From: Hoyosella sp. YIM 151337 | GTDB taxonomy: Bacteria; Actinomycetota; Actinomycetes; Mycobacteriales; Mycobacteriaceae | NCBI RefSeq assembly: GCF_026041215.1 | Contig: NZ_JAPEIQ010000028.1 | Location: 62,001 to 126,000, forward strand | Length of the DNA stretch: 64,000 nt | Direction of reading: 5' to 3' | Shown here: positions 1-64,000 of the stretch, in pieces | How positions within the stretch are numbered: position 1 is the stretch's first letter | Layout: the number at the start of each line of letters is the position of its first letter | The notes under the pieces: generated by a model | What the model was told of the DNA's origin: nothing | The model's database searches: none | What the model saw: the letters and a program-made list of their open reading frames with translations, nothing else | Program-made: the position numbers and the translations under genes

Positions 1-2656
<2,656 letters not shown>

Positions 2657-2684
2657 AAATGCGGAAAAGGTCACACCGGCGGAA

Positions 2685-2712
2685 TTGATCTCGAAAACTG
2701 TCCGATTACCCT
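2685..2712 (+). promoter_or_regulatory. possible promoter for the small membrane protein gene
   Basis: A TTGATC hexamer at 2685-2690 and a TACCCT hexamer at 2707-2712 are 16 bases apart in the 80-base gap after guaB1, just ahead of the ribosome-binding site AAGGTG at 2725-2730. This is a visual sigma-A-like match only; single matches of this quality are common by chance. Confidence 0.25.
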
Positions 2713-2736
2713 AATTGACTGTTTAAGGTGTGGGTC

Positions 2737-3183
2737 ATGAAGGGTTTGCTCGTGGGTGTCATCGCGGCGGTAGTCGCTGTCGTTATCGGTGCTGTTCTCT
2801 TCTTCTTTTTTATCGATCGGACGGCAACGACGGAACACCCACAGGAAAACCGGACCTACGCAATTGAGGGCCGCCAGCAGACATGTGCGGAGTTCTTCGG
2901 CGAAACCTGTGACTTTGAAACGCAAGACGGCTTCAACCGCTGGGGTGATCAACTCGATGAGTTCATCGTTGACGAGCGGCGTATGGGCTCGTTCGCGCGT
3001 GACATCGGATTCACCGAGACCGGAAAAATCGCACTGCGTGCCTGCGTGCTGACGCAGTCTTCCGGCAACACCGTCGACGACCTTGTCGAGTACACACGCC
3101 GGGACCACCCGGAGGCCACCACCGCGCAGGTCTTCCCGATCTGGAACGCCGCGCGCTGGCATCTGTGCCCGCTGCCGCGCTAA
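2737..3183 (+). CDS. small membrane-anchored protein of unknown function
   Basis: 148 residues. An N-terminal hydrophobic segment (about residues 4-25, rich in Val/Ile/Phe) looks like an uncleaved signal anchor, followed by a soluble domain of about 120 residues that is probably outside the membrane. That domain holds four cysteines (TCAEFFGETC, RACVLTQ, WHLCPLP), which could form two disulfides after export; the protein ends right after the last Cys. I do not recognise the family. The ATG at 2737 is chosen over the in-frame GTG at 2728 because AAGGTG (2725-2730) sits six bases before the ATG and overlaps the GTG. It stands between guaB1 and the DUF21-CBS genes, on the same strand. Confidence 0.65.
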   Translation: MKGLLVGVIAAVVAVVIGAVLFFFFIDRTATTEHPQENRTYAIEGRQQTCAEFFGETCDFETQDGFNRWGDQLDEFIVDERRMGSFARDIGFTETGKIALRACVLTQSSGNTVDDLVEYTRRDHPEATTAQVFPIWNAARWHLCPLPR

Positions 3184-3333
3184 TTCCCCGCACCGACTGT
3201 GCGTTGGCTCTCAGCGCCGTGCTGCGGATCCCCCATTCACGCCCATTCGGCGGTAGAGTAGTCGCTCTGCAACTCGATTTCCCATATCCACGCTCCGCAT
3301 CGCGTGCGGGCGTGTCCGAAAGAAAGGAAGACG

Positions 3334-3495
3334 GTGCCCGAGGCACCCGCTCAGCCGCTCGTCAGCGCCGAAATTGGCGCCGCCAGCGAAGATGGCTCAG
3401 CAGACGATTCCGCTCCGGGATCCTCTAGCTGGCCGGGATCCAAACCCGGCCTTACCTCCCACTCTCGTGACGTACGCCTTGCAGGTGACGCCTGA
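3334..3495 (+). CDS. possible 53-residue leader peptide ahead of the CNNM-type gene
   Basis: A short GTG-initiated frame (VPEAPAQPLVSAEIG...) follows AAAGGAAG at 3323-3330 and ends at 3495, so its TGA overlaps the ATG of the downstream gene (TGATG). Such an overlap suggests translational coupling. The peptide is Ser/Pro/Ala-rich with no domain that I recognise. A GC-rich hairpin (3431-3451) lies inside it. It may be a genuine leader peptide, the remains of a longer 5' region, or a chance frame in high-GC DNA. Confidence 0.3.
   Translation: MPEAPAQPLVSAEIGAASEDGSADDSAPGSSSWPGSKPGLTSHSRDVRLAGDA
3431..3451 (+). promoter_or_regulatory. GC-rich hairpin upstream of the CNNM-type gene
   Basis: GGCCGGG (3431-3437) and CCCGGCC (3445-3451) form a perfect 7-bp stem with a 7-base loop. 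It lies 43 bases before the ATG at 3495, inside the possible leader frame. It has no U-run, so it is not a canonical intrinsic terminator; it could act as an attenuator or merely be local structure. I saw no recognisable M-box core in the 311-base gap 3184-3494, which otherwise holds only the leader frame. Confidence 0.35.
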
Positions 3496-4889
3496 TGGAC
3501 GTCGTCATTTCCCTCCTCAGCTTGCTGGGGTTCATCGCGCTGACCGCCGGAACCGCGATGTTCGTCGCCGCCGAGTTCTCCCTCACTGCCCTCGAACGAA
3601 CCGTCGTCGACGCGCACGCTCGCGATGGAGATCTTCGGGCCCGTCAGGTGCAGCATGCGCACCGGACGCTGTCGTTCCAGCTCTCCGGCGCACAACTCGG
3701 CATCACACTCACCACCCTCATAACCGGATACCTCGCCGAGCCGGTGCTCGCCCGATTCCTGCTGCCTCTCTTCGATGCCATTGGAGTGCCCGATGCCAGC
3801 GCGGGTGGGCTCTCACTCGCCGTCGCGCTTATCCTCGCAACCTCGTTGTCCATGGTGTACGGCGAACTAGTCCCGAAGAACCTCGCTATCGCTCGCCCAC
3901 TCCCCACCGCACGCGCTGCAGCAGGCTTCCAGGCAGGGTTCTCTTTTCTGTTCAAACCAGCTATCACCGGCCTCAATGGTGCTGCAAATAAAATGGTCCG
4001 GAGGCTGGGCATCGAACCTGCCGATGAATTGCGCTCCGCGCGGTCACCGGAGGAACTCATCGCTCTCGTGCGCAACTCCGCAGTGCACGGTTCGCTCGAT
4101 GAAGCTACCGCGACTCTTGTCGACCGGTCCCTGAAGTTCGGTGAACTCACCGCGGAAGACCTCATGACACCCCGTGTGAAGATTGAGTCGCTCGCGGAAA
4201 GTGACACCGCTGCAAGCCTGCTGGCTGCGGCGCACCGCACCGGACATTCACGCTTCCCCGTCACTGGCGGTGATCTCGATGACACGCTCGGTGTGGTCCA
4301 CGTGAAAGATGCCTTCATCATCGCGCCCGCCGACCGCACAACCACTCCTGTCACGCAGCTGCTGCAGCAGGTGCCCGTCGTGCCGTCGTCGCTTGACGGA
4401 GACGCGGTACTCGACCGAATCCGCTCGCACGGATTGCAGATCGCTCTCGTGGTCGACGAGTACGGAGGCACTGCAGGCGTGGTCACAATGGAAGATCTCA
4501 TCGAAGAAATCTTCGGTGACGTGCGCGACGAACATGACGACACCGAAGCCGAAGTCGCGGAGACCAGCGCGGGCTGGGAGCTCTCCGGATTGCTTCGCGT
4601 CGATGAGGTTGACGCCGCCACCGGCTACGTCGCCCCCGAGGGCGAATACGAGACACTGGGCGGTCTCGTACTCAGCGCCCTCGGACGGCTGCCCGTCGAG
4701 GGGGAACGCGTAATCCTGCCCCCCTCGAATGCCCGGCGCACCGGCGACGGTTTCGAAGACACACCAGAGTTGTGGGAGGCCGCGGTTCTCCGCATGGACG
4801 GCCGCCGGATCGACCGTGTAACTATCGCACCGATCGCGGCGCACGAGACACAGAAGGCCGCGAGCGAGGAGGTGAGCCATGACGGGTGA
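3495..4889 (+). CDS. CNNM/CorC (HlyC)-type membrane protein with DUF21, CBS pair and CorC_HlyC domains
   Basis: 464 residues. The N-terminal DUF21 membrane domain (about 1-190) has several hydrophobic segments (near residues 5-25, 60-80, 95-120) and the typical MFVAAEFSLTALERTVVD and GAQLGITLTTLITGYLAEP motifs. It is followed by two CBS domains (about 205-335, with DLMTPR and VVDEYGGTAGVVTMEDLIEE) and a C-terminal CorC_HlyC domain (about 345-425). Homologues are linked to Mg2+/Co2+ efflux or homeostasis, although many are still labelled 'hemolysin'. The counterpart I recall in M. tuberculosis is Rv1842c. It overlaps the next gene by 11 bases, so the two paralogues are co-translated. Confidence 0.9.
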   Translation: MDVVISLLSLLGFIALTAGTAMFVAAEFSLTALERTVVDAHARDGDLRARQVQHAHRTLSFQLSGAQLGITLTTLITGYLAEPVLARFLLPLFDAIGVPDASAGGLSLAVALILATSLSMVYGELVPKNLAIARPLPTARAAAGFQAGFSFLFKPAITGLNGAANKMVRRLGIEPADELRSARSPEELIALVRNSAVHGSLDEATATLVDRSLKFGELTAEDLMTPRVKIESLAESDTAASLLAAAHRTGHSRFPVTGGDLDDTLGVVHVKDAFIIAPADRTTTPVTQLLQQVPVVPSSLDGDAVLDRIRSHGLQIALVVDEYGGTAGVVTMEDLIEEIFGDVRDEHDDTEAEVAETSAGWELSGLLRVDEVDAATGYVAPEGEYETLGGLVLSALGRLPVEGERVILPPSNARRTGDGFEDTPELWEAAVLRMDGRRIDRVTIAPIAAHETQKAASEEVSHDG

Positions 4890-5943
4890 CCTGCTTGCCA
4901 TCGGTCTTATGATCGTGCTCTTGCTAGGCAACGGCTTCTTCGTCGGTGCCGAGTTCGCACTGATCTCCGCGCGACGGGACCGCCTCGAAGCGCTCGAGGA
5001 GCAGGGACACAAACGCGCTCGCAGCGTGATTCACGCCGGTGAGCAACTGTCACGCATGCTCGCTGGAGCGCAGCTCGGTATCACGATCTGTTCGATCCTG
5101 CTCGGACGCGTCGCAGAGCCCGCGATCGCGCACCTCATCGAGGTACCGCTGGAAGCAATCGGAATTCCGTCGGCCCTGTTGCACCCGATCGCGTTCACGA
5201 TCGCACTTGCGATCGTCGTGGTGCTGCACATCCTGGTTGGCGAAATGGTCCCGAAGAACATCGCGATTGCCGGTCCGGAGCGCACCGCGATGCTACTCGT
5301 CCCCGCGCACGTTTTCGTGACCCGTCTGATGAGCCCGCTGATTTCCCTGTATAACTTTCTCGCGAACCTCACGCTGCGTCTGTTCCGCGTCCAGCCGCGA
5401 GACGAACTCGACTCAGCGGTCTCAGTCCGTGAACTCGCGGACATGCTGCGAGAATCGCGCTCCGAGGGCCTGATCGATGAAGACGAGCACCGCCGTCTGG
5501 TCCGGACGCTGCGTACCGCCGGACGCACCGTCGCGGACGTCCTGATCCCCGTGACCCGGGTACGCAGTCTCCCTCTCGCGGCGGGCGGCCCGACGTTGTC
5601 GGCCATCGAGAACGCTGTCGCAGAGACAGGTTTCTCCCGTTACCCGGTCGCGGACGTCAGCGGCGAGTACGTCGGTTACCTGCATCTCAAAGACGCACTT
5701 GACGCGGTGATCGACGACGCCGCGGGCCCGGCCACCGTGCTCCCCGCGGACCTGATACGCCCGCTGCCGGCGATAGCTGGCAGCACCCCACTCGACGAGG
5801 CGCTCGCCGCGCTGCGGCTGGAGTCGAGCCATCTGGGCAAAGTGGTGTCGTCGACGGGCCGCACGGTAGGTATCGTGGCGCTCGAGGATCTTGTCGAGGA
5901 GTTCATCGGACGTGTCCGGGACAGCACGCACCGCAGGCGATAG
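4879..5943 (+). CDS. second CNNM-type DUF21-CBS membrane protein, lacking the CorC_HlyC domain
   Basis: 354 residues. The DUF21 membrane region (FFVGAEFALISARRDRLEAL, GAQLGITICSILLGRVAEP, LVGEMVPKNIAIAGPER) is followed by two CBS domains (about 205-345) and the chain ends there. It is a paralogue of the preceding protein and corresponds to Rv1841c. The ATG lies inside the upstream gene (overlap 4879-4889) with GAGGTGAG as ribosome-binding site, which points to coupled translation and perhaps a heteromeric complex. A role in Mg2+ or other divalent cation handling is inferred from the family, not seen directly. Confidence 0.88.
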   Translation: MTGDLLAIGLMIVLLLGNGFFVGAEFALISARRDRLEALEEQGHKRARSVIHAGEQLSRMLAGAQLGITICSILLGRVAEPAIAHLIEVPLEAIGIPSALLHPIAFTIALAIVVVLHILVGEMVPKNIAIAGPERTAMLLVPAHVFVTRLMSPLISLYNFLANLTLRLFRVQPRDELDSAVSVRELADMLRESRSEGLIDEDEHRRLVRTLRTAGRTVADVLIPVTRVRSLPLAAGGPTLSAIENAVAETGFSRYPVADVSGEYVGYLHLKDALDAVIDDAAGPATVLPADLIRPLPAIAGSTPLDEALAALRLESSHLGKVVSSTGRTVGIVALEDLVEEFIGRVRDSTHRRR

Positions 5944-5953
5944 GGATTTCGGG

Positions 5954-6832
5954 GTGAGGAGAGCGCTGCCGCACGTGCTGAGCGAGTCAGAATGGCAGGC
6001 GCGCGCAGCAGCCCATCACGCCCGCGCGGACGCTCATCTCAGCCCGCACCTGCGGCGGCAGGCACGAGGTGAACGCCATCCAGTGCTGGATTTCCTTTTT
6101 ACCTACTACAGCCTGCGGCCCGCGCAACTGCGCCGCTGGCATCCCGGTTACGGCGTGCTTCTGCACAACGCCCCGGAATACGCGCGGCTGCGGGGCTACC
6201 GCGCCGAAGGCGACCTGAGCACCGCGTCGCAGAGCTACGCAGCGCGCCGTGCTGAATCGCTCACCTTCGTCGCCAGCCTGCTGGAAAACACCGAAGCGAA
6301 ACCGCCACAGCTGGGCTGTTTCGGCCTGCATGAGTGGGCGATGGTCTACGGCAGCGACCCGGTGGATGTGCGTCACGCTGGGGTGCCGCTGCGCCTCGGG
6401 CATCGCGGCACGGATGAGGTGGTGGAATCATTGCAGCTGCGGTGCACGCATTACGACGCGTTCCGGTTCTTCACCACACCGGCTGCGCCGCGAAACACGC
6501 TGCAGTTAACGCGTGCCGACCAACTCGACCGGGAACAGCCAGGCTGTGTCCACGCGTCAATGGATCTCTACAAGTGGTGCTACAAGCTGCTGCCGCTCAC
6601 GGACTCAGAGCTGCTCTTGGATTGCTTTGAGCTTGCAATTCGTGCCCGCGAACTGGACATGCGCGCGAGCCCCTACGACCTCAGCGAGTTCGGCTACCCG
6701 CCGGTGCGGATCGAAACACCCGCCGGCCGTGCGGAGTACGTCCGGGGCCAGCAAGAACTGCGCCTGGCGGCCGGGCCACTCCGTGCGCGTCTGCTGCAAC
6801 GCTGCCGGGAGGTTCTCGCTGACCTGGCGTGA
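5954..6832 (+). CDS. conserved actinobacterial protein, commonly annotated 3-methyladenine DNA glycosylase
   Basis: About 292 residues. The sequence LSESEWQARAAAHHARADA followed by GERHPVLDFLFTYYSLRPAQLRRWHPG is typical of a conserved actinobacterial family that databases usually call 3-methyladenine DNA glycosylase. I can see no classical AlkA helix-hairpin-helix/Asp signature, so the enzymatic name may be propagated rather than proven. GTG at 5954 is preferred (TAGGGA seven bases upstream); GTG at 5975 preceded by GAGGAGAG is the alternative and would start the protein at VLSESEW. It begins 10 bases after the DUF21-CBS gene and probably ends that transcription unit, facing the VOC gene. Confidence 0.7.
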   Translation: MRRALPHVLSESEWQARAAAHHARADAHLSPHLRRQARGERHPVLDFLFTYYSLRPAQLRRWHPGYGVLLHNAPEYARLRGYRAEGDLSTASQSYAARRAESLTFVASLLENTEAKPPQLGCFGLHEWAMVYGSDPVDVRHAGVPLRLGHRGTDEVVESLQLRCTHYDAFRFFTTPAAPRNTLQLTRADQLDREQPGCVHASMDLYKWCYKLLPLTDSELLLDCFELAIRARELDMRASPYDLSEFGYPPVRIETPAGRAEYVRGQQELRLAAGPLRARLLQRCREVLADLA

Positions 6833-6836
6833 TGCG

Positions 6837-7268
6837 TCAGCCGGTAGCCGGAGGAGGAAGTACGACCTGTCCGATCGGGCCCGGATTCCAGGCAATTTCC
6901 CAGCGAAAGCCGTCAGGGTCGGCGAAGTAGCCGGTGTACCCGCCCCACGCACGTTCCTGACCGTCGTGGACGGGATCCGCTCCGGCGCGCCGGGCCGTTG
7001 CGAGCACCGCATCGACTTCGGGCCGAGTGGCTACGTTGTGGGCAAGCGTGAACGGGGCCACTCCCTCGCCATGGACAATAGGCCCCACTTCCGCCTCGAA
7101 TTGACGCTTATCCCACAGTGACAGCACGACATGCGCGCCGACCTGGAACATCAGAACCTCACCGGGCACCTCCATGGCGGGTTCCCAGCCCAGGCCGTCG
7201 ACGTAAAACCGCCGGGACGCGGCTAGGTTCCGAACAGCGAGAGTGACAAAGCTGACGCGCATTTCCAT
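6837..7268 (-). CDS. VOC (glyoxalase/bleomycin resistance/dioxygenase) superfamily protein
   Basis: 143 residues with the paired beta-alpha-beta-beta-beta layout of a vicinal oxygen chelate fold: VSFVTLAVRNLAASRRFYVDGLGW opens the first half, and GGYTGYFADPDGFRWEIAWNP closes the second, with the characteristic Asp-Pro-Asp-Gly-Phe and a metal-site Glu. The substrate cannot be told from sequence; stand-alone members include glyoxalases, antibiotic-binding proteins and uncharacterised enzymes. ATG at 7268 or the in-frame ATG at 7262 could be the start. It converges on the preceding gene, with only four bases between the two stop codons. Confidence 0.8.
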   Translation of the reverse strand: MEMRVSFVTLAVRNLAASRRFYVDGLGWEPAMEVPGEVLMFQVGAHVVLSLWDKRQFEAEVGPIVHGEGVAPFTLAHNVATRPEVDAVLATARRAGADPVHDGQERAWGGYTGYFADPDGFRWEIAWNPGPIGQVVLPPPATG

Positions 7269-7599
7269 GACTTCACACTCGCACGCACCGGCGGGCGCGC
7301 ACAGCCGTCACGCACACCTTTATGATCAGAGACAAGTTCGGATACCCTCCCGTACCTTTTAAGACCCAGATAGCCGCGCGGAATATGTGCGGGGGCATTA
7401 CTGCTGAGTAGAAAACAGCTCGACAATCCAGTCCAGAAGCTACCTGACACCGACAGCCCAGACATGCCCGAGAAGGCTCACAGGTTGGCCGGTGATGCCG
7501 CCGGGTACCCTTGGTGGAGCTTCGGGCAGCCTTGCACGCTCGTGATACCGCCGATGCGGGCGGGTGTGTGGAACGAAATTCATAGAAGTGAGGCGATGA
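7269..7599. other. 331-bp divergent intergenic region upstream of glcB
   Basis: This gap separates the VOC gene (leftward) from glcB (rightward) and must hold the promoters for both. I see GAAGTGAGG at 7585-7593 as the glcB ribosome-binding site. I do not see a clear GlxR-type palindrome (TGTGA-N6-TCACA) or RamB-type site, and no open frame that looks coding. Confidence 0.5.
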
Positions 7600-9774
7600 A
7601 TGACTGAGCGCGTGACCGTTGGCAGCCTGCAGGTTGCCAAGGTTCTGTACGACTTCGTGGTTAACGAGGCAATCCCTGGTACCGGTGTTGACGCCGACGC
7701 GTTCTGGGCCGGCGCCGAGTCCGTAATCACTGACCTCGCTCCCAAGAACAAAGAACTGCTGGCGAAGCGGGACGAACTCCAGAGCAAGATCGATGCGTGG
7801 CATGGCGAGAACCGCGGTTCTTTCAGCGCAGGCGAGTACAAGTCTTTCCTCACCGAGATCGGTTACCTGGAGCCTGAACCCGCTGACTTCTCCGTCACCA
7901 CCGCAGGTGTGGATGCTGAGATCGCGGAAACCGCAGGGCCGCAGCTCGTCGTCCCGATCCTCAACGCCCGGTTCGCGATCAACGCGGCTAACGCTCGCTG
8001 GGGCTCGCTGTACGACGCGCTTTATGGCACCGACGTCATCCCAGAGGACGGCGGTGCCGAGAAGGGCAGCAGCTACAACAAGGTCCGTGGCGACAAGGTG
8101 ATCGCCTACGCGCGCAAGGTCCTCGACGATGCCGCACCGCTCGCCCAGGGCTCCCACGCCGACAGCACCAAATACGCGATCACCAACGGGCATCTGCAGG
8201 TAACCCTCGCTGACGGGTCGACAACCAGCCTTGCCAGCGGCGCCACACTCGCTGGCTACACCGGTGACATCAATTCGCCGTCGGCGCTGCTCATCAAGCA
8301 CAATGGCCTGCACGCGGAGATTCAGATCGACCCGGAAAGCCCGGTTGGCCAGACCGACCCGGCGGGTGTCAAAGATGTCGTGCTCGAGTCCGCGATCACC
8401 ACGATCATGGACTTCGAAGACTCGGTTGCGGCCGTCGACGCCGACGACAAGGTGCTCGGCTACACGAACTGGCTCGGCCTCATGAAGGGCGACCTCTCTG
8501 AGGAAGTCAGTAAGGGCGGTAAGACCTTCACTCGCACGATGAACCCGGACCGGGAATACACCACACCGGACGGCCGCACTCTGGCCCTGCCCGGCCGGTC
8601 ACTGCTGTTCGTCCGCAACGTTGGTCATCTGATGACGTCAGATGCGATCCTCGACGCCGACGGCAACGAGATTCCCGAAGGTATCCTCGACGGGCTGATC
8701 ACGTCGCTGATCGGTCTGCACAGCCTGCGTGGCGACTACCCGTTGAAGAACAGCCGCACGGGTTCGCTTTACATCGTGAAGCCGAAGATGCATGGCCCCG
8801 AAGAAGTCGGCTTCACCGTCGAACTGTTCCGCCGTGTCGAGCAAATCCTCGATTTGCCCGAGAACACGCTGAAGGTCGGCATCATGGATGAAGAGCGCCG
8901 TACTTCGGTCAACCTCAAAGCGTGCATCGAGGTGGCGAAGGAACGCGTGGTCTTCATCAACACCGGGTTCCTCGACCGGACCGGCGACGAGATCCACACG
9001 TCAATGGAGGCCGGTCCGTTCGTGCCGAAGGCGGAGCAGAAGGCACAGCGCTGGTTCAACACCTACGAGGACGCCAACGTCGACGCCGGTCTGGCCACTG
9101 GGCTGCCCGGTCACGCGCAAATCGGTAAGGGCATGTGGGCGATGACCGACCTCATGGCCGCGATGGTGGAACAGAAGATCGGGCAGCCGAAATCAGGTGC
9201 GAGCACGGCCTGGGTGCCCTCGCCCACCGCTGCCACGCTGCACGCGATGCATTACCACCAGGTTGACGTGTTCTCCGTCCAGGAAGAACTGAAAAGCCGG
9301 ACCCCAGCCAACATCGAGGATCTGCTCACCATCCCCCTCGCGGCCGATGCCGCCGAGTGGGACCCGCAGACCGTCCAGCGGGAGGTCGACAACAACTGCC
9401 AGTCGATCCTCGGCTACGTTGTGCGCTGGATCGACCATGGCGTTGGATGCTCGAAGGTGCCTGACATCAACGATGTCGCACTTATGGAGGACCGCGCCAC
9501 ACTCCGGATCTCCAGCCAAACCCTGGCGAACTGGCTGTGCCACGGCATCATCAACAAAGATCAGGTGATGGATAGCCTCAAGCGCATGGCGGAGGTCGTG
9601 GACCGGCAGAACGCCGGCGACCCCACGTACAAGCCGATGGCACCGAACTTCGACGGCAACATCGCCTTCGAAGCAGCTGCCGAACTGATCATCGAGGGTG
9701 GCAAGCAGCCCAGCGGCTACACCGAGCCGATCCTGCACCGCCGCCGCCGCGAGTTCAAAGCCGCGAACAAGTAA
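7600..9774 (+). CDS. glcB: malate synthase G
   Basis: 724 residues, the usual length of the monomeric G isoform. It condenses glyoxylate with acetyl-CoA to malate (glyoxylate shunt, Mg2+-dependent, cytosolic). Family stretches include [20 protein letters not shown], the [11 protein letters not shown] segment, [32 protein letters not shown], and the [17 protein letters not shown] region near the active site. The ATG at 7600 is preceded by GAAGTGAGG with a seven-base spacer. It is monocistronic, closed by a strong hairpin at 9794-9827. It sits in the same relation to gcvP as M. tuberculosis glcB (Rv1837c). It would be induced on C2 or fatty-acid substrates if regulated like its relatives. Confidence 0.97.
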
Positions 9775-9793
9775 GCCGGAAACAATCGAGACG

Positions 9794-9827
9794 ACAAGGG
9801 TGGGTGCGCATGCGCACCCACCCTTGT
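9794..9827 (+). terminator. 34-bp perfect palindrome after glcB, probable terminator
   Basis: The 17 bases at 9794-9810 are an exact reverse complement of 9811-9827 (left arm begins ACAAGGGTGGG, centre GCGCATGCGC). It starts 19 bases after the glcB stop. The RNA would form a very stable stem with almost no loop, but the following sequence has no U-run, as is common in actinobacterial terminators. Being symmetrical, it could stop transcription from both sides. Confidence 0.7.
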
Positions 9828-9852
9828 GTATTGCGGGAGTGTGGGTGCGAGC

Positions 9853-10998
9853 GTGCTGATCTTTCTCCTCGTGGTGGGCGCGTTCCTGGGCGCCGTGCAC
9901 TATTGGCTGTACCGGCGGTTCGCGCGAGCGGCGGAACTACCGCGCGGCGGACGCATAGCCGTTGCCGCCGTGCTCAGTGCTGGCTGGCTCCTCGCGGTTA
10001 TTGGGTTCGGCAGCGGAACGTATTTCGCGACGTCATGGGCGCGGCCACCGGGCTATGTCGGAATGGTGTGGCTCTCCGTTGTGTTCTATCTGTGGCTCGG
10101 TGCCGTCCTTATTGCGCTGCTCCTGCTGGCCGGGCGACTCCTGCGCTTTGCCGCGGCGCGCCCTGGCGACCGTAGGCGCCGAGTTTTCGTTCGCGCAACC
10201 AGTATCCTGACCGCGACCGTCGCGGTCGGAGCTTCCATTTACGGGGCTATCGTCGCACAGCACCCCCGTGCCACACACACCGTGGTGGAACTGCCCGGAC
10301 TGCCTGCGGAATTCGACGGGACACGTGTGGCCGTGATTGCTGACCTGCACGTCGGGCCCGCGCTCGGCGCCAGCTTCACGCAGAAAGTCGTCGACCTCGT
10401 TACCGCCCAAGAGCCTGACATGATCGTGCTGCCCGGTGACCTGATCGACGGCACCGTCGCGAAAGTCGGTGCCGATATCGAGCCCCTCAGCGCGCTCGAC
10501 GCCCCACTTGGTGTTTACGCAGTCAGCGGTAACCACGAGTACTACGCGGACGACGTGAACGCCTGGCTGGACTACTGGGAAACGCTGGGGCTCACTGTGC
10601 TGCGCAACGAGCACCAGACCGTGTTTCGTGACGGCGCAGCGCTCGATGTCGCCGGTGTGCATGATTACGATGCGCCCGAGCCGGACCCCGCCGATATGGC
10701 CGCTGCACTTGAAGGCCGGAACCCGGAGAACGCCGTCATGCTCGTTGCGCACCAGCCGCTACACAGCAGCGAAGCCGCCGCCAACGGCGTCGACCTGCAG
10801 ATTTCGGGTCACACGCACGGTGGCCAGATGTGGCCGTTCCATTTCGCGGTGAAACTGGTGCATGACACGGCGCTGGTCGGCCTTGACCAGGTCGGACCCA
10901 CCACGCTGTACACGACGAGTGGTGTCGGTGCGTGGGGGCCACCTGTGCGTGTCGGCGCGCCGCCGGAGGTGCCTATTCTCGAGCTGCGCTCACGCTAA
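9853..10998 (+). CDS. membrane-anchored metallophosphoesterase
   Basis: About 381 residues. Three or four hydrophobic segments occupy the first 125 residues (start to VVGAFLGAVHYWL, AVLSAGWLLAVIGFGSG, MVWLSVVFYLWLGAVLIALLLLAG, SILTATVAVGASIYGAI). The catalytic calcineurin-like domain follows with all binuclear-metal motifs in order: DLHVG, GDLID, GNHEY, AHQP and SGHTHGGQ. Its substrate is unknown; relatives of the YkuE/YaeI group act on phospholipids or UDP-sugars. The GTG at 9826 is rejected because it lies in the glcB terminator stem; GTG at 9853 is chosen, though GTG at 9841 is possible and neither has a well-spaced ribosome-binding site. It converges on gcvP. Confidence 0.85.
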   Translation: MLIFLLVVGAFLGAVHYWLYRRFARAAELPRGGRIAVAAVLSAGWLLAVIGFGSGTYFATSWARPPGYVGMVWLSVVFYLWLGAVLIALLLLAGRLLRFAAARPGDRRRRVFVRATSILTATVAVGASIYGAIVAQHPRATHTVVELPGLPAEFDGTRVAVIADLHVGPALGASFTQKVVDLVTAQEPDMIVLPGDLIDGTVAKVGADIEPLSALDAPLGVYAVSGNHEYYADDVNAWLDYWETLGLTVLRNEHQTVFRDGAALDVAGVHDYDAPEPDPADMAAALEGRNPENAVMLVAHQPLHSSEAAANGVDLQISGHTHGGQMWPFHFAVKLVHDTALVGLDQVGPTTLYTTSGVGAWGPPVRVGAPPEVPILELRSR

Positions 10999-11020
10999 GC
11001 AGCGAGCATAAGGGGCAGAC

Positions 11021-13876
11021 TCAGCTGTACGCCTCAATCGGCGGGCACGAGCACACCAGGTTACGGTCGCCGAACGCGCCGTCAATGCGCCGCACCGCGG
11101 GCCACACCTTGGGCCGCGCACCGATGCCCGCGGGGTACGCCGCAATCTCCCGCGAGTAAGGATGATTCCACTCACCTACCAGGCACTCCGCGGTGTGCGG
11201 GGCGCCGCGCAGCGGATTGTCGTCCACCGGCCATTCACCCGAGCCGACACGATCGATCTCCTTGCGGATCGCGATCATCGCCTCACAGAACGCGTCGAGT
11301 TCCTCGAGGCTTTCACTTTCCGTCGGCTCGACCATGAGTGTTCCCGGCACCGGGAAGCTCATCGTGGGCGCATGGAATCCATAGTCAGCGAGCCGTTTCG
11401 CCACATCGTCGACGGTTACCCCGGTCGCTTTACTTATCGGGCGCAGGTCGAGGATGCACTCATGCGCCACCATGCCGTTGTCCCCGGTGTACAGGACGGG
11501 AAAATACTCATCGAGGCGGCGTGCCAGATAGTTGGCTGACGCGATCGCTGTGAGTGTCGCGCGGCGCAAACCAGCCGTACCCATCATTCGGATGTACGCC
11601 CAGGTGATCGGCAGGATCGACGCGGAACCATACGGGGCTGCGGAAATCACTGGCCCGGAACCTAGTTCGGGCGCTAGTGGGTGTCCCGGCAAGAACTCCG
11701 CGAGATGCTCACGCACCGCTACCGGTCCGACACCCGGACCGCCGCCTCCGTGCGGGATACAGAATGTCTTGTGCAGGTTGAGGTGGCTGACGTCACCGCC
11801 GAAACTGCCGGGCCGGGCAACTCCGACCAGCGCATTGAGGTTCGCCCCGTCGACGTACACCTGACCGCCGGCCGCATGAACAGCATCACACAGCTCGACA
11901 ATGTCGTGTTCGTACACGCCGTGCGTCGAAGGATAGGTGATCATGATCGCGGCGAGCCGATCGGCGTGCACCGCGATTTTCGAACGCAGGTCATCAAGGT
12001 CGACGTCACCGTTGTCCCGGCACGCCACGACCACCACCCGCATGCCCGCCATGACCGCCGATGCGGCGTTGGTTCCGTGTGCACTCGACGGAATCAGACA
12101 GACGTCGCGCTGCGTTTCCCCGCGGCTGTGGTGATATCCACGAATCGCGAGCAGGCCCGCAAGTTCGCCCTGACTGCCCGCGTTCGGCTGCAGACTGACC
12201 CGGTCGTAGCCCGTCATTCCCGCAAGCCACGATTCAAGGTCGCTGATCAGCGCGCGTATACCGGCGGTGTCTTCAGCGGGCGCGAACGGGTGCAGACCGG
12301 CGAACTCTGGCCACGTAATGGGCTCCATTTCCGCGGTGGCGTTCAGCTTCATCGTGCAGGAGCCGAGCGGGATCATGCTCCGGTCGAGCGCAACGTCCTT
12401 GTCTGCGAGGGAGCGCAGGTACCGCAGCATCGCGGTTTCGGTGCGGTACCGGTGAAACGCCGGATGCGTCAGATATTCGCTGCTGCGGCGCAACTGCGCC
12501 GGTGCTCGCCACGGCGTGCCGAGATCGCCCGGTATACGAACGCCGAAGGCGTCGAAGAGTGCGGCAATATCCTCCCCAGTTGTCGCCTCGTCACACGACA
12601 TACTGACATGGTCGCTGTCCACCACCCATATCGTGATGCCCCGTGTCCGCGCGCTCTCCCACACTTCCTGCGCGCGGCCCGGGACACGGGCACGGACAGT
12701 GTCGAAAATGTCGGTGTGAACGATGTCGATACCGCCGGCGGCGAGGCCTGCGGCGAGGTCCTTCGCATGCCCAGCAACTCGTGCCGCAATCGCTTTGAGG
12801 CCTTCCGCGCCGTGGTACGAGGCATACATCGCCGCCATGACGGCCAGAAGAACCTGGGCGGTACAAATATTTGACGTCGCCTTTTCGCGGCGGATGTGCT
12901 GTTCCCGGGTCTGCAATGCCAGGCGGTAGGCGAGGCGGCCGTCCGCGTCTTTCGATACGCCAACGAGCCGGCCCGGCAGTTGACGCGCGAACGAGGACCG
13001 CGCCGCGATGTAGCCCGCGTGTGGCCCCCCGAAGCCCATGGGGACACCGAAACGCTGCGTGGTGCCGAAAACGACGTCCGCACCCATTTCGCCGGGCGGG
13101 GTGATGACTGTGGTGGCCAGCAGGTCGGCACCAGCAGCAACGAGCGCGCCACGGTCGTGCGCGGCGCGGAATACGGCTGACCAGTCAGTGATGCGGCCAC
13201 TCGCCGCCGGATGCTGGACGAGCAGGCCGTAGAACTCGCCATCCGGGAGGCCGTCTGTCAGGTCGTGGCGAAGCAGTTCGATCCCCAGGGGCTCCGCCCG
13301 AGTTTGCAGGATGGCGACCGTCTGTGGGAAGACGTCGGAGTCCACGATGAAACGCGGTGATGCCGACTTGGATGCGCGGCGCAGCATCGTCATGGCTTCA
13401 CCTGCGGCAGTTGCCTCATCGAGCAGGGACGCGTTGGCGATATCCATGCCGGTGAGGTCAGCGACCATCGTCTGGAAGTTCAGCAGCGCTTCAAGGCGGC
13501 CCTGGCTGATTTCCGGCTGGTAGGGAGTGTAGGCGGTGTACCAGGCGGGGTTCTCGAGAATGTTGCGGACCAGCACCGGCGGAGTCAGGGTGTTGTAGTA
13601 CCCGAGGCCTATCATCGACGTGGTCACCGTGTTTCGCTGCGCGAGTTCGCGCAGTTCCCGGTGTACGCCGTGTTCGCTAACGGGTGCCAGGCTCAGCGCG
13701 GCAGCCGCGATTGTGTCCCCCGCAGGCTGGTCAAGGATCGCGGCAGGAACCGCTCGGGTCGCGAGTTCGTCAAGTGACTCCACACCAATGACATGCAGCA
13801 AACGGGCTAACGCCGTCTCATCGATCCCGATGTGACGGTCAGCGAAGCCTTGTGCTGTCGAGTCGAGCATCCACAT
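11021..13876 (-). CDS. gcvP: glycine dehydrogenase (decarboxylating), P protein of the glycine cleavage system
   Basis: 951 residues, the fused homodimeric form. It decarboxylates glycine using pyridoxal phosphate and passes the aminomethyl group to lipoyl-GcvH. The PLP lysine lies in [19 protein letters not shown] near residue 702. Other marks are [21 protein letters not shown] at the N terminus, [29 protein letters not shown], and [16 protein letters not shown]. The start is GTG/ATG at 13876 or the Met at 13870. A tandem glycine riboswitch immediately upstream (13921-14127) shows that glycine controls it. gcvH lies 3.2 kb away on the same strand; gcvT is not in the window. Confidence 0.97.
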
Positions 13877-13920
13877 CCCTCAGGCCGGGCGGATAGTACG
13901 GCACACGGGCGCACTTCCGC

Positions 13921-14127
13921 TATCGGTCCTCCCCCTCTGTCGCTACCACAGTGGGCGCCTGAGAGATTCAGCAGCGAGGCCCCCTCACGTGCTTTTCCCC
14001 GTGGGCGGGTGGCGTGCCACCACTTTCCAGAGGCGCCGCAGCACGTGCGGTCCTTGTGCCTGAGAGATTGTCGGAGAGGTGTTGCTCCTTCGGCGCCTAC
14101 CACAACCACTGGTAGGTCTCTCCCGCA
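13921..14127 (-). promoter_or_regulatory. tandem glycine riboswitch upstream of gcvP
   Basis: Read on the minus strand, aptamer 1 begins with GGGAGAGACC near 14125, contains GCCGAAGGAGCAA and the conserved AATCTCTCAGGC at 14069-14058, followed by AAGGACCG. A short linker with TCTGGAAAG leads to a second aptamer with its own AATCTCTCAGGCGCC (13968-13954) and GGGGAGGACCG near 13930. Two core repeats 101 bases apart and their position 45 bases before gcvP match the gcvT-type cooperative glycine riboswitch, normally an 'on' switch for glycine catabolism. The second aptamer is more divergent in the GCCGAAGG arm. The remaining 62 bases up to the resR stop codon hold nothing else recognised. Confidence 0.92.
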
Positions 14128-14189
14128 CGGCATCGGCGCATCCCGAGTCTAGCCCGGAGCGTGCGGCCACGCGAAGTTGTGTGACGCAA

Positions 14190-14807
14190 CTAGCCGATCT
14201 TGCGTGCGCGGTTGCGCCGGCGGTTCGCCAGTTCGTCGTGAACGGGGATCTCCTCAGCTTCGTCAGCGCGTTCAGCAGGGAACTCGGCGATCTTGCCAGT
14301 GAGTTCCCGCATCGCACCGCTCACCGCGATGCCGAAGACGCCCTGGCCGCCCTGCAGTAAATCAACAACTTCCTCAGGCGAGGCGCATTCGTAAACCGTG
14401 GTTCCGTCGGAAAACAGCGTGATGTTGGCCAGATCTTCGACACCGCGCTTACGGAGATGATCAACCGCGACACGAATGTTTTGCAGCGAAATCCCGGTGT
14501 CGAGGAGACGCTTGACGATCTTCAGGACCAGTATGTCTTTGAATGAGTACAGACGCTGACTCCCAGAGCCGGCGGCATTCCGGATGGTCGGCCGAACCAG
14601 CCCAGTTCGCGCCCAGTAGTCGAGTTGCCGATACGTGATGCCGGCCACCTGACATGCGATCGGCACGCGGTAACCTTCGAGTTCGTCAGGAACAGAATCG
14701 TCTGGAAAAAGCCCAGGCTGAATGACGCCCGGCGACACGTCGACAGTGCCGGGACGACCTACTGAGGAAGCATCCTTGCTGCCCTGCCCCTGCTGTTCTT
14801 CGGCCAC
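14190..14807 (-). CDS. resR: MerR-family transcriptional regulator (Rv1830/ResR-like)
   Basis: 205 residues. A MerR winged HTH starts at YRVPIACQVAGITYRQLDYWARTGLVRP, followed by SGSQRLYSFKDILVLKIVKRLLDTGISLQNIRVAVDHL. The effector part is short, with no Cys metal site, so it is not a metal sensor. It corresponds by sequence and position to M. tuberculosis Rv1830, named resR in work on antibiotic resilience and linked to growth and division control; that functional transfer is inference. The frame is open to 14981, but GTG at 14807 with AAGGGAGA upstream and a six-base spacer is the better start, giving the N terminus VAEEQQGQG. It lies between the riboswitch and the DUF151 gene. Confidence 0.85.
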   Translation of the reverse strand: MAEEQQGQGSKDASSVGRPGTVDVSPGVIQPGLFPDDSVPDELEGYRVPIACQVAGITYRQLDYWARTGLVRPTIRNAAGSGSQRLYSFKDILVLKIVKRLLDTGISLQNIRVAVDHLRKRGVEDLANITLFSDGTTVYECASPEEVVDLLQGGQGVFGIAVSGAMRELTGKIAEFPAERADEAEEIPVHDELANRRRNRARKIG

Positions 14808-15095
14808 GGAAATCTCCCTTTCGCCCGTTCTGCGCGAACGACTCGCCGCTGTGTGACGGCGCCCGTCGTGCAGAAACCGTGAAACCCGTCTGGGTTCCAT
14901 CAGGGTGGTCTTGTTAAGGATACCGCCCTGAGGCGCGACGCACGTCCACGCCTCGCCACAACGCACGCTATGAGTAGACACACAATTTCGTCACGCAACA
15001 CTCCGATATTTATGAAGCTCTGCGTCAGGCTGAGATTGTTTCGTGACGAAACAGCGAGAAGGCGCCCACCAGGCGGACGTACTGGAATGGTCCAG

Positions 15096-15569
15096 CTAGC
15101 CTTCTGTGGACTTAAAGTCGTCGGGCGAAACCGAGTCCAGGAACTCTTTGAACTTCTCGACCTCGTCTTCGCGCTCGTCCGGAATGACAAGGCCCGCTTC
15201 TTCGAGAACGGACTCTTCCGCGTAAATCGGCACACCGATACGGATCGCAATAGCCACGGAATCAGAAGGGCGCGCGGACACCCGAATATCTCCGTCGAAG
15301 AGCATTTCCGCGTAGAAGGTGCCCTCCTGCAGGTCGACGATGCGCACTTCTTTGAGCGTGTGACCAAGTGCCGCAAGAACGTCGCGGAACAAATCATGCG
15401 TCAGCGGACGCGCCGGGACGACCCCCTGCTGCTCTAGCGCGATCGACGTGGCCTCAGCCTGCCCAATCCAGATTGGCAGGTAACGGTCCCCCTCAACCTC
15501 GCGGAGAAGTAGCACTGGCTGGTTCTGCGGTTGTTCCACGCGTATCCCGACCACGCGAACCTCACCCAT
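15096..15569 (-). CDS. bifunctional nuclease family protein (DUF151, Rv1829-like)
   Basis: 157 residues beginning MGEVRVVGIRVEQPQNQPVLLL; the region RYLPIWIGQAEATSIALEQQG is the hallmark of the DUF151/BFN domain, followed by TFYAEMLFDGDIRVSARPSDSVAIAIRIGVPIYA and an acidic tail. Plant BFN proteins have nuclease activity; the bacterial role is unknown. The ATG at 15569 has GAGGCGG upstream and fits family starts better than the upstream codon at 15599. It sits between two MerR genes in the order Rv1828-Rv1829-Rv1830, and the three are probably co-transcribed. The stretch 14808-15095 between it and resR shows no gene. Confidence 0.88.
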   Translation of the reverse strand: MGEVRVVGIRVEQPQNQPVLLLREVEGDRYLPIWIGQAEATSIALEQQGVVPARPLTHDLFRDVLAALGHTLKEVRIVDLQEGTFYAEMLFDGDIRVSARPSDSVAIAIRIGVPIYAEESVLEEAGLVIPDEREDEVEKFKEFLDSVSPDDFKSTEG

Positions 15570-15671
15570 GGTGACCGCCTCTCGACTGCAACCGCTCAAA
15601 GGTACCGAGTGTGCACTTCCAGTTTATGGGAAGCACCGCGAACACCGCTCGCCCCAACATTGTGCCCGCAC

Positions 15672-16388
15672 CTACGTTCCAAGCTCTTCTCGTACCGATG
15701 CTTTAAGCAGCGCGCTGTGGGCGGTCACCATGAGAGAACCCAACTCCCGCACCATCTCCTCGGCCCGGTCACGAGCCCCGGCCTCACGGCCCTTGGCCAC
15801 TGGCCCGGCGATCTGCGCCAGCAACGCTGCCTGCCGGTCCGCAGCCATCCGCAGTGAGCGAAGATGCCGCATGTCGAGTCCGAACTCGGCCAGCTCCCAT
15901 GCGGTCCGCACCAGCAGGACAGCCTCCGCGTCGAAGTAACCCGCGTTGCCGGGGACAACAAACCCTGCCGCGACCAGGTCACTGAGAAACATCTCGTCGA
16001 CGCCGCTGCGCTCACATAGCGTTTCCCGGCTGATCCGCCCACCGGTCTCAGACACGAACGCGTCGGTTGTCGACGTGAACGAACGAGGCAACTTGACGAC
16101 GGGCCCCTCCGGCGTGGAGCCATGGTCAATCGCGTCGAGCTGCTCACGAATCACCTTGAGCGGCAGATAATGATCACGCTGAGCCGTTAACACGAAACGC
16201 AGCCGATCACAGTCCGCCGCGGTGAACCGCCGGTAACCCGACGGCGTCCGCTGCGGACTGACCAAGCCTTCAGCTTCGAGGAAACGGATCTTGGAAATAG
16301 TTACATCAGGGAAATCCGGGCGCAGCTGATCGAGAACTGTCCCAATCGACATGCCTGCACCCGACAGCGGCTGCCCTGCTGCTGTCAC
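15672..16388 (-). CDS. ftsR: MerR-family regulator FtsR (Rv1828-like)
   Basis: 238 residues. [43 protein letters not shown] is a MerR-type HTH with wing, followed by a ligand/dimer domain without metal-binding cysteines. It matches M. tuberculosis Rv1828 and Corynebacterium FtsR, described as a regulator of ftsZ and cell division; the role here is inferred from that match. The GTG start overlaps the garA stop codon by four bases (16385-16388, GTGA), so translation is coupled to garA. Internal Met13 is an alternative start. Confidence 0.88.
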
Positions 16389-16867
16389 TGGCTACCTGCA
16401 CCTGCCGCTTGCTCGTCCTGGCCCACTGCTTTAGGCCCGGAAAGAAACACCAAACGGAACTTGCCGATCTGCACCTCGTCACCATTCGCGAGGACAGCCG
16501 AATCAACCGGCTCGCGATTGACGTAAGTGCCGTTCAAACTGCCGACATCCACTACCTGGAATACGCCGTTCTCGCGGCGAAACTCAGCGTGACGACGGCT
16601 CACCGTCACGTCATCAAGGAAAATATCGCTATCTGGGTGACGGCCAGCTGACGTGGTCGCCTCATCCAGGAGGAAGCGCGAACCCGCGTTGGGCCCACGC
16701 TTGACGACGAGCAGCGCGGAACCCGCAGGCAGGCTTTCAATGCCCGAAACCTGAGGCTCGGGCGCCTGGCTCGCCGCATCGAGTTCGCGCAGAAAATCTG
16801 CGCGGAACACCGATGTGGTTTCCGCCGACGCCCCTTCGAACGCCGGATTGTTCTGGTTCTCGCTCAC
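16385..16867 (-). CDS. garA: FHA-domain metabolic regulator GarA (Rv1827/OdhI-like)
   Basis: 160 residues. The N-terminal tail carries the kinase motif [11 protein letters not shown], whose two Thr residues (17 and 18) correspond to the sites phosphorylated by PknB and PknG in mycobacteria. The FHA domain follows, with the phosphothreonine-binding signature [20 protein letters not shown] and GSLNGTYVN. Unphosphorylated GarA/OdhI inhibits 2-oxoglutarate dehydrogenase and glutamate dehydrogenase, controlling carbon flow at 2-oxoglutarate. GTG at 16867 with GAGGAGA four bases upstream is chosen over the longer frame to 16927. It is the first gene of the garA-ftsR pair; the 228-base gap to gcvH must contain its promoter. 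Confidence 0.95.
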
Positions 16868-17095
16868 CGTATCTCCTCTTTCTTTCTGCGCCGCGACGCC
16901 GGTCGTGCTCGGCGGTCGCGGTCGCAATCTATCCCCGACCGTTGGCCTTATCAGCCCACCCGGAATTGATGTCCTTTTTGCGATCCACCAACGCTACATC
17001 CGACCGTACCCTCTCGGGTTACGCCGGCCGGCGTGGTTGGCGCATCTTGCGCAACTGGAGCAGCAACTCACCACCAACAATACTGGCGCGGCTGG

Positions 17096-17500
17096 CTAGT
17101 CCGTGATGATCTCGCGGTATCCGGCCGCGTCGAGCGTTTCGCTGAGCGCTGACTCCAGATGACTGGTGTCAGCGACCTCCAGTTCGACTAGCCAGCCGTC
17201 CTTGTACGGAGACGCATTCACCAACTCTGGACGGCTCCCCAGCTGGTCATTCACAGCGATGACACGGCCGCTGATCGGCGAGAAAATATCGGAAACACTC
17301 TTGGTTGACTCGACCTCACCAAAAGGCTCCCCCGCAGTCACCGCAGCACCCGAGTCAGGCAGCTGAACGAAGACGACGTCATCGAGTTGCTTCTGCGCAT
17401 AGTCGGTGATACCGATCCGCACGCGCGTGTCCCCGGTCCGCTGTACCCACTCGTGTTCGCGGGTGTAGCGCAGGTCCTCAGGGATTGCCGCCTCAGTCAC
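17096..17500 (-). CDS. gcvH: glycine cleavage system H protein
   Basis: 134 residues. Lipoyl-carrier protein that shuttles the aminomethyl group between the P, T and L proteins. The lipoylated Lys lies in the typical context GEVESTKSVSDIFSPISG; RYTREHEWV near the N terminus and NDQLGSRPELVNASPYKDGWL are also diagnostic. GTG at 17500 (VTEAAIPEDLRYT) is preferred, with AGGAAAG upstream, over the extended frame to 17548. It lies 104 bases downstream of the DUF881 operon and upstream of garA, as in M. tuberculosis Rv1826. No riboswitch-like sequence was seen here, in contrast to gcvP. Confidence 0.95.
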   Translation of the reverse strand: MTEAAIPEDLRYTREHEWVQRTGDTRVRIGITDYAQKQLDDVVFVQLPDSGAAVTAGEPFGEVESTKSVSDIFSPISGRVIAVNDQLGSRPELVNASPYKDGWLVELEVADTSHLESALSETLDAAGYREIITD

Positions 17501-17604
17501 TGAGCTTTCCTTCCATCCACGGCCTTGATCTTGCACCACTTCCACCACATTGTGTCAGGCGTCTGGAGAGATCGTCTCGGTCTGAGCGATTCTTCCCCTG
17601 GGAC

Positions 17605-18363
17605 CTACCCACCCGGCTGAGCGTATTGAGGATCGCGCAGTTCGCGCAAGGCATCGACTACGACCTGATCCTGCTTCTGCACCGACAGCCTTCCACCACT
17701 GCGGGCAACCGTATCAATCGCTCCCCCAGGAATGTTCAGCGCAGTCTCCAGGGTCGCCGGATCACCGATCGCGGTGATGACGTACGGACCCACGAGGGTT
17801 TCGCCGTCAACCACAATCCCGCCATCCTGGCTGCCGAACCAGGAATCTACACCGATCCGCACGGGACCGCCCGGCGACTCCCCGCTTCCGGCCATTTGTA
17901 TCGCCTCCGCACCGGCCGCTCGCAGTTCCTGGATCTGGTCGAGCAGCACCTCCGGCCCGACCGCACGATTGGGGTCGCGAATCGTCAGCACCACACCTGG
18001 TCCTTGCGCCGCCACCGTTCCGGTCTGGACTGCCAGCACATCGAGCTGGGCCCGCGCCTCCGCGAGAACCGCCTCATTGTCAGTGCCCGACGCCACGATG
18101 CCGTCGAGTGTCTCTTCAAGCGCTTCGATCTCACCGCGCATTGCGGCCTCCCGCGCGTTGAGTTGTTCGAGCAGCGCGAGCAGTTCCGGCGCACGCAACC
18201 CATCCAGCACGTCACCCGATGTGGTGGTCCGGACCTGCGTCGAGATGGCCAGACCGAGCACTCCGCAGAGCACTGCAACGAGCACTGTGAACAGCACGCG
18301 CCGGGAACCGCGTTTCGGTCGTTCCCCAACCGCCGCGGACTCGCCGTTCACCCCGTCAGGCAC
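17605..18363 (-). CDS. DUF881 family membrane-anchored protein (Rv1825-like)
   Basis: 252 residues. One N-terminal membrane segment (VLFTVLVAVLCGVLGLAIS), then a coiled-coil-prone stretch (LLALLEQLNAREAAMRGEIEALEETL) and the DUF881 domain (GPGVVLTIRDPN, LLDQIQELRAAGAEAI, VVDGETLVGPYVITAIGDPATL), probably outside the membrane. Function is unknown; the family is often near cell-division genes in actinobacteria and Firmicutes. GTG at 18363 overlaps the small basic protein gene by eight bases, so the three genes from 19596 to 17605 form a coupled operon. It is a paralogue of the gene at 18685. Confidence 0.87.
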   Translation of the reverse strand: MPDGVNGESAAVGERPKRGSRRVLFTVLVAVLCGVLGLAISTQVRTTTSGDVLDGLRAPELLALLEQLNAREAAMRGEIEALEETLDGIVASGTDNEAVLAEARAQLDVLAVQTGTVAAQGPGVVLTIRDPNRAVGPEVLLDQIQELRAAGAEAIQMAGSGESPGGPVRIGVDSWFGSQDGGIVVDGETLVGPYVITAIGDPATLETALNIPGGAIDTVARSGGRLSVQKQDQVVVDALRELRDPQYAQPGG

Positions 18364-18688
18364 CGAACACCCCCCGGCGGATCGCGGCCGCATTACCGAA
18401 GATGCGGATGCCTAGCACAACAAGCACAGCCGTAGAAAGCTGCGTCCCCACGCCGAGAAGATCACCGAGGAACACCAGCAGCGACGCGACGGTGACGTTG
18501 AAGACAAACGACACCACAAATACTTTTGAGTCGAAAATGCCCTCGAAGTACGCGCGAAGACCGCCGAAGAGCGCGTCGAGCGCGGCCACGACGGCGATAG
18601 GCAGGTAAGGCTGAACCGCCACCGGGACGTCCGGACTGAGATACACCCCCAGAACCACACCTGCGAGTAGCGCGATAAGCCCGATCAC
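18356..18688 (-). CDS. sbp: small basic family membrane protein (Rv1824-like)
   Basis: 110 residues with three hydrophobic segments (MIGLIALLAGVVLGVYL, YLPIAVVAALDALFGGL, FNVTVASLLVFLGDLLGV plus AVLVVLGIRIFGN). It matches the 'small basic protein' family that lies between DUF881 genes in many Gram-positives. Function is unknown. Its ATG overlaps the upstream DUF881 stop (ATGA at 18685-18688) and its stop overlaps the downstream start, so the trio is translated together and may form a membrane complex. Confidence 0.9.
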   Translation of the reverse strand: MIGLIALLAGVVLGVYLSPDVPVAVQPYLPIAVVAALDALFGGLRAYFEGIFDSKVFVVSFVFNVTVASLLVFLGDLLGVGTQLSTAVLVVLGIRIFGNAAAIRRGVFGA

Positions 18689-19596
18689 GGCTCCCCCTCT
18701 TCTGGTCCCGCAAAGCCGCTGGCACGGTGTGCTGCGACTCGAATTTCCCGCACCGGTGCCGCCGGTACGGTGATCGACGTTTCTTCACGTACGGTGAAAC
18801 CTGCACCGTAAAGCTGACTAATGCCCGACATCCGGATGTATGCGCTGCTCGCGATGAAACTCGACTGCATTGCGCGGGGATCACCCACAGCTGCAATGAC
18901 ATAGCTCACCGCGCCGCCCGCACCACCGGCAGCCTCCGCCGCGACCCGATTGTCGACCAGAATCGCGCTCCCGGCCTGCCTGATCGCTACGTTCGGACCG
19001 ATCCGGACGCCGCCCACGGAGATCGCCTCAGCTCCCGCGCTCCACAAGGCGTTGACGACAATCTGCAGATCCCGGTCGAGAATCGTGTTCCGCGTACCTG
19101 CGCCACGGTAGCCGCCGGAGAGGTCCCGCTGCCCTGGCGGCTCCGAGACCGTGATCAAAAGCCCTGGCCCGGTGGCGGGAACAGTTCCGGCTGCCAGTTC
19201 GGCGCGGCGCAACTCAGCGAGCGCCGCGCGTCCCGGTTCATCAAGCAGCAGGGCCCGGGCGCGCGCCGACGCCGCCTCTTCAGCGAGTACGTCCCGGCGT
19301 GCACCGAGTTCCGCGGCACGCTCCTGCGCCGACCGGATCTCAGATTGCAGGCTCGCCCGTAACTGATCGGCATCTGGGGCGCGCTCCTCCGCCCAGCCGC
19401 GGGTAAGTCCGAGTGCGAGCCCAGCGAGCAACGTTCCTATCACGAGCCACACTTTCGCGACCAGCATGGTACGCGGCGATGGCGGACCTGCGGCCCGCGC
19501 GCGTTTGCGGGCTGCCGCAGCGTAACCGGGATCGAGGTGGTCATGAAGCAACGAGCGCAGCAGCGAGGGGACCCGGTAGCCGCGCGGCGGCGTCAC
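18685..19596 (-). CDS. DUF881 family membrane-anchored protein (Rv1823-like)
   Basis: 303 residues. A cytoplasmic N-terminal tail of about 45 residues, one membrane span (MLVAKVWLVIGTLLAGLALGLT), a helical region of about 60 residues rich in Ala/Arg/Glu, then the DUF881 domain (TGPGLLITVSEPP, NTILDRDLQIVVNALWSAGAEAISVGGVRIGP, AVSYVIAAVGDPRAMQ). It is the first of the DUF881-sbp-DUF881 trio and lies 30 bases after the phosphatidyltransferase gene, suggesting one transcription unit from pgsA through gcvH. Function is unknown. Confidence 0.87.
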   Translation of the reverse strand: MTPPRGYRVPSLLRSLLHDHLDPGYAAAARKRARAAGPPSPRTMLVAKVWLVIGTLLAGLALGLTRGWAEERAPDADQLRASLQSEIRSAQERAAELGARRDVLAEEAASARARALLLDEPGRAALAELRRAELAAGTVPATGPGLLITVSEPPGQRDLSGGYRGAGTRNTILDRDLQIVVNALWSAGAEAISVGGVRIGPNVAIRQAGSAILVDNRVAAEAAGGAGGAVSYVIAAVGDPRAMQSSFIASSAYIRMSGISQLYGAGFTVREETSITVPAAPVREIRVAAHRASGFAGPEEGEP

Positions 19597-19626
19597 CGCA
19601 GTCTCCCGTTGTGCAACGCGCCCGCG

Positions 19627-20346
19627 TCACACCTTCGGCATATCCCGGACAACGAGTCCTACTTGCACGAGGTACAGCACCATAGTCCACAAATACAGGA
19701 ACATCCCCCAGATCAGGAGCGCTACACCGATCGGCTCCAGTACCTGGGAGAGTGCCCAGTCGCCCCGAGCCGCGAGAATCACGGGAAACGCGTACATGAG
19801 CGCAAAGGTCGCCGCCTTGCCAAGGTATGTGACAGGCAGCGCCTCAACTCCCCGGGTGCGGACCAGCACGAGCGCCAGAGTCAGCACGAGATCACGTCCC
19901 ACCAGCAAGAGCACGACCCACCAGGGGATGAACTCGCGCATCGCAAAAGCAACCGGGATGACCACCATGAAAAGCCGGTCAGCGATCGGGTCGAGCAGGG
20001 CTCCATACCGGGAGACCTGGTTGAGCAGCCGGGCGAGCTTCCCATCAAGCCAGTCACTGATTCCGCTGACAACGAGAACGATCAGTGCCCACCCGTCCAT
20101 CTCGTAGACGAGCAGAAGGACGAGAAACAGCGGAACCGCGGCGAGGCGCAGCAGGCTAAGCATGTTCGGCACGGTGAGGAACCGATCCGTGTTCACAGGT
20201 GGTTCAGCCGCGAACTTGTCCATCTCACGTGCCCGTTCGAGGCTGCGGGTGCGCCACTCGGCGAACCGATCGCTGCCCTCGGGCGGTTCTGCGCTCTCAC
20301 CGCCACCAGAAGCTGGCGGACGCGAACCAGATTCCGGCGTCCTCAT
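19627..20346 (-). CDS. CDP-alcohol phosphatidyltransferase (PgsA2-like)
   Basis: About 239 residues. The CDP-alcohol phosphotransferase signature DGKLARLLNQVSRYGALLDP plus IAD fits DG-x2-AR-x8-G-x3-D-x3-D exactly and supplies the metal-binding aspartates. Several membrane spans follow (FIPWWVVLLLVGRDLVLTLALVL, VLEPIGVALLIWGMFLYLW). The family links a CDP-diacylglycerol to an alcohol, often glycerol 3-phosphate in phosphatidylglycerol phosphate synthesis; the exact acceptor of the PgsA2 group (Rv1822) is unsettled. The first 70 residues are a charged, Pro/Ser-rich cytoplasmic extension. ATG at 20346 is used; ATG at 20382 overlaps the smc stop codon (ATGA) and would add 12 residues. Confidence 0.85.
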   Translation of the reverse strand: MRTPESGSRPPASGGGESAEPPEGSDRFAEWRTRSLERAREMDKFAAEPPVNTDRFLTVPNMLSLLRLAAVPLFLVLLLVYEMDGWALIVLVVSGISDWLDGKLARLLNQVSRYGALLDPIADRLFMVVIPVAFAMREFIPWWVVLLLVGRDLVLTLALVLVRTRGVEALPVTYLGKAATFALMYAFPVILAARGDWALSQVLEPIGVALLIWGMFLYLWTMVLYLVQVGLVVRDMPKV

Positions 20347-20378
20347 GCACGCAACTCTGGCACACCTGGCCCCAGATA

Positions 20379-23300
20379 TCATCCGTTGGCTGCCGCGGCA
20401 GCCATTTCGTGTCCGTGCTGCGCCGCAACCGCGCCGAGACTCTGCCCCCGCAGCCGCTGCGAGACCACAGCGGTAATGCCGTCACCGCGCATGCTCACGC
20501 CATACAACGCATCGGCCACTTCCATTGTGGGCTTCTGGTGCGTGATCACGATGAGTTGTGATGTTGCTCTCAGCTCTTCAAACAGTGTGATCAGCCGGCG
20601 CAGGTTCGTGTCGTCGAGTGCCGCTTCCACCTCGTCCATGACATAGAAGGGCGAGGGACGGGCGCGGAATATCGCAACCAGCATTGCCACCGCGGTCAAT
20701 GATTTCTCACCGCCAGAAAGGAGTGACAGCCGCTTCACTTTCTTGCCGGGCGGGCGGGCTTCGACTTCGATCCCCGTCGCGAGCATGTCCTCCGGCTCAG
20801 TAAGGACCAGTCGTCCGTCGCCGCCGGGAAACAGCGTCGAGAACACCGTGCCGAATTCGCGCTCCACGTCGTAGTACGCGTCGGTGAACAGCTGCAGGAT
20901 GCGCTTGTCCACATCGGCCACAACGCCAAGGAGATCTTTCCGGGCGGAACGCACATCTTCGAGCTGTGTGGACAGGAAGTTGTAGCGCTCTTCGAGAGCC
21001 GCGAACTCTTCTAGCGCGAGTGGATTGACCTTACCCAGTGTCGCGAGGTCTCGCTCCGCGGCCTTCAGACGGCGCTCTTGGGCCGCCCGGTCAAACGGCA
21101 TGGGCTGCGGGGCACTGACGAGTTCGCCACGCTCGCGCGCCTGCTCATACTCGTGCAACTCCAGCGGTGATGGCGGCAACGGCACCTGCGGACCGTACTC
21201 GGCGATCAACTCCTCCGCGGCGACACCCAGCTGTTCTAGGGCGGTTTCTTCGAGCTGCCGCATCCGCAGGGCAGCTTCAGCGCGGGCGACCTCATCCCGA
21301 TGCACCGCGTCCGTGAGCCGGGCCAAATCTGCAGAAAGTGACTGCGCGCGTGTTCGTACCGTCTGCAACGCCGCGACACTCTCATCGCGTCCGCGGGCCA
21401 GCTCATCCCGTTTGTTCGCTGCGGCGGCAACCGCCTGCGTGAGCCGCTGCGCAAGCTGGCTCCCCGAATCTGCGACGGCGTTCGCCACGCTCGCTGCGGC
21501 TGTCCGCGCACGCTGGGCGCGTTCCGCGCGAAGCCGGGCTTCCCGCTCAGCCCGCGCCGCACGGCGCAGACCGTCAGCTTTGCCGCGCACCGCACCGGCA
21601 CGTTCCTCCGCGGTGCGGACCGCAAGTCGTGCCTCGACCTCTGCCGAACGGGCGGACGCAAGTGCACGCGCAGCCGATTCACGCCGCTCGCTGGTGCCGT
21701 CTTCGGGAGGCTGCTCATCACCGTCGTGCTGCGCGCGCCGCAGCCGCTCCTCGTGCTCAGTCAGTGACGCAAGCAGCGCGGCGTGCTCCGATTCGGTCCG
21801 GATGCGCTGCTGCATGAGATTCTCATGCTTCGCGGCCATGACGCGGAGCTCATGGCCATGGCGCGCGAGTTCCTCATGCACCTGCGCGATCTCAGTGTCT
21901 GACGTGGTGAGCGCAGAGAATGTTTCCGAGGCGGCACTGCGGCGAGCGTCGTGTTCGTCGATCGCGCCAGACAGCGCCGCGCTTAGTTCGTCCGCCCGCT
22001 GACGCGCCGCGCCTAGCTGCTCGGACAGGCTGTCGATCTCAGCCTGCACCTCGAGTGCTGACGGCTCACGCCCGGTGCCCCCCTCGATCCAGCCAGTCCC
22101 CGCGACGTCGCCCTCTAGGGTGACCACTCGCACCCCCGGGACGGCCTGCAGCACGATTCGCGCCGTGGCGAGATCACGCGCGATCGCGATTCCACTCAGC
22201 CGGTTCCGCACCGCGCCTGCAATCTCGCTATCCGACGTCACACAGTCCACGGCCCACACTGCCCCATCCGGCAGTTCGGGCGACTCCCCCGCGCAGTCCG
22301 GCGCCCCGGTCACCAGAACTACCGCCCGAGCCGCACCATCGGCTCGCAGCTGCGCAATCGCTCTGTGCGCGGCGCCATCAGAGCTGGCGACGACGCCGTC
22401 AGCGGCGCGCCCCAGCGCTGTCGCCACTGCGGCCTCGTAGCCCTGAGCTGGACGGATGAGACCGGCTGCGCGACGATCCACGCCCGGCTGTTCGAGCAGG
22501 ACTTCTGGACCGTCTCCCCGGCGCAGGCCCGCTGCAAGCGTCTCGATTCGCGTCTGCAGGGAAACTACTTCGTGACCGGCGGCGCGTTCTGCCTCGCGAA
22601 GCTCAGTTACCCGCCGATTCGCTTTGTCGAGGGCGGCCGCGGCCCGCTCATACTGCTGATCGAGTTGTGCTTCAGTCTGCTCGAGGCCGGCGAGCCGCTG
22701 TTCCCCTGATTGGTGCGCGGTTTCGAGTTCCTGCTGCCGTTCCACCGCAGCTGCGATCCGGTCATCGAGACGAGTGATCTCGCTGTCGAAAGACTCCGCC
22801 CGGGTCCGGAGATTCTCGACCTTCCCGGCCAGTCGTGCGAGCCCCTCACGCCGGTCAGCCACAGCACGCACGGCAGCGATGTGTTCACGTTCGGCGTCCG
22901 CCGCCTCCGCCTCGCAACGGTCGAGTTCATCGCGAACAGTGTCGAGTGCCGCCATCGCCATCTCAACTGCCTCACGCAGTTGTGCTTCCTCGACAGCGAC
23001 TCGCTCCGCTTGCGCCTCCAGCGCCTCTGGATCCTGTCCGCGCTGTTGCACCTGTGTGCTCTCGAGGTGGCGCGCTCGCTCGCGCGCAACCTGAATTGTC
23101 GCGCTCACCCGCTCAGCAATCGCGGATAGGCGAAACCACACTTGCGACGCCTCTTCCGCCTGTGGGGCCAGCGCGCCGGCGCGCACCGAGAGCGCACGTT
23201 CCTCTTCGCGAACCGTGTCGAGTTCGCAGCGTACACGCTCAGCTTCAGCCCGTGCGCGCTCTTCGTTGCGCTGCTGGTCGTTCAGCTCGGCGCGGCGGCG

Positions 23301-24005
23301 GACGAGGTCGTCCGCCGCGAGCCGCAGCTTCGCGTCGCGAAGTTCCGCTTGAATGACCTGCGCGCGACGCGCCACATCAGCTTGCCTCGCGAGCGGCTTC
23401 AACTGTCTGCGCAGTTCCGTCGTCAAGTCACTCAGCCGGGCCAGATTGGCCTGCATCGCGTCGAGCTTTCGCAGAGCCTTCTCTTTGCGCCGCCGGTGTT
23501 TCAGCACCCCGGCTGCCTCTTCGATATAAGCCCGAAGATCCTCTGGCCGCGACTCCAGGATTTGGGCGAGCTGCCCCTGCCCTACGATGACGTGCATCTC
23601 GCGGCCGATGCCCGAATCGCTCAGCAGCTCCTGGACGTCCATGAGCCGGCACTTCGAACCGTTGATTTCGTACTCGCTGGCACCGTCACGGAACACGCGC
23701 CGCGTGACCGAAACTTCGGTGTAGTCGATCGGCAGCGCACCATCGGAGTTGTCGATCGTCAGCGTGACTTCAGCCCGGCCGAGAGCGGGACGCCCGACGG
23801 TGCCCGCGAAGATGACGTCGTCCATCTTTCCGCCGCGCAGCGCCTTCGCGCCCTGTTCCCCCATGACCCACGCAAGCGCATCCACGACGTTCGATTTGCC
23901 CGAACCGTTCGGACCAACGACACAGTTGATGCCAGGTTCGAACTTCAGGGTGGTTGCAGACGCGAATGATTTGAAGCCCTTGAGGGTGAGCGACTTGAGG
24001 TGCAC
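20379..24005 (-). CDS. smc: chromosome segregation protein SMC
   Basis: 1208 residues. Walker A GPNGSGKS at residues 31-38, two long coiled-coil arms rich in Arg/Glu/Ala, a central hinge near residues 500-640 ([25 protein letters not shown] to [17 protein letters not shown]), then the ABC signature [14 protein letters not shown] near 1092 and Walker [14 protein letters not shown] near 1118. SMC dimers with ScpA/ScpB organise and segregate the chromosome. The acyP gene lies six bases upstream and the pgsA2-type gene directly follows with a possible four-base overlap. In M. tuberculosis I recall smc followed by ftsY instead, so this junction is lineage-specific. Confidence 0.97.
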
Positions 24006-24010
24006 GCGCG

Positions 24011-24280
24011 TTACCGCTCCTCGAAACCGGTCAAGTCACCGCGCGCTTCGTCCCAGCTCTCGACTACCAGCGTCACTTTCCCCGGCGTATCACCGGAGTT
24101 CAGCATTGCCAGAAGCTTCTCGCATTGCGCGCGGGGGCCTTCGGCGGTGACGAGGACGCGACCGTCGCGCTGGTTAGCCGCGTGCCCGGAGAGCCCCAGT
24201 TCAAGCGCGCGCGCCCGGGTCCACCAACGAAAACCGACGCCCTGCACCCTGCCGTGCACCCATGCTGTCAGTCGAACCAC
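24011..24280 (-). CDS. acyP: acylphosphatase
   Basis: 89 residues, the usual small size. It hydrolyses acyl phosphates such as acetyl phosphate or carbamoyl phosphate. The catalytic Arg is in [15 protein letters not shown] and the catalytic Asn in [17 protein letters not shown] at 24280 ([10 protein letters not shown]) fits the family length; the frame extends further but the upstream part is unlike the family. It sits six bases before smc, an arrangement common in actinobacteria (Rv2922A-Rv2922c). Confidence 0.9.
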
Positions 24281-24311
24281 GTCTTCAGTATCACGCTCCG
24301 TGCCGCTGATT

Positions 24312-25526
24312 TCAGCGTGATATCCGCGCGTGTTGCCCAGGTCCGTGCTCGCGATCCGCGCCACGCTGCGTTTTGGCCGGCCCGGCGGTCGGCATCCAGA
24401 ACGCAAGGACCAGAACTACCGCGGCAAGCGTCACGGGGAGAAGCATGGCGCTCTGGATGCCTGCGGCACTGATCAGCGAACCGATTATCGCGGGGCCAAT
24501 GAGGAACGCGGTGTATCCGAAACCGACCACTACCGCAAGCGTGCGCCCCCCGCCGAGGTGCCCAGCGACGGCATAAATCTGTGGATTGATGATGCCGACA
24601 CCGAGCCCGACGACAACCCACGCCGCGAGCACCACCGGCAGGTCGTCACTCATCACCGTGACGACAAACCCACTGCCGGCAACGAGCGCGCCCGCGTGCA
24701 CGATCGTCTGGCGCCCGAAGCGCGCGCATAACGGGTCACCGAGGAGACGGATCACGATCATCGCGGCGGACACACACACCACGCCGAGGGCCCCGACACC
24801 GGGTGACACTCCCGTCACATCGGTCACGTGAATCGAAGACCAGTCCATCGCGGTGCCCTCAGTCATCCCGAAACACAAGGCGATGATTCCGAGCAGCCAT
24901 GCCGCGGCGGGGATACGCCCGCCCGTCCCCTCGCCGCCGGTCGCTGGACGGGTCTGAGGGAGCCGGGACGACACGGCGACTGTCGCTGAAACCCCAAGCA
25001 GGACGCCCACCAGGCAGGCTCCTGTGATCACCGCCCCGAGGCTCTCAGTCAACAGGGCGACCAATAGGACCACACCTGCCCCGAGGAGCGCGCCGATCGA
25101 GAAGAACGCGTGGAAGAGGCTCATGGTCGGCTTTTGCCGGTGCGCCTCAACATGAACCCCTACCGCGTTCATCGCGACGTCCATCATCCCGTTGCCCACA
25201 CCGAACACGGCAGCCGCTGCGATGACCGCTGGGAACGACGGGGCAAACGCGACCACCCCGAGACCGACCGCCATGACGGGGACCGCCGCGAGCGTGATGC
25301 GTTTCGCGCCGCGCCGATCGGCCCAGCGTCCCGCCACCTGCATCGCGACGACCGCACAGATGCCCGCCACCATCAACAGGATGGCGATGCCGCGCGCATC
25401 CGTACCGAACGCATCGCGGATAGACGGCAGCAATCCCGCCCACACCCCGATGAAGAGCCCGTTCACAGCGAAAATCGTGCATACGGGCAGCCTCGCCAGT
25501 ACGGACGGGTGAATCGCGCTAGCCAT
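24312..25526 (-). CDS. MFS transporter
   Basis: 404 residues with about twelve hydrophobic segments and the MFS loop signature [12 protein letters not shown] between spans 2 and 3. The central loop holds [17 protein letters not shown]. It resembles the YbjJ/inner-membrane MFS group that includes putative drug or sugar exporters; the substrate cannot be named. ATG at 25526 (MASAIHPSV) overlaps the preceding small gene by eight bases (stop codon at 25519), implying coupled translation. It is inserted between osmC and acyP, which are close together in M. tuberculosis. Confidence 0.85.
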
Positions 25527-26025
25527 CTTTATCGAAGCGGATTCGGGGCAAGCGCAGCGGCGATACTCCGCCCGCACGGATGGTCACCCCAGGCAGGCGC
25601 AGCTTCCCCGGCAGGGTAATCGGCGGAATGTGAACCTCATCAAAACGTACCGTCCCCAGCCGGATCGGACCAATGCCGATCGCGGGGCCCACACGGACAC
25701 CCGAAACGCGGAAGCCGGACGCGTCCGATGCCGAACGCTCAGCATCGTCCTCGGGCGGCTCGTGCGCGCTGAGCACGGGGGCCGCTGCTGGGACGGGCGC
25801 GTCCTGCCGGGGCAGCAGACGGCGGAACGGCTCCGCGAGCCGCGGTGGCGGCACAGCGGCCGGGCGGGGCACGCGCCGCACCCGGAATAGGCTGCCCCGA
25901 TTACCGAGGTCACCTATTGGAGGGCGCAGTGATTGCGGCCGGAACGCATCGGCACGGCGCGAACGCGGTTTCCGGGTGCGCCCAACTGGTGCGTGCCAAC
26001 GTTCCGGTTTCCCCGGACCTCTCAC
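25519..26025 (-). CDS. hypothetical low-complexity protein coupled to osmC and the MFS gene
   Basis: 168 residues if started at GTG 26025. The first 95 residues are rich in Arg and Pro and probably disordered. The last 65 show a striking alternation of hydrophobic residues with Gly/Pro turns (VGPAIGIGPIRLGTVRF, IPPITLPGKLRLPGVTIR, PLRLPRIRF), like short beta strands or a beta-helix. I recognise no family. Its start overlaps the osmC stop by four bases (GTGA) and its stop overlaps the MFS start by eight bases, so it sits exactly as a real operon member would. A later start within the frame is possible. Confidence 0.5.
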   Translation of the reverse strand: MRGPGKPERWHAPVGRTRKPRSRRADAFRPQSLRPPIGDLGNRGSLFRVRRVPRPAAVPPPRLAEPFRRLLPRQDAPVPAAAPVLSAHEPPEDDAERSASDASGFRVSGVRVGPAIGIGPIRLGTVRFDEVHIPPITLPGKLRLPGVTIRAGGVSPLRLPRIRFDKDG

Positions 26026-26495
26026 GATTCCCCCTCAATAACAAGTCTTACTTTGGTTCCCGCTTTGAGCGTACGGCCGACGGTGCACGTGCGGTCAATG
26101 GCGCGTTCAACGACCGCGAGAAGGCGCTGCTGAGCATCGCCATCGAGCTCACTCAAGTCCAGTTCGAGTACCTCATCGAGAAGTGGATACACTTCGTTCT
26201 CCCGATCCGGCGCGCCGGTGACGCGGATCGTTGCATCGTAATTCTCGCCGAGCCGCCGCGATAACGGGAAATCCGAAGCAAGGCCGCTGCATGCCGCGAG
26301 CGCGATCTTCAGCAGCTCCCCCGGGGTGAAAGCACCATCATCCGTGACCGAGCCGATCAGCACCTCGGCACCGCGTGAACTCCGCCCCGTGTACCGGCGC
26401 ACACCCGTACGTTCAACCCACAGCCTCGTGTCGGCAGGGTTGGGGTTGGTCAGTTCAGTCTCGTGGCGGGTGTCATCTGTCTGCTCGAACGTCAT
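26022..26495 (-). CDS. OsmC/Ohr-family protein (Rv2923c-like)
   Basis: 157 residues. The two redox cysteines of the family are present: ALAACSGLASD and DRTCTVGRTL. OsmC/Ohr proteins reduce organic or fatty-acid hydroperoxides with a cysteine pair and are usually cytosolic dimers. The FTPGELLKIALAACSG helix is the typical core. It corresponds to Rv2923c, a neighbour of acyP and mutM in M. tuberculosis; here the AGCS gene stands between it and mutM, and a hypothetical/MFS pair between it and acyP. Confidence 0.88.
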   Translation of the reverse strand: MTFEQTDDTRHETELTNPNPADTRLWVERTGVRRYTGRSSRGAEVLIGSVTDDGAFTPGELLKIALAACSGLASDFPLSRRLGENYDATIRVTGAPDRENEVYPLLDEVLELDLSELDGDAQQRLLAVVERAIDRTCTVGRTLKAGTKVRLVIEGES

Positions 26496-26552
26496 AGCGG
26501 TAATAATCGCACCGGGGACGTGAACTATTCCGCTGCGGGTGCACCCAGCCGC

Positions 26553-27992
26553 TCACTGCTTGCGGGCGTGCTGAAGCTCGGGTGCGGTCGGATCCCAGCA
26601 CTCCACGCCCTTCAAATCGGGCATGTCGTCACGAGTGAAGACCGGGTTGAAGCCTTCGCGCCGCTGGGCGAGGTAGTGCTTCAGCAAGCGCATCGCGATC
26701 GCAGAGAGCGGGATGACCGCGGCGAGGTTCAACAGCGCCATGACTCCCATCGTCATGTCGGCCAAGTCCCAGACCAGGCTGAGCGAGCCGATGGATCCCA
26801 GGAAGACGCACAGCACCACTGCAAGCCGGAAGCTCTGCAGCACCGTTTTCGACTGGGTGAGGAACTCGACGTTAGCTTCGCCGTAATAGTAGTTACCCAG
26901 CACGGAACTGAACGCGAGGATGAAGATCACCACCGCCAGGTACTGCACCGCCCACTCGCCGAACTGAAGCGAGAGAGCGTTTTGCGTGAGAGCGGCTCCT
27001 TCCCGCTCCCCGAACGCAGGATCGGCAAGCAGGATGATGAATGCGGTCATGCTGCAGATGATTAGCGTGTCGAAGTAGACGCCGAGCGCCTGGACAAGCC
27101 CCTGCTTGACCGGGTGCGATACGGCAGCTGTCGACGCCGCGTTCGGGACCGAACCCATGCCCGCTTCGTTGGAGAACAGGCCGCGGCGAATACCCCACAT
27201 GATGGCGGCGCCGACCGTCCCGCCTGCGGCTTCACGAAGGCCGAACGCGCTTTCGAACACCAGCCGGAACATGGCCGGCACCTCAGAAATGTTCATCACG
27301 ACCACGAGCAAGCCGAGCCCGATGTACGACAATGCCATGGCTGGCACAAGCACCTGGGTCACCGCGCCGATCCGGCGGATACCGCCGAAAATGACCAGTG
27401 CCGTCAGCACGGCTACGACGACCCCCACCGTGATAAAGACGGTGTCGGAGTCATTGTCGAGCGCCGTCGACACCGAATCGGCGATCGAGTTCGCTTGCAC
27501 CGAGTTGAAAACCAGGCCGTAGGTCACCGTAATGATTACCGCAAAAAGGACACCCATCCATTTGGCGTTAAGTCCCTGGGTCATGTAGTAAGCGGGACCG
27601 CCGCGGTAACTGTCCTTGTCTTGCACTTTGTAGAGCTGCCCAAGGGTTGATTCCACGAAAGCCGTCGCGGAGCCCACAATCGCCATCAGCCACATCCAGA
27701 AAATGGCGCCCGGCCCGCCAAGCGTGATCGCGATAGCGACACCCGCGATATTTCCGGTTCCGACTCGCGAGGCCGCCGAGATCGTGAACGCCTTGAAGGA
27801 CGAAATGCCCTTTTTGCCGTTCTCCATGATGAGCGGCTTTTCCGTGATCACCCGGAACATCTCGCCGATAAGCCGGAGCTGGACGAATTTGGACCAGCCC
27901 GTCAGCAGCAGACCGGCAAAAACGAGAACCCCGATTACGAGGTACCACAAATACTCGTTGATGAAATCGACGATCTCGTGCACCGCATCCAT
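26553..27992 (-). CDS. alanine/glycine:cation symporter (AGCS family)
   Basis: 479 residues with about ten membrane segments. Family features include FKAFTISAASRVGTGNIAGVA, the signature GGPGAIFWMWLMAIVGSATAFVESTLGQLYK, and GIRRGLFSNEAGMGS. These proteins import alanine or glycine with Na+ or H+. ATG at 27992 is preceded by CGGAGG. A glycine/alanine importer fits a genome that invests in glycine cleavage, but no glycine riboswitch is visible in the 125 bases upstream. The gap of 57 bases to osmC has no clear terminator. Confidence 0.92.
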   Translation of the reverse strand: MDAVHEIVDFINEYLWYLVIGVLVFAGLLLTGWSKFVQLRLIGEMFRVITEKPLIMENGKKGISSFKAFTISAASRVGTGNIAGVAIAITLGGPGAIFWMWLMAIVGSATAFVESTLGQLYKVQDKDSYRGGPAYYMTQGLNAKWMGVLFAVIITVTYGLVFNSVQANSIADSVSTALDNDSDTVFITVGVVVAVLTALVIFGGIRRIGAVTQVLVPAMALSYIGLGLLVVVMNISEVPAMFRLVFESAFGLREAAGGTVGAAIMWGIRRGLFSNEAGMGSVPNAASTAAVSHPVKQGLVQALGVYFDTLIICSMTAFIILLADPAFGEREGAALTQNALSLQFGEWAVQYLAVVIFILAFSSVLGNYYYGEANVEFLTQSKTVLQSFRLAVVLCVFLGSIGSLSLVWDLADMTMGVMALLNLAAVIPLSAIAMRLLKHYLAQRREGFNPVFTRDDMPDLKGVECWDPTAPELQHARKQ

Positions 27993-28117
27993 CGGGACCT
28001 CCGCGGTTCGATTGTCAGGCCACTCCCGTCGGCGCGGCGTATGAAAACGTATCGTAGTTCTCGATATCGAATTCGCTCAGCGCTTTCCGCATCAGAATCG
28101 GCGGGGCCCTCGTTATC

Positions 28118-29050
28118 TCATTTGATTCGCGGGGTGACAGGTGCAAGAACGCCGCGCCTGCCCGTAAACCGTGGGCGCGGTTGGCAGCGGGGACACGAAT
28201 AGGACGACCGGTTCATGAATGCTTCGCGCTGGATCGGCGCCCCGCAGCGATGACACGGCTGGTTTTCGCGGCCGTACACGGCTAAGGAACGACTGAAGTA
28301 CCCAGACTGACCATTCACGTTGACGTAGAGCGAATCGAATGACGTTCCGCCCTGCGCGAGCGCCGCTGTCATCACGTCGTGCGCGGCAGCAATAATCGAC
28401 GCCAGCTTGGGCCGCGACAGCGCGCTCGCGAGCCGATTGCCATGCACCTGGGCGCGCCAGAGCGCCTCGTCGGCATAGATGTTTCCCACGCCCGAGATCA
28501 CAGACTGATCGAGCAGGACCCGCTTGATTTCACTCGGCTTGCGTTTCATCTTTTCGACCACAGCGCGCGAATCGAAACGTGGATCGAGCGGATCCCGGGC
28601 AATGTGTACCACGGGATCCGGCAGGTACTCGCCTGCGGAGACCGCGCTCACAGGAGCGACCAGCCAGCCGCCGAAGGTGCGCTGGTCAACGAAGCGCAAC
28701 TGCTCCCCACTCGACAGTGACACCACGATGCGGGCGTGAACTTCACGTGGGGCGCTTGCGGGCTGCACGAGCATCTGACCACTCATCCCGAGATGCACGA
28801 GCAACGATTCCGAAGCCTCGCAAGCGAGCGGGGTTGCCTGCCCGTCGTTAAGCAACAGCCAGAGATACTTGCCCCGGCGGAACGCGCCGCTGAACGTTTG
28901 CCCGTGCAGCCGCGCGGCAAGGTCGGCGGGGCCTGCGGCATGCCGGCGCACCGCACGGGGATGCAGCACTTCCACCGATTCGATAGCCCTGCCGACCACA
29001 TGCGATTCCAGACCGCGGCGAACGACTTCGACCTCAGGAAGCTCAGGCAT
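28118..29050 (-). CDS. mutM: formamidopyrimidine-DNA glycosylase (Fpg/MutM)
   Basis: 310 residues. It removes 8-oxoguanine and formamidopyrimidines and nicks the abasic site. The N terminus [14 protein letters not shown] provides the catalytic Pro and Glu; FRRGKYLWL contains the conserved Lys; [18 protein letters not shown] is the H2TH region; the C-terminal zinc finger is CHRCG...SYSCPRCQ. About 20 extra residues after the zinc finger make it slightly longer than most relatives. It starts 22 bases after rnc, in the conserved order rnc-mutM. Confidence 0.96.
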
Positions 29051-29072
29051 CTCGACCGGCCGTCAGGAAGGG

Positions 29073-29789
29073 CTACGCATCAGCGGACAGAAAACGCCAC
29101 GCTGCACCGGCAGCTTTCTGCTCCGCTTCCTTCTTCGTTCGCCCGGTACCGGTGCCGAGTTGATCACCGGCGACAATAACCGTCGCGGTGAACTCTTTGT
29201 CATGGTCCGGCCCTTTCGCAGCAACCTCGTAGGCGGGTACGCCGAGACCGCGTTCCGCGGTGAGTTCCTGCAGACTCGTCTTCCAGTCGAGACCTGCACC
29301 CAGCCGTGGGCCCCGCTCGAGGAGGTCCTTGAACAGCGTCAGCACGACCGTGCGCGCGACATCGAGTCCATGCTCGAGGTACACAGCCCCGAGCAGCGAC
29401 TCCATGCCGTCGGCCAGGATGCTCGCTTTATCACGCCCGCCGGTCATTTCCTCGCCCTTGCCGAGCAGGAAATGCACACCGAGTCCGCCTTCTCCGAGGC
29501 TGCGCGCCACCTCAGCAAGCGCATGCATATTCACCACGCTTGAGCGGATCTTCGCGAGTTCACCCTCAGGCTTGTCCGGGTGGGTGCGATACAAATGCTC
29601 AGTGATCGTCAGACCGAGAACCGAGTCACCGAGGAACTCGAGACGCTCGTTTGTCGGGAGCCCGCCGTTCTCGTAGGCATAGGAGCGGTGCGTTAACGCG
29701 AGAGTCAAAACGTCATCGCTGAGCTCCACACCGAGCGCGGCTAGCAGCGACTCGCGGCGCTCGCCCGCCAAAGCTGCGCCATCAGCCAC
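29073..29789 (-). CDS. rnc: ribonuclease III
   Basis: 238 residues. Cuts double-stranded RNA, including rRNA precursors. The catalytic signature [14 protein letters not shown] and the downstream [18 protein letters not shown] supply the acidic metal ligands; the double-stranded RNA-binding domain fills the last 70 residues ([14 protein letters not shown] to [17 protein letters not shown]). GTG at 29789 is chosen: it lies two bases after the rpmF stop, gives the usual family length, and the frame upstream would run through rpmF. Confidence 0.95.
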
Positions 29790-29791
29790 GG

Positions 29792-29977
29792 TCAGACCGT
29801 TGCAGCCGTAACCTGACGTCCCCGGTACGTGCCACATGAAGGGCATGCGGTGTGCGGCAGGGTCTTCTGCCCGCAAGCGCGGTTAGGGCAGGTGATGAGT
29901 GCGGGCGCAGTGGTCTTCCACTGGCTGCGGCGCGACCTCGTGTTGGCACGCGACATCCGGCGCTTGGGAACGGCCAC
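29792..29977 (-). CDS. rpmF: 50S ribosomal protein L32
   Basis: 61 residues beginning [21 protein letters not shown], the invariant L32 start. Four cysteines (CPNRACGQ and CPSCG) mark the zinc-binding form. The GTG start at 29977 is preceded by AGGAGAG with a six-base spacer. It is in the conserved DUF177-rpmF-rnc-mutM order. Confidence 0.97.
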
Positions 29978-30047
29978 GACTTACTCTCCTTGGCAATCGA
30001 TTGGTAGCTGCTTAGGCGCTGGCAGAAACAGGCAATCCCGCGTGGAA

Positions 30048-30629
30048 CTATGCTTCCGGGCGCTCATTGGACGGTAACTTATCCGCGAGCGCAGCCCAGC
30101 GAGGATCCAGTATCTCATGACTGTGGCCAGATTCCGCAATCGCCAGGCGAACGCCGCATTCTGAGCACAAGCCTGGGCAATCGTCAGCACACATCGGCTG
30201 CAACGGGAGTGCGAGCCCAAAGGCGTCAGTGATGACCGGCTCCAGGTCGATCAGTTCATCCTCGATTCGGTGAACTTCATCCTCGTCGGTTGTCTCGGAC
30301 GTCGCGCTGCCCGGATAAGCGAACAGTTCCGTCACAGAAATTTCCACCTCATCACGGAAATCTTCGAGACAGCGCACACATTCGCCCGTCGCTTCACTGT
30401 GCACGGACCCGGTGACTAAGACACCTTCGGACACGGCTTCCAGGCGCAAATCCATGTCGAGGACTTCGCCAGCGGGGATTCCGATCATGTCCAGTCCGAT
30501 CCGGGCGGGAAGCGCGACGCTGCGGCGCTCCTCGCGCATCGTGCCAGGACTCCGGCCGAGCGACCGAACGTCCAGCACAAACGGCGAGTCCCGCAGCGGG
30601 CGCGCCGAACCATGCCGGGAAGTCTTCAC
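30048..30629 (-). CDS. DUF177 (YceD) family protein (Rv2926c-like)
   Basis: 193 residues. The family is almost always encoded directly before rpmF and has been linked to 23S rRNA/large-subunit maturation. CVRCLEDF in the middle and the four-cysteine knuckle CADDCPGLCSECG near the C terminus are characteristic. The two cysteine groups could bind a metal. Start at ATG 30629 is followed by a basic N-terminal stretch; a later start at the Met in GTMREERRSVALPARIG is possible. Confidence 0.88.
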   Translation of the reverse strand: MKTSRHGSARPLRDSPFVLDVRSLGRSPGTMREERRSVALPARIGLDMIGIPAGEVLDMDLRLEAVSEGVLVTGSVHSEATGECVRCLEDFRDEVEISVTELFAYPGSATSETTDEDEVHRIEDELIDLEPVITDAFGLALPLQPMCADDCPGLCSECGVRLAIAESGHSHEILDPRWAALADKLPSNERPEA

Positions 30630-30712
30630 GAGATCACACTCCGATTGAGGCGGTTAAGTCACCCCTGACGGGGCCAGTTCAACCTACTAGTGTACCGCCC
30701 GTGTGGCGTGCA

Positions 30713-31471
30713 TCAGCGCCTGCGCGCAGCCCGCTCCTCCGCGGCAAATTGGGGCGCCGGCCCCGCGTCCCGGAGCCGCTGGCGGCCCCGGTGCACCGAA
30801 CGCAGCGTACCGTTCAGGAATTCCTCGAACTCCGCGAGCTTCGCGTCAACGTATTGATCGCACTCGTTTCGCAGCCGCTCCGACTCGGCATGCGCACCAT
30901 CAATGACGCGGTTTGCCTCCGCCTGCGCAGCATGCACAACTTCGGATTGCGAGACGAGCCGCTGCTGTTCCTCTACACCCTCGCTGACGGCGCGCTCGTA
31001 TGCTGCGTTGCCCGACTCGATAAGCCGGTTCGCTTCGGTCCGCGCCCGCGCCGTCATGGCCTCGAACTCACGCTGGCCGTTTTGGACCGTGCGATCCGCT
31101 TCGGCTTGCGCATCACCGACAAGTTGTTCCGCGTGCGCCTTCGCCTCCGCGACCATTCGGTCAGCTTGGGCCTTAGCGTCGCGCAGCATGCGGTCAGCAT
31201 CCTCGCGCGCGTTTGTGATGGTTGACTCTGCTTCAGCTGACGCAGCGCTCACCGTTTGTTCCGCGCTGTCACGCGCGTCATTCACTAGCTTGTCGCGATG
31301 GTCGAGCACGTCCTGCGCGTCATCAAGTTCGCTCGGGATTGCTTCCCGAACATCGTCGAGCAGATCCAGCACGTCGCCGCGCGGCACGATGCAACCCGCC
31401 GTCATCGGCACACCGCGCGCCTCTTCGACGATCGCTACTAGCTCATCAAGAGCGCCGAATACCCGGTACAC
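30713..31471 (-). CDS. sepIVA: DivIVA-like septum factor SepIVA (Rv2927c-like)
   Basis: About 252 residues. The N terminus YRVFGALDELVAIVEEARGVPMTAGCIVPRGDVLDLLDDV is almost the same as mycobacterial SepIVA, followed by a long coiled coil (residues about 60-230) rich in Ala/Glu/Arg and a basic, Arg-rich end. Mycobacterial SepIVA localises to the septum and is needed for division and envelope precursor control; the role here is inferred. GTG at 31471 matches the family start; GTG at 31483 is the alternative. It lies 83 bases before the DUF177 gene. Confidence 0.9.
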   Translation of the reverse strand: MYRVFGALDELVAIVEEARGVPMTAGCIVPRGDVLDLLDDVREAIPSELDDAQDVLDHRDKLVNDARDSAEQTVSAASAEAESTITNAREDADRMLRDAKAQADRMVAEAKAHAEQLVGDAQAEADRTVQNGQREFEAMTARARTEANRLIESGNAAYERAVSEGVEEQQRLVSQSEVVHAAQAEANRVIDGAHAESERLRNECDQYVDAKLAEFEEFLNGTLRSVHRGRQRLRDAGPAPQFAAEERAARRR

Positions 31472-31579
31472 CGCTAACCCCACATCCTCAAAGACTGTCT
31501 CGGAGCCAGTCTGCCTGGCTTCTCACCCATGACGTATCAACCCGCACGGTGTGTCGCCGCGCCACCCACGCGCGCGGGG

Positions 31580-32080
31580 TCAGGAAGCGTCCTTCTCACG
31601 TTTGCGTTCCGCGATGCGCTCAGTCAGCCTGCTGTAGACGACTGGCGGCAGCAGATGCGAGACGTCACCCCCGTACGTCGCTACTTCTTTTGCGAGCGAA
31701 CTCGACAGGAAGCTGTAGAGCGGATTCGTCGCGGTGAAGAAAGTGTCGACGCCAGATAATTCCTTGTTCATCTGCGCCATCTGCAACTCGTACTCGAAGT
31801 CACTGACGGCACGCAACCCCTTGACGATCGCGGTCAGACCATTCTGCAGCGCATAGTCGACGAGCAGGCCCTGCCACGAATCGACCGTGACGTTGGGGAG
31901 GTGTGATGTGACTTCGCTAAGCATGTCGAGGCGTTCGCTGACGTCAAACATGCCCTTTTTGTTGGGGTTCACGAGTACCGCGACGACGACACGATCGAAC
32001 TGTGCCGAAGCCCGCTCGATAACGTCGAGATGACCGTTGGTGACCGGGTCGAAGGAACCCGGGCAGATCGCTCCGCTCAT
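31580..32080 (-). CDS. coaD: phosphopantetheine adenylyltransferase
   Basis: 166 residues. Fourth step of coenzyme A synthesis (4'-phosphopantetheine + ATP to dephospho-CoA). The nucleotidyltransferase signature [17 protein letters not shown] and the ISSS-type motif ([20 protein letters not shown]) are present. ATG at 32080 ([12 protein letters not shown]) is the standard start; the open frame upstream is not like the family. It follows rsmD by 55 bases. Confidence 0.96.
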
Positions 32081-32135
32081 GGTCTCAGACGTTAACAGGC
32101 CGCCCGCGCTCGTGCGCGGGCGGAACACCTCCGGG

Positions 32136-32717
32136 CTAATCGCCATCCCTGCTGGGTACGCGCGGCAGGTACTCAGCGATATCGATGCGAGTTTCGCCGT
32201 AGCGCCGCGAATCCACACCCGAGAAGGATGTCGGCCAGGTTGTCTCGGGTGAGCGCGCCGACCGTTCAACGACTACGAGAGCGTGGTCGGCGAGCCACCC
32301 ATGCTGCACGAGGCGTTCCAGGACGGTGCGCACCGCGGGCTCTCCGACGGTGTAGGGCGGGTCTGCAAGCACAAGCGTGTACGTCTGACGCGCCGGCTTG
32401 CCCACGAAAGCGGCAACATCACTGCGAACGACATCCGCGCCATGCAAGCGTGCGGTGCGAACGTTGTCCTTCACAACAGCGAGTGCCCGGGCATCCGATT
32501 CCACGAATACCGCGGTGTCCGCTCCGCGTGACAGTGCCTCGAGGCCGAGCGCACCCGATCCCGCGTAGAGATCGAGTACGCGTTCGCCATCGAAGTCCAG
32601 CCGGGACGCGAGAAGACTGAACAGCGCTTCCCGCACCCGGTCTGTGGTTGGTCGCGTCCCTTTCGGGGGTACGCGTAACCGGATGCCTCCGGCCTTTCCA
32701 GCGATTATCCGTGTCAC
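32136..32717 (-). CDS. rsmD: 16S rRNA (guanine(966)-N(2))-methyltransferase RsmD
   Basis: 193 residues. [33 protein letters not shown] is the family N terminus; [20 protein letters not shown] is the SAM-binding motif I and [10 protein letters not shown] the catalytic motif IV (DPPY). It methylates G966 of 16S rRNA. The start overlaps the pyc stop by four bases, so it is translated from the pyc message; the order pyc-rsmD-coaD is that of Rv2967c-Rv2965c. Confidence 0.95.
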
Positions 32718-35700
32718 TCGGATTCGGTGGATTCGATAACAGCGATGAGGTCGCCGCCTTCGACTTGCTGCACTGGGCTGATCGCGATGCGTGCGATCGT
32801 GCCGGTCTTGTGGGCGGTGATCGCGGCCTCCATCTTCATTGCTTCGATCGTGGCGATGGTGTCTCCGGCCTTAATGCTGTCACCCGCGCTGGCCTGGATG
32901 GTGACCACGCCAGCGAATGGTGCTGGCAGGTGTGCGGGGTTGTTCTTATCGGCCTTCTCCGACGAGGGGACCTCGCTTGCGACGGAGCGGTCGCGCACCC
33001 GCACAGGCCGTAACTGGCCGTTGATGGTGCACATGACGTTGCGCAGGCCGCGCTCATCGGGTTCGGAGATCGCTTCCAGACCGAACAGCAAGGTCACCCC
33101 CGGTTCGAGGTTGACTTGGTGTTCCTCGCCGTGGCGCAGCCCATAGAAGAACTGCCCGCTGGATAGCAGCGACGTGTCACCATACTGATCGCGATGGTCG
33201 CGGAATTCGCGCGCGGGGCCGGGGAACAGGAGCCGGTTGAGCGTGTCCTGACGTTTCTTCGGGTCATCACCATCGAGAATTGCCTGATCTTCGATGCTCA
33301 GATCCGGCGCGGGCTTTGCTGGAGCTCGCCCCTCGAGCGCTTTGGTGCGGAACGGTTCTGGCCAGCCGCCCGCCGGGTCGCCCAGCTCGCCACGCAAGAA
33401 TCCGATCACCGAATCCGGCACGTCGAACGAGCCGGGGTCATCTTTGAATTGCTCCACCGACACCCCCGCACCGACAAGGTGCAGCGCGAGATCGCCGACG
33501 ACCTTGGACGACGGCGTGACCTTCACGAGCCGGCCAAGCAACCTGTCCGCCGCAGCGTAGGCCTCTTCGATTTCCTCGAATCGCTCACCAAGCCCGAGCG
33601 CGATGGCCTGCTGGCGCAGGTTCGACAGCTGCCCGCCCGGAATCTCGTGCTTATACACACGCCCGGTCGGCGAGGGCAGTCCCGATTCGAACGGCTTGTA
33701 AATCTTGCGGACGCCCTCCCAGTACGGTTCGAGGTCACATACCGCATCGAGGTCAAGCCCGGTATCACGGTCGGTGTTGCGCGCCGCCGCCACGATCGCG
33801 GAGAGCGCGGGCTGACTCGTCGTTCCCGCCAGCGACGCGGCAGCACCATCAACCGCATCGGCGCCAGCTTCCCACGCGGCGAGGTACGTCGCGAGCTGAC
33901 CCCCGGGGGTGTCGTGGGTGTGCACATGCACCGGCAAGTCGAAGTTGCTGCGCAGCGCGGAAACCAGCCGCACCGCAGATGGGGCGCGAAGCAGCCCCGC
34001 CATGTCTTTGATCGCGAGGATATGCGCACCCGCCTCGACCGCCTGCTCAGCGAGACGCAGATAGTAGTCCAGCGTGTATAGCCGCTCATTCGGGTCGGCG
34101 AGGTCACCGGTATAGCTCAGCGCGACTTCGGCAACCGAAGTGCCGGTCTCACGGACCGCGTCGATCGCGGGACGCATCTGGTCGACGTTGTTCAGTGCAT
34201 CGAAGATCCGGAAAATGTCGATACCTGAACGGGTTGCTTCTTCCACGAACGCGCGGGTCACCGTCTCCGGGTACGGCGTGTATCCAACGGTGTTCCGGCC
34301 GCGCAGCAGCATCTGCAAACAGATGTTCGGGATCGCTTCACGCAGCTTTTCCAGCCGCTCCCACGGGTCTTCATGCAAGAAACGCAGCGCCACATCGTAT
34401 GTCGCCCCGCCCCACGCCTCGATGCTGAACAGCTGCGGCGTCAGCCGTGCTACATGTTCGGCGATTCCCAGCAGGTCCCGGGTGCGGAGCCGCGTCGCCA
34501 GCAGCGATTGATGCGCGTCGCGGAACGTCGTCTCTGTGACCGCGAGCGCTTTTTGCTCCCGCAGCGCGGCGGCGAATCCCTCTGGACCGAGTTGCAGCAG
34601 CTTCTGCCGGGTGCCATCCGGGATCGGTGCGTCACCATCAATCGCCGGCAGCTTCGTGCGCGGATCCAGGCGCACCGGCCGCTCGCCATGCGGCTTGTTC
34701 ACCGTCACGTCAGCGAGATACCGCAACATGCGGGTACCACGGTCGGCGGAGGTGTGCAGCGTCAGCAGGTGCGGGCGCTCATCAATAAACGACGTCGTGA
34801 CCCGGCCTTCCCGGAAGTCCGGGTCGTCGAGCAGCCCTTGGAGGAAGGGAATATTGGTCGCGACACCGCGGATCCGGAACTCCGCTAGGGCTCGGCGTGC
34901 GCGGCGTACCGCGGTACCGAAGTCGCGGCCCCGGCACGTCAGCTTCACCAGCATCGAGTCGAAGTACGCGCCCAGTTCCGCACCCAGCATGGTGCCGCCA
35001 TCGAGACGCACCCCTGCACCACCCGGAGTGCGATAGGCAGTGATGCGGCCTGTGTCCGGGCGGAACCCGTTCGCCGGGTCTTCCGTGGTGATTCGGCACT
35101 GCATGGCCGCACCGCGCAGCGTTATCGACTCCTGCGCCAGCCCCAGGTCTGAGAGCGTCTCCCCGCTTGCGATCCGCAGCTGCGACTGGACGAGGTCGAC
35201 ATCGGTCACTTCCTCTGTGACTGTGTGTTCCACCTGAATACGCGGATTCATTTCGATGAACACATGCTGGCCCCGCTCATCAAGCAGGAATTCGACCGTC
35301 CCGGCGCACGAGTATCCAATTTCGCGCGCGAACGCCACCGCATCCGAACAAATACGGTCCCGCAACTCGGGGTCGAGGTTCGGCGCCGGGGCAAGCTCCA
35401 CCACTTTTTGGTGACGGCGCTGCACCGAACAATCTCGCTCGAACAAATGAATCACATTGCCTTGCTGATCGGCGAGGATCTGCACCTCAATATGCCGTGG
35501 ATTCACCACCGCCTGCTCAAGGAACACGGTCGCGTCTCCGAATGCAGATTCAGCCTCACGCTGCGCGGCCTCGATCGCGTCACGCAACGACTCACGTGAA
35601 TCAACGCGCCGCATACCGCGACCGCCACCACCAGCTACGGCCTTCACGAACACCGGGAACTGCATGTCGTCTGCCGCGCTGAGCAGCGCGTTAACGTCCG

Positions 35701-36115
35701 TGCTCGGCTCCGAGGACGCGAGTACCGGCAGGCCAGCCGCCCGCGCAGCCGCAATCGCGCGGGCCTTATTACCGGCGAGCTCGAGCACCTCGACTGATGG
35801 GCCCACAAACGTAATACCAGCCTCCGCGCACGCCGAGGCGAGATCCGGGTTCTCCGACAGGAACCCATAACCGGGATACACAGCGTCAGCGCCGGCCTTT
35901 TTCGCCGCACTGATGATCTCGTCGACCGAGAGATACGCGCGCACCGGATGCCCGCGCTCACCAATCTCGTAACTCTCGTCCGCCTTCAGTCGATGCGTCG
36001 AATTACGATCCTCGAACGGAAAGACAGCAACCGTGCCCGCGCCCAGCTCGTAAGCAGCCCGGAAAGCCCGGATCGCGATTTCGCCGCGATTCGCGACCAG
36101 CACCTTCGAAAACAT
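32714..36115 (-). CDS. pyc: pyruvate carboxylase
   Basis: 1133 residues. ATP- and biotin-dependent carboxylation of pyruvate to oxaloacetate. Biotin carboxylase domain (about 1-460) with VLVANRGEIAIRAFRAAYELG and the GGGGRGMRRV ATP loop; carboxyltransferase domain (about 530-830) with RDAHQSLLATRLRTRDL and the metal site HTHDTPGG; biotinyl domain at the end with EAMKMEA, the biotinylated Lys at residue 1094. It leads the pyc-rsmD-coaD operon. The 143 bases between it and recG hold its promoter but no clear motif. Confidence 0.97.
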   Translation of the reverse strand: MFSKVLVANRGEIAIRAFRAAYELGAGTVAVFPFEDRNSTHRLKADESYEIGERGHPVRAYLSVDEIISAAKKAGADAVYPGYGFLSENPDLASACAEAGITFVGPSVEVLELAGNKARAIAAARAAGLPVLASSEPSTDVNALLSAADDMQFPVFVKAVAGGGGRGMRRVDSRESLRDAIEAAQREAESAFGDATVFLEQAVVNPRHIEVQILADQQGNVIHLFERDCSVQRRHQKVVELAPAPNLDPELRDRICSDAVAFAREIGYSCAGTVEFLLDERGQHVFIEMNPRIQVEHTVTEEVTDVDLVQSQLRIASGETLSDLGLAQESITLRGAAMQCRITTEDPANGFRPDTGRITAYRTPGGAGVRLDGGTMLGAELGAYFDSMLVKLTCRGRDFGTAVRRARRALAEFRIRGVATNIPFLQGLLDDPDFREGRVTTSFIDERPHLLTLHTSADRGTRMLRYLADVTVNKPHGERPVRLDPRTKLPAIDGDAPIPDGTRQKLLQLGPEGFAAALREQKALAVTETTFRDAHQSLLATRLRTRDLLGIAEHVARLTPQLFSIEAWGGATYDVALRFLHEDPWERLEKLREAIPNICLQMLLRGRNTVGYTPYPETVTRAFVEEATRSGIDIFRIFDALNNVDQMRPAIDAVRETGTSVAEVALSYTGDLADPNERLYTLDYYLRLAEQAVEAGAHILAIKDMAGLLRAPSAVRLVSALRSNFDLPVHVHTHDTPGGQLATYLAAWEAGADAVDGAAASLAGTTSQPALSAIVAAARNTDRDTGLDLDAVCDLEPYWEGVRKIYKPFESGLPSPTGRVYKHEIPGGQLSNLRQQAIALGLGERFEEIEEAYAAADRLLGRLVKVTPSSKVVGDLALHLVGAGVSVEQFKDDPGSFDVPDSVIGFLRGELGDPAGGWPEPFRTKALEGRAPAKPAPDLSIEDQAILDGDDPKKRQDTLNRLLFPGPAREFRDHRDQYGDTSLLSSGQFFYGLRHGEEHQVNLEPGVTLLFGLEAISEPDERGLRNVMCTINGQLRPVRVRDRSVASEVPSSEKADKNNPAHLPAPFAGVVTIQASAGDSIKAGDTIATIEAMKMEAAITAHKTGTIARIAISPVQQVEGGDLIAVIESTESE

Positions 36116-36258
36116 TATTTGCCTCTCTCCGTAACGGGGCCGCAGGGCTTGTGGCCCAGGCGGGCGTGATTGCCTATCGGCGCACCCACTGCACTATTTA
36201 CGATTGTGGACCTTCCCGCACGATACTAAGGCGTTCGCGTCACACCGCGGGAGGCCAC

Positions 36259-38559
36259 TCACGTCATATCTAGATAATCGATTCCGCTGCCCGCACCGAG
36301 ACTGCCCACAAGCGCGGCAAGTTCGGGCGCATCGGAAAGATCCGGGTCCTCAGCGACCATTTTTTCCGCGACATTGCGAGCTTGCTCGATCACATCTCCG
36401 TGGTCGAGCAGGGAAAGCAGCTTGAGGCTGCTCCGTGCCCCAGACTGGGCGGCCCCGAGCACGTCGCCTTCACGGCGCTGTTGGAGATCAAGTTCAGCGA
36501 GACGGAAGCCGTCAGTGGTTTCCGCGACCGCTGCAAGCCGGGCAAGCGCCGGCGATGCTTCAGCGGCCTCGCTAAGCAGGATGCACAGCCCCGCGTGCGC
36601 CCCACGACCGACCCGGCCGCGCAGCTGGTGGAGCTGGCTCACCCCGAAGCGGTCCGCGTCCACAATAACCATCACTGTGGCGTTCGGCACATCCACCCCT
36701 ACCTCGATTACGGTGGTGCATACGAGCACGTCGGTTTGACCGTCGGAGAAGCCACGCATTACCCGATCCTTCTCGTCTGCGGGTAAGCGCCCGTGCAACA
36801 GCTCCACACGCAGCTGCGCCAGCGGTCCCGTGGTCAGATACTCGTACATGTCGACCACCGCCGTCGCGGGGCGCGGCTCTTCGGAACCCTGCTTCTTGGC
36901 GGCTTTCGATTTGTTTTTGGCAGCGGGTGAGTTCTTGGCCCCTGCACCGTCCGGCTCCTCGTCCCCAATGCGCGCACACACGACGTACGCTTGGCGGCCC
37001 TGCGCGACGTCCTCCACAATTCGTTCCCACACGCGCGGCAGCCACTTCCGCGACGCCGACAGCGCGAGGACCTTGCTCGCAATCGGGCTGCGGCCGCGCG
37101 GCAGTTCACGCAACGTGACCACCTCCAGCGCACCGAAGACCGTCATCGCAATGGTCCGGGGAATCGGAGTCGCAGTCATCACAAGCATGTGTGGTGTGAT
37201 GCCCTCACGCGCCTTGCCGCGCAGGTGATCGCGCTGTTCCACCCCGAAACGGTGCTGTTCGTCCACCACCACCAGGCCGAGGTTGAAGAAATCAACACCG
37301 TCTTGAATAAGGGCGTGCGTTCCGATCACGATCCCAGCGTCACCGGTGACGATGCTGAGCAGCGCCCGTTTGCGCTGGGCTGCGGTCATCGAACCGGTCA
37401 GGAGCACGACACCCGTGGCATGATCATCCGCCCCCAGCTCGCCACCCTGGCCCAGGGGCCCAAGCATCGTCTGGAGCGAACGGTAATGTTGTGTCGCTAG
37501 TACCTCGGTTGGAGCGAGCAGCGCGCACTGGAATCCGGCGTCGATCGCTTGCAGCATCGCCCGCAGGGCCACGATGGTTTTGCCGGACCCGACCTCGCCT
37601 TGCAGCAGGACGTTCATCGGGGCGGGCGCGCTGAGCCGATCCGCGATCGTCTCGCCCGCGGCACGCTGACCGTCGGTCAGCGTGAACGGCAGCCGCTCTT
37701 CGAATCGCGCGGCAATCCCGTCACGGGCGGGCGCCATCTTCGGTGCTGACCGCCGTGCCTCAGTAGCCCGCTGTTGAGCAAGGAACAGCTGCATCAGCAG
37801 CGCCTCGTCGAAACGCAGCCGATCTTGAGCATTTCGATAGTCCGCTTCGGTCTCGGGGAGATGAATCCCGCGAATCGCCTGATCATAGGAGCACAGCGCA
37901 TTGCGTTCGATAACCTCCGCGGGGAGATTTTCGGCGAGGGCGGGGAGCTGATCGAGAACAATGCGGATGCAGCTCCAGATCTCCCAGCTCTGAATGTTCT
38001 TCGTCGACGGATAGATTGGAATCAACTCGCGTGAGAGGTCCGCTTCGAGCGCCGCGTCGGACTGCTGCGCGGCTCGTGCCAGCTCGGCGAGCTGGCCGCT
38101 GCCACGTACCGACCCGTCCTCTCCAGGCCCGCGCAACTCCAGGTAACTGGGGTGCGTGAGCTGCATAGTGCCACGGAAATAAGAGACCGTGCCCGAAAAC
38201 ATCATGCGCTTGCCGGTCTTCATGACGTGCCGCAGCCGCTTCGGGTTGAAGAACGTTGCTTCGAGGGGCTGCGTACCGGCACGCAGACTGAGCTTGATGA
38301 AGGTGCCCTTCTTCGGCGCACGCATCGGGATCTCGTCTGCGCGCGCAATCGTCGCGACAACCGTGATGTGATCCCCCGGTTCGGCCTGCTCGTCACCGAG
38401 TGGCATGCCGCTGTGAGCGTAGCGGCGGGGGTAATGCTGAAGCAGGTGCGCCACCGTGCTGATACCGAACTCGTCGCGGAGCCGCGCCGAAACAGCAGCG
38501 CCGAGTACGCCGTCCAGTGCATCAGTAAGCGAAAGCGCGCTCCGCGCGGTCTTGTGCAC
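36259..38559 (-). CDS. recG: ATP-dependent DNA helicase RecG
   Basis: 766 residues. Branch-migrating helicase acting on stalled forks and Holliday junctions. An N-terminal wedge/OB domain (VAHLLQHYPRRYAHSG, ITVVATIAR) precedes helicase motifs: GEVGSGKTIVALRAM (Walker A, near residue 325), VVVDEQHRFGVEQRDHL (DEQH, near 431), MTATPIPRTIAMTVFG, and TTVIEVGVDVPNATVMVI with RGRVGRG. An insertion of about 35 residues rich in Lys/Ala (GAGAKNSPAAKNKSKAAKK region) interrupts the second RecA-like domain. It lies six bases downstream of the DAK-type gene. Confidence 0.96.
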   Translation of the reverse strand: MHKTARSALSLTDALDGVLGAAVSARLRDEFGISTVAHLLQHYPRRYAHSGMPLGDEQAEPGDHITVVATIARADEIPMRAPKKGTFIKLSLRAGTQPLEATFFNPKRLRHVMKTGKRMMFSGTVSYFRGTMQLTHPSYLELRGPGEDGSVRGSGQLAELARAAQQSDAALEADLSRELIPIYPSTKNIQSWEIWSCIRIVLDQLPALAENLPAEVIERNALCSYDQAIRGIHLPETEADYRNAQDRLRFDEALLMQLFLAQQRATEARRSAPKMAPARDGIAARFEERLPFTLTDGQRAAGETIADRLSAPAPMNVLLQGEVGSGKTIVALRAMLQAIDAGFQCALLAPTEVLATQHYRSLQTMLGPLGQGGELGADDHATGVVLLTGSMTAAQRKRALLSIVTGDAGIVIGTHALIQDGVDFFNLGLVVVDEQHRFGVEQRDHLRGKAREGITPHMLVMTATPIPRTIAMTVFGALEVVTLRELPRGRSPIASKVLALSASRKWLPRVWERIVEDVAQGRQAYVVCARIGDEEPDGAGAKNSPAAKNKSKAAKKQGSEEPRPATAVVDMYEYLTTGPLAQLRVELLHGRLPADEKDRVMRGFSDGQTDVLVCTTVIEVGVDVPNATVMVIVDADRFGVSQLHQLRGRVGRGAHAGLCILLSEAAEASPALARLAAVAETTDGFRLAELDLQQRREGDVLGAAQSGARSSLKLLSLLDHGDVIEQARNVAEKMVAEDPDLSDAPELAALVGSLGAGSGIDYLDMT

Positions 38560-38565
38560 GATTAC

Positions 38566-40228
38566 TCACTCCACGCCGATCTGCAAGATGTCGTCGCCCT
38601 GCCCGCCTGGGTACACCATGATGTCAATGCCGGGATGCGCATGCTGAAGATGCTGCTCCAGCGATTCAGCCAGGTAACGCCCCGCACCGTCCTGACCGGC
38701 GAGCACCGTCACAAGTTCTCCGCCCGCGGCCAGCATGAGGTCTGCGAGCTTGGCAGCGGCGCCCGTGAGGTCTTCATCAATCACTAGCACTTCACGGCCC
38801 ACAAGCCCGAGACAGTCACCTGGTTCGCAGACGCCAGCCATGGTCAGCGCCCGGCTGCGTGCACGCTGCACCGAACCCCACCGGGTAGCAGCCGCAGCCG
38901 CAGCCATCGCGTAGGAATCATCAGAACCAGCGCGCGACGGGTCGTGGACAGCGAGGGCAGCGAGCCCCTGGACCATGCTGGAGGTCGGCAGCAGCACCGC
39001 GGGGTGGCCCAGATGACGGGCCTGACGGCTGACTGCGACCAGTTCCTCCGGTTTGATAAGTCCATTCGGCAGTACGAACACTTCATCCGCGCGCAGGGAG
39101 AGAACCGCGTCGAGAAGCTCCTGCGGCGATGCCATGCAACCCGTCTTCAGCACCGTCGCGCCCTCACTCTCGAACAGTTCAGCCGCTGCCGTGCCACACA
39201 CGAGCGCTAACACCCGGCGCACCAGCGGCCGCGCTGGGGTCGCCGCGAATGACACTTGCTGATCCGGCGCGAAGGCCGTGATGCGGATGCTCCGCGGCAC
39301 TCCAGCAGCGATACCTGCCTCAACTGCACCGCCAGGGTCGGTGCTGTGCACGTGCACCGACCACACTCCCGATCCGTCGCTCACGACGACTACTGAATCA
39401 CCGAGGTCTGACAATTTTTCTCGAAGCGTATCTGCAGCATCGTCCGAGCAGCGGTCAAGCAGATACATGATTTCGTACTCGGCGTCGCCCGTCTCGTACT
39501 CGTGAATGTGTTCAAGCCGCGAGGCGGGCGCCGCAGGCTGCTGCGCCGGTGCCGCCGCCGAATCACCCACAGTGGCACGGACTGTGAAACGAGGCCGCTC
39601 CGGAAGCGCCCCGGTCGCCACTTCAACGAGGGCATCGAGGATGACGACCAGGCCAAGCCCGCCCGCGTCGACGACCCCGGCCTGGCTGAGCACGGCGAGC
39701 TGTTCTGGCGTCTGTTCGAGCGCGGCGACCGCACCCTCCGCGGCCGCGCGCGACGTCCGGCAGCGAGCACGTTGGGGCACTCCGGGCCGCTTTCGCTGCG
39801 CCGCGCAGAACCGTCACCACGGTCCCCTCAACCACCGTTGAGAGGGATTTGCTCACCAGGTCGAGGGCGGTTTCCAGGGCGTTCTGCATCACTCCGCCAT
39901 CGATCGGCCGATCCGCAGCGGCGTCCGCAACCCCACGCAGCACCTGAGACAGGATTACTCCCGAGTTGCCCCGCGCCCCGGCGACTGCGCCGCGCGCCAG
40001 TGCGACCGCGACCGTGCGCGCAGGCGGCTCGCTCCCGACTTCGCACGCTTCCGCGGCCTGTAATGCCGCCGCCATCGTGAAATGCAGGTTCGTGCCGGTG
40101 TCAGAATCAGCGATCGGGAAGACGTTGAGGACATTGATCTCGTCACGGTGGCGTTCGAGTCCGCGCACACAGGCCCTCGCCCAGCGCAGCAGTGCTTGCG
40201 CATCGAGAGTGGTGAGATCCCCTGTCAC
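38566..40228 (-). pseudogene. DAK2/DhaL-domain protein (Rv2974c-like), split by an apparent frameshift
   Basis: Two minus-strand frames together make one protein of about 550 residues. The first (from 40228) has the DhaL kinase-type N terminus NVFPIADSDTGTNLHFT and GARGNSGVILSQVLRG, and goes wrong after SLPDVARG. The second (to 38566) resumes with RAAAEGAVAALEQTPEQLAVLSQAGVVDAGGLGLVVIL and continues into the DUF1949/DegV-like C-terminal domain. The second frame is +1 relative to the first, consistent with one inserted base in the CG-rich run at about 39738-39760. Relatives bind or phosphorylate fatty acids or dihydroxyacetone-like substrates. It is either a real disruption or a sequencing error; the rest of both halves is intact. 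Confidence 0.8.
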
Positions 40229-40362
40229 TGCGTCCGCCCTCCTTCACAGTGATCTTCGCCGATTCCGCCGATCGCGCCGCCCAACAGCAGCGGCCTCAGG
40301 CGGTCTGCTCAGAGAGTAGCGCGCACCGCGGCCCTCAGCAGATAATGAGAAGCCGTGCCGGT

Positions 40363-40392
40363 TTGGTCAATGCGCGAGAAACCCGGTACGCT
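40363..40392 (+). promoter_or_regulatory. possible promoter for rpmB
   Basis: TTGGTC at 40363-40368 and TACGCT at 40387-40392 are 18 bases apart and 92 bases ahead of the rpmB ATG, in the divergent gap between the DAK-type gene and rpmB. This is a weak visual match to a housekeeping promoter. Confidence 0.25.
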
Positions 40393-40484
40393 TGCACGGT
40401 TGCCTGCGCACGGTGCGGATACTTCGTGCGCACGGTACTTCGAGTACAAGACATGTATCACCACTATCGAGGAGTTCGACGACA

Positions 40485-40676
40485 ATGGCTGCCGTTTGCG
40501 ATGTCTGTGGAAAGGGACCTGGCTTCGGTAAGTCGGTCTCGCACTCGCACGTGCGTACCAGCCGTCGCTGGGACCCGAACATCCAGACTGTTCGTGCCGA
40601 GGTTGCCCCTGGCACCCGGAAGCGCATCAACGCCTGCACGTCCTGCATCAAAGCAGGCAAGGTGGTTCGCGCCTGA
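40485..40676 (+). CDS. rpmB: 50S ribosomal protein L28
   Basis: 63 residues, [20 protein letters not shown] to the end [12 protein letters not shown] and CTSC are the zinc-binding pairs of the C+ form. ATG at 40485 is preceded by CGAGGAG with a ten-base spacer; the longer frame upstream is not family-like. It is the only rightward gene in this block, ending at a strong terminator shared with ung. Confidence 0.97.
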
Positions 40677-40686
40677 CGCTGACAAC

Positions 40687-40735
40687 ACAAATCCCCGGGG
40701 ATCGGCACACAGCCGGTCTTCCGGGGATTTGTTGT
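40687..40735 (+). terminator. intrinsic terminator between rpmB and ung, probably bidirectional
   Basis: ACAAATCCCCGG (40687-40698) pairs perfectly with CCGGGGATTTGT (40721-40732), followed by TGTTAT. The stop codon of ung (40735-40737) touches its right edge, so the same hairpin can end both convergent transcripts. Confidence 0.85.
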
Positions 40736-41412
40736 TATGGGAGCCGCCAGTCGACCGGCTCCCCGCCCAAGTCCAGCAACTCCTCATTGGCCCGGCTAAA
40801 CGGCTTCGACCCGAAGAACCCACGCGACGCGGACAGCGGCGACGGGTGCGCCGACTCAATCGTTGGCACGTCCTCGAGCATCGGCTTCAAACTCATCGCG
40901 TCGCGGCCCCACAAGATCGCCACCATCGGATCGTCGCGCTCTACCAGGGCGCGGATCGCCTGTTCAGTAACAGCCTCCCAGCCCTTCCCGCGATGTGACG
41001 CAGGTTCACCCGGGCGCACCGTCAGCACGCGGTTGAGCAGCAGCACCCCGTTCTTGGACCACGGCGTGAGATCGCCTGACGTTGGCGGCGGAAAGCCAAG
41101 ATCAGCGCAGTACTCCTTATATATGTTGATGAGACTCTTCGGCAGCGGGCGCACGTCCGGCGCTACCGAGAAGCTCAGCCCGATCGGGTGCCCTGGCGTC
41201 GGGTAAGGATCCTGACCCACAATCAATACCCGCACCTCAGCGAACGGCTGCTGGAACGCGCGCAGCACATTCTGGCCGCTTGGCAGATACCCGCGTCCAG
41301 CAGTGTTTTCCGCCCGCAAGAACTCCCCCATGTCCGCGATGTTCTGCGCGACGGGGGCCAATGCGCCCGCCCAACCCTCTTCTACTACTTCGTTTAACGG
41401 TCGCGGCGCCAT
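40735..41412 (-). CDS. ung: uracil-DNA glycosylase (family 1)
   Basis: 225 residues. Excises uracil from DNA. Motif A is [19 protein letters not shown] with the catalytic Asp; motif B is [19 protein letters not shown] with the catalytic His. Other typical stretches are [23 protein letters not shown]. The ATG at 41412 starts [14 protein letters not shown]. It follows the quinone oxidoreductase gene by 71 bases, with a hairpin between them. Confidence 0.97.
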
Positions 41413-41462
41413 TGGGCTGTGAGACTCCTCGTTCCGGCTGATGAGTGCGTCCCGATATTACG

Positions 41463-41487
41463 CTGACCGACACCACGTGTCGCTCAG
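41463..41487 (-). terminator. hairpin at the 3' end of the quinone oxidoreductase gene
   Basis: CGACAC (41468-41473) and GTGTCG (41477-41482) form a stem with loop CAC, extended by CTGA/TCAG after one mismatch. It covers the stop codon of the gene ending at 41484. There is no U-run, so termination is only a suggestion. Confidence 0.35.
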
Positions 41488-42458
41488 GCTGACCTGTCTA
41501 TATCAAGCACAACTTTGCCGAACTTCCCTCGCTCGGCGAGCCGTTGATACGCATGCGCGTATTTGCTGAGCGCGAAGACGGAGTCTATGGGGACACCGAT
41601 CTCTCCTGCGGCGAGTCTGGGGACGAGGTGCCTATCGACAGACCGCGCGACAAGGGTCTTTTCTGCTATGCTTCGCGCGCGGATCGTCGTGCCGAGTATC
41701 CGCGCCCGCCGGGTCATCATATCGATAAGCCGGATCGGTACCGGTTCCCAGTCGCTCAGACCGATGACGAGAATCCGCCCATACGGGTGCACCCAATGCA
41801 CCTTTGCTCCGAGGCCGCTTCCCGCCGCGAGTTCCACGATCACGTCGTAGGGCCCGTGCGCTTCCTCTGACTCCGGTGTGACAACTGTGAGACCCGGGAC
41901 CAGGGCCCGTACCTTATCGTGCAGCGATCGATCACGAACGCTTGCTACCACGCACGCACCTTGCCCAACCGCGACCTGTATAAGGGCGGTTCCGACGCCG
42001 CCTGCTGCCCCAGTGATCAGTACTCGCTCACCTGCGCCGATCCTCGCCTGGTTGACAAGGCCATCCCACGCAGTGGAGAAGGCTTCGACGAAGCCCGCGG
42101 CCGTAAGATCATCGACATTTTCAGGGATTGGGATCAAATGTGTTGCTGGCACGGCCACGTACTCGGCATGAGCGCCTCCCCCAACGAGAGCCATCACGCG
42201 TTCACCCACGGCGCCGCTAACGCCGCTGCCTGCGCGCACCACCCTGCCGGCACACTCGAGACCTGGGATGTCGGCCGGCACGCCAGGCGGTGCTGGGTAC
42301 GCGCCCTGCGCTTGCGCTAAGTCAGCTGCGTTGAGCCCGGCAGCCGCGACTCGTACGAGCACGTCCTGCGGCCCCACCGTGGGCAGTGGGCGTTGCTCAA
42401 GTGTAAAAGTGCCGCCGTCGATGACGACGGCACTCATCGTTTCGGGTAACCTCAGCAT
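41484..42458 (-). CDS. zinc-independent MDR-family oxidoreductase (quinone reductase-like)
   Basis: 324 residues. GroES-like N-terminal domain (DVLVRVAAAGLNAADLAQAQGAYP, DIPGLECAGRVV) and a Rossmann domain with the NADPH motif ITGAAGGVGTALIQVA. The zinc-ligand cysteines of alcohol dehydrogenases are absent, so it belongs to the quinone oxidoreductase/enoyl reductase-like branch. The substrate is unknown. It lies two bases downstream of the DJ-1/PfpI gene, so the pair forms an operon that may deal with reactive carbonyls or quinones. Confidence 0.87.
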   Translation of the reverse strand: MLRLPETMSAVVIDGGTFTLEQRPLPTVGPQDVLVRVAAAGLNAADLAQAQGAYPAPPGVPADIPGLECAGRVVRAGSGVSGAVGERVMALVGGGAHAEYVAVPATHLIPIPENVDDLTAAGFVEAFSTAWDGLVNQARIGAGERVLITGAAGGVGTALIQVAVGQGACVVASVRDRSLHDKVRALVPGLTVVTPESEEAHGPYDVIVELAAGSGLGAKVHWVHPYGRILVIGLSDWEPVPIRLIDMMTRRARILGTTIRARSIAEKTLVARSVDRHLVPRLAAGEIGVPIDSVFALSKYAHAYQRLAERGKFGKVVLDIDRSA

Positions 42459-42460
42459 GA

Positions 42461-43153
42461 TCAGCTGAGAGCCTTTACCACGGCCTCGGCGACCGGTATC
42501 GAACTTGCCGGATTCTGCCCGGTGATCAAGGTTCCATCAGTTACTGTAAATGGCTCGAATGGCTGAGCTGCAATCTGGTAGTTCGCGCCGCGTTTCTTCA
42601 GTTCGGTTTCGAGGTTGAATGGCACGGCGTCTGCTCGCTGAGCGAGATCCTCTTCGGGCCAGGAGAATCCTGTAATCGTCTTCCCTTCGATGAGGTGCTT
42701 CCCATCGCTGAGAACCACGTTGAGCAGACCGGCGGCACCGTGGCAAACCGACGCGACAACCTTTCCGGACTCGTAGAACTCCGCAATAAGAGTGGCAAGC
42801 TCCCAGCTTTCCGGGAAGTCGTACATCACTCCGTGGCCCCCGGTCAGGTAGATCGCGTCAAAATTCCGCGCGCTGACCTCCGCAACAGACTTGGTACCGT
42901 GCAGCAAATTCATGAATTGCCGGTCCCGGTACCGCGCACCCGTGCCATGGTCAGCGAGGAAATCGTGGGCGAGACTCTCCGGATCAATCGGAACGGCTCC
43001 GCCTGCGATACTCGCAATCTCTAGGTCGATGCCAGCGGACTCGGCGATGTCCCAAAAATGGGTGAGCTCACCGAGCCATAATCCAGTCCGAAACCCGAAT
43101 TTTTGGTACTCCCCGACACTGGTGACGATGACGAGGACTTTTCTCGTGCTCAT
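42461..43153 (-). CDS. DJ-1/PfpI (Hsp31-like) superfamily protein
   Basis: 230 residues. The nucleophile elbow ASVCHGAAGLLNVV holds the conserved Cys, preceded by YLTGGHGVMYDFPES and with an early Glu-rich loop. This branch includes glyoxalase III/Hsp31-type deglycase or chaperone proteins and class I amidotransferase-like domains. ATG at 43153 with GGGAGC upstream is chosen over the frame to 43270. It diverges from the first PucR gene across 252 bases that contain repeated GTGAC/GTCAC elements (43256-43305). Confidence 0.85.
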   Translation of the reverse strand: MSTRKVLVIVTSVGEYQKFGFRTGLWLGELTHFWDIAESAGIDLEIASIAGGAVPIDPESLAHDFLADHGTGARYRDRQFMNLLHGTKSVAEVSARNFDAIYLTGGHGVMYDFPESWELATLIAEFYESGKVVASVCHGAAGLLNVVLSDGKHLIEGKTITGFSWPEEDLAQRADAVPFNLETELKKRGANYQIAAQPFEPFTVTDGTLITGQNPASSIPVAEAVVKALS

Positions 43154-43405
43154 GTCAATGCTCCCGCGATGATCGATCTTTGGGGCTTCAGCGCCCAAAT
43201 ATGAAGTTACGGAAGTGGAGTTCACCCACGCTCGTCGGCAAGCGCCAAAGTTGTTGTGACACAGTGACAAGTCTAAGTTGTGCTTCGGTCACGATGTCAC
43301 CGTGGACCGGACACGATAATGCTAGGGACACTTGCCGAACAAGCAGGATGGATGAGAGATTTCGAGCTACCGTAGTTCGCAGAATCGATGCTGAGGATCC
43401 ACACT

Positions 43406-44698
43406 GTGACGGATGACGTCTCCTCGAATCACAAACAGCGCCTGGCCGATCTGATCCAGGAATCAGTCCAAGAGATCGCCAATAAATCGGCGGATCGGGT
43501 AATCAAGGAAGTGGCGAGCTACCGTGATAACCCAGCTCCCTCACTCCGTGCGGAAGTCTCCGCGCATTGCCGAGCAGTTTTCGAGATCTTTATTGAGAAT
43601 CTGCGGAGCAGCGTCACACCCGACACAGCTGACTATTCAGTCACCTCGATGTACGCGATGAACCGGGTTGCCCAGTCGATCCCGCTTGCAGATTTTCTCC
43701 GGGCTTTCCGCATCTCGCAAATCACGCTATGGGAGTCGGTGCAAGCTATCGCCGACACGGAACCCGCCCTCAAGGACGCGTCGGCGAAAGCAGTCGTCGG
43801 CATGCTGCAGGTCCTTGAGACGGGCGCAACAACCGCTGCTACTGCTTACGCCGAGGCCGAGCGGTACATAATCGCGGATGCTACCCGCGCAACCCGCGAC
43901 GTGGTTGAGGCGCTGCTCGGCGGCAACCCGCCCACGCGGGGACCGCACCTAGCTGCCCTGCACACAGCCGGGCTGTCATCGGGTTCGCCCTTCGTTGTGA
44001 TGTCGGGTCTCGCCCTTGCAACTCCCTCTGCACCACGCGACCTCACACAAGCACTCGGCCGATTATCTTCGGCAAATCGGGGCTTGCTGACGATGAGGCA
44101 AGACGAAATCATCGGAATTCTGCCTGTCTCAGGTCCCAACATCGACAGCATGGAGGGAACAATGCAGCGAATGGTCACCGTGCTTCGCGAGCGCGGTATC
44201 GCTCTAACGGCTGGGCTGAGTATGGTTAACAGCAAATTGGAGGCAGCGCCAGAGGCATACCGAGAAGCACAGGTCGCACGAGTAGCGCGGCGCGGCAAAC
44301 CAGGCGTGCAGTACCTCGACCGGCTTTCCCCGTTTGACTATCTGCTCGCAGCGCCTGATCCCACTGCACAGCGGCTCGTTTCACCACGCGTCCGTCGCTT
44401 TGTCGAGGAAGATGCCGCCTCCGGAGGCGTCTACATCGAAACACTCCTCGCCTATATCGCGGCTAACCTCAATGCAAAGGCGGCGGCCGAAGTCCTCTAC
44501 GTGCACAGCAATACGGTCTATTACCGTATTGAGCGAATTGCTGAGCGCACAGGCGAAGACATCCGGAACTTCCTGTCGGTGCTCGACCTCCTCGTCGCGG
44601 TCAAGTTGCTCACGCCAAAAATGCTCGCTCAAACTCCGCTATGTGGACCGGCGGTATCCAGTAGCGTGTCGCCCCAGGAGGTTCGTAGGGATGAGTAG
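43406..44698 (+). CDS. PucR-family transcriptional regulator (first paralogue)
   Basis: About 430 residues. N-terminal sensor region with QSIPLADFLRAFRISQITLWESV, a GGDEF-like central domain, and the C-terminal PucR helix-turn-helix (NLNAKAAAEVLYVHSNTVYYRIERI, FLSVLDLLVAVKLL). PucR/CdaR-type regulators typically control catabolic operons. GTG at 43406 with GAGG about ten bases upstream is preferred; ATG at 43388 is the alternative. Its last eight bases overlap the start of the GMC oxidoreductase gene, so the two are one translational unit and that oxidoreductase is the likeliest target. It is a close paralogue of the gene at 60432. Confidence 0.88.
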   Translation: MTDDVSSNHKQRLADLIQESVQEIANKSADRVIKEVASYRDNPAPSLRAEVSAHCRAVFEIFIENLRSSVTPDTADYSVTSMYAMNRVAQSIPLADFLRAFRISQITLWESVQAIADTEPALKDASAKAVVGMLQVLETGATTAATAYAEAERYIIADATRATRDVVEALLGGNPPTRGPHLAALHTAGLSSGSPFVVMSGLALATPSAPRDLTQALGRLSSANRGLLTMRQDEIIGILPVSGPNIDSMEGTMQRMVTVLRERGIALTAGLSMVNSKLEAAPEAYREAQVARVARRGKPGVQYLDRLSPFDYLLAAPDPTAQRLVSPRVRRFVEEDAASGGVYIETLLAYIAANLNAKAAAEVLYVHSNTVYYRIERIAERTGEDIRNFLSVLDLLVAVKLLTPKMLAQTPLCGPAVSSSVSPQEVRRDE

Positions 44699-46556
44699 TG
44701 GCGACGCACCTGGTGAATCATTCGATTTCATCATCGTAGGGTCCGGCGCCGGCGGAGGTCCGCTAGCCGCGAATCTCGCTCTAGCCGGTCATCACGTATT
44801 ACTGCTGGAAGCGGGCGACGACCACCAGTGCGTCTACTACGACGCCCCGATCTTCCATTCCCAGGCCAGCGAAGACGCTGACATGCGCTGGGATTATTTT
44901 GTGCGTCACTACAGCGATAGAGAGCAGCAGGCGCGCGACCCAAAGTTCACGGCTGAGCGAGACGGTGTCCTCTACCCACGCGGCGGCACTCTCGGGGGCA
45001 GCACCGCAATTTCCGCGATGATCACGGTATATCCGCATAACAGTGATTGGGATGAAATTGCAGAACTCACCGGTGACGAGTCCTGGCGGGCCGCGCGGAT
45101 GCGGCCTCTCTTTGAAAGGCTCGAGAGCTGGCGGGACCCTCAGCGCGGCTATGCCGAGACGCCACCGGAAGTGCCCGATCCCGCACGGCATGGATACCAC
45201 GGCTGGCTCGGCGTAACGCGCGCGAACCCGGCAGTGGGTGGGCGTGAGCAGATGTTCCTGGACATCATCGACACTATGGAACAGTCCTCGCGGAAAGCCG
45301 TTGACCACAGCGGGAGGGGACTGGAGCCACCTTATGACCCGAATGACTGGCGCTTCGTTCAAGCGACTGGAGATGGCATGGTGTTCATCCCAGTGGCTGT
45401 TCGCGAAGGCACACGAAATGGGGCCCGCGAACGTGTGCTGAGCGCCGCCGCTCAGTCCTCAGGCCGGTTAGTGGTTCGTCTCAATTCGCTTGTCAGCAAG
45501 GTGCTGATCGAGGATGGACGTGCGACGGGTGTCGAATACTTGACCGGGACAAGCCTGTACCGGGCGGACCCCCGCGCGCTGCAGGGCGATCTCCCACCGC
45601 TAAAGATCGCTAGGGCGCGACATGAAGTTGTGCTCAGTGCCGGAGCATTCAATACCCCACAGCTGCTTATGCTTTCGGGGATCGGGCCACGTGAGGAACT
45701 GGAGCGCCACGGTCTCGAGGTCCTCATCGATTCGCCTGGCGTCGGTAAGAATCTGCAGGACAGGTACGAAGTGACCGTTGTCAACCGCCTGTACCGCGAG
45801 TATCCGATATTCGCTGGATCGCAGCTCGATGCACCTCAGCCGGGCGAAGAGCCAGATGCGCTTTTTACCGAGTGGCGAGATCAGCGCGATGGGCCTTTCA
45901 CCACCAATGGAACGCTCGCCGCATACATTAAGCGGTCCTCAGTCGCACAGTCTGATCCTGACCTCTTTGTTTTCTCTCTTCCCGTTTTCTTTCGCGGCTA
46001 CTACCCAAATTACTCCGAGGACTTCCGTAGGGATCACAATGTGGTTAGCTGGGTGATCCTGAAAGCTCACACAGCAAACACAGCCGGCGAGGTTCGCTTG
46101 CGGTCAACCGATCCACGCGACACTCCACTCATCGACTTTCATTATTTCGACGAGGGTAACGACCCCACTGGCGAGGATCTCGATGCTGTGGTCGAAGGAA
46201 TCCAGTTCGCCCGTTCGCTAGCGGAGCGACTTGGCGCCACAGTTCAAACAGAGATTCTTCCGGGTGACGACGTCACGTTCGTCGACGACCTCCGCCGCTA
46301 CGTTCGGGACCAAGCGTGGGGTCATCACGCGTCATGCACCGCACGAATTGGCCCGGACGACGACCCAATGGCGGTTCTGGATTCCCGATTCCGCGTCCGT
46401 GGCGTAGCAAATCTGAGAGTTGTCGATGCGTGTGCATTCCCGCGCATACCCGGATTTTTCATCGCAACGAGCGTCTACATGATCGCTGAAAAGGCTTCGG
46501 ATCAGCTACTCAGCGAGTACCCGCCAACGAAGGCCGTGGGTGGTTCGGCTAACTAG
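44691..46556 (+). CDS. GMC-family FAD-dependent oxidoreductase
   Basis: 621 residues. FAD-binding motif IIVGSGAGGGPLAANLALAG with LLLEAGDD near residues 14-45; YPRGGTLGGSTAISAMI is the first GMC signature; GAFNTPQLLMLSGIGP the second; AWGHHASCTARIG carries the active-site His, and a C-terminal FIATSVYMIAEKASD closes the fold. It probably oxidises an alcohol (choline dehydrogenase or alcohol oxidase type). The ATG at 44691 has CAGGAGG upstream and overlaps the PucR gene by eight bases. The substrate is unknown. Confidence 0.92.
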   Translation: MSSGDAPGESFDFIIVGSGAGGGPLAANLALAGHHVLLLEAGDDHQCVYYDAPIFHSQASEDADMRWDYFVRHYSDREQQARDPKFTAERDGVLYPRGGTLGGSTAISAMITVYPHNSDWDEIAELTGDESWRAARMRPLFERLESWRDPQRGYAETPPEVPDPARHGYHGWLGVTRANPAVGGREQMFLDIIDTMEQSSRKAVDHSGRGLEPPYDPNDWRFVQATGDGMVFIPVAVREGTRNGARERVLSAAAQSSGRLVVRLNSLVSKVLIEDGRATGVEYLTGTSLYRADPRALQGDLPPLKIARARHEVVLSAGAFNTPQLLMLSGIGPREELERHGLEVLIDSPGVGKNLQDRYEVTVVNRLYREYPIFAGSQLDAPQPGEEPDALFTEWRDQRDGPFTTNGTLAAYIKRSSVAQSDPDLFVFSLPVFFRGYYPNYSEDFRRDHNVVSWVILKAHTANTAGEVRLRSTDPRDTPLIDFHYFDEGNDPTGEDLDAVVEGIQFARSLAERLGATVQTEILPGDDVTFVDDLRRYVRDQAWGHHASCTARIGPDDDPMAVLDSRFRVRGVANLRVVDACAFPRIPGFFIATSVYMIAEKASDQLLSEYPPTKAVGGSAN

Positions 46557-46844
46557 TTGTGATCGTCGCACGCCCACAGGGTCGTGTTTATGATCGCGCA
46601 ACAGAAGCCGCGCTAGACCTTGTGGACCACCACATACCCAAGGCGTGTGCATTCCATCACACTGGGCCGATGTAAGCGCGATTCCATCACTGCGAGTTCC
46701 CGGTAGCACCACGTTCTCCAAACGGCTGATCCGCGTCCTCGGAAGCCCCTGAACCCATGAGTGGGAAATTCAACTGCTCTCACCGGAAACAGTGCTTCGC
46801 GCTCGCGTTATTCGTCATGCCAAAAAATCGTCGAGAGGCCCTCT
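46557..46844. other. 288-bp gap with a spaced direct repeat, upstream of the permease gene
   Basis: No coding frame is convincing. ATTCCATCAC occurs twice, at 46651-46660 and 46681-46690, exactly 30 bases apart (about three helical turns), which is a plausible pair of regulator half-sites for the downstream permease. GAGAGG at 46833-46838 is the ribosome-binding site of the next gene. Confidence 0.45.
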
Positions 46845-48233
46845 ATGCGAACGTCTTACCTTCTCAAGCGGAAGGAAGGCCAGGAACAGCCCTACTGGAG
46901 TCTGGGGTACTTCAAAATCCGGCTTCCCCTTGTCCATTATCCTCTTGAACTTGCGGAAGCTATTCAAGCGCTGGTCATGTTTGTCGTTGGTCTAGCGATG
47001 ATCCCCTTGTTGCAGCAGTACCTGGGTCTTTCATTTGAGGTTGCGCTGACCATATGCATTCTCTTTATGGGTACGTTTCTGTTGCCGACCCTGCTCGGAG
47101 TTCCGCTCGCTGCAGGGTGGATCACGCCCGCCATCCCGCTCGTTCTGATCTATTTGAGCGCTTACGAGCCAGGTCCTGAGGCGATCAAGGCACTCGTTGC
47201 CTTGCACATCGTGGTGACGGTCATCTTCCTGTTTCTCGGTATCTCCCGACTCGCAGGCAAACTTGTGCGATGTATCCCAGCCTCCGTGAAAGGCGGCATC
47301 CTTCTAGGCGCAGGTATTGCCGCCATCGCGGGCGAGATCGAAGAGGGTGGACGCTTTATGGCGACACCGCTTTCGATCGGCGTGGGGGCCCTCGTCGTCA
47401 CGATTACGATGTTCTCTCTCTTCTTCAGGAGGCTGTGTGCTCACAGCAGATTCGCCATGCTCATTGCAACTTATGGACTCGTACCCGGACTGCTCGCTGC
47501 GATAGGTGTCGGCTGGGTGGTTGGCGAGTACCCGCTGCCTTCGATCGAGTGGGGCATCACTCAGCCTGCCTTCTCTGAGCTTTGGCAGATTCTGCCATTC
47601 ACAATTGGGTGGCCAACACTCGACATGTTCATCGCTGCGATCCCCATCGCAGTAATTTCGTACATCATCGCCTACGGCGACCTCATTGTGGGTGCAGCAG
47701 TTCTCGAACGTGCTGACAAGGCGCGCCCTGACGAGCACATCGAGATCGACGCAGACCGTGTCCATGTTGTCACCGGCATTCGCAACCTTCTGCACGCTGC
47801 CTTCATTCCGTTGCCTGGCCAGGCTGGTCCGATCTTCACCGCACTTGCCGCAAGTGTCGCCACCCGCTATGAGTTCGGACGCAAAGCGATGGAGTCTGTG
47901 TACGGCGGCGTCGGCACGTTCTACATAGTTGGTTTCGCAGCGATGTTCACTCTTCCGCTCGTGACACTCTTCCAGCCGGTGCTTCCGATTGCACTGTCGC
48001 TGACCCTGCTGATCACAGGATACTTGTGCCTGGTCGTCGGCATGCAGCAGATCAGCAATGCTGAGCAGTACGCGGTGGCAGGAATTACCGGTGTTGTCCT
48101 CGCCGCGCAAGGAGCGGCCTGGGGAATCGCTATCGGCCTTCTTCTCCACGTCGTGCTCGAGCGGACGAGCCTCGTACGCCGAGAGCCGCCTTCAGCGCGG
48201 ACGCCAGCCGAAGCGACCGAACAGCACAGCTAG
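46845..48233 (+). CDS. NCS2-like (nucleobase:cation symporter 2) permease
   Basis: 462 residues with at least ten hydrophobic segments. The N terminus contains YWSLGYFKIRLPLVHYPLELAEAIQALVMF. LLGAGIAAIAGEIEEGGRF, and LPGQAGPIFTALAASVATRYEFG, match the layout of the xanthine/uracil permease superfamily, although the typical QN-motif is not clear. Substrate is unknown; by position it may feed the GMC oxidoreductase pathway. ATG at 46845, six bases after GAGAGG, is chosen over the frame from 46761. Confidence 0.75.
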   Translation: MRTSYLLKRKEGQEQPYWSLGYFKIRLPLVHYPLELAEAIQALVMFVVGLAMIPLLQQYLGLSFEVALTICILFMGTFLLPTLLGVPLAAGWITPAIPLVLIYLSAYEPGPEAIKALVALHIVVTVIFLFLGISRLAGKLVRCIPASVKGGILLGAGIAAIAGEIEEGGRFMATPLSIGVGALVVTITMFSLFFRRLCAHSRFAMLIATYGLVPGLLAAIGVGWVVGEYPLPSIEWGITQPAFSELWQILPFTIGWPTLDMFIAAIPIAVISYIIAYGDLIVGAAVLERADKARPDEHIEIDADRVHVVTGIRNLLHAAFIPLPGQAGPIFTALAASVATRYEFGRKAMESVYGGVGTFYIVGFAAMFTLPLVTLFQPVLPIALSLTLLITGYLCLVVGMQQISNAEQYAVAGITGVVLAAQGAAWGIAIGLLLHVVLERTSLVRREPPSARTPAEATEQHS

Positions 48234-48314
48234 GTATGACACCTTGAAGCCGTGGTCCGGAGTGAACCGGGATGATGCAGTGGCCACACGAAGCGTGCCA
48301 GCCCCAACGAAGGA

Positions 48315-48776
48315 ATGAAGGCGCAGATGGTGGTAAATAGCACCAGTGCATCAAGCAAGAATCCAACTGCAGACCCGGCTGAGGAGAACGCCTTCTTCCC
48401 GTCGTCATGGTCGTTGGGCCAGTACACGTCCGCCAAGACGGACTTCGACGGCACCACAATTGATGCGCCAACGTACGACGGTAGTCGCTGGAAGGTGCCG
48501 GTAATCGCGACCGAAGAACGCTAAATGCTCATGAAGAACGGGAAGATGTTTTCCACCGGAAACCGCTTGGCGGCCTACAAGGTCCCCTGCGAAATCCAGT
48601 TCCGCGACGATCTTCCGAGGACGGAGAGGGGCAAGATCCGCAGAACCGCATTGAGGGATCGGCGCGCTCGTCAACTCGAGTGGGAGGCACTCCCCCGGGC
48701 ATCGTCTTCCGGACGCGTCGACGGTGGCATCCCCCGGCCGTCACTTGACCTAGATGGTCCGCTTCCGGCCACCTGA
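48315..48776 (+). pseudogene. chimeric remnant: DJ-1/Hsp31-like N terminus fused to an acyl-CoA ligase C terminus
   Basis: The first part ([20 protein letters not shown] to VPVIATEER, then MKNGKMFSTGN) is clearly related to the first 70 residues of the intact DJ-1-like protein encoded at 54324-55187 (EPTPDRAEKNAYFPSAYSLG, FSTGN). A TAA at 48522-48524 stands where the relative has Tyr (TAC to TAA would do it). Right after FSTGN the same frame changes to RLAAYKVPCEIQFRDDLPRT plus ERGKIRR, the tail of an AMP-dependent acyl-CoA ligase with its conserved Lys. So a deletion fused two genes and a stop codon followed. The 193 bases to the next gene show no other gene. Confidence 0.8.
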
Positions 48777-48969
48777 TGGGCACGTTTGTCCACGTTATTG
48801 GGCACAAATGTTCATCATCTGCGACCGGCGTCACGTCTAGCGTCGTACGTACTCCGAGCGAGCACCTAGCTGGCTTCGCAACTCTGGCTTCGCCACAGCC
48901 GACCGGACACCCGAGACCACGGAGCGCCGCTGCGCCGCCGGTCTCGCCGCTCAATGCAAAGGACTCTTC

Positions 48970-50601
48970 ATGGGTATCACACCGTCGCCCTCGACCGACC
49001 TCGACGCCGTCGTGGTCGGTGCGGGATTCTCCGGCCTTTACATGCTGAAGCAACTCACCGACCAAGGGTTCTCGGTGCGCGTCTTCGAGGCCGGCGACGG
49101 CGTCGGCGGCGCCTGGCACTGGAATCGATACCCAGGCGCGCGAACTGACTCCGACAGCATGATTTACGCCTTCTCGGAATGGTTCGACCCTGACCTGATC
49201 GGTCAGTGGCGCTGGCGCGAGCGGTACTCGACGCAAGCAGAGATCGAGCATTACTTCAACTGGGTCACTGAGAAGCTCGACCTTCGGCAGCACATCGACT
49301 TCAACACCCGTCTCGCATCGGCTGTCTTCGACGAAAGCGGCGGCCGCTGGGTTCTCACGACCGAGTCCGGAACCACCACGACTGCCCGCTTCTTCATCCC
49401 GGCTGTTGGCGCTCTGTCAGAGCCAAATATCCCCTCGCTGGATGGTTTGGACGAGTTCACGGGCATGTGGTGCCATTCCGCGAGATTTCCGCGCGAGGGA
49501 ATCGATTTCAACGGGAAGAGGGTGGTTGTGGTCGGCAACGGAGCCACCGGAGTCCAGATCGTCCCGGAAGTTGCGAGACGAGCAGCTTCGGTGACGCATC
49601 TCATCCGAAGCCCCTATCACATCGTGCCCGGACGGAACCACGTTCTCACCAACACGGATATCGACGGCGGCAAGCGAGACATCGTCGACATCCTTCGGTA
49701 CGCACGAGAAACGTTTGGATCCTTTCCTTACGACTTCAAGGGCACGGCGCTCGAAACCGACCCGGAAACCCGTCAGGCCGTGTTGGAGAAGGCGTGGGCG
49801 CGGGGCGGCTTTGGATTCCTGTTTGTCTTCGCCGACGTCCTAGCCAGCACCGACGCGAATGAGACCGTGATGCAGTTCCTGCGAGAGAAGATCAAGAGTC
49901 TCGTCAAGGACCCGGAGACCGCGGCGACAGTGACGCCGACTGACCCCTGGCTCACTAAGCGTCCGCCTCTGGACCACGGCTATTACGCCTCCCTCAACCG
50001 GGAGAACGTCAGCGTCATCAATATCAAGGATCATCCCATCGACCGCATCACCGAGACCTCAATCCATCTTGACGGCGGTCAGGAAATCGAGGTCGATGTC
50101 ATCGTCTTCGCAACCGGATTCGAGTCCTACACCGGGGCCCTGAATGCAATCGACATCCGTGGCAGGGACGGCGTGGCACTCCGGGAGCGGTGGAGGGACC
50201 GTCCCAGGAACTACCTCGGGCTCATGAGCGCACGCTTCCCCAACATGTTCACGTTGTACTGCGGTGCCTATAACCCTGCGCCCTTCACCAACGGACCGTC
50301 GCTGATCGAGCAGCAAGCAGAGTGGATTCGCAAATGGATTGTCTTCTTGAGCGCGGAAGGTTACGAGACCATCGAGCCCAGCGAGGCCGCAGAGGAAGAG
50401 TTCTTCTCCACCCACGCGGCGATAGCGAACTCAACGCTCATCCCACGCACGGCGTCGTGGTGGACACGAGACACCCCCGGCCATCGCGGCGAAAGTCGCT
50501 TGGTCATGTCGTGGACTGGCGGGTTCCCCGCGTACCGGCGCCTATGCGACGAGTCGACTCCCGAGGTAAACGGCACCTCTTTGCTCCAGCTCTGCCGATG
50601 A
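48970..50601 (+). CDS. Baeyer-Villiger-type flavin monooxygenase
   Basis: 543 residues. Two Rossmann motifs (VVVGAGFSGLYML near residue 14; VVVVGNGATGVQIVPE near 185) for FAD and NADPH. The BVMO motif FTGMWCHSARFP (residues 163-174) fits F-x-G-x3-H-x3 with Phe in place of the usual Trp, and GGAWHWNRYPGARTDSDS fits the second BVMO signature. Such enzymes insert oxygen next to a ketone to make an ester or lactone. ATG at 48970 follows AAAGGAC. The neighbouring esterase genes are the expected next step, so a ketone-degrading unit is likely. Confidence 0.92.
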   Translation: MGITPSPSTDLDAVVVGAGFSGLYMLKQLTDQGFSVRVFEAGDGVGGAWHWNRYPGARTDSDSMIYAFSEWFDPDLIGQWRWRERYSTQAEIEHYFNWVTEKLDLRQHIDFNTRLASAVFDESGGRWVLTTESGTTTTARFFIPAVGALSEPNIPSLDGLDEFTGMWCHSARFPREGIDFNGKRVVVVGNGATGVQIVPEVARRAASVTHLIRSPYHIVPGRNHVLTNTDIDGGKRDIVDILRYARETFGSFPYDFKGTALETDPETRQAVLEKAWARGGFGFLFVFADVLASTDANETVMQFLREKIKSLVKDPETAATVTPTDPWLTKRPPLDHGYYASLNRENVSVINIKDHPIDRITETSIHLDGGQEIEVDVIVFATGFESYTGALNAIDIRGRDGVALRERWRDRPRNYLGLMSARFPNMFTLYCGAYNPAPFTNGPSLIEQQAEWIRKWIVFLSAEGYETIEPSEAAEEEFFSTHAAIANSTLIPRTASWWTRDTPGHRGESRLVMSWTGGFPAYRRLCDESTPEVNGTSLLQLCR

Positions 50602-50644
50602 CTCGATCCAGAACATCATCCTGCCTACCAAAAGGAACACCCAC

Positions 50645-51610
50645 ATGAGCCTCGATCCGCGAGTTCACCAGTGGCTGCGCAGCCTCTCGGAGACTGGCTT
50701 GCCCGCCCTCAACGAACTCCCCGTCACTGCGGCCCGAGAAGCCTTCGCCGCGGCGGTCAGTGCCCACGGCCTCTCTCGTCGCCCGGCGGTGCAAGTGGAA
50801 GACCGGACCGTGCAGCTGGTTACGGGCGAAGTGCCGCTGCGCATCTATACCCCGAGCGGTTCCGGCCCATTTCCGGCACTTCTGTACTTCCACGGTGGCG
50901 GCTGGACGCTCGGCAGTCTGGACAGCAGTGACGGCACATGTTCCTATCTCGCCGAGAGCAGTCATGCCGTTGTTGTCTCCGTTGGCTACTCGTTGGCCCC
51001 CGAGGCGGGATACCCCGTAGCCGTCGACCAAGGTGTCGCCACTCGGCTCTGGGTCGACGCTAACGCAGCATCGTTGAACATCGATCCCGAACGATTGGCG
51101 ATCGGAGGTGACAGCGCGGGAGGCAATCTCGCTGCCGTCGTTGCTCTCGCTTCACGTGAGCTTCCTGGCCCTCCACTCATTCACCAGTTGCTTATGTATC
51201 CGGTCGTCACCCAGCGAACCGATGCACAGTCCTACAGAGACTTCGCATCTGACTACTTCCTCACCGCCGACATGATGACGTGGTTCTTCGGTCATTACCT
51301 CGACGGCCACGACCATCGGGACAACTGGCGCGTTTCTCCCTTGGCAGCGCCCGACCTCAGCGGGCTGCCCCCTGCCCACGTCATCCTCGCGGAGTGTGAC
51401 CCGACGAGAGACGACGCACTGGCGTACGCCGGCAAGCTTGCCGCTTTGGGGGTCCAGGTGACAATCAAAGTGTACGAAGGCCAGATCCACGCCTTCGTCG
51501 CGCTGGCCGAAGCCATGCCGGTAGGAAAAAAAGCCCTGGATGACGCTGCCGCAAATCTGCGAGCAGCCTTTCGATCCGGGTGGGAGCCTCGCGCCTGGCT
51601 GGGTCACTAG
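50645..51610 (+). CDS. alpha/beta hydrolase, hormone-sensitive lipase (HSL) family esterase
   Basis: 321 residues. The oxyanion-hole motif HGGGW is at residues 83-87 and the nucleophile motif GDSAGG has Ser157; the Asp and His come late (CDPTRDDALAYA, GQIHAF). It probably hydrolyses the ester made by the monooxygenase 43 bases upstream. ATG at 50645 has AAAAGGAA upstream. The pairing of a BVMO with an HSL esterase recalls mymA-lipR of M. tuberculosis. Confidence 0.92.
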   Translation: MSLDPRVHQWLRSLSETGLPALNELPVTAAREAFAAAVSAHGLSRRPAVQVEDRTVQLVTGEVPLRIYTPSGSGPFPALLYFHGGGWTLGSLDSSDGTCSYLAESSHAVVVSVGYSLAPEAGYPVAVDQGVATRLWVDANAASLNIDPERLAIGGDSAGGNLAAVVALASRELPGPPLIHQLLMYPVVTQRTDAQSYRDFASDYFLTADMMTWFFGHYLDGHDHRDNWRVSPLAAPDLSGLPPAHVILAECDPTRDDALAYAGKLAALGVQVTIKVYEGQIHAFVALAEAMPVGKKALDDAAANLRAAFRSGWEPRAWLGH

Positions 51611-51686
51611 AGTCGCTTGACGCCGTTCAACTCGGTGGTCGCCGCTTCTCAACCATCTCCGAACGAAAGAAGGTTTTATTCCTGCG

Positions 51687-52421
51687 ATGGCCTACGTTGA
51701 AGGCGCGGGAAAGCGCCGTGTTCTCGTACTGCACGGATGGGCGCTCGACAGTGCGGTCTGGTCAATGACGCGATCTGTGACCGACCTGACCGACTTCACC
51801 TACGCATACGTGGACTTCCCTGGATACGGGGCCAACTCCGCCATGCCCCCGGCACAATCCATCAACGAGATGGCGCAGTTCGGCGTTGCTGCCGCGGACG
51901 AGCTCGGGTGGGATGTGTTCTGTGTCCTCGGACACTCGATGGGCGGAGCGACCGCGCTCCGCATGGGCGCGATGATCCCGGACCGCGTCGAGAGCGTGGT
52001 GGCCCTCACACCGGTCGCTGCCGAAGGCACACCCCTGCCCGAGAAGACCTACGACGCGTTCGACGCCGGGTTCGCCGACCCCGAACCGCTTCTGGGGCCC
52101 CTTGCGCCGAACCTGTCCCGACGACAGCTCGCCAACATCGTTGCTCGGTGCCACCAGTCGGCGGGACAGCAAACCTGGTCTGCTTACCTGAGGAACTGGA
52201 CGGCGGCGGATGTCGCCAGGGGACTTGAGGACTACGAGGGGCCGACGCACCTCTTCATCGGCGAGCACGACGGTCTCGTGACCGCTGAGTACCTCGGTGT
52301 CACAGACCGACATCTGGTGAACTCGTCGATCGGGGTCATCTCGGGCGCTGGGCACTACCCGATGCTCGAGCAGCCTGAGCAGTCGGTAAGCGCGTGGGAA
52401 CATGCCTTCAACCGTTCATGA
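51687..52421 (+). CDS. alpha/beta hydrolase
   Basis: 244 residues. VLVLHGWALDSAVW gives the HG oxyanion hole, GHSMGGA the nucleophile Ser84, GEHDGL the Asp and GAGHYPML the His: a complete triad. It belongs to the general esterase/carboxylesterase (BioH-like) branch; exact substrate unknown. It lies 76 bases after the HSL esterase and overlaps the AraC gene by four bases (ATGA), so it belongs to the same transcription unit. Confidence 0.9.
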   Translation: MAYVEGAGKRRVLVLHGWALDSAVWSMTRSVTDLTDFTYAYVDFPGYGANSAMPPAQSINEMAQFGVAAADELGWDVFCVLGHSMGGATALRMGAMIPDRVESVVALTPVAAEGTPLPEKTYDAFDAGFADPEPLLGPLAPNLSRRQLANIVARCHQSAGQQTWSAYLRNWTAADVARGLEDYEGPTHLFIGEHDGLVTAEYLGVTDRHLVNSSIGVISGAGHYPMLEQPEQSVSAWEHAFNRS

Positions 52422-53371
52422 CCACGTTCTGGCTTCCAGCCCCCGGCGCGTCCAGTACGGTGCCGGGTCGAGGAGAGGGGTATCGCGGCGTGATCGACGT
52501 GGATGACGTTCCCAACTGGGTGAGGGGCGCTCTCACCCTTCGCGAGCCGGCCGAGCAGTGGACGGGTCCTGCCTTGCGTGCGTACTCCTATCCCGCACAC
52601 GTCGTCGACGTGCCAGCGATCAAGGATCATGTCGTCATCACTTATCGTCGCGGTTCGACGCTGATGCGTCGGCGCTCTACCGGAGCGTGGACCGAGGAAA
52701 CCCTTCGCCCCGGAGCGGTCTCACTTCTGACGGCGGGTGAGTTCACGCAGTGGGAGTGGCCCAGCCACATCGATGTCGTGCACGCCTATGTCCAGGCGCC
52801 CGCTCTGGAACAGACGGCCCGGGACGCCTTTGATCGGGAGATCGCCGGCGTCGAACTCGCGGATTCGGTCGCTGCCAACGACCCCGTGTTGTTCAATCTA
52901 GTCGCTGCTCTCGAGCAGGAGGCTCGCGATCTGCGGACCGGGACCCGTCTGGTCGTTGACGCGCTCACCCTGCAGCTCCACGTCCAACTGCTTCGGTACC
53001 ACGCAGGCATCACCTTCGCCCCCGCGCACAGTCATCGCGGACTCTCGCCTCACCAACTCGCGACTGTGCAGGACTACGTGGCCGCACACCTGGACCGGAA
53101 CGTCGGCATTGACGAACTCGCGCGGACAGTGATGCTGAGCAGGTACCACTTCTCGAGACAGTTCAGGATCTCGACAGGAACCTCCGTGCACGAGTGGGTG
53201 CTTCGTCAGCGTGTCACCCGGGCGGCGCAGATGCTGCGTCGTACCGCACTGACAGTCACTGAGATCGCGCACCAGAGCGGCTTCGCCGATCAAAGCCATC
53301 TGACCCGCGTGTTCAAGAAGCGGCTGGGAGTTGCTCCCACTGAGTACCGCGCAAAGGAGCGCATCTCCTGA
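52418..53371 (+). CDS. AraC/XylS-family transcriptional regulator
   Basis: 317 residues. N-terminal cupin-like sensor domain (YRRGSTLMRRRSTGAW, LRPGAVSLLTAGEFTQWEW) and a C-terminal AraC domain with both helix-turn-helix units (NVGIDELARTVMLSRYHFSRQFR; VTEIAHQSGFADQSHLTRVFKKRLGVAPTEYR). ATG at 52418 overlaps the hydrolase stop. It is the likely activator of the monooxygenase/esterase operon it belongs to and perhaps of the opposing SDR/DJ-1 pair; the inducer is unknown. Confidence 0.92.
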   Translation: MTTFWLPAPGASSTVPGRGEGYRGVIDVDDVPNWVRGALTLREPAEQWTGPALRAYSYPAHVVDVPAIKDHVVITYRRGSTLMRRRSTGAWTEETLRPGAVSLLTAGEFTQWEWPSHIDVVHAYVQAPALEQTARDAFDREIAGVELADSVAANDPVLFNLVAALEQEARDLRTGTRLVVDALTLQLHVQLLRYHAGITFAPAHSHRGLSPHQLATVQDYVAAHLDRNVGIDELARTVMLSRYHFSRQFRISTGTSVHEWVLRQRVTRAAQMLRRTALTVTEIAHQSGFADQSHLTRVFKKRLGVAPTEYRAKERIS

Positions 53372-53481
53372 CGCGTCTCCGACGAGCGGTAGAATGACCG
53401 AGCCCGCCGTCGACGTCCCGTGCACCGTCGACGAGGCGATCGAGGTCCACGACGAGAGCGACGGCCACTGCTCGCCATCGA

Positions 53482-54327
53482 TCAGCCCCGCTCACCGTCG
53501 ATCGACTGGCTCAGAGCGATGTGGGAGTTCGCTTGATCGATGACGTCCTCAACCTTGAACCTCAGCGCCTGGAGCGCGTCGGTCCCCAGGTACAGTCGTG
53601 AAGGAGGATCCGGCATCCGGGTGAGCTGCACGAACGCCTCAGCCACCAGTCTCGGATCTCCGCCTTGGTTGTGGTTGAGGCGGCCGTAACCAGCCATGGC
53701 CCTGCGGACCTGAGGATAGGCAGACCGCGTTGCCTCCTCGGCACCCTGTGAGGAACTGGGATCGAGGAAGTCGGTGCGCACTCCTCCTGGACACACCGCG
53801 GTGGCATGGACCCCGAAAACGGCAAGCTCAGCGGCCAACGCCTCAGTCAGCATCAACACCGCCGCCTTCGTCGCGGAGTAGATGCCGGTGGCGGGCCCCG
53901 TGACCGAGGCCGAGATCGATGCGAGATTGATGACGTGACCCTTGCGTTGTTCACGCATGACAGGAAGGACCGCGCGCTGGACGGCGAGCACGCCCATCAC
54001 GTTGACGTCGAAGTTGCGGCGCACCGCTTCGTCGCTGAGTTCCTCGACCGATCCCAACAGCGAGTAGCCGGCGTTGTTCACGAGGACGTCGATCCGCCCG
54101 AACCGGTCCAGTGCCTGATCAACGGCATGCCGGATGGAGACGCTTTCAGGGATGGTCATCTCCACTGCCAGGAAGTCATCCGTCTTCTGGATCTTGCCCG
54201 CGAAGTCGCCAGGCCGTCGCGACGTGGCGACGACCCGGTCGCCGACTTCGAGCGCGGCGCGGACAGTCTCCAGGCCGATGCCTTTGGACGCTCCGGTGAC
54301 GAACCAGACCCGCCGTTCCCCGCTCAC
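53482..54327 (-). CDS. short-chain dehydrogenase/reductase
   Basis: 281 residues. Cofactor motif TGASKGIG, NNAG, and the catalytic YSATK (Tyr-x3-Lys) with the Ser three turns before (LASISAS). Classical SDR fold with an Arg after strand 2 (ATSRRPG), suggesting NADP(H). Substrate unknown; may interconvert the ketone for the monooxygenase with its alcohol. GTG at 54327 overlaps the DJ-1-like gene by four bases. It converges on the AraC gene. Confidence 0.9.
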   Translation of the reverse strand: MSGERRVWFVTGASKGIGLETVRAALEVGDRVVATSRRPGDFAGKIQKTDDFLAVEMTIPESVSIRHAVDQALDRFGRIDVLVNNAGYSLLGSVEELSDEAVRRNFDVNVMGVLAVQRAVLPVMREQRKGHVINLASISASVTGPATGIYSATKAAVLMLTEALAAELAVFGVHATAVCPGGVRTDFLDPSSSQGAEEATRSAYPQVRRAMAGYGRLNHNQGGDPRLVAEAFVQLTRMPDPPSRLYLGTDALQALRFKVEDVIDQANSHIALSQSIDGERG

Positions 54328-55187
54328 CGCAATGACCCTGCCGCGGCCTCAGCGAGAACGTCGACAGCGAGCTTGCCGAGAGCGTTGGCTGCAAGAGGGC
54401 TGTCCCCCGTCACCACCAGTCGGTCCCGATGGACTCCGCCCGTCATGTCATCGTTCACCACGGTGATCCCGCGTTCGCGCAGGGTCTTCGAGAGCAACCA
54501 GGTCATGCGCGCGGGCAGATAGCCGATGTCCACATTAGCGCCCTCGTCGAGCGCATCGGGGAAGGCACAGACGCTGTACCCGGCAAACCGGTTGTTTCCA
54601 TCGCGGTCGCGGGCTGCGAGGAACGCGGCGGGACCGTGACACAGCGAAATTACTACCCGGTCACTGTCGAGCGCCCATGTCAGCACTGCCCCGATGTCGG
54701 GGTCGTCAGCCATGTTGATCATGGCGCCGTGTCCACCCGGCACGAACACCGCTGCGTAGTCAGAGTCCGGGCCGAGTTCGTTCGCGATGACTGTGGAGAG
54801 CTTCTTGGGATTCTCGGTCTTGGGTCGCAGACGTTCGTAGATTCCCCGAACCGCTTCATCCTCGGCGGGAAAGGCCCAGAACTCATACTTCACCGGGTTG
54901 CCTGACGACGTGGCAACCTCGACGTCATAACCTGCGGCCTCCAGGTGCAGAACGGGGAGCAGGGTCTCGACCGGGTGGTTGCCGGTCGAGAACAGACGGC
55001 CGTCCTGAACGGGCAGGTACCGCTCGTCGGCGCCGATCAGCAGGACCTTGCGCCGGGCAGCGCTCGTCCGCTCGTGCTCGGCTCCGTCGTAGTCAGTGCG
55101 CGGCGGCACGTACTCGCCGAGCGAGTAAGCCGAGGGGAAGTAGGCGTTCTTCTCAGCGCGGTCCGGGGTCGGTTCCTTCGATGCCAT
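54324..55187 (-). CDS. DJ-1/PfpI (Hsp31-like) superfamily protein
   Basis: 287 residues. The nucleophile Cys lies in VISLCHGPAAFLAARD after VFVPGGHGAMINMADD, and a Glu-containing N-terminal stretch precedes. It is of the longer Hsp31/HchA size, with a domain insertion (FSTGNHPVETLLPVLHLEAAGYDVEV and PAEDEAVRGIYERLRP), so glyoxalase III or holdase/deglycase activity is plausible. ATG at 55187 with GAGG nine bases upstream is chosen over the frame to 55256. Its first 70 residues resemble the 48315 remnant, so the window once held a second long copy. Translationally coupled to the SDR gene. Confidence 0.87.
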   Translation of the reverse strand: MASKEPTPDRAEKNAYFPSAYSLGEYVPPRTDYDGAEHERTSAARRKVLLIGADERYLPVQDGRLFSTGNHPVETLLPVLHLEAAGYDVEVATSSGNPVKYEFWAFPAEDEAVRGIYERLRPKTENPKKLSTVIANELGPDSDYAAVFVPGGHGAMINMADDPDIGAVLTWALDSDRVVISLCHGPAAFLAARDRDGNNRFAGYSVCAFPDALDEGANVDIGYLPARMTWLLSKTLRERGITVVNDDMTGGVHRDRLVVTGDSPLAANALGKLAVDVLAEAAAGSLR

Positions 55188-55794
55188 CTCAACAGTCCTC
55201 CGTATGTCTCGGCAATGGGCGTCCCCTATTTCACTGGTCGTCGGCGATCTACCCAAGTGGTTCGCTCACAAACCGTTCGGCGGAGCTTTGTGGCCGAGTC
55301 ACCCCACCATGGGGTGGGAGCGAAGACACCAGCTGACGGCTAGAACCGTTCACGCCGGCTACGGCGCGCACTTTCGGCGTTACAGTGCCCTGGCGAAGAT
55401 CGGCCTCGAGGTCCGGCGTGACTGTCGAGGGCTCGAGGTATCGGGAGCCAAGGGCAGCAACGTGCCTTGCGGCACCAGTCGGCGCGTGGATCCTCATCGG
55501 CCCAGGCCGTGCGGAGACGAGGACCCTGCGTCTGGATCTGCCAGGGATCGCTGGAAAGAGAGACGCCCAAATCCGCGGCCCTCGGTGTTCCTCGGCGGGC
55601 TGAAGGTCGCCGTCCACTGCCCCAGAAGGGTCACCTCGTAAGTAAACGCCTCTCGTGCGAGCCAGCCTGTGTTCGATGACCCGAACATGTTGTCGGACAA
55701 CGAAACAGCGCGTGACAGGATGGCGAGATCTCTCCAGCATGGCGAAGCCTACTGCGCCACAGGGAGAGCGGATGCTGGACGCTTTCCTGCGAGC
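55188..55794. other. 607-bp gap without a convincing gene
   Basis: Frames on both strands are open here but none has a family resemblance that I can see, and the minus-strand frames overlap one another in different phases, which suggests decayed or non-coding DNA. An inverted repeat CACCCCA-CCA-TGGGGTG lies at 55300-55316, about 115 bases ahead of the DJ-1-like gene, and may be an operator for that gene pair. Confidence 0.5.
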
Positions 55795-57000
55795 CTATCC
55801 GGTGTAGGGCCGTTCGCGGCGCAGCTCCTCACGTGCGATTGACCGCCGGTGAACTGCGTCCGGCCCGTCGACGATCCGAAGAACACGCGCCCAGCTGTAG
55901 AAATACGCGAGCGGGAAGTCGTCGCTGACCCCTGCGCCACCGAACACCTCGATCGCCCTATCGATGACTTTCGTCGCCATGCTGGGCGCGGCCACCTTGA
56001 TTGCCGCGATTTCGGTCGCCGCGCCCTTTGCCCCGTACTCGTCGATCAACCACGCCGTGTGCAGGACAAGCAGGCGTGCCTGGTTGATCTCGATGCGTGA
56101 CTGAGCGATCAGGTCGCGGACAACACCTTGCTCGGCAAGCAGTCCGCCGAAAGCTTCGCGGTTCTGCGCACGATCGATCATCAGCGACAACGCGCGCTCT
56201 GCCATGCCGATAGCGCGCATGGCATGGTGAATGCGCCCCGGCCCTAGGCGGGCCTGGGCGATCATGAATCCGTCGCCCTCCGCTGCAAGGATATTCGCTG
56301 CGGGTACCCGAACGTTCTCGAGCACGATCTCCGAGTGACCATGCTGGTCCTGGTATCCGAAGATCGGCAGATGACGGACGATCTGCACCCCTGGGGTGTC
56401 ACGCGGCACAAGGACCATGGACTGTTGCCGATGCGGCGCCGCGGCAGGGTCCGTCTTTCCCATCACGATGAAAACCTTGCAGCCGTCGTCAGCTACCCCA
56501 GTGATCCACCATTTACGGCCGTTAATAATGTATTCGTCCCCGTCACGGACGATTGATGTGGTGATATTACGTGCATCCGAACTCGCAACCGCCGGTTCTG
56601 TCATCGCAAACGCGGAGCGGATCTCCCCGGCGAGAAGAGGCTCGAGCCACTGAGCCTTCTGTTCGTCGGTGCCGAACATGTGCAGAGTCTCCATGTTCCC
56701 GGTATCCGGCGCGGCACAGTTGATGGCTTCCGGCGCGATGACCGGGGACCACCCAGAGATCTCAGCGATTGCGGCATATTCCGTGTTGGACAGGCCTGAG
56801 ACGTCGGGAAGAAACAGGTTCCAGAGCCCGCGCCGCTGCGCTTCTTCCTTGAGGCGGTCAAGGACCGGCGGCCGTTCGTGCGCCCCATGTTCCGAGCGCC
56901 ATTGCTGGTACTCAGCTTCTGCCGGAAATATGTGTTCACGCATGAACTCCCACATGCGCGCGGATAGTTCCTCGGTACGAGGCGACTTGGCAAAATCCAT
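55795..57000 (-). CDS. acyl-CoA dehydrogenase, ACAD10/ACAD11-like
   Basis: 401 residues. Typical acyl-CoA dehydrogenase order: AFAMTEPAVASSDARNITTSI (FAD/substrate), WWITGVADD, ARLGPGRIHHAMRAIGMAERAL, REAFGGLLAEQGVVRDLIAQS, and IEVFGGAGVSDDFPLAYFYSWARVLRIVDGPDAVH. The RLGPGRIHH and GAGVSDDFPLA stretches place it near the ACAD10/11/LvaC branch rather than in straight-chain FadE enzymes. In that branch the enzyme processes 4-phosphoacyl-CoA made by an APH-type kinase, and exactly such a kinase is encoded two genes upstream. ATG at 57000; 24 bases after the SDR gene. Confidence 0.9.
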   Translation of the reverse strand: MDFAKSPRTEELSARMWEFMREHIFPAEAEYQQWRSEHGAHERPPVLDRLKEEAQRRGLWNLFLPDVSGLSNTEYAAIAEISGWSPVIAPEAINCAAPDTGNMETLHMFGTDEQKAQWLEPLLAGEIRSAFAMTEPAVASSDARNITTSIVRDGDEYIINGRKWWITGVADDGCKVFIVMGKTDPAAAPHRQQSMVLVPRDTPGVQIVRHLPIFGYQDQHGHSEIVLENVRVPAANILAAEGDGFMIAQARLGPGRIHHAMRAIGMAERALSLMIDRAQNREAFGGLLAEQGVVRDLIAQSRIEINQARLLVLHTAWLIDEYGAKGAATEIAAIKVAAPSMATKVIDRAIEVFGGAGVSDDFPLAYFYSWARVLRIVDGPDAVHRRSIAREELRRERPYTG

Positions 57001-57024
57001 TACAAGTTCTCCGATCTACATGGT

Positions 57025-57792
57025 TTAGTGACCCGACACGCCGCCGTCGACAGCTAGTGTTGTGCCGGTCACGTACGAGGAGGCATCCGAGGCGAAGAAC
57101 ACGACCGCTGCGTCGAGTTCATGCTGCTGGCCAAGCCGCTTCAGTGTTGAGTGCTGATCGATGAAGGCGGCCAGCACATCGTTTGGTATCTCTGCTGTCA
57201 TTTCGCTGGCGAAGTAGCCTGGGGCAATCGCGTTCACGCGAATTCCCCGGCGGCCGGACCATTGCTGGGACAGATCCCGTGTCAACCCGATAACGCCAGC
57301 TTTGCTGGCCGCGTACGCCGCCTGGGGCGCGTAGGACTTGATGAGGCCAAGGATGCTGGCGATGTTGACGATGCTTGCACCTGGCTGCATACGCTTCGCA
57401 CACGCTTGCGCCATCCAGTAGGCGCCCAGGAGGTTAACATCGATTACCTTAAGGAACTCCCCGGGCTCCTCACGCAGTGCGGGCACTGCGGTACCGACAC
57501 CCGCGTTGTTGACCAACACATCGAGACGCCCGAACTGCTCGATGGCAGCTGCCGCCAGGTCGTCACACTCGTTCGGATCAGTGACGTCGACCCGGCGGTA
57601 TGCCACCTTGCCGCCAGCCTCGCCGATTTCACTTGCGAGCGAGGCCAGCGCGTCTTCGCGTCGCGCCCCGAGGACGACTGATGCGCCGGCACCGGCGAGC
57701 GCGCGGGCGAACCCCGCACCGAGTCCAGAACTCGCCCCGGTGATGACAGCAACTTTTCCATCGAGCCGGAACCGGTCAATGATCGACCTCAT
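57025..57792 (-). CDS. short-chain dehydrogenase/reductase (FabG-like)
   Basis: 255 residues. TGASSGLGAG cofactor motif, VNNAGVG, catalytic YAASK with Ser in IVNIASILG, and the C-terminal GTTLAVDGG typical of FabG-type SDRs. The position between an APH-type kinase and an ACAD10/11-like dehydrogenase corresponds to LvaD of the levulinate pathway, which reduces a 4-oxoacyl-CoA to 4-hydroxyacyl-CoA; a 3-hydroxyacyl-CoA role is the main alternative. It overlaps the kinase gene by four bases. Confidence 0.92.
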   Translation of the reverse strand: MRSIIDRFRLDGKVAVITGASSGLGAGFARALAGAGASVVLGARREDALASLASEIGEAGGKVAYRRVDVTDPNECDDLAAAAIEQFGRLDVLVNNAGVGTAVPALREEPGEFLKVIDVNLLGAYWMAQACAKRMQPGASIVNIASILGLIKSYAPQAAYAASKAGVIGLTRDLSQQWSGRRGIRVNAIAPGYFASEMTAEIPNDVLAAFIDQHSTLKRLGQQHELDAAVVFFASDASSYVTGTTLAVDGGVSGH

Positions 57793-58826
57793 CGCAGTTC
57801 CTCCAGTTTGGTTAGGCCTTCTTTGGCGAGACGGACGACATCAGCGTCGAAGTTGCCGAAATGCTGGCCGCCCATCGTCCCGGCTTCCGAACGAGCTGTG
57901 ACGCCCTGAATGATCACCGCAAATTTGAAGCGCGCGAAGGCTTCATAAAACGGCACGGCGCTGACGTCGGCGCCCGTCGCGGCCGCATAACGGTCGAGGA
58001 GATATGACCGTGGCGGGAACCCGTTCTGCGACGAGACGGTCGGTACGAGCGGGATTTGCGCTTCGCCGCGGTGCGGCCAGTAGAAGAGTAGGAGTCCAAG
58101 GTCCGCGAGCGGATCACCGAGGGTCGACAGCTCCCAATCGAGCACCGCAGCAACCCTCCCCGGATCATGCGGGTGCATCAGGCAGTTGTCGAGCCGGTAG
58201 TCACCATGAACAATCGCCGCAGTCGAACTCTCGGGGAGCCCAGCCGCAAGTGCCGCTGCGAGCGCGTCGAGTTCCGGCTGATCGATTCTCCGGGTCTTTT
58301 CGGACTGCGCAGTCCAGCGGCGCACCTGGCGGGCGAGGAAGCGATCCGCCCTGCCAAACTTCTCCAGCCCAACCCTCGATGGCTCGATGGTGTGAAGCTC
58401 AGCGAGAACGTCGACGAGCGCGTCGGCCATCTTGTGTCGGTCATCCGCTCCGTCCGCGTAGCCCGCAGGCACTGAATCACGGATGACATGTCCGTCAACC
58501 CTCTCCATCACATAGAAGGGGACGCCCAGCGTTTCGCCACCGAGGTCTGCAAAAAGAATGCGTGCGACCGGCACTTTCGTGCCCACGAGAGCCCGTTGTA
58601 CACGCACTTCGCGTTCCATGTCGTGCGCGCTTGGAAGCAGATCGCCCTCGGGTGGTCTGCGCAGCACAAGATGACCGGCGTTTGAAGCGAGCGCGAATGT
58701 CAGATTCGACTTCCCTCCGGCAATCAATTCGGCGCTAAAGGACCGCCATTCGTCGTCTCCTGTCGCTTGGGATAAGACTCTGGCGAGCCGGTCGGGCTGG
58801 AGCAATCTAGTCATAGCGTGATCCAC
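57789..58826 (-). CDS. APH-family kinase (aminoglycoside phosphotransferase-like; ACAD10/LvaA type)
   Basis: 345 residues. Phosphotransferase motifs are complete: an N-lobe with SNLTFALASNAGHLVLRRPP, the catalytic loop IVHGDYRLDNCLM (His, Asp, Asn) and the metal-binding DWELSTLGDPLADLG. The HGDYRLDN-x-DWE pattern is that of the APH domain fused to the dehydrogenase in ACAD10/11 and of LvaA, the 4-hydroxyacyl-CoA kinase, not of resistance enzymes. GTG at 58826 with GAGAGGA six bases upstream is chosen; ATG at 58814 is possible. It leads the operon and diverges from the XRE-TetR gene. Confidence 0.9.
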   Translation of the reverse strand: MDHAMTRLLQPDRLARVLSQATGDDEWRSFSAELIAGGKSNLTFALASNAGHLVLRRPPEGDLLPSAHDMEREVRVQRALVGTKVPVARILFADLGGETLGVPFYVMERVDGHVIRDSVPAGYADGADDRHKMADALVDVLAELHTIEPSRVGLEKFGRADRFLARQVRRWTAQSEKTRRIDQPELDALAAALAAGLPESSTAAIVHGDYRLDNCLMHPHDPGRVAAVLDWELSTLGDPLADLGLLLFYWPHRGEAQIPLVPTVSSQNGFPPRSYLLDRYAAATGADVSAVPFYEAFARFKFAVIIQGVTARSEAGTMGGQHFGNFDADVVRLAKEGLTKLEELR

Positions 58827-58874
58827 GAGTGTCCTCTCGAGTCCATGGCTGCGGCCCGCAGCGGCTAACGGTAC

Positions 58875-58894
58875 GACCGATCGATCGATCGGTC
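58875..58894. promoter_or_regulatory. 20-bp perfect palindrome between the kinase operon and the XRE-TetR gene
   Basis: GACCGATCGATCGATCGGTC reads the same on both strands. It is 48 bases before the kinase GTG (58826) and 162 bases before the regulator start, in the position of an operator for the divergent regulator. TetR proteins bind palindromes of this size. Confidence 0.65.
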
Positions 58895-58923
58895 TTTGGT
58901 CTCGAGGACGATGATTCGGCTAG

Positions 58924-58945
58924 CTGTATATCCAGGTCAATACAG
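58924..58945. promoter_or_regulatory. second inverted repeat in the same divergent gap
   Basis: CTGTAT (58924-58929) and ATACAG (58940-58945) are separated by ten bases, a half-site spacing seen with many dimeric regulators. It might be the site of the second DNA-binding domain of the XRE-TetR protein or overlap its promoter. Confidence 0.4.
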
Positions 58946-59056
58946 TGAAGCAATCTCTGTGAGTCAACAACAATTCGTTTTGCTGAGCCGAACAAAGATT
59001 AGAGAACAGTACAACTGTCGACGGGGATCGGAAGATCAACCTGGAGAAGCCCTAGA

Positions 59057-59932
59057 TTGTTTGATGTGCCTGAACACAATGCACGTATCACACCGATTGG
59101 AGCACAGATCGCGACGGTCCGGCGGCGTGCAGGAATCTCGCTGCGTCAACTCGCACGCCAAATCGGGATAAGTCCGGCTGCGCTCAGCGCCATCGAGAAC
59201 GACAAATCCAGAGTCACTGTCGCGCGCCTGCACGACATAGCCGAGGCCTTAGCCACAACCGCGCCCGCCATTCTCCAAGAACAAGCAGGAAGAGAGGTCG
59301 ATTCAGGAAGCTCGAGAGGCGTCATTCCACGCGCCAGATCACGTGCCTGGCGACAGTTCGCACCTCTTGAGTTCGATCCCGTCCTCGCAGGGGCGACCTC
59401 GGCGTTCGTTCGTTTGGGCTATCACGGCGCGACTGTTCGCAAAATCGCCGATGCCGCGGGCATGAGCGTACCTGGCGTCTACCACCACTACCCCAGCAAA
59501 CAAGCCTTGCTCGTCACGATCCTCGACCTGACTATGGAGGACCTTCAATGGCGGGTTGACGCGGCACGTGCTGAGGCAGGGGTGAAGCCGTCGGACCGAT
59601 TCGCGAGGATTGTTGAGGCCCTCGCGCTCTTTCACGCAGAACGGAGAGACCTCGCGTTCATCGGTGCGAGCGAGATGCGCAGCCTGCACCCGCCCGATCT
59701 CGGCCGCATCACGCAGATGCGTGCATACATCCAGCACCTTCTAGAGGAGGAAGCGCTGACCGCGATCGCCGCAGGAGAGTTCTGGTCCCGGAATCCGCAA
59801 AACGCCACCAGGGCGATCTCAACGATGTGCACCTCACTGGCACAGTGGTATCGCTCGGATGGGCCAATGCCAGCAGGCCAGATCGCAGCGCAGTACGCTG
59901 CATATGCGGTCGCGATAATGCGCACTCCATGA
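59057..59932 (+). CDS. regulator with N-terminal XRE-type and second TetR-type DNA-binding domains
   Basis: 291 residues. Residues about 12-70 form an XRE/Cro-type helix-turn-helix (IGAQIATVRRRAGISLRQLA, ISPAALSAIENDKSRVTVARL). After a linker of about 40 residues, a TetR helix-turn-helix starts (TSAFVRLGYHGATVRKIADA, MSVPGVYHHYPSKQALLVTIL), followed by an all-helical ligand domain. Two different DNA-binding domains in one chain are uncommon. The frame begins TTG/ATG at 59057; the true start may lie slightly downstream. It diverges from the kinase/SDR/dehydrogenase operon and is its probable repressor. Confidence 0.85.
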   Translation: MFDVPEHNARITPIGAQIATVRRRAGISLRQLARQIGISPAALSAIENDKSRVTVARLHDIAEALATTAPAILQEQAGREVDSGSSRGVIPRARSRAWRQFAPLEFDPVLAGATSAFVRLGYHGATVRKIADAAGMSVPGVYHHYPSKQALLVTILDLTMEDLQWRVDAARAEAGVKPSDRFARIVEALALFHAERRDLAFIGASEMRSLHPPDLGRITQMRAYIQHLLEEEALTAIAAGEFWSRNPQNATRAISTMCTSLAQWYRSDGPMPAGQIAAQYAAYAVAIMRTP

Positions 59933-60431
59933 GAGTTCGCGATGCGGACGTCTCACATGGCGGCGCTTGTGCGCACCGCAGATCAGGCTTACCGAAACTG
60001 CTTCCGTAACGCACACCGGTGTTTCGTGGCCCCGGCGAACCCGGGGAGGCGGTAATTCAGTGCCGCTGCGCACCGCTCGAAAACCAGTACTTCGCTTGAG
60101 TACCCAAGGAATCAGCGAAAGCGCCAGGGACTCCGTGCGCGATCGTGGCCCAAACGGATCCTCGGCTGCGCGCTATGGATCGGTGTGCATCCACTGACCG
60201 GCCGCGCCTCACGTGGGCAAAGCTGTTTATCAGGTCTTGCGTCACCGCTGGCCCGCCCGTAGTACCGATGGTTCGCCCTGTATAAGTCTGCAACTGGCCG
60301 GTGAAACGATCTTCGTTAGGTCTCCGATCTTTCAGCACGTCAACTCGGTGCTACCCGAGATTAGGACATCGTCTGCTTCAGTGGTGGGGCTCCGCCAACC
60401 CCAACAATGGGGGCCGTTCACCCTGCATACG
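59933..60431. other. 499-bp gap between convergent genes
   Basis: No frame here looks coding. CCCCGG (60030-60035) and CCGGGG (60041-60046) form a six-bp hairpin about 97 bases after the XRE-TetR stop, which could help end that transcript but lacks a U-run. Nothing else was recognised. Confidence 0.5.
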
Positions 60432-61652
60432 TCAGGACTGCGCAATCCGCAGCTTGATAGCAACGAGCAAATCAAGGACAGTGCGGAAGCCGCGCAGGTC
60501 TAGTCCAGTCCGTTCCGATATCCGGTCCAACCGGTGGTATGCGGTGTTGCTGTGCACGAAAAGCGCTTCCGCAGCAGCCTTCGCATTGAGATCCGCCGCA
60601 ACGTATGCGTTGAGCGTGTCGATATACACTCGGTCACCCGCTAAGTCCTCGTCAATGAATCGGCGCACGCGCTCCGGAATCAGCCCCCACGCCACCTCGT
60701 CACCGCGCGAAATCAGGTAGTCGAAAGCGGTCAGATGCTCAAGCGCCTGCATTCCCGGCCTTCCACGCAAGTACCGCAGCGCCAGCTTCGCTTCCTCGTA
60801 GCCCTGAGGTGCTGCGCCAAGCCCAGACTGCGCAGTGCTGAGCCCCAAAGATAACTCCACGCAGTGTGAGCGCAATTCTTCGATCACGATAGACAGTTGA
60901 GAGAGAACATCCTTTGTCCCGCGGGACAACTGAAGAGGCAATACCCCGATAATCTCGTTGCGGCGCATAGTGAGTAGTCCACCCGGGTAGTTGGCCGCGG
61001 CGCGACCCATGACCCGCACCAACGTGTTCCGCTCGCCGGTGAAATTCACGACCCGACCAACCAGTATCGCGAACCCCCCGCTGGCGGAGAGTCCAGCCGT
61101 CTTTAGCGCGGCCCGGCGCGGCCCCGTCTTCGGCTGATTGCCGGCGAGCAGGTCTTCAACCAGATCGCGAGTGGCGCGCGCAGCATCCGCGATGAGAAAC
61201 CGTTCAGCCTCCAAATACGCTTCCGCTGCCGCGGTCGTACCTATTTCGATGACGTCCATCATGTGCCCCATCGCATCGAATGCCGCGAGTCTGAGGCTCA
61301 CGTCGTGCTCAAGCAGATCCCTGATCGATTCCCACAACGTAATTTGGGCGACTCGAAAGGCGCGCAAGAAGTCCGGCAGCGAAATTGCTTGGGTGACACG
61401 GCGCATCGCCTGATCCACTGTAAAGCCAAACTCATCTTGCTGCGGCTTTCGGTTCTCAGCGAGCGAACTGGTGAAGAGCCTGAACACATGCATGCAGTGC
61501 GCTGTGATATCACCACGCAGTTCGTCCTTCGCCGGGCTCGCGCCGTAACTCGGGACTTCCTCAAATACACGGTTCGCAGCGGCGCGCGCAATGTCCGGCG
61601 ATGCTTCGTCGATAGTACGGGCAAGGCGCTCCCCTTCCCTCTCATCCGGCAT
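60432..61652 (-). CDS. PucR-family transcriptional regulator (second paralogue)
   Basis: 406 residues. It has the same plan as the gene at 43406: QAISLPDFLRAFRVAQITLWESI in the sensor part, AERFLIADAARATRDLVEDLLAGN in the middle, and the C-terminal PucR helix-turn-helix (DLNAKAAAEALFVHSNTAYHRLDRI, RTVLDLLVAIKLR). ATG at 61652 with GGGAGGAC upstream is chosen over the open frame to 61826. It diverges from the acyl-CoA ligase gene across 128 bases that contain a clean inverted repeat, so it probably controls that gene and itself. Confidence 0.9.
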   Translation of the reverse strand: MPDEREGERLARTIDEASPDIARAAANRVFEEVPSYGASPAKDELRGDITAHCMHVFRLFTSSLAENRKPQQDEFGFTVDQAMRRVTQAISLPDFLRAFRVAQITLWESIRDLLEHDVSLRLAAFDAMGHMMDVIEIGTTAAAEAYLEAERFLIADAARATRDLVEDLLAGNQPKTGPRRAALKTAGLSASGGFAILVGRVVNFTGERNTLVRVMGRAAANYPGGLLTMRRNEIIGVLPLQLSRGTKDVLSQLSIVIEELRSHCVELSLGLSTAQSGLGAAPQGYEEAKLALRYLRGRPGMQALEHLTAFDYLISRGDEVAWGLIPERVRRFIDEDLAGDRVYIDTLNAYVAADLNAKAAAEALFVHSNTAYHRLDRISERTGLDLRGFRTVLDLLVAIKLRIAQS

Positions 61653-61673
61653 GAGCAGTGTCCTCCCTGTACG

Positions 61674-61694
61674 TGGTGTTACCGAGTAACACCA
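61674..61694. promoter_or_regulatory. inverted repeat between the second PucR gene and the acyl-CoA ligase gene
   Basis: TGGTGTTAC (61674-61682) and GTAACACCA (61686-61694) are perfect nine-base arms around CGA. The site is 22 bases before the PucR start. Nearby, CCAACATTGT occurs twice (61692-61701 and 61735-61744), adding possible half-sites. This is a good candidate operator for the PucR protein. Confidence 0.65.
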
Positions 61695-61780
61695 ACATTG
61701 TTTTTCCTCCTCTATGGCGTGTGTCGCATTTCGGCCAACATTGTGCGCTGTCAGATTCCGCAAGAATGGAGCCCGCGCAC

Positions 61781-63274
61781 ATGAGCAACCTCGCAACATC
61801 TTTCCTTGCTGCCGCAAACGCCACACCGGGGGCCACGGCTATCCGGCTTGACGACGAGACACTGACTTACTCGAAGCTCGAAGCCGCGGCCCGGCGCGTA
61901 GCGGGTCTGCTAGTTCAGCGTGGTATCAAGCCAGGCGACACCGTGGGGATCATGGTTCCCAACGTTGCGGCCTTCCCTGCGCTCTATTACGGAGTTCTCC
62001 TTGCTGGCGGGGTCGCCGTTCCGATGAACCCGCTGCTGAAGAACCGTGAAATCGCATATTATCTGGGTGATTCCGGTGCGAAGCTGGTGTTCGCATGGCA
62101 CGCCGTTGCAGCGGAAGCCGAGGCTGGGGCTCTCGAGGCCCACGCCGGTGTTGTAAAGGTTGATGAGTCTTTCCTTTCGGATATTTCGGCCCCGCCGCTC
62201 GCCGGCGTTGCTGACCGCGCCGAGGACGACACGGCCGTCATCCTCTACACCTCCGGCACGACCGGGCATCCTAAAGGCGCGGAACTCACGCACTTCAACC
62301 TGCGCCGCAACGCTGATCGATTCGCGCGGGACTGGCTGAAACTTTCCGCGAACGACGTGGTTCTCGGATGCCTGCCGCTCTTCCACACGTTCGGTCAGAC
62401 CGTATCGATGAACTGCACGCTGTTCAGCGGTGCGACACTCGTGCTGCTCCCCCGCTTCACTGGCGATCTCGCACTTCAGTCGATCCAGAAGGAGAAGGTG
62501 ACGGTGTTCGCTGGCGTGCCGACGATGTACTCGGCGATGATCGAGGCGCCAGGCAGTGCGGATGCCGACGCGTCGACACTGCGTCTGTGCTGCTCTGGCG
62601 GTGCAGCCCTCCCTCTCGACACGCTCACGTCGTTCGAAGGCAAGTTCCGCGCGGTGATCATCGAAGGATACGGACTTTCCGAAACGTCACCGGTGTGCTG
62701 CTTCAACCCACCGGAGGGAGAGCGGAAGATCGGCTCCGTCGGACTCCCGCTCGACGGTGTGGAAATGCGCGTTATCAATGACGACGGTGCGACGCTCCCG
62801 CCCGGCGAACTCGGTGAGATCTGCGTACGAGGCGAAAACGTGATGAAAGGCTACCTCGGCCGCCCCACGGCGACCGCCGAGGCATTCATCGACGGCTGGT
62901 TCCGCACCGGCGACATCGGCAAGCAAGACGATGATGGGTACTTCTACATCGTCGACCGCAAGAAGTCGCTCATCATCCGCGGCGGCTACAACGTCTACCC
63001 GCGCGAGGTCGAAGAGGTGCTGTACGAGCACCCTGATGTCGTCGAGGCGGCTGTGATCGGAATTCCGCATGCAGCGCTCGGGGAAGAGGTCGGTGCCGCA
63101 ATCGCCGTACGCCCAGGGGCAACAGTCGACACCGCGGAAATTAGCGAATTTGTGAAAGCCCGTCTCGCCGCGTACAAGTATCCGCGCCAGGTGTGGGTGC
63201 TCGACGAACTGCCCAAGGGGCCTACCGGGAAAATCTTGCGCCGCGAGGTGCAGCCGCCCGCCAGCGCACGCTGA
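61781..63274 (+). CDS. AMP-dependent acyl-CoA ligase (long-chain fatty acid-CoA ligase type)
   Basis: 497 residues. Adenylate-forming motifs are all present: ILYTSGTTGHPKGAELTH (P-loop), GYGLSETSPVCCFNPP, GWFRTGDIGKQDDDGYFYIV, DRKKSLIIRGGYNVYPREVEE and the C-terminal catalytic Lys in PTGKILRREV. It activates a carboxylic acid with ATP and CoA; the size suits medium/long-chain or aromatic acids. ATG at 61781 with GGAG nine bases upstream is preferred over ATG 61766. It is 39 bases before a PHA synthase gene, so activated acids may be directed to polymer. Confidence 0.93.
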   Translation: MSNLATSFLAAANATPGATAIRLDDETLTYSKLEAAARRVAGLLVQRGIKPGDTVGIMVPNVAAFPALYYGVLLAGGVAVPMNPLLKNREIAYYLGDSGAKLVFAWHAVAAEAEAGALEAHAGVVKVDESFLSDISAPPLAGVADRAEDDTAVILYTSGTTGHPKGAELTHFNLRRNADRFARDWLKLSANDVVLGCLPLFHTFGQTVSMNCTLFSGATLVLLPRFTGDLALQSIQKEKVTVFAGVPTMYSAMIEAPGSADADASTLRLCCSGGAALPLDTLTSFEGKFRAVIIEGYGLSETSPVCCFNPPEGERKIGSVGLPLDGVEMRVINDDGATLPPGELGEICVRGENVMKGYLGRPTATAEAFIDGWFRTGDIGKQDDDGYFYIVDRKKSLIIRGGYNVYPREVEEVLYEHPDVVEAAVIGIPHAALGEEVGAAIAVRPGATVDTAEISEFVKARLAAYKYPRQVWVLDELPKGPTGKILRREVQPPASAR

Positions 63275-63313
63275 AACATATCGGGACATTCAGAGACTTC
63301 CAAGGATCCACAC

Positions 63314-64000
63314 ATGGTCACCATCAGCACACAAAGAATTGACGAGACCCTCGCCGAGGCCTCAGCTCCCATTGACATGCTGCTCACGAGCGCGGCCCGT
63401 GGGCAATGGCGGCGCTTTATCCCCGGCGCTTCCACCGTGAAACTCGGTGCGGCGATCGTCGAGAAGCCCAGCGTCATCGCGGATGAAGCGGTAAGCCTCG
63501 TCCGGGAACTCGCCCGCGCCGGCACCGGGAGGTCCGGTATCACCCCCGACAAGCGCGACCGCCGATTCAGCGATCCGGCCTGGTCATCGAACCCCTGGCT
63601 CCGAGCCATCCTCCAGGGATACCTCGCGGTTGACAAATCCGCACGCAGCGTTGTCAGCGAACTCGAACTGGACTGGCGTGATCGCGAACGAATCGAGTTC
63701 GCTCTCGAGAACCTCCTCGATGCCGCCGCACCGAGCAACCTACCCGGCATCAACCCCCTGTCGCTCAAAGCGCTGATCGACACGGGCGGACTGAGCGCGC
63801 TTCGTGGCGTGCGGAACTTTCTGCGGGATTTCGCGAAAGCACCGCGCGTGCCAGCGATGGTAGATACGTCAGGCTTCACGGTCGGCGTCAACATCGCAGC
63901 CACCGACGGCAGTGTTGTTTTGACAACACCCAGCTTCGAGTTGATCCAGTACCGTCCAGTCACCGACGAGGTGGGCACACTGCCGCTGTTGATCGTGCCG
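63314..64000 (+). CDS. phaC: poly(3-hydroxyalkanoate) synthase (3'-truncated by window)
   Basis: 229 residues are visible. The N-terminal PhaC domain is clear: RDRRFSDPAWSSNPWLRAIL, SNLPGINPLSLKALIDTGG, LSALRGVRNFLRDF, VDTSGFTVGVNIAATDGSVV, and ELIQYRPVTDEV leading into the alpha/beta hydrolase part. The catalytic lipase-like Cys box lies beyond the window, so activity cannot be checked. It polymerises (R)-3-hydroxyacyl-CoA into storage granules. ATG at 63314 has AAGGA seven bases upstream. It follows the acyl-CoA ligase gene closely and is probably co-transcribed. Confidence 0.93.
   Translation, partial: MVTISTQRIDETLAEASAPIDMLLTSAARGQWRRFIPGASTVKLGAAIVEKPSVIADEAVSLVRELARAGTGRSGITPDKRDRRFSDPAWSSNPWLRAILQGYLAVDKSARSVVSELELDWRDRERIEFALENLLDAAAPSNLPGINPLSLKALIDTGGLSALRGVRNFLRDFAKAPRVPAMVDTSGFTVGVNIAATDGSVVLTTPSFELIQYRPVTDEVGTLPLLIVP

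Follow-up and report, generated by a model that had tools for sequence, protein, structure and literature searches.

As a rule a bacterial repressor recognizes a single type of site. TetR-type acyl-CoA sensors such as KstR2, AibR and PfmR have a TetR helix-turn-helix, a C-terminal domain and a palindrome next to an acyl-CoA operon. The regulator analyzed here is like them in all these respects (helix-turn-helix, C-terminal domain and a conserved palindrome near an operon place it in the TetR family) and differs from KstR2, AibR and PfmR in having an XRE domain added at its N-terminus and a further palindrome of another type. Two domain families here go with two conserved palindromes, called below the T box (TetR-type) and the X box (XRE-type).

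Cro/XRE repressors bind a palindrome as dimers. The XRE fold of ClgR, SinR, P22 c2 and DdrO is present in the fusion protein as well (Z 10.6-12.5), and this fold together with a conserved recognition-helix region places the protein, as a putative XRE-type DNA binder, in the Cro/XRE family too; in contrast to the four repressors, its XRE domain is attached to a complete TetR repressor with a ligand-binding domain. Two unlike DNA-binding domains in one protein are known from lambda integrase, which unlike the fusion is a recombinase. In GalR-type loops one repressor holds two like sites around a promoter; the sites of the fusion protein are unlike, and looping by it is a possibility.

Double-TetR regulators are a further point of comparison. 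In Mce3R two TetR units reportedly read one non-palindromic operator jointly (PMC11667970). Mce3R and other double-TetR regulators are like the fusion in having two DNA-reading domains in one chain, in being actinobacterial and in being connected with lipid metabolism; the fusion differs from Mce3R in using two different domain families with two separate palindromes, and with one TetR_N and one XRE domain it falls outside the double-TetR class. Another regulator, as characterized in its report (PMC7413915), has two like helix-turn-helix motifs and is of a different kind. In literature searches limited to open-licence papers, no title or abstract opening among the papers listed names an XRE-TetR regulator, and phrases that join the two family names retrieved no paper. 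As to metabolism, a study of ACAD10/ACAD11 and bacterial LvaA/LvaC describes phosphorylation of 4-hydroxyacyl-CoA followed by elimination of the phosphate (PMC11342911).

The regulator gene was found in the window (the whole stretch of 64,000 nucleotides from Hoyosella sp. YIM 151337 that was analyzed). An earlier note on this DNA had proposed that one chain combines an XRE domain with a complete TetR repressor, and this is borne out by Pfam matches above cut-offs and by an AlphaFold2 model. The features of the gene are as follows (residues are those of the listed ORF unless said otherwise).

59066..59932, forward strand: XRE-TetR fusion regulator, 288 aa; leaderless GTG start at 59066 probable
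59096..59263, forward strand: Cro/XRE helix-turn-helix domain, residues 14-69 (HTH_3, PF01381, 46.8 bits, cut-off 23; PF13560, 44.6 bits; AlphaFold2 model)
59288..59323, forward strand: flexible linker joining both DNA-binding domains (pLDDT <50, model residues 75-86)
59384..59515, forward strand: TetR_N helix-turn-helix, residues 110-153 (PF00440, 57.3 bits, cut-off 24)
59585..59917, forward strand: TetR_C_24 dimerisation and ligand domain, residues 177-287 (PF17932, 91.5 bits, cut-off 26.4)

The full-chain model, built with 54 aligned rows, has a mean pLDDT of 89.8; values are 91-97 in the XRE block, 89-98 in the TetR block and below 50 in the disordered linker. The closest structures to the TetR part are 3him (Z 22.4), KstR2 (20.3), AibR with isovaleryl-CoA (20.0) and PfmR (19.9). 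Modelled alone, the XRE part folds into five helices (mean pLDDT 87.2) and matches ClgR best (Z 12.5, rmsd 1.9 over 70 residues), with DNA-bound structures of P22 c2 repressor with operator (Z 11.0) and of SinR (Z 10.6) also among its matches. The XRE fold by itself is no proof of DNA binding, since about the same score (Z 10.6) is reached by HppE, an enzyme with an XRE-like domain. A candidate for a solved full-length relative, 4ich (Saccharomonospora viridis), aligns to the family profile from the XRE region on; it is not among the XRE-only profile matches at E 0.001, and its structural match begins at chain residue 98.

Lack of recognition-helix residues in the first domain had been named earlier as grounds for giving up the two-domain idea. 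The region of the recognition helix turned out to be conserved: S36, S41 and E44 are invariant in the 54 rows, and T39 and A42 are present in at least 90% of them. The window protein deviates at position 39, having A (codon 59180-59182 counted from GTG 59066) in place of T. One may speculate that A39 accompanies the departure of the window X box from the consensus in one half.

The window protein belongs to a conserved actinobacterial family of XRE-TetR regulators. Matches with E values no worse than 1e-55 occur in 97 of 401 genomes drawn from the taxonomic family; they include the XRE part in 96 of the 97. Within the genus the fusion is present in two of three genomes, and the third has a TetR-type match only. 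A scan of genome contigs with the single protein gave no relatives; an alignment-based search gave 488, the best 80 of which include Nocardia, Rhodococcus, Mycobacterium, Antrihabitans, Amycolatopsis, Pseudonocardia, Streptomyces, Nocardioides and Sphaerisporangium. At the level of the phylum, matches at 1e-45 (TetR-only ones among them) were obtained in 11 of 396 genomes, a low count that is no measure of spread, as six candidates per genome listed were scored.

As the earlier note had stated, the regulator gene diverges from a kinase operon, whose genes are on the opposite strand.

57789..58826, reverse strand: APH-type kinase, like the ACAD11 kinase domain (PF01636, 160.6 bits)
57025..57792, reverse strand: short-chain dehydrogenase, SDR (PF13561, 207.1 bits)
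55795..57000, reverse strand: acyl-CoA dehydrogenase, ACAD11 type (ACAD11 8v3u, E 6.4e-134)

The kinase matches 9o56 (APH, E 1.5e-52), 3dxp (E 3.8e-50) and then ACAD11 8v3v (E 1.1e-47). For the dehydrogenase, ACAD11 8v3u is followed by 4hr3 (putative ACAD, E 3.1e-125) and, after a wide gap, by 4u83 (E 3.8e-44); medium- and short-chain ACADs match at E 8.6e-43 or weaker. Thus both parts of ACAD11, kinase and dehydrogenase, are matched by enzymes of the operon. In difference from the Lva and ACAD11 systems, these enzymes are encoded by separate genes together with an SDR gene, and regulation would be by an XRE-TetR fusion. Because an ACAD11-like kinase and dehydrogenase occur as separate genes of one operon, the operon likely serves a 4-hydroxyacyl-CoA pathway; the locus suggests that actinobacteria have such an ACAD11-type pathway, with the regulator as the likely switch.

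Genes linked to the regulator vary among relatives. Linkage to an ACAD relative is seen in 64 of 80 loci; for an APH relative the count is 54 of 80. Some loci have an acyl-CoA ligase in place of kinase and dehydrogenase. Likeness to KstR2 and AibR, taken together with the linked ACAD and APH genes, suggests that the effector is likely a CoA thioester. The operon of the window is followed by a gene of glyoxalase III (HchA; 54324-55256, reverse strand; above the NCBIfam cut-off), and an HchA relative is located on the same operon side in Mycobacterium loci L044-L046.

Two palindromes recur in fusion relatives: the X box, TGTTCRG-N5-CYGAACA, at the start of the regulator gene or upstream of the operon promoter, and, a short way into the target operon, the T box, CCGANCGNTCGNTCGG. 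Both patterns were drafted by eye from upstream regions partly overlapping the first set of 80 named loci (5 of the 80 repeat loci used in drafting), so that the counts in this set are not independent: X with up to two mismatches in 76 loci versus 2 of 800 shuffles, and T with up to one mismatch in 59 loci versus 5 of 800 shuffles. With the patterns fixed beforehand, a second set of 80 loci (two of which, L193 and L196, repeat named ones) had X in 54 loci versus 0 of 400 shuffles and T in 25 loci versus 3 of 400 shuffles. A good X was missing from the upstream stretch scanned in 26 loci of this set and a good T in 55; in L202, L218, L263 and L267, at the least, the X box is just beyond that stretch. 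In a third set (24 loci, mostly near named ones) X was found in 23 and T in 22.

The X-box miss in L046 was due to a stretch that was too short, and the box is present. Locus L115 is an exception, with five mismatches upstream and no X with up to two mismatches in the whole locus; its upstream region resembles coding sequence by eye. The X and T patterns could be used for seeking targets of this regulator family.

In the window the candidate sites and the operon promoter are positioned as follows.

58875..58894, no strand: T box, TetR-type candidate operator; perfect 20-bp palindrome with core CCGATCGATCGATCGG at 58877-58892
58911..58940, reverse strand: probable operon promoter TTGACC, 18 nt, AATCAT (consensus match only)
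58976..58994, no strand: possible second, degenerate X site CGTTTTGCTGAGCCGAACA (tentative; three mismatches, one perfect half)
59058..59076, no strand: X box, XRE-type candidate operator TGTTTGATGTGCCTGAACA, over the regulator start codon (two mismatches)

Two different inverted repeats had been claimed for the gap between the genes, 58827-59056. One strong repeat, the T box, is indeed inside; the best XRE-type repeat is just outside, overlapping the gene start, and what the gap itself holds of this type is the weaker site at 58976-58994. The T box has no mismatches, and its score was reached in 0 of 300 dinucleotide shuffles of the 412-bp upstream stretch. The 4.9-Mb genome has two exact copies, one in the window and one upstream of a TetR-only paralogue on contig C45. 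The window X box has two mismatches to the family consensus TGTTCRGNNNNNCYGAACA, a score reached in 1 of 300 shuffles of the same 412 bp; it is among the weaker ones in the family, and its place and phase are common to the X box of 31 other regions. In the same genome X sites with up to two mismatches number 87, versus 29 for a control pattern, so that the window X sites are supported by position and not by uniqueness. Tracing further targets of the window regulator by means of the X box proved too unspecific for the same reason.

The -35 element of the operon promoter (TTGACC, 58940-58935) has its centre 53.5 bp from the T-box centre (family median 50.5 bp). The weak X site is centred 100.5 bp away from the centre of the T box; it is upstream of the -35 by 47 bp, which is also the family median; a site as good as this one appeared in 14 of 500 shuffles of 58827-59056. 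The spacing between the T box and the better X box, 182.5 bp, is outside the range of 63.5-133.5 bp in which 81 of 82 thinned pairs fall, and the site at the family-typical distance from the window T box is the degenerate one. A strong pair is found in Rhodococcus oryzae (L065), with a spacing of 89.5 bp.

In divergent layouts X is at the start of the regulator and T is closer to the operon. Mycobacterium loci L044-L046 are arranged otherwise: the operon is downstream in the same direction, and the gap before it contains a second X together with T. This layout prompted a test for X-T pairs behind the regulator in 20 refetched loci, namely 19 of the 55 second-set loci without a good upstream T and a congener's locus, with ~3 kb added downstream. 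Several of the refetched loci are close relatives of each other. A pair behind the regulator was found in 12 of the 20; among the other eight, one has X only, one has T only and six are without T (one of these, L288, has X ~2 kb behind the regulator). The order of X and T around the operon promoter is kept in divergent and in downstream operons.

T and X have GTCAA, the core of a -35 element, between them in 76 of 82 pairs, versus 6 of 82 equal stretches beyond T; X-T pairs thus bracket the likely operon promoter. Measured from GTCAA, T has its median position 50.5 bp downstream and X 47 bp upstream, a spread narrowed by the choice, where several GTCAA fell between the boxes, of the one nearest a fixed distance. 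The domains, the reading frame, both conserved palindromes, the way in which each palindrome accompanies the presence of its domain, and the placement of the pair around promoter-like sequences are the observations from which the following reading sets out.

We consider it probable that the fusion protein is a repressor using both domains, TetR on T and XRE on X, that it is released by acyl-CoA and that it represses its own gene. In its architecture, a flexible linker connects the XRE domain with the N-terminal end of a TetR repressor of the acyl-CoA type. The TetR dimer would recognize the T box ~50 bp downstream of the centre of the operon -35, just inside the transcribed part; the XRE domains would recognize the X box at the regulator's start and, as a shared or second copy, upstream of the operon promoter. 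As long as effector is lacking, the protein would keep the presumed 4-hydroxyacyl-CoA operon repressed from T, with help from the X site, and would act at the X box as repressor of its own gene; the TetR half would be released by a CoA thioester that belongs to the pathway. Binding, repression, the effector and a differing response of the two halves to it are what we infer here. Several observations weigh against this reading: the imperfect X box of the window and its unusual distance from T, the second-set loci with no good X or T in the stretch scanned, the 31 of 191 regions (surveyed for start codons, see below) that have no X with up to two mismatches, the eight refetched loci that show no complete pair behind the regulator, and the variation in linked genes.

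The two halves may act apart or together. If they divide the labour, the XRE half would autorepress at X and the TetR half would repress the operon at T, each bound independently; this is a real possibility, short of probable. It fits with the position of X at the regulator's own start in most loci, with the 182.5 bp that part the better X of the window from T, and with loci L280-L282, where an acyl-CoA ligase gene behind the regulator is opposite in direction and only an X near the start was found, with no T. The pairs placed before operons that do not share the regulator's promoter (the 12 of 20 refetched loci and L044-L046) speak against such independence. So do X half-sites within 30 bp of the T box, which were found for 40 of 100 thinned T boxes against 4.6% expected from shuffled flanks (147 T sites were reduced to 100 by removing those with identity of 72% or more).

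Weak signs of helical phasing in the X-T spacing point in the same direction. The best period is 10.5-11.2 bp. With 94 and with 68 representatives, 0 of 5000 draws from a smoothed null reached the observed periodicity; the p values of smaller sets were 0.023 (45 representatives), 0.084 (30), 0.067 (20) and 0.16 (11). As the signal weakens when relatives are thinned, helical phasing of the spacing is suggestive only; Rayleigh values, which take no account of relatedness, were set aside.

Acting together, one dimer or tetramer would hold T by its TetR half and X by its XRE half in a small loop over the promoter; the effector would open the TetR end only, and the XRE tether would allow quick re-closing. 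We regard this heterobivalent arrangement as tentative and somewhat doubtful, bridging of two unlike operators around a promoter being possible. If it holds, relatives with X half-sites flanking T would have a composite operator for one dimer with four DNA-binding domains. Half-sites flank the T box on both sides in 10 of the 100 thinned T boxes, as if one dimer used all four domains. By eye, CTGAACA ... T ... TGTTCAG or similar is seen in L003, L048, L052, L060, L064, L067 and L110; the window T box is without flanking X half-sites. In L026, L034, L039, L231, L245, L268 and L271 a half or palindrome of TGTTCA/TGAACA type adjoins or overlaps the T box, at a centre distance of 10.5 bp in L231, L245, L268 and L271, and may form a composite operator with it. 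The pair of unlike operators is also offered for genetic circuits.

The repressor reading has to be weighed as well against one in which the XRE half, bound upstream of the -35, contacts RNA polymerase as an activator and the TetR half represses. Around 47 bp upstream of the -35 is a usual place for an activator site, and this is the median position of X relative to the operon -35 core; yet an X box over the regulator's own start codon could hardly be an activating site, and we think an activator role unlikely.

The assignment of the X box to the XRE domain and of the T box to the TetR domain is best argued from relatives that have the TetR part only. None of 23 such relatives (a set that includes near-identical pairs of loci) has an X box with up to two mismatches, three having one with three mismatches; a T box with up to one mismatch is present in eight of the 23. 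In a tree of TetR parts with 75 hand-picked rows (49 fusion loci, 25 TetR-only loci and the window), all 50 fusions are in one group of 51 rows (87/79, not strongly supported). The single TetR-only row in this group, L142, is nested in a subgroup of five supported 100/99; it is without XRE domain and without X box, has a T box with one mismatch and seems, judging by the tree, to have lost the XRE domain. Absence of X from TetR-only relatives, L142 included, is the strongest argument that the XRE domain reads X and the TetR domain reads T.

Binding of the X box by a different XRE protein, with the XRE part of the fusion serving for oligomerisation only, is in our opinion very unlikely. The fusion is a putative binder of the X box, and an XRE-like fold is also found in HppE, an enzyme; however, the box is absent in all 23 TetR-only relatives, L142 with its apparent loss among them, and the recognition-helix region is conserved. 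Exact X boxes argue in the same sense: 61 genomes of the family have 17 (the reversed pattern has none), of which 11 are no more than 1.6 kb away from a fusion gene (10 of these within 60 bp) and six are elsewhere. That one fusion protein reads two kinds of site, as the earlier note had suggested, is thus a well-supported inference from sequence comparison, with two conserved operator types of which the XRE-type one tracks the XRE domain. The family makes a natural test case for the gain of a second DNA-binding domain, the spread of its operator and, in L142, what goes with loss of the domain.

The TetR-only paralogue on contig C45 (C45:41858-42552; L005, L155) is 43% identical and has an exact T box upstream and no X box. 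With this exact box common to both, cross-talk of the window regulator and the paralogue at T is conceivable. At C45:532900-533823 (L007, L013) the same genome has a 402-aa open frame with two TetR helix-turn-helix matches, which looks like a double-TetR (Mce3R-like) regulator.

The X box bears on the translation start too. The ORF was given earlier as 59057-59932; its start is probably GTG 59066, 9 nt further in. This codon occupies the middle of the X box and comes 7 nt after the following element.

59053..59058, forward strand: probable -10 element TAGATT, leaderless promoter of the regulator (TANNNT spacing in relatives)

We surveyed start codons in 191 regions (relatives unthinned), of which 32, the window included, have ATG or GTG exactly at the X-box centre, 128 have an X box that holds no start codon and 31 have no X with up to two mismatches. 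TANNNT is found 7 nt before the start codon in all 32 and at the equivalent place in 5 of the 128. This geometry probably reflects a leaderless transcript, and since all 32 start-in-box regions share it, GTG 59066 is favoured as the most likely start of the regulator. TTG 59057, with GGAG at 59043-59046, is possible and less likely.

The earlier note had held that translation starting after the XRE part would overturn the two-domain idea. The stretch from the XRE part to the TetR helix-turn-helix has no in-frame ATG, GTG or TTG, and the first one beyond GTG 59066, TTG 59414, is within this helix-turn-helix; barring a CTG start (59141 or 59228), a protein made without the XRE part would have a broken TetR part as well. 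We find it hardly credible, therefore, that the XRE part is an annotation artefact in front of an ordinary TetR protein translated from behind it, for which speaks only that TTG 59057 is not the likely start codon, and against which stand TTG 59414 as the next in-frame start, inside TetR_N, and an XRE sequence conserved in 54 aligned rows.

Elsewhere in the window, a PucR-type regulator gene (GGDEF_2 + HTH_30; 60432-61826, reverse strand) diverges from an acyl-CoA ligase gene (61658-63274, forward strand). The listed starts of these two genes overlap, so that at least one true start is probably further in.
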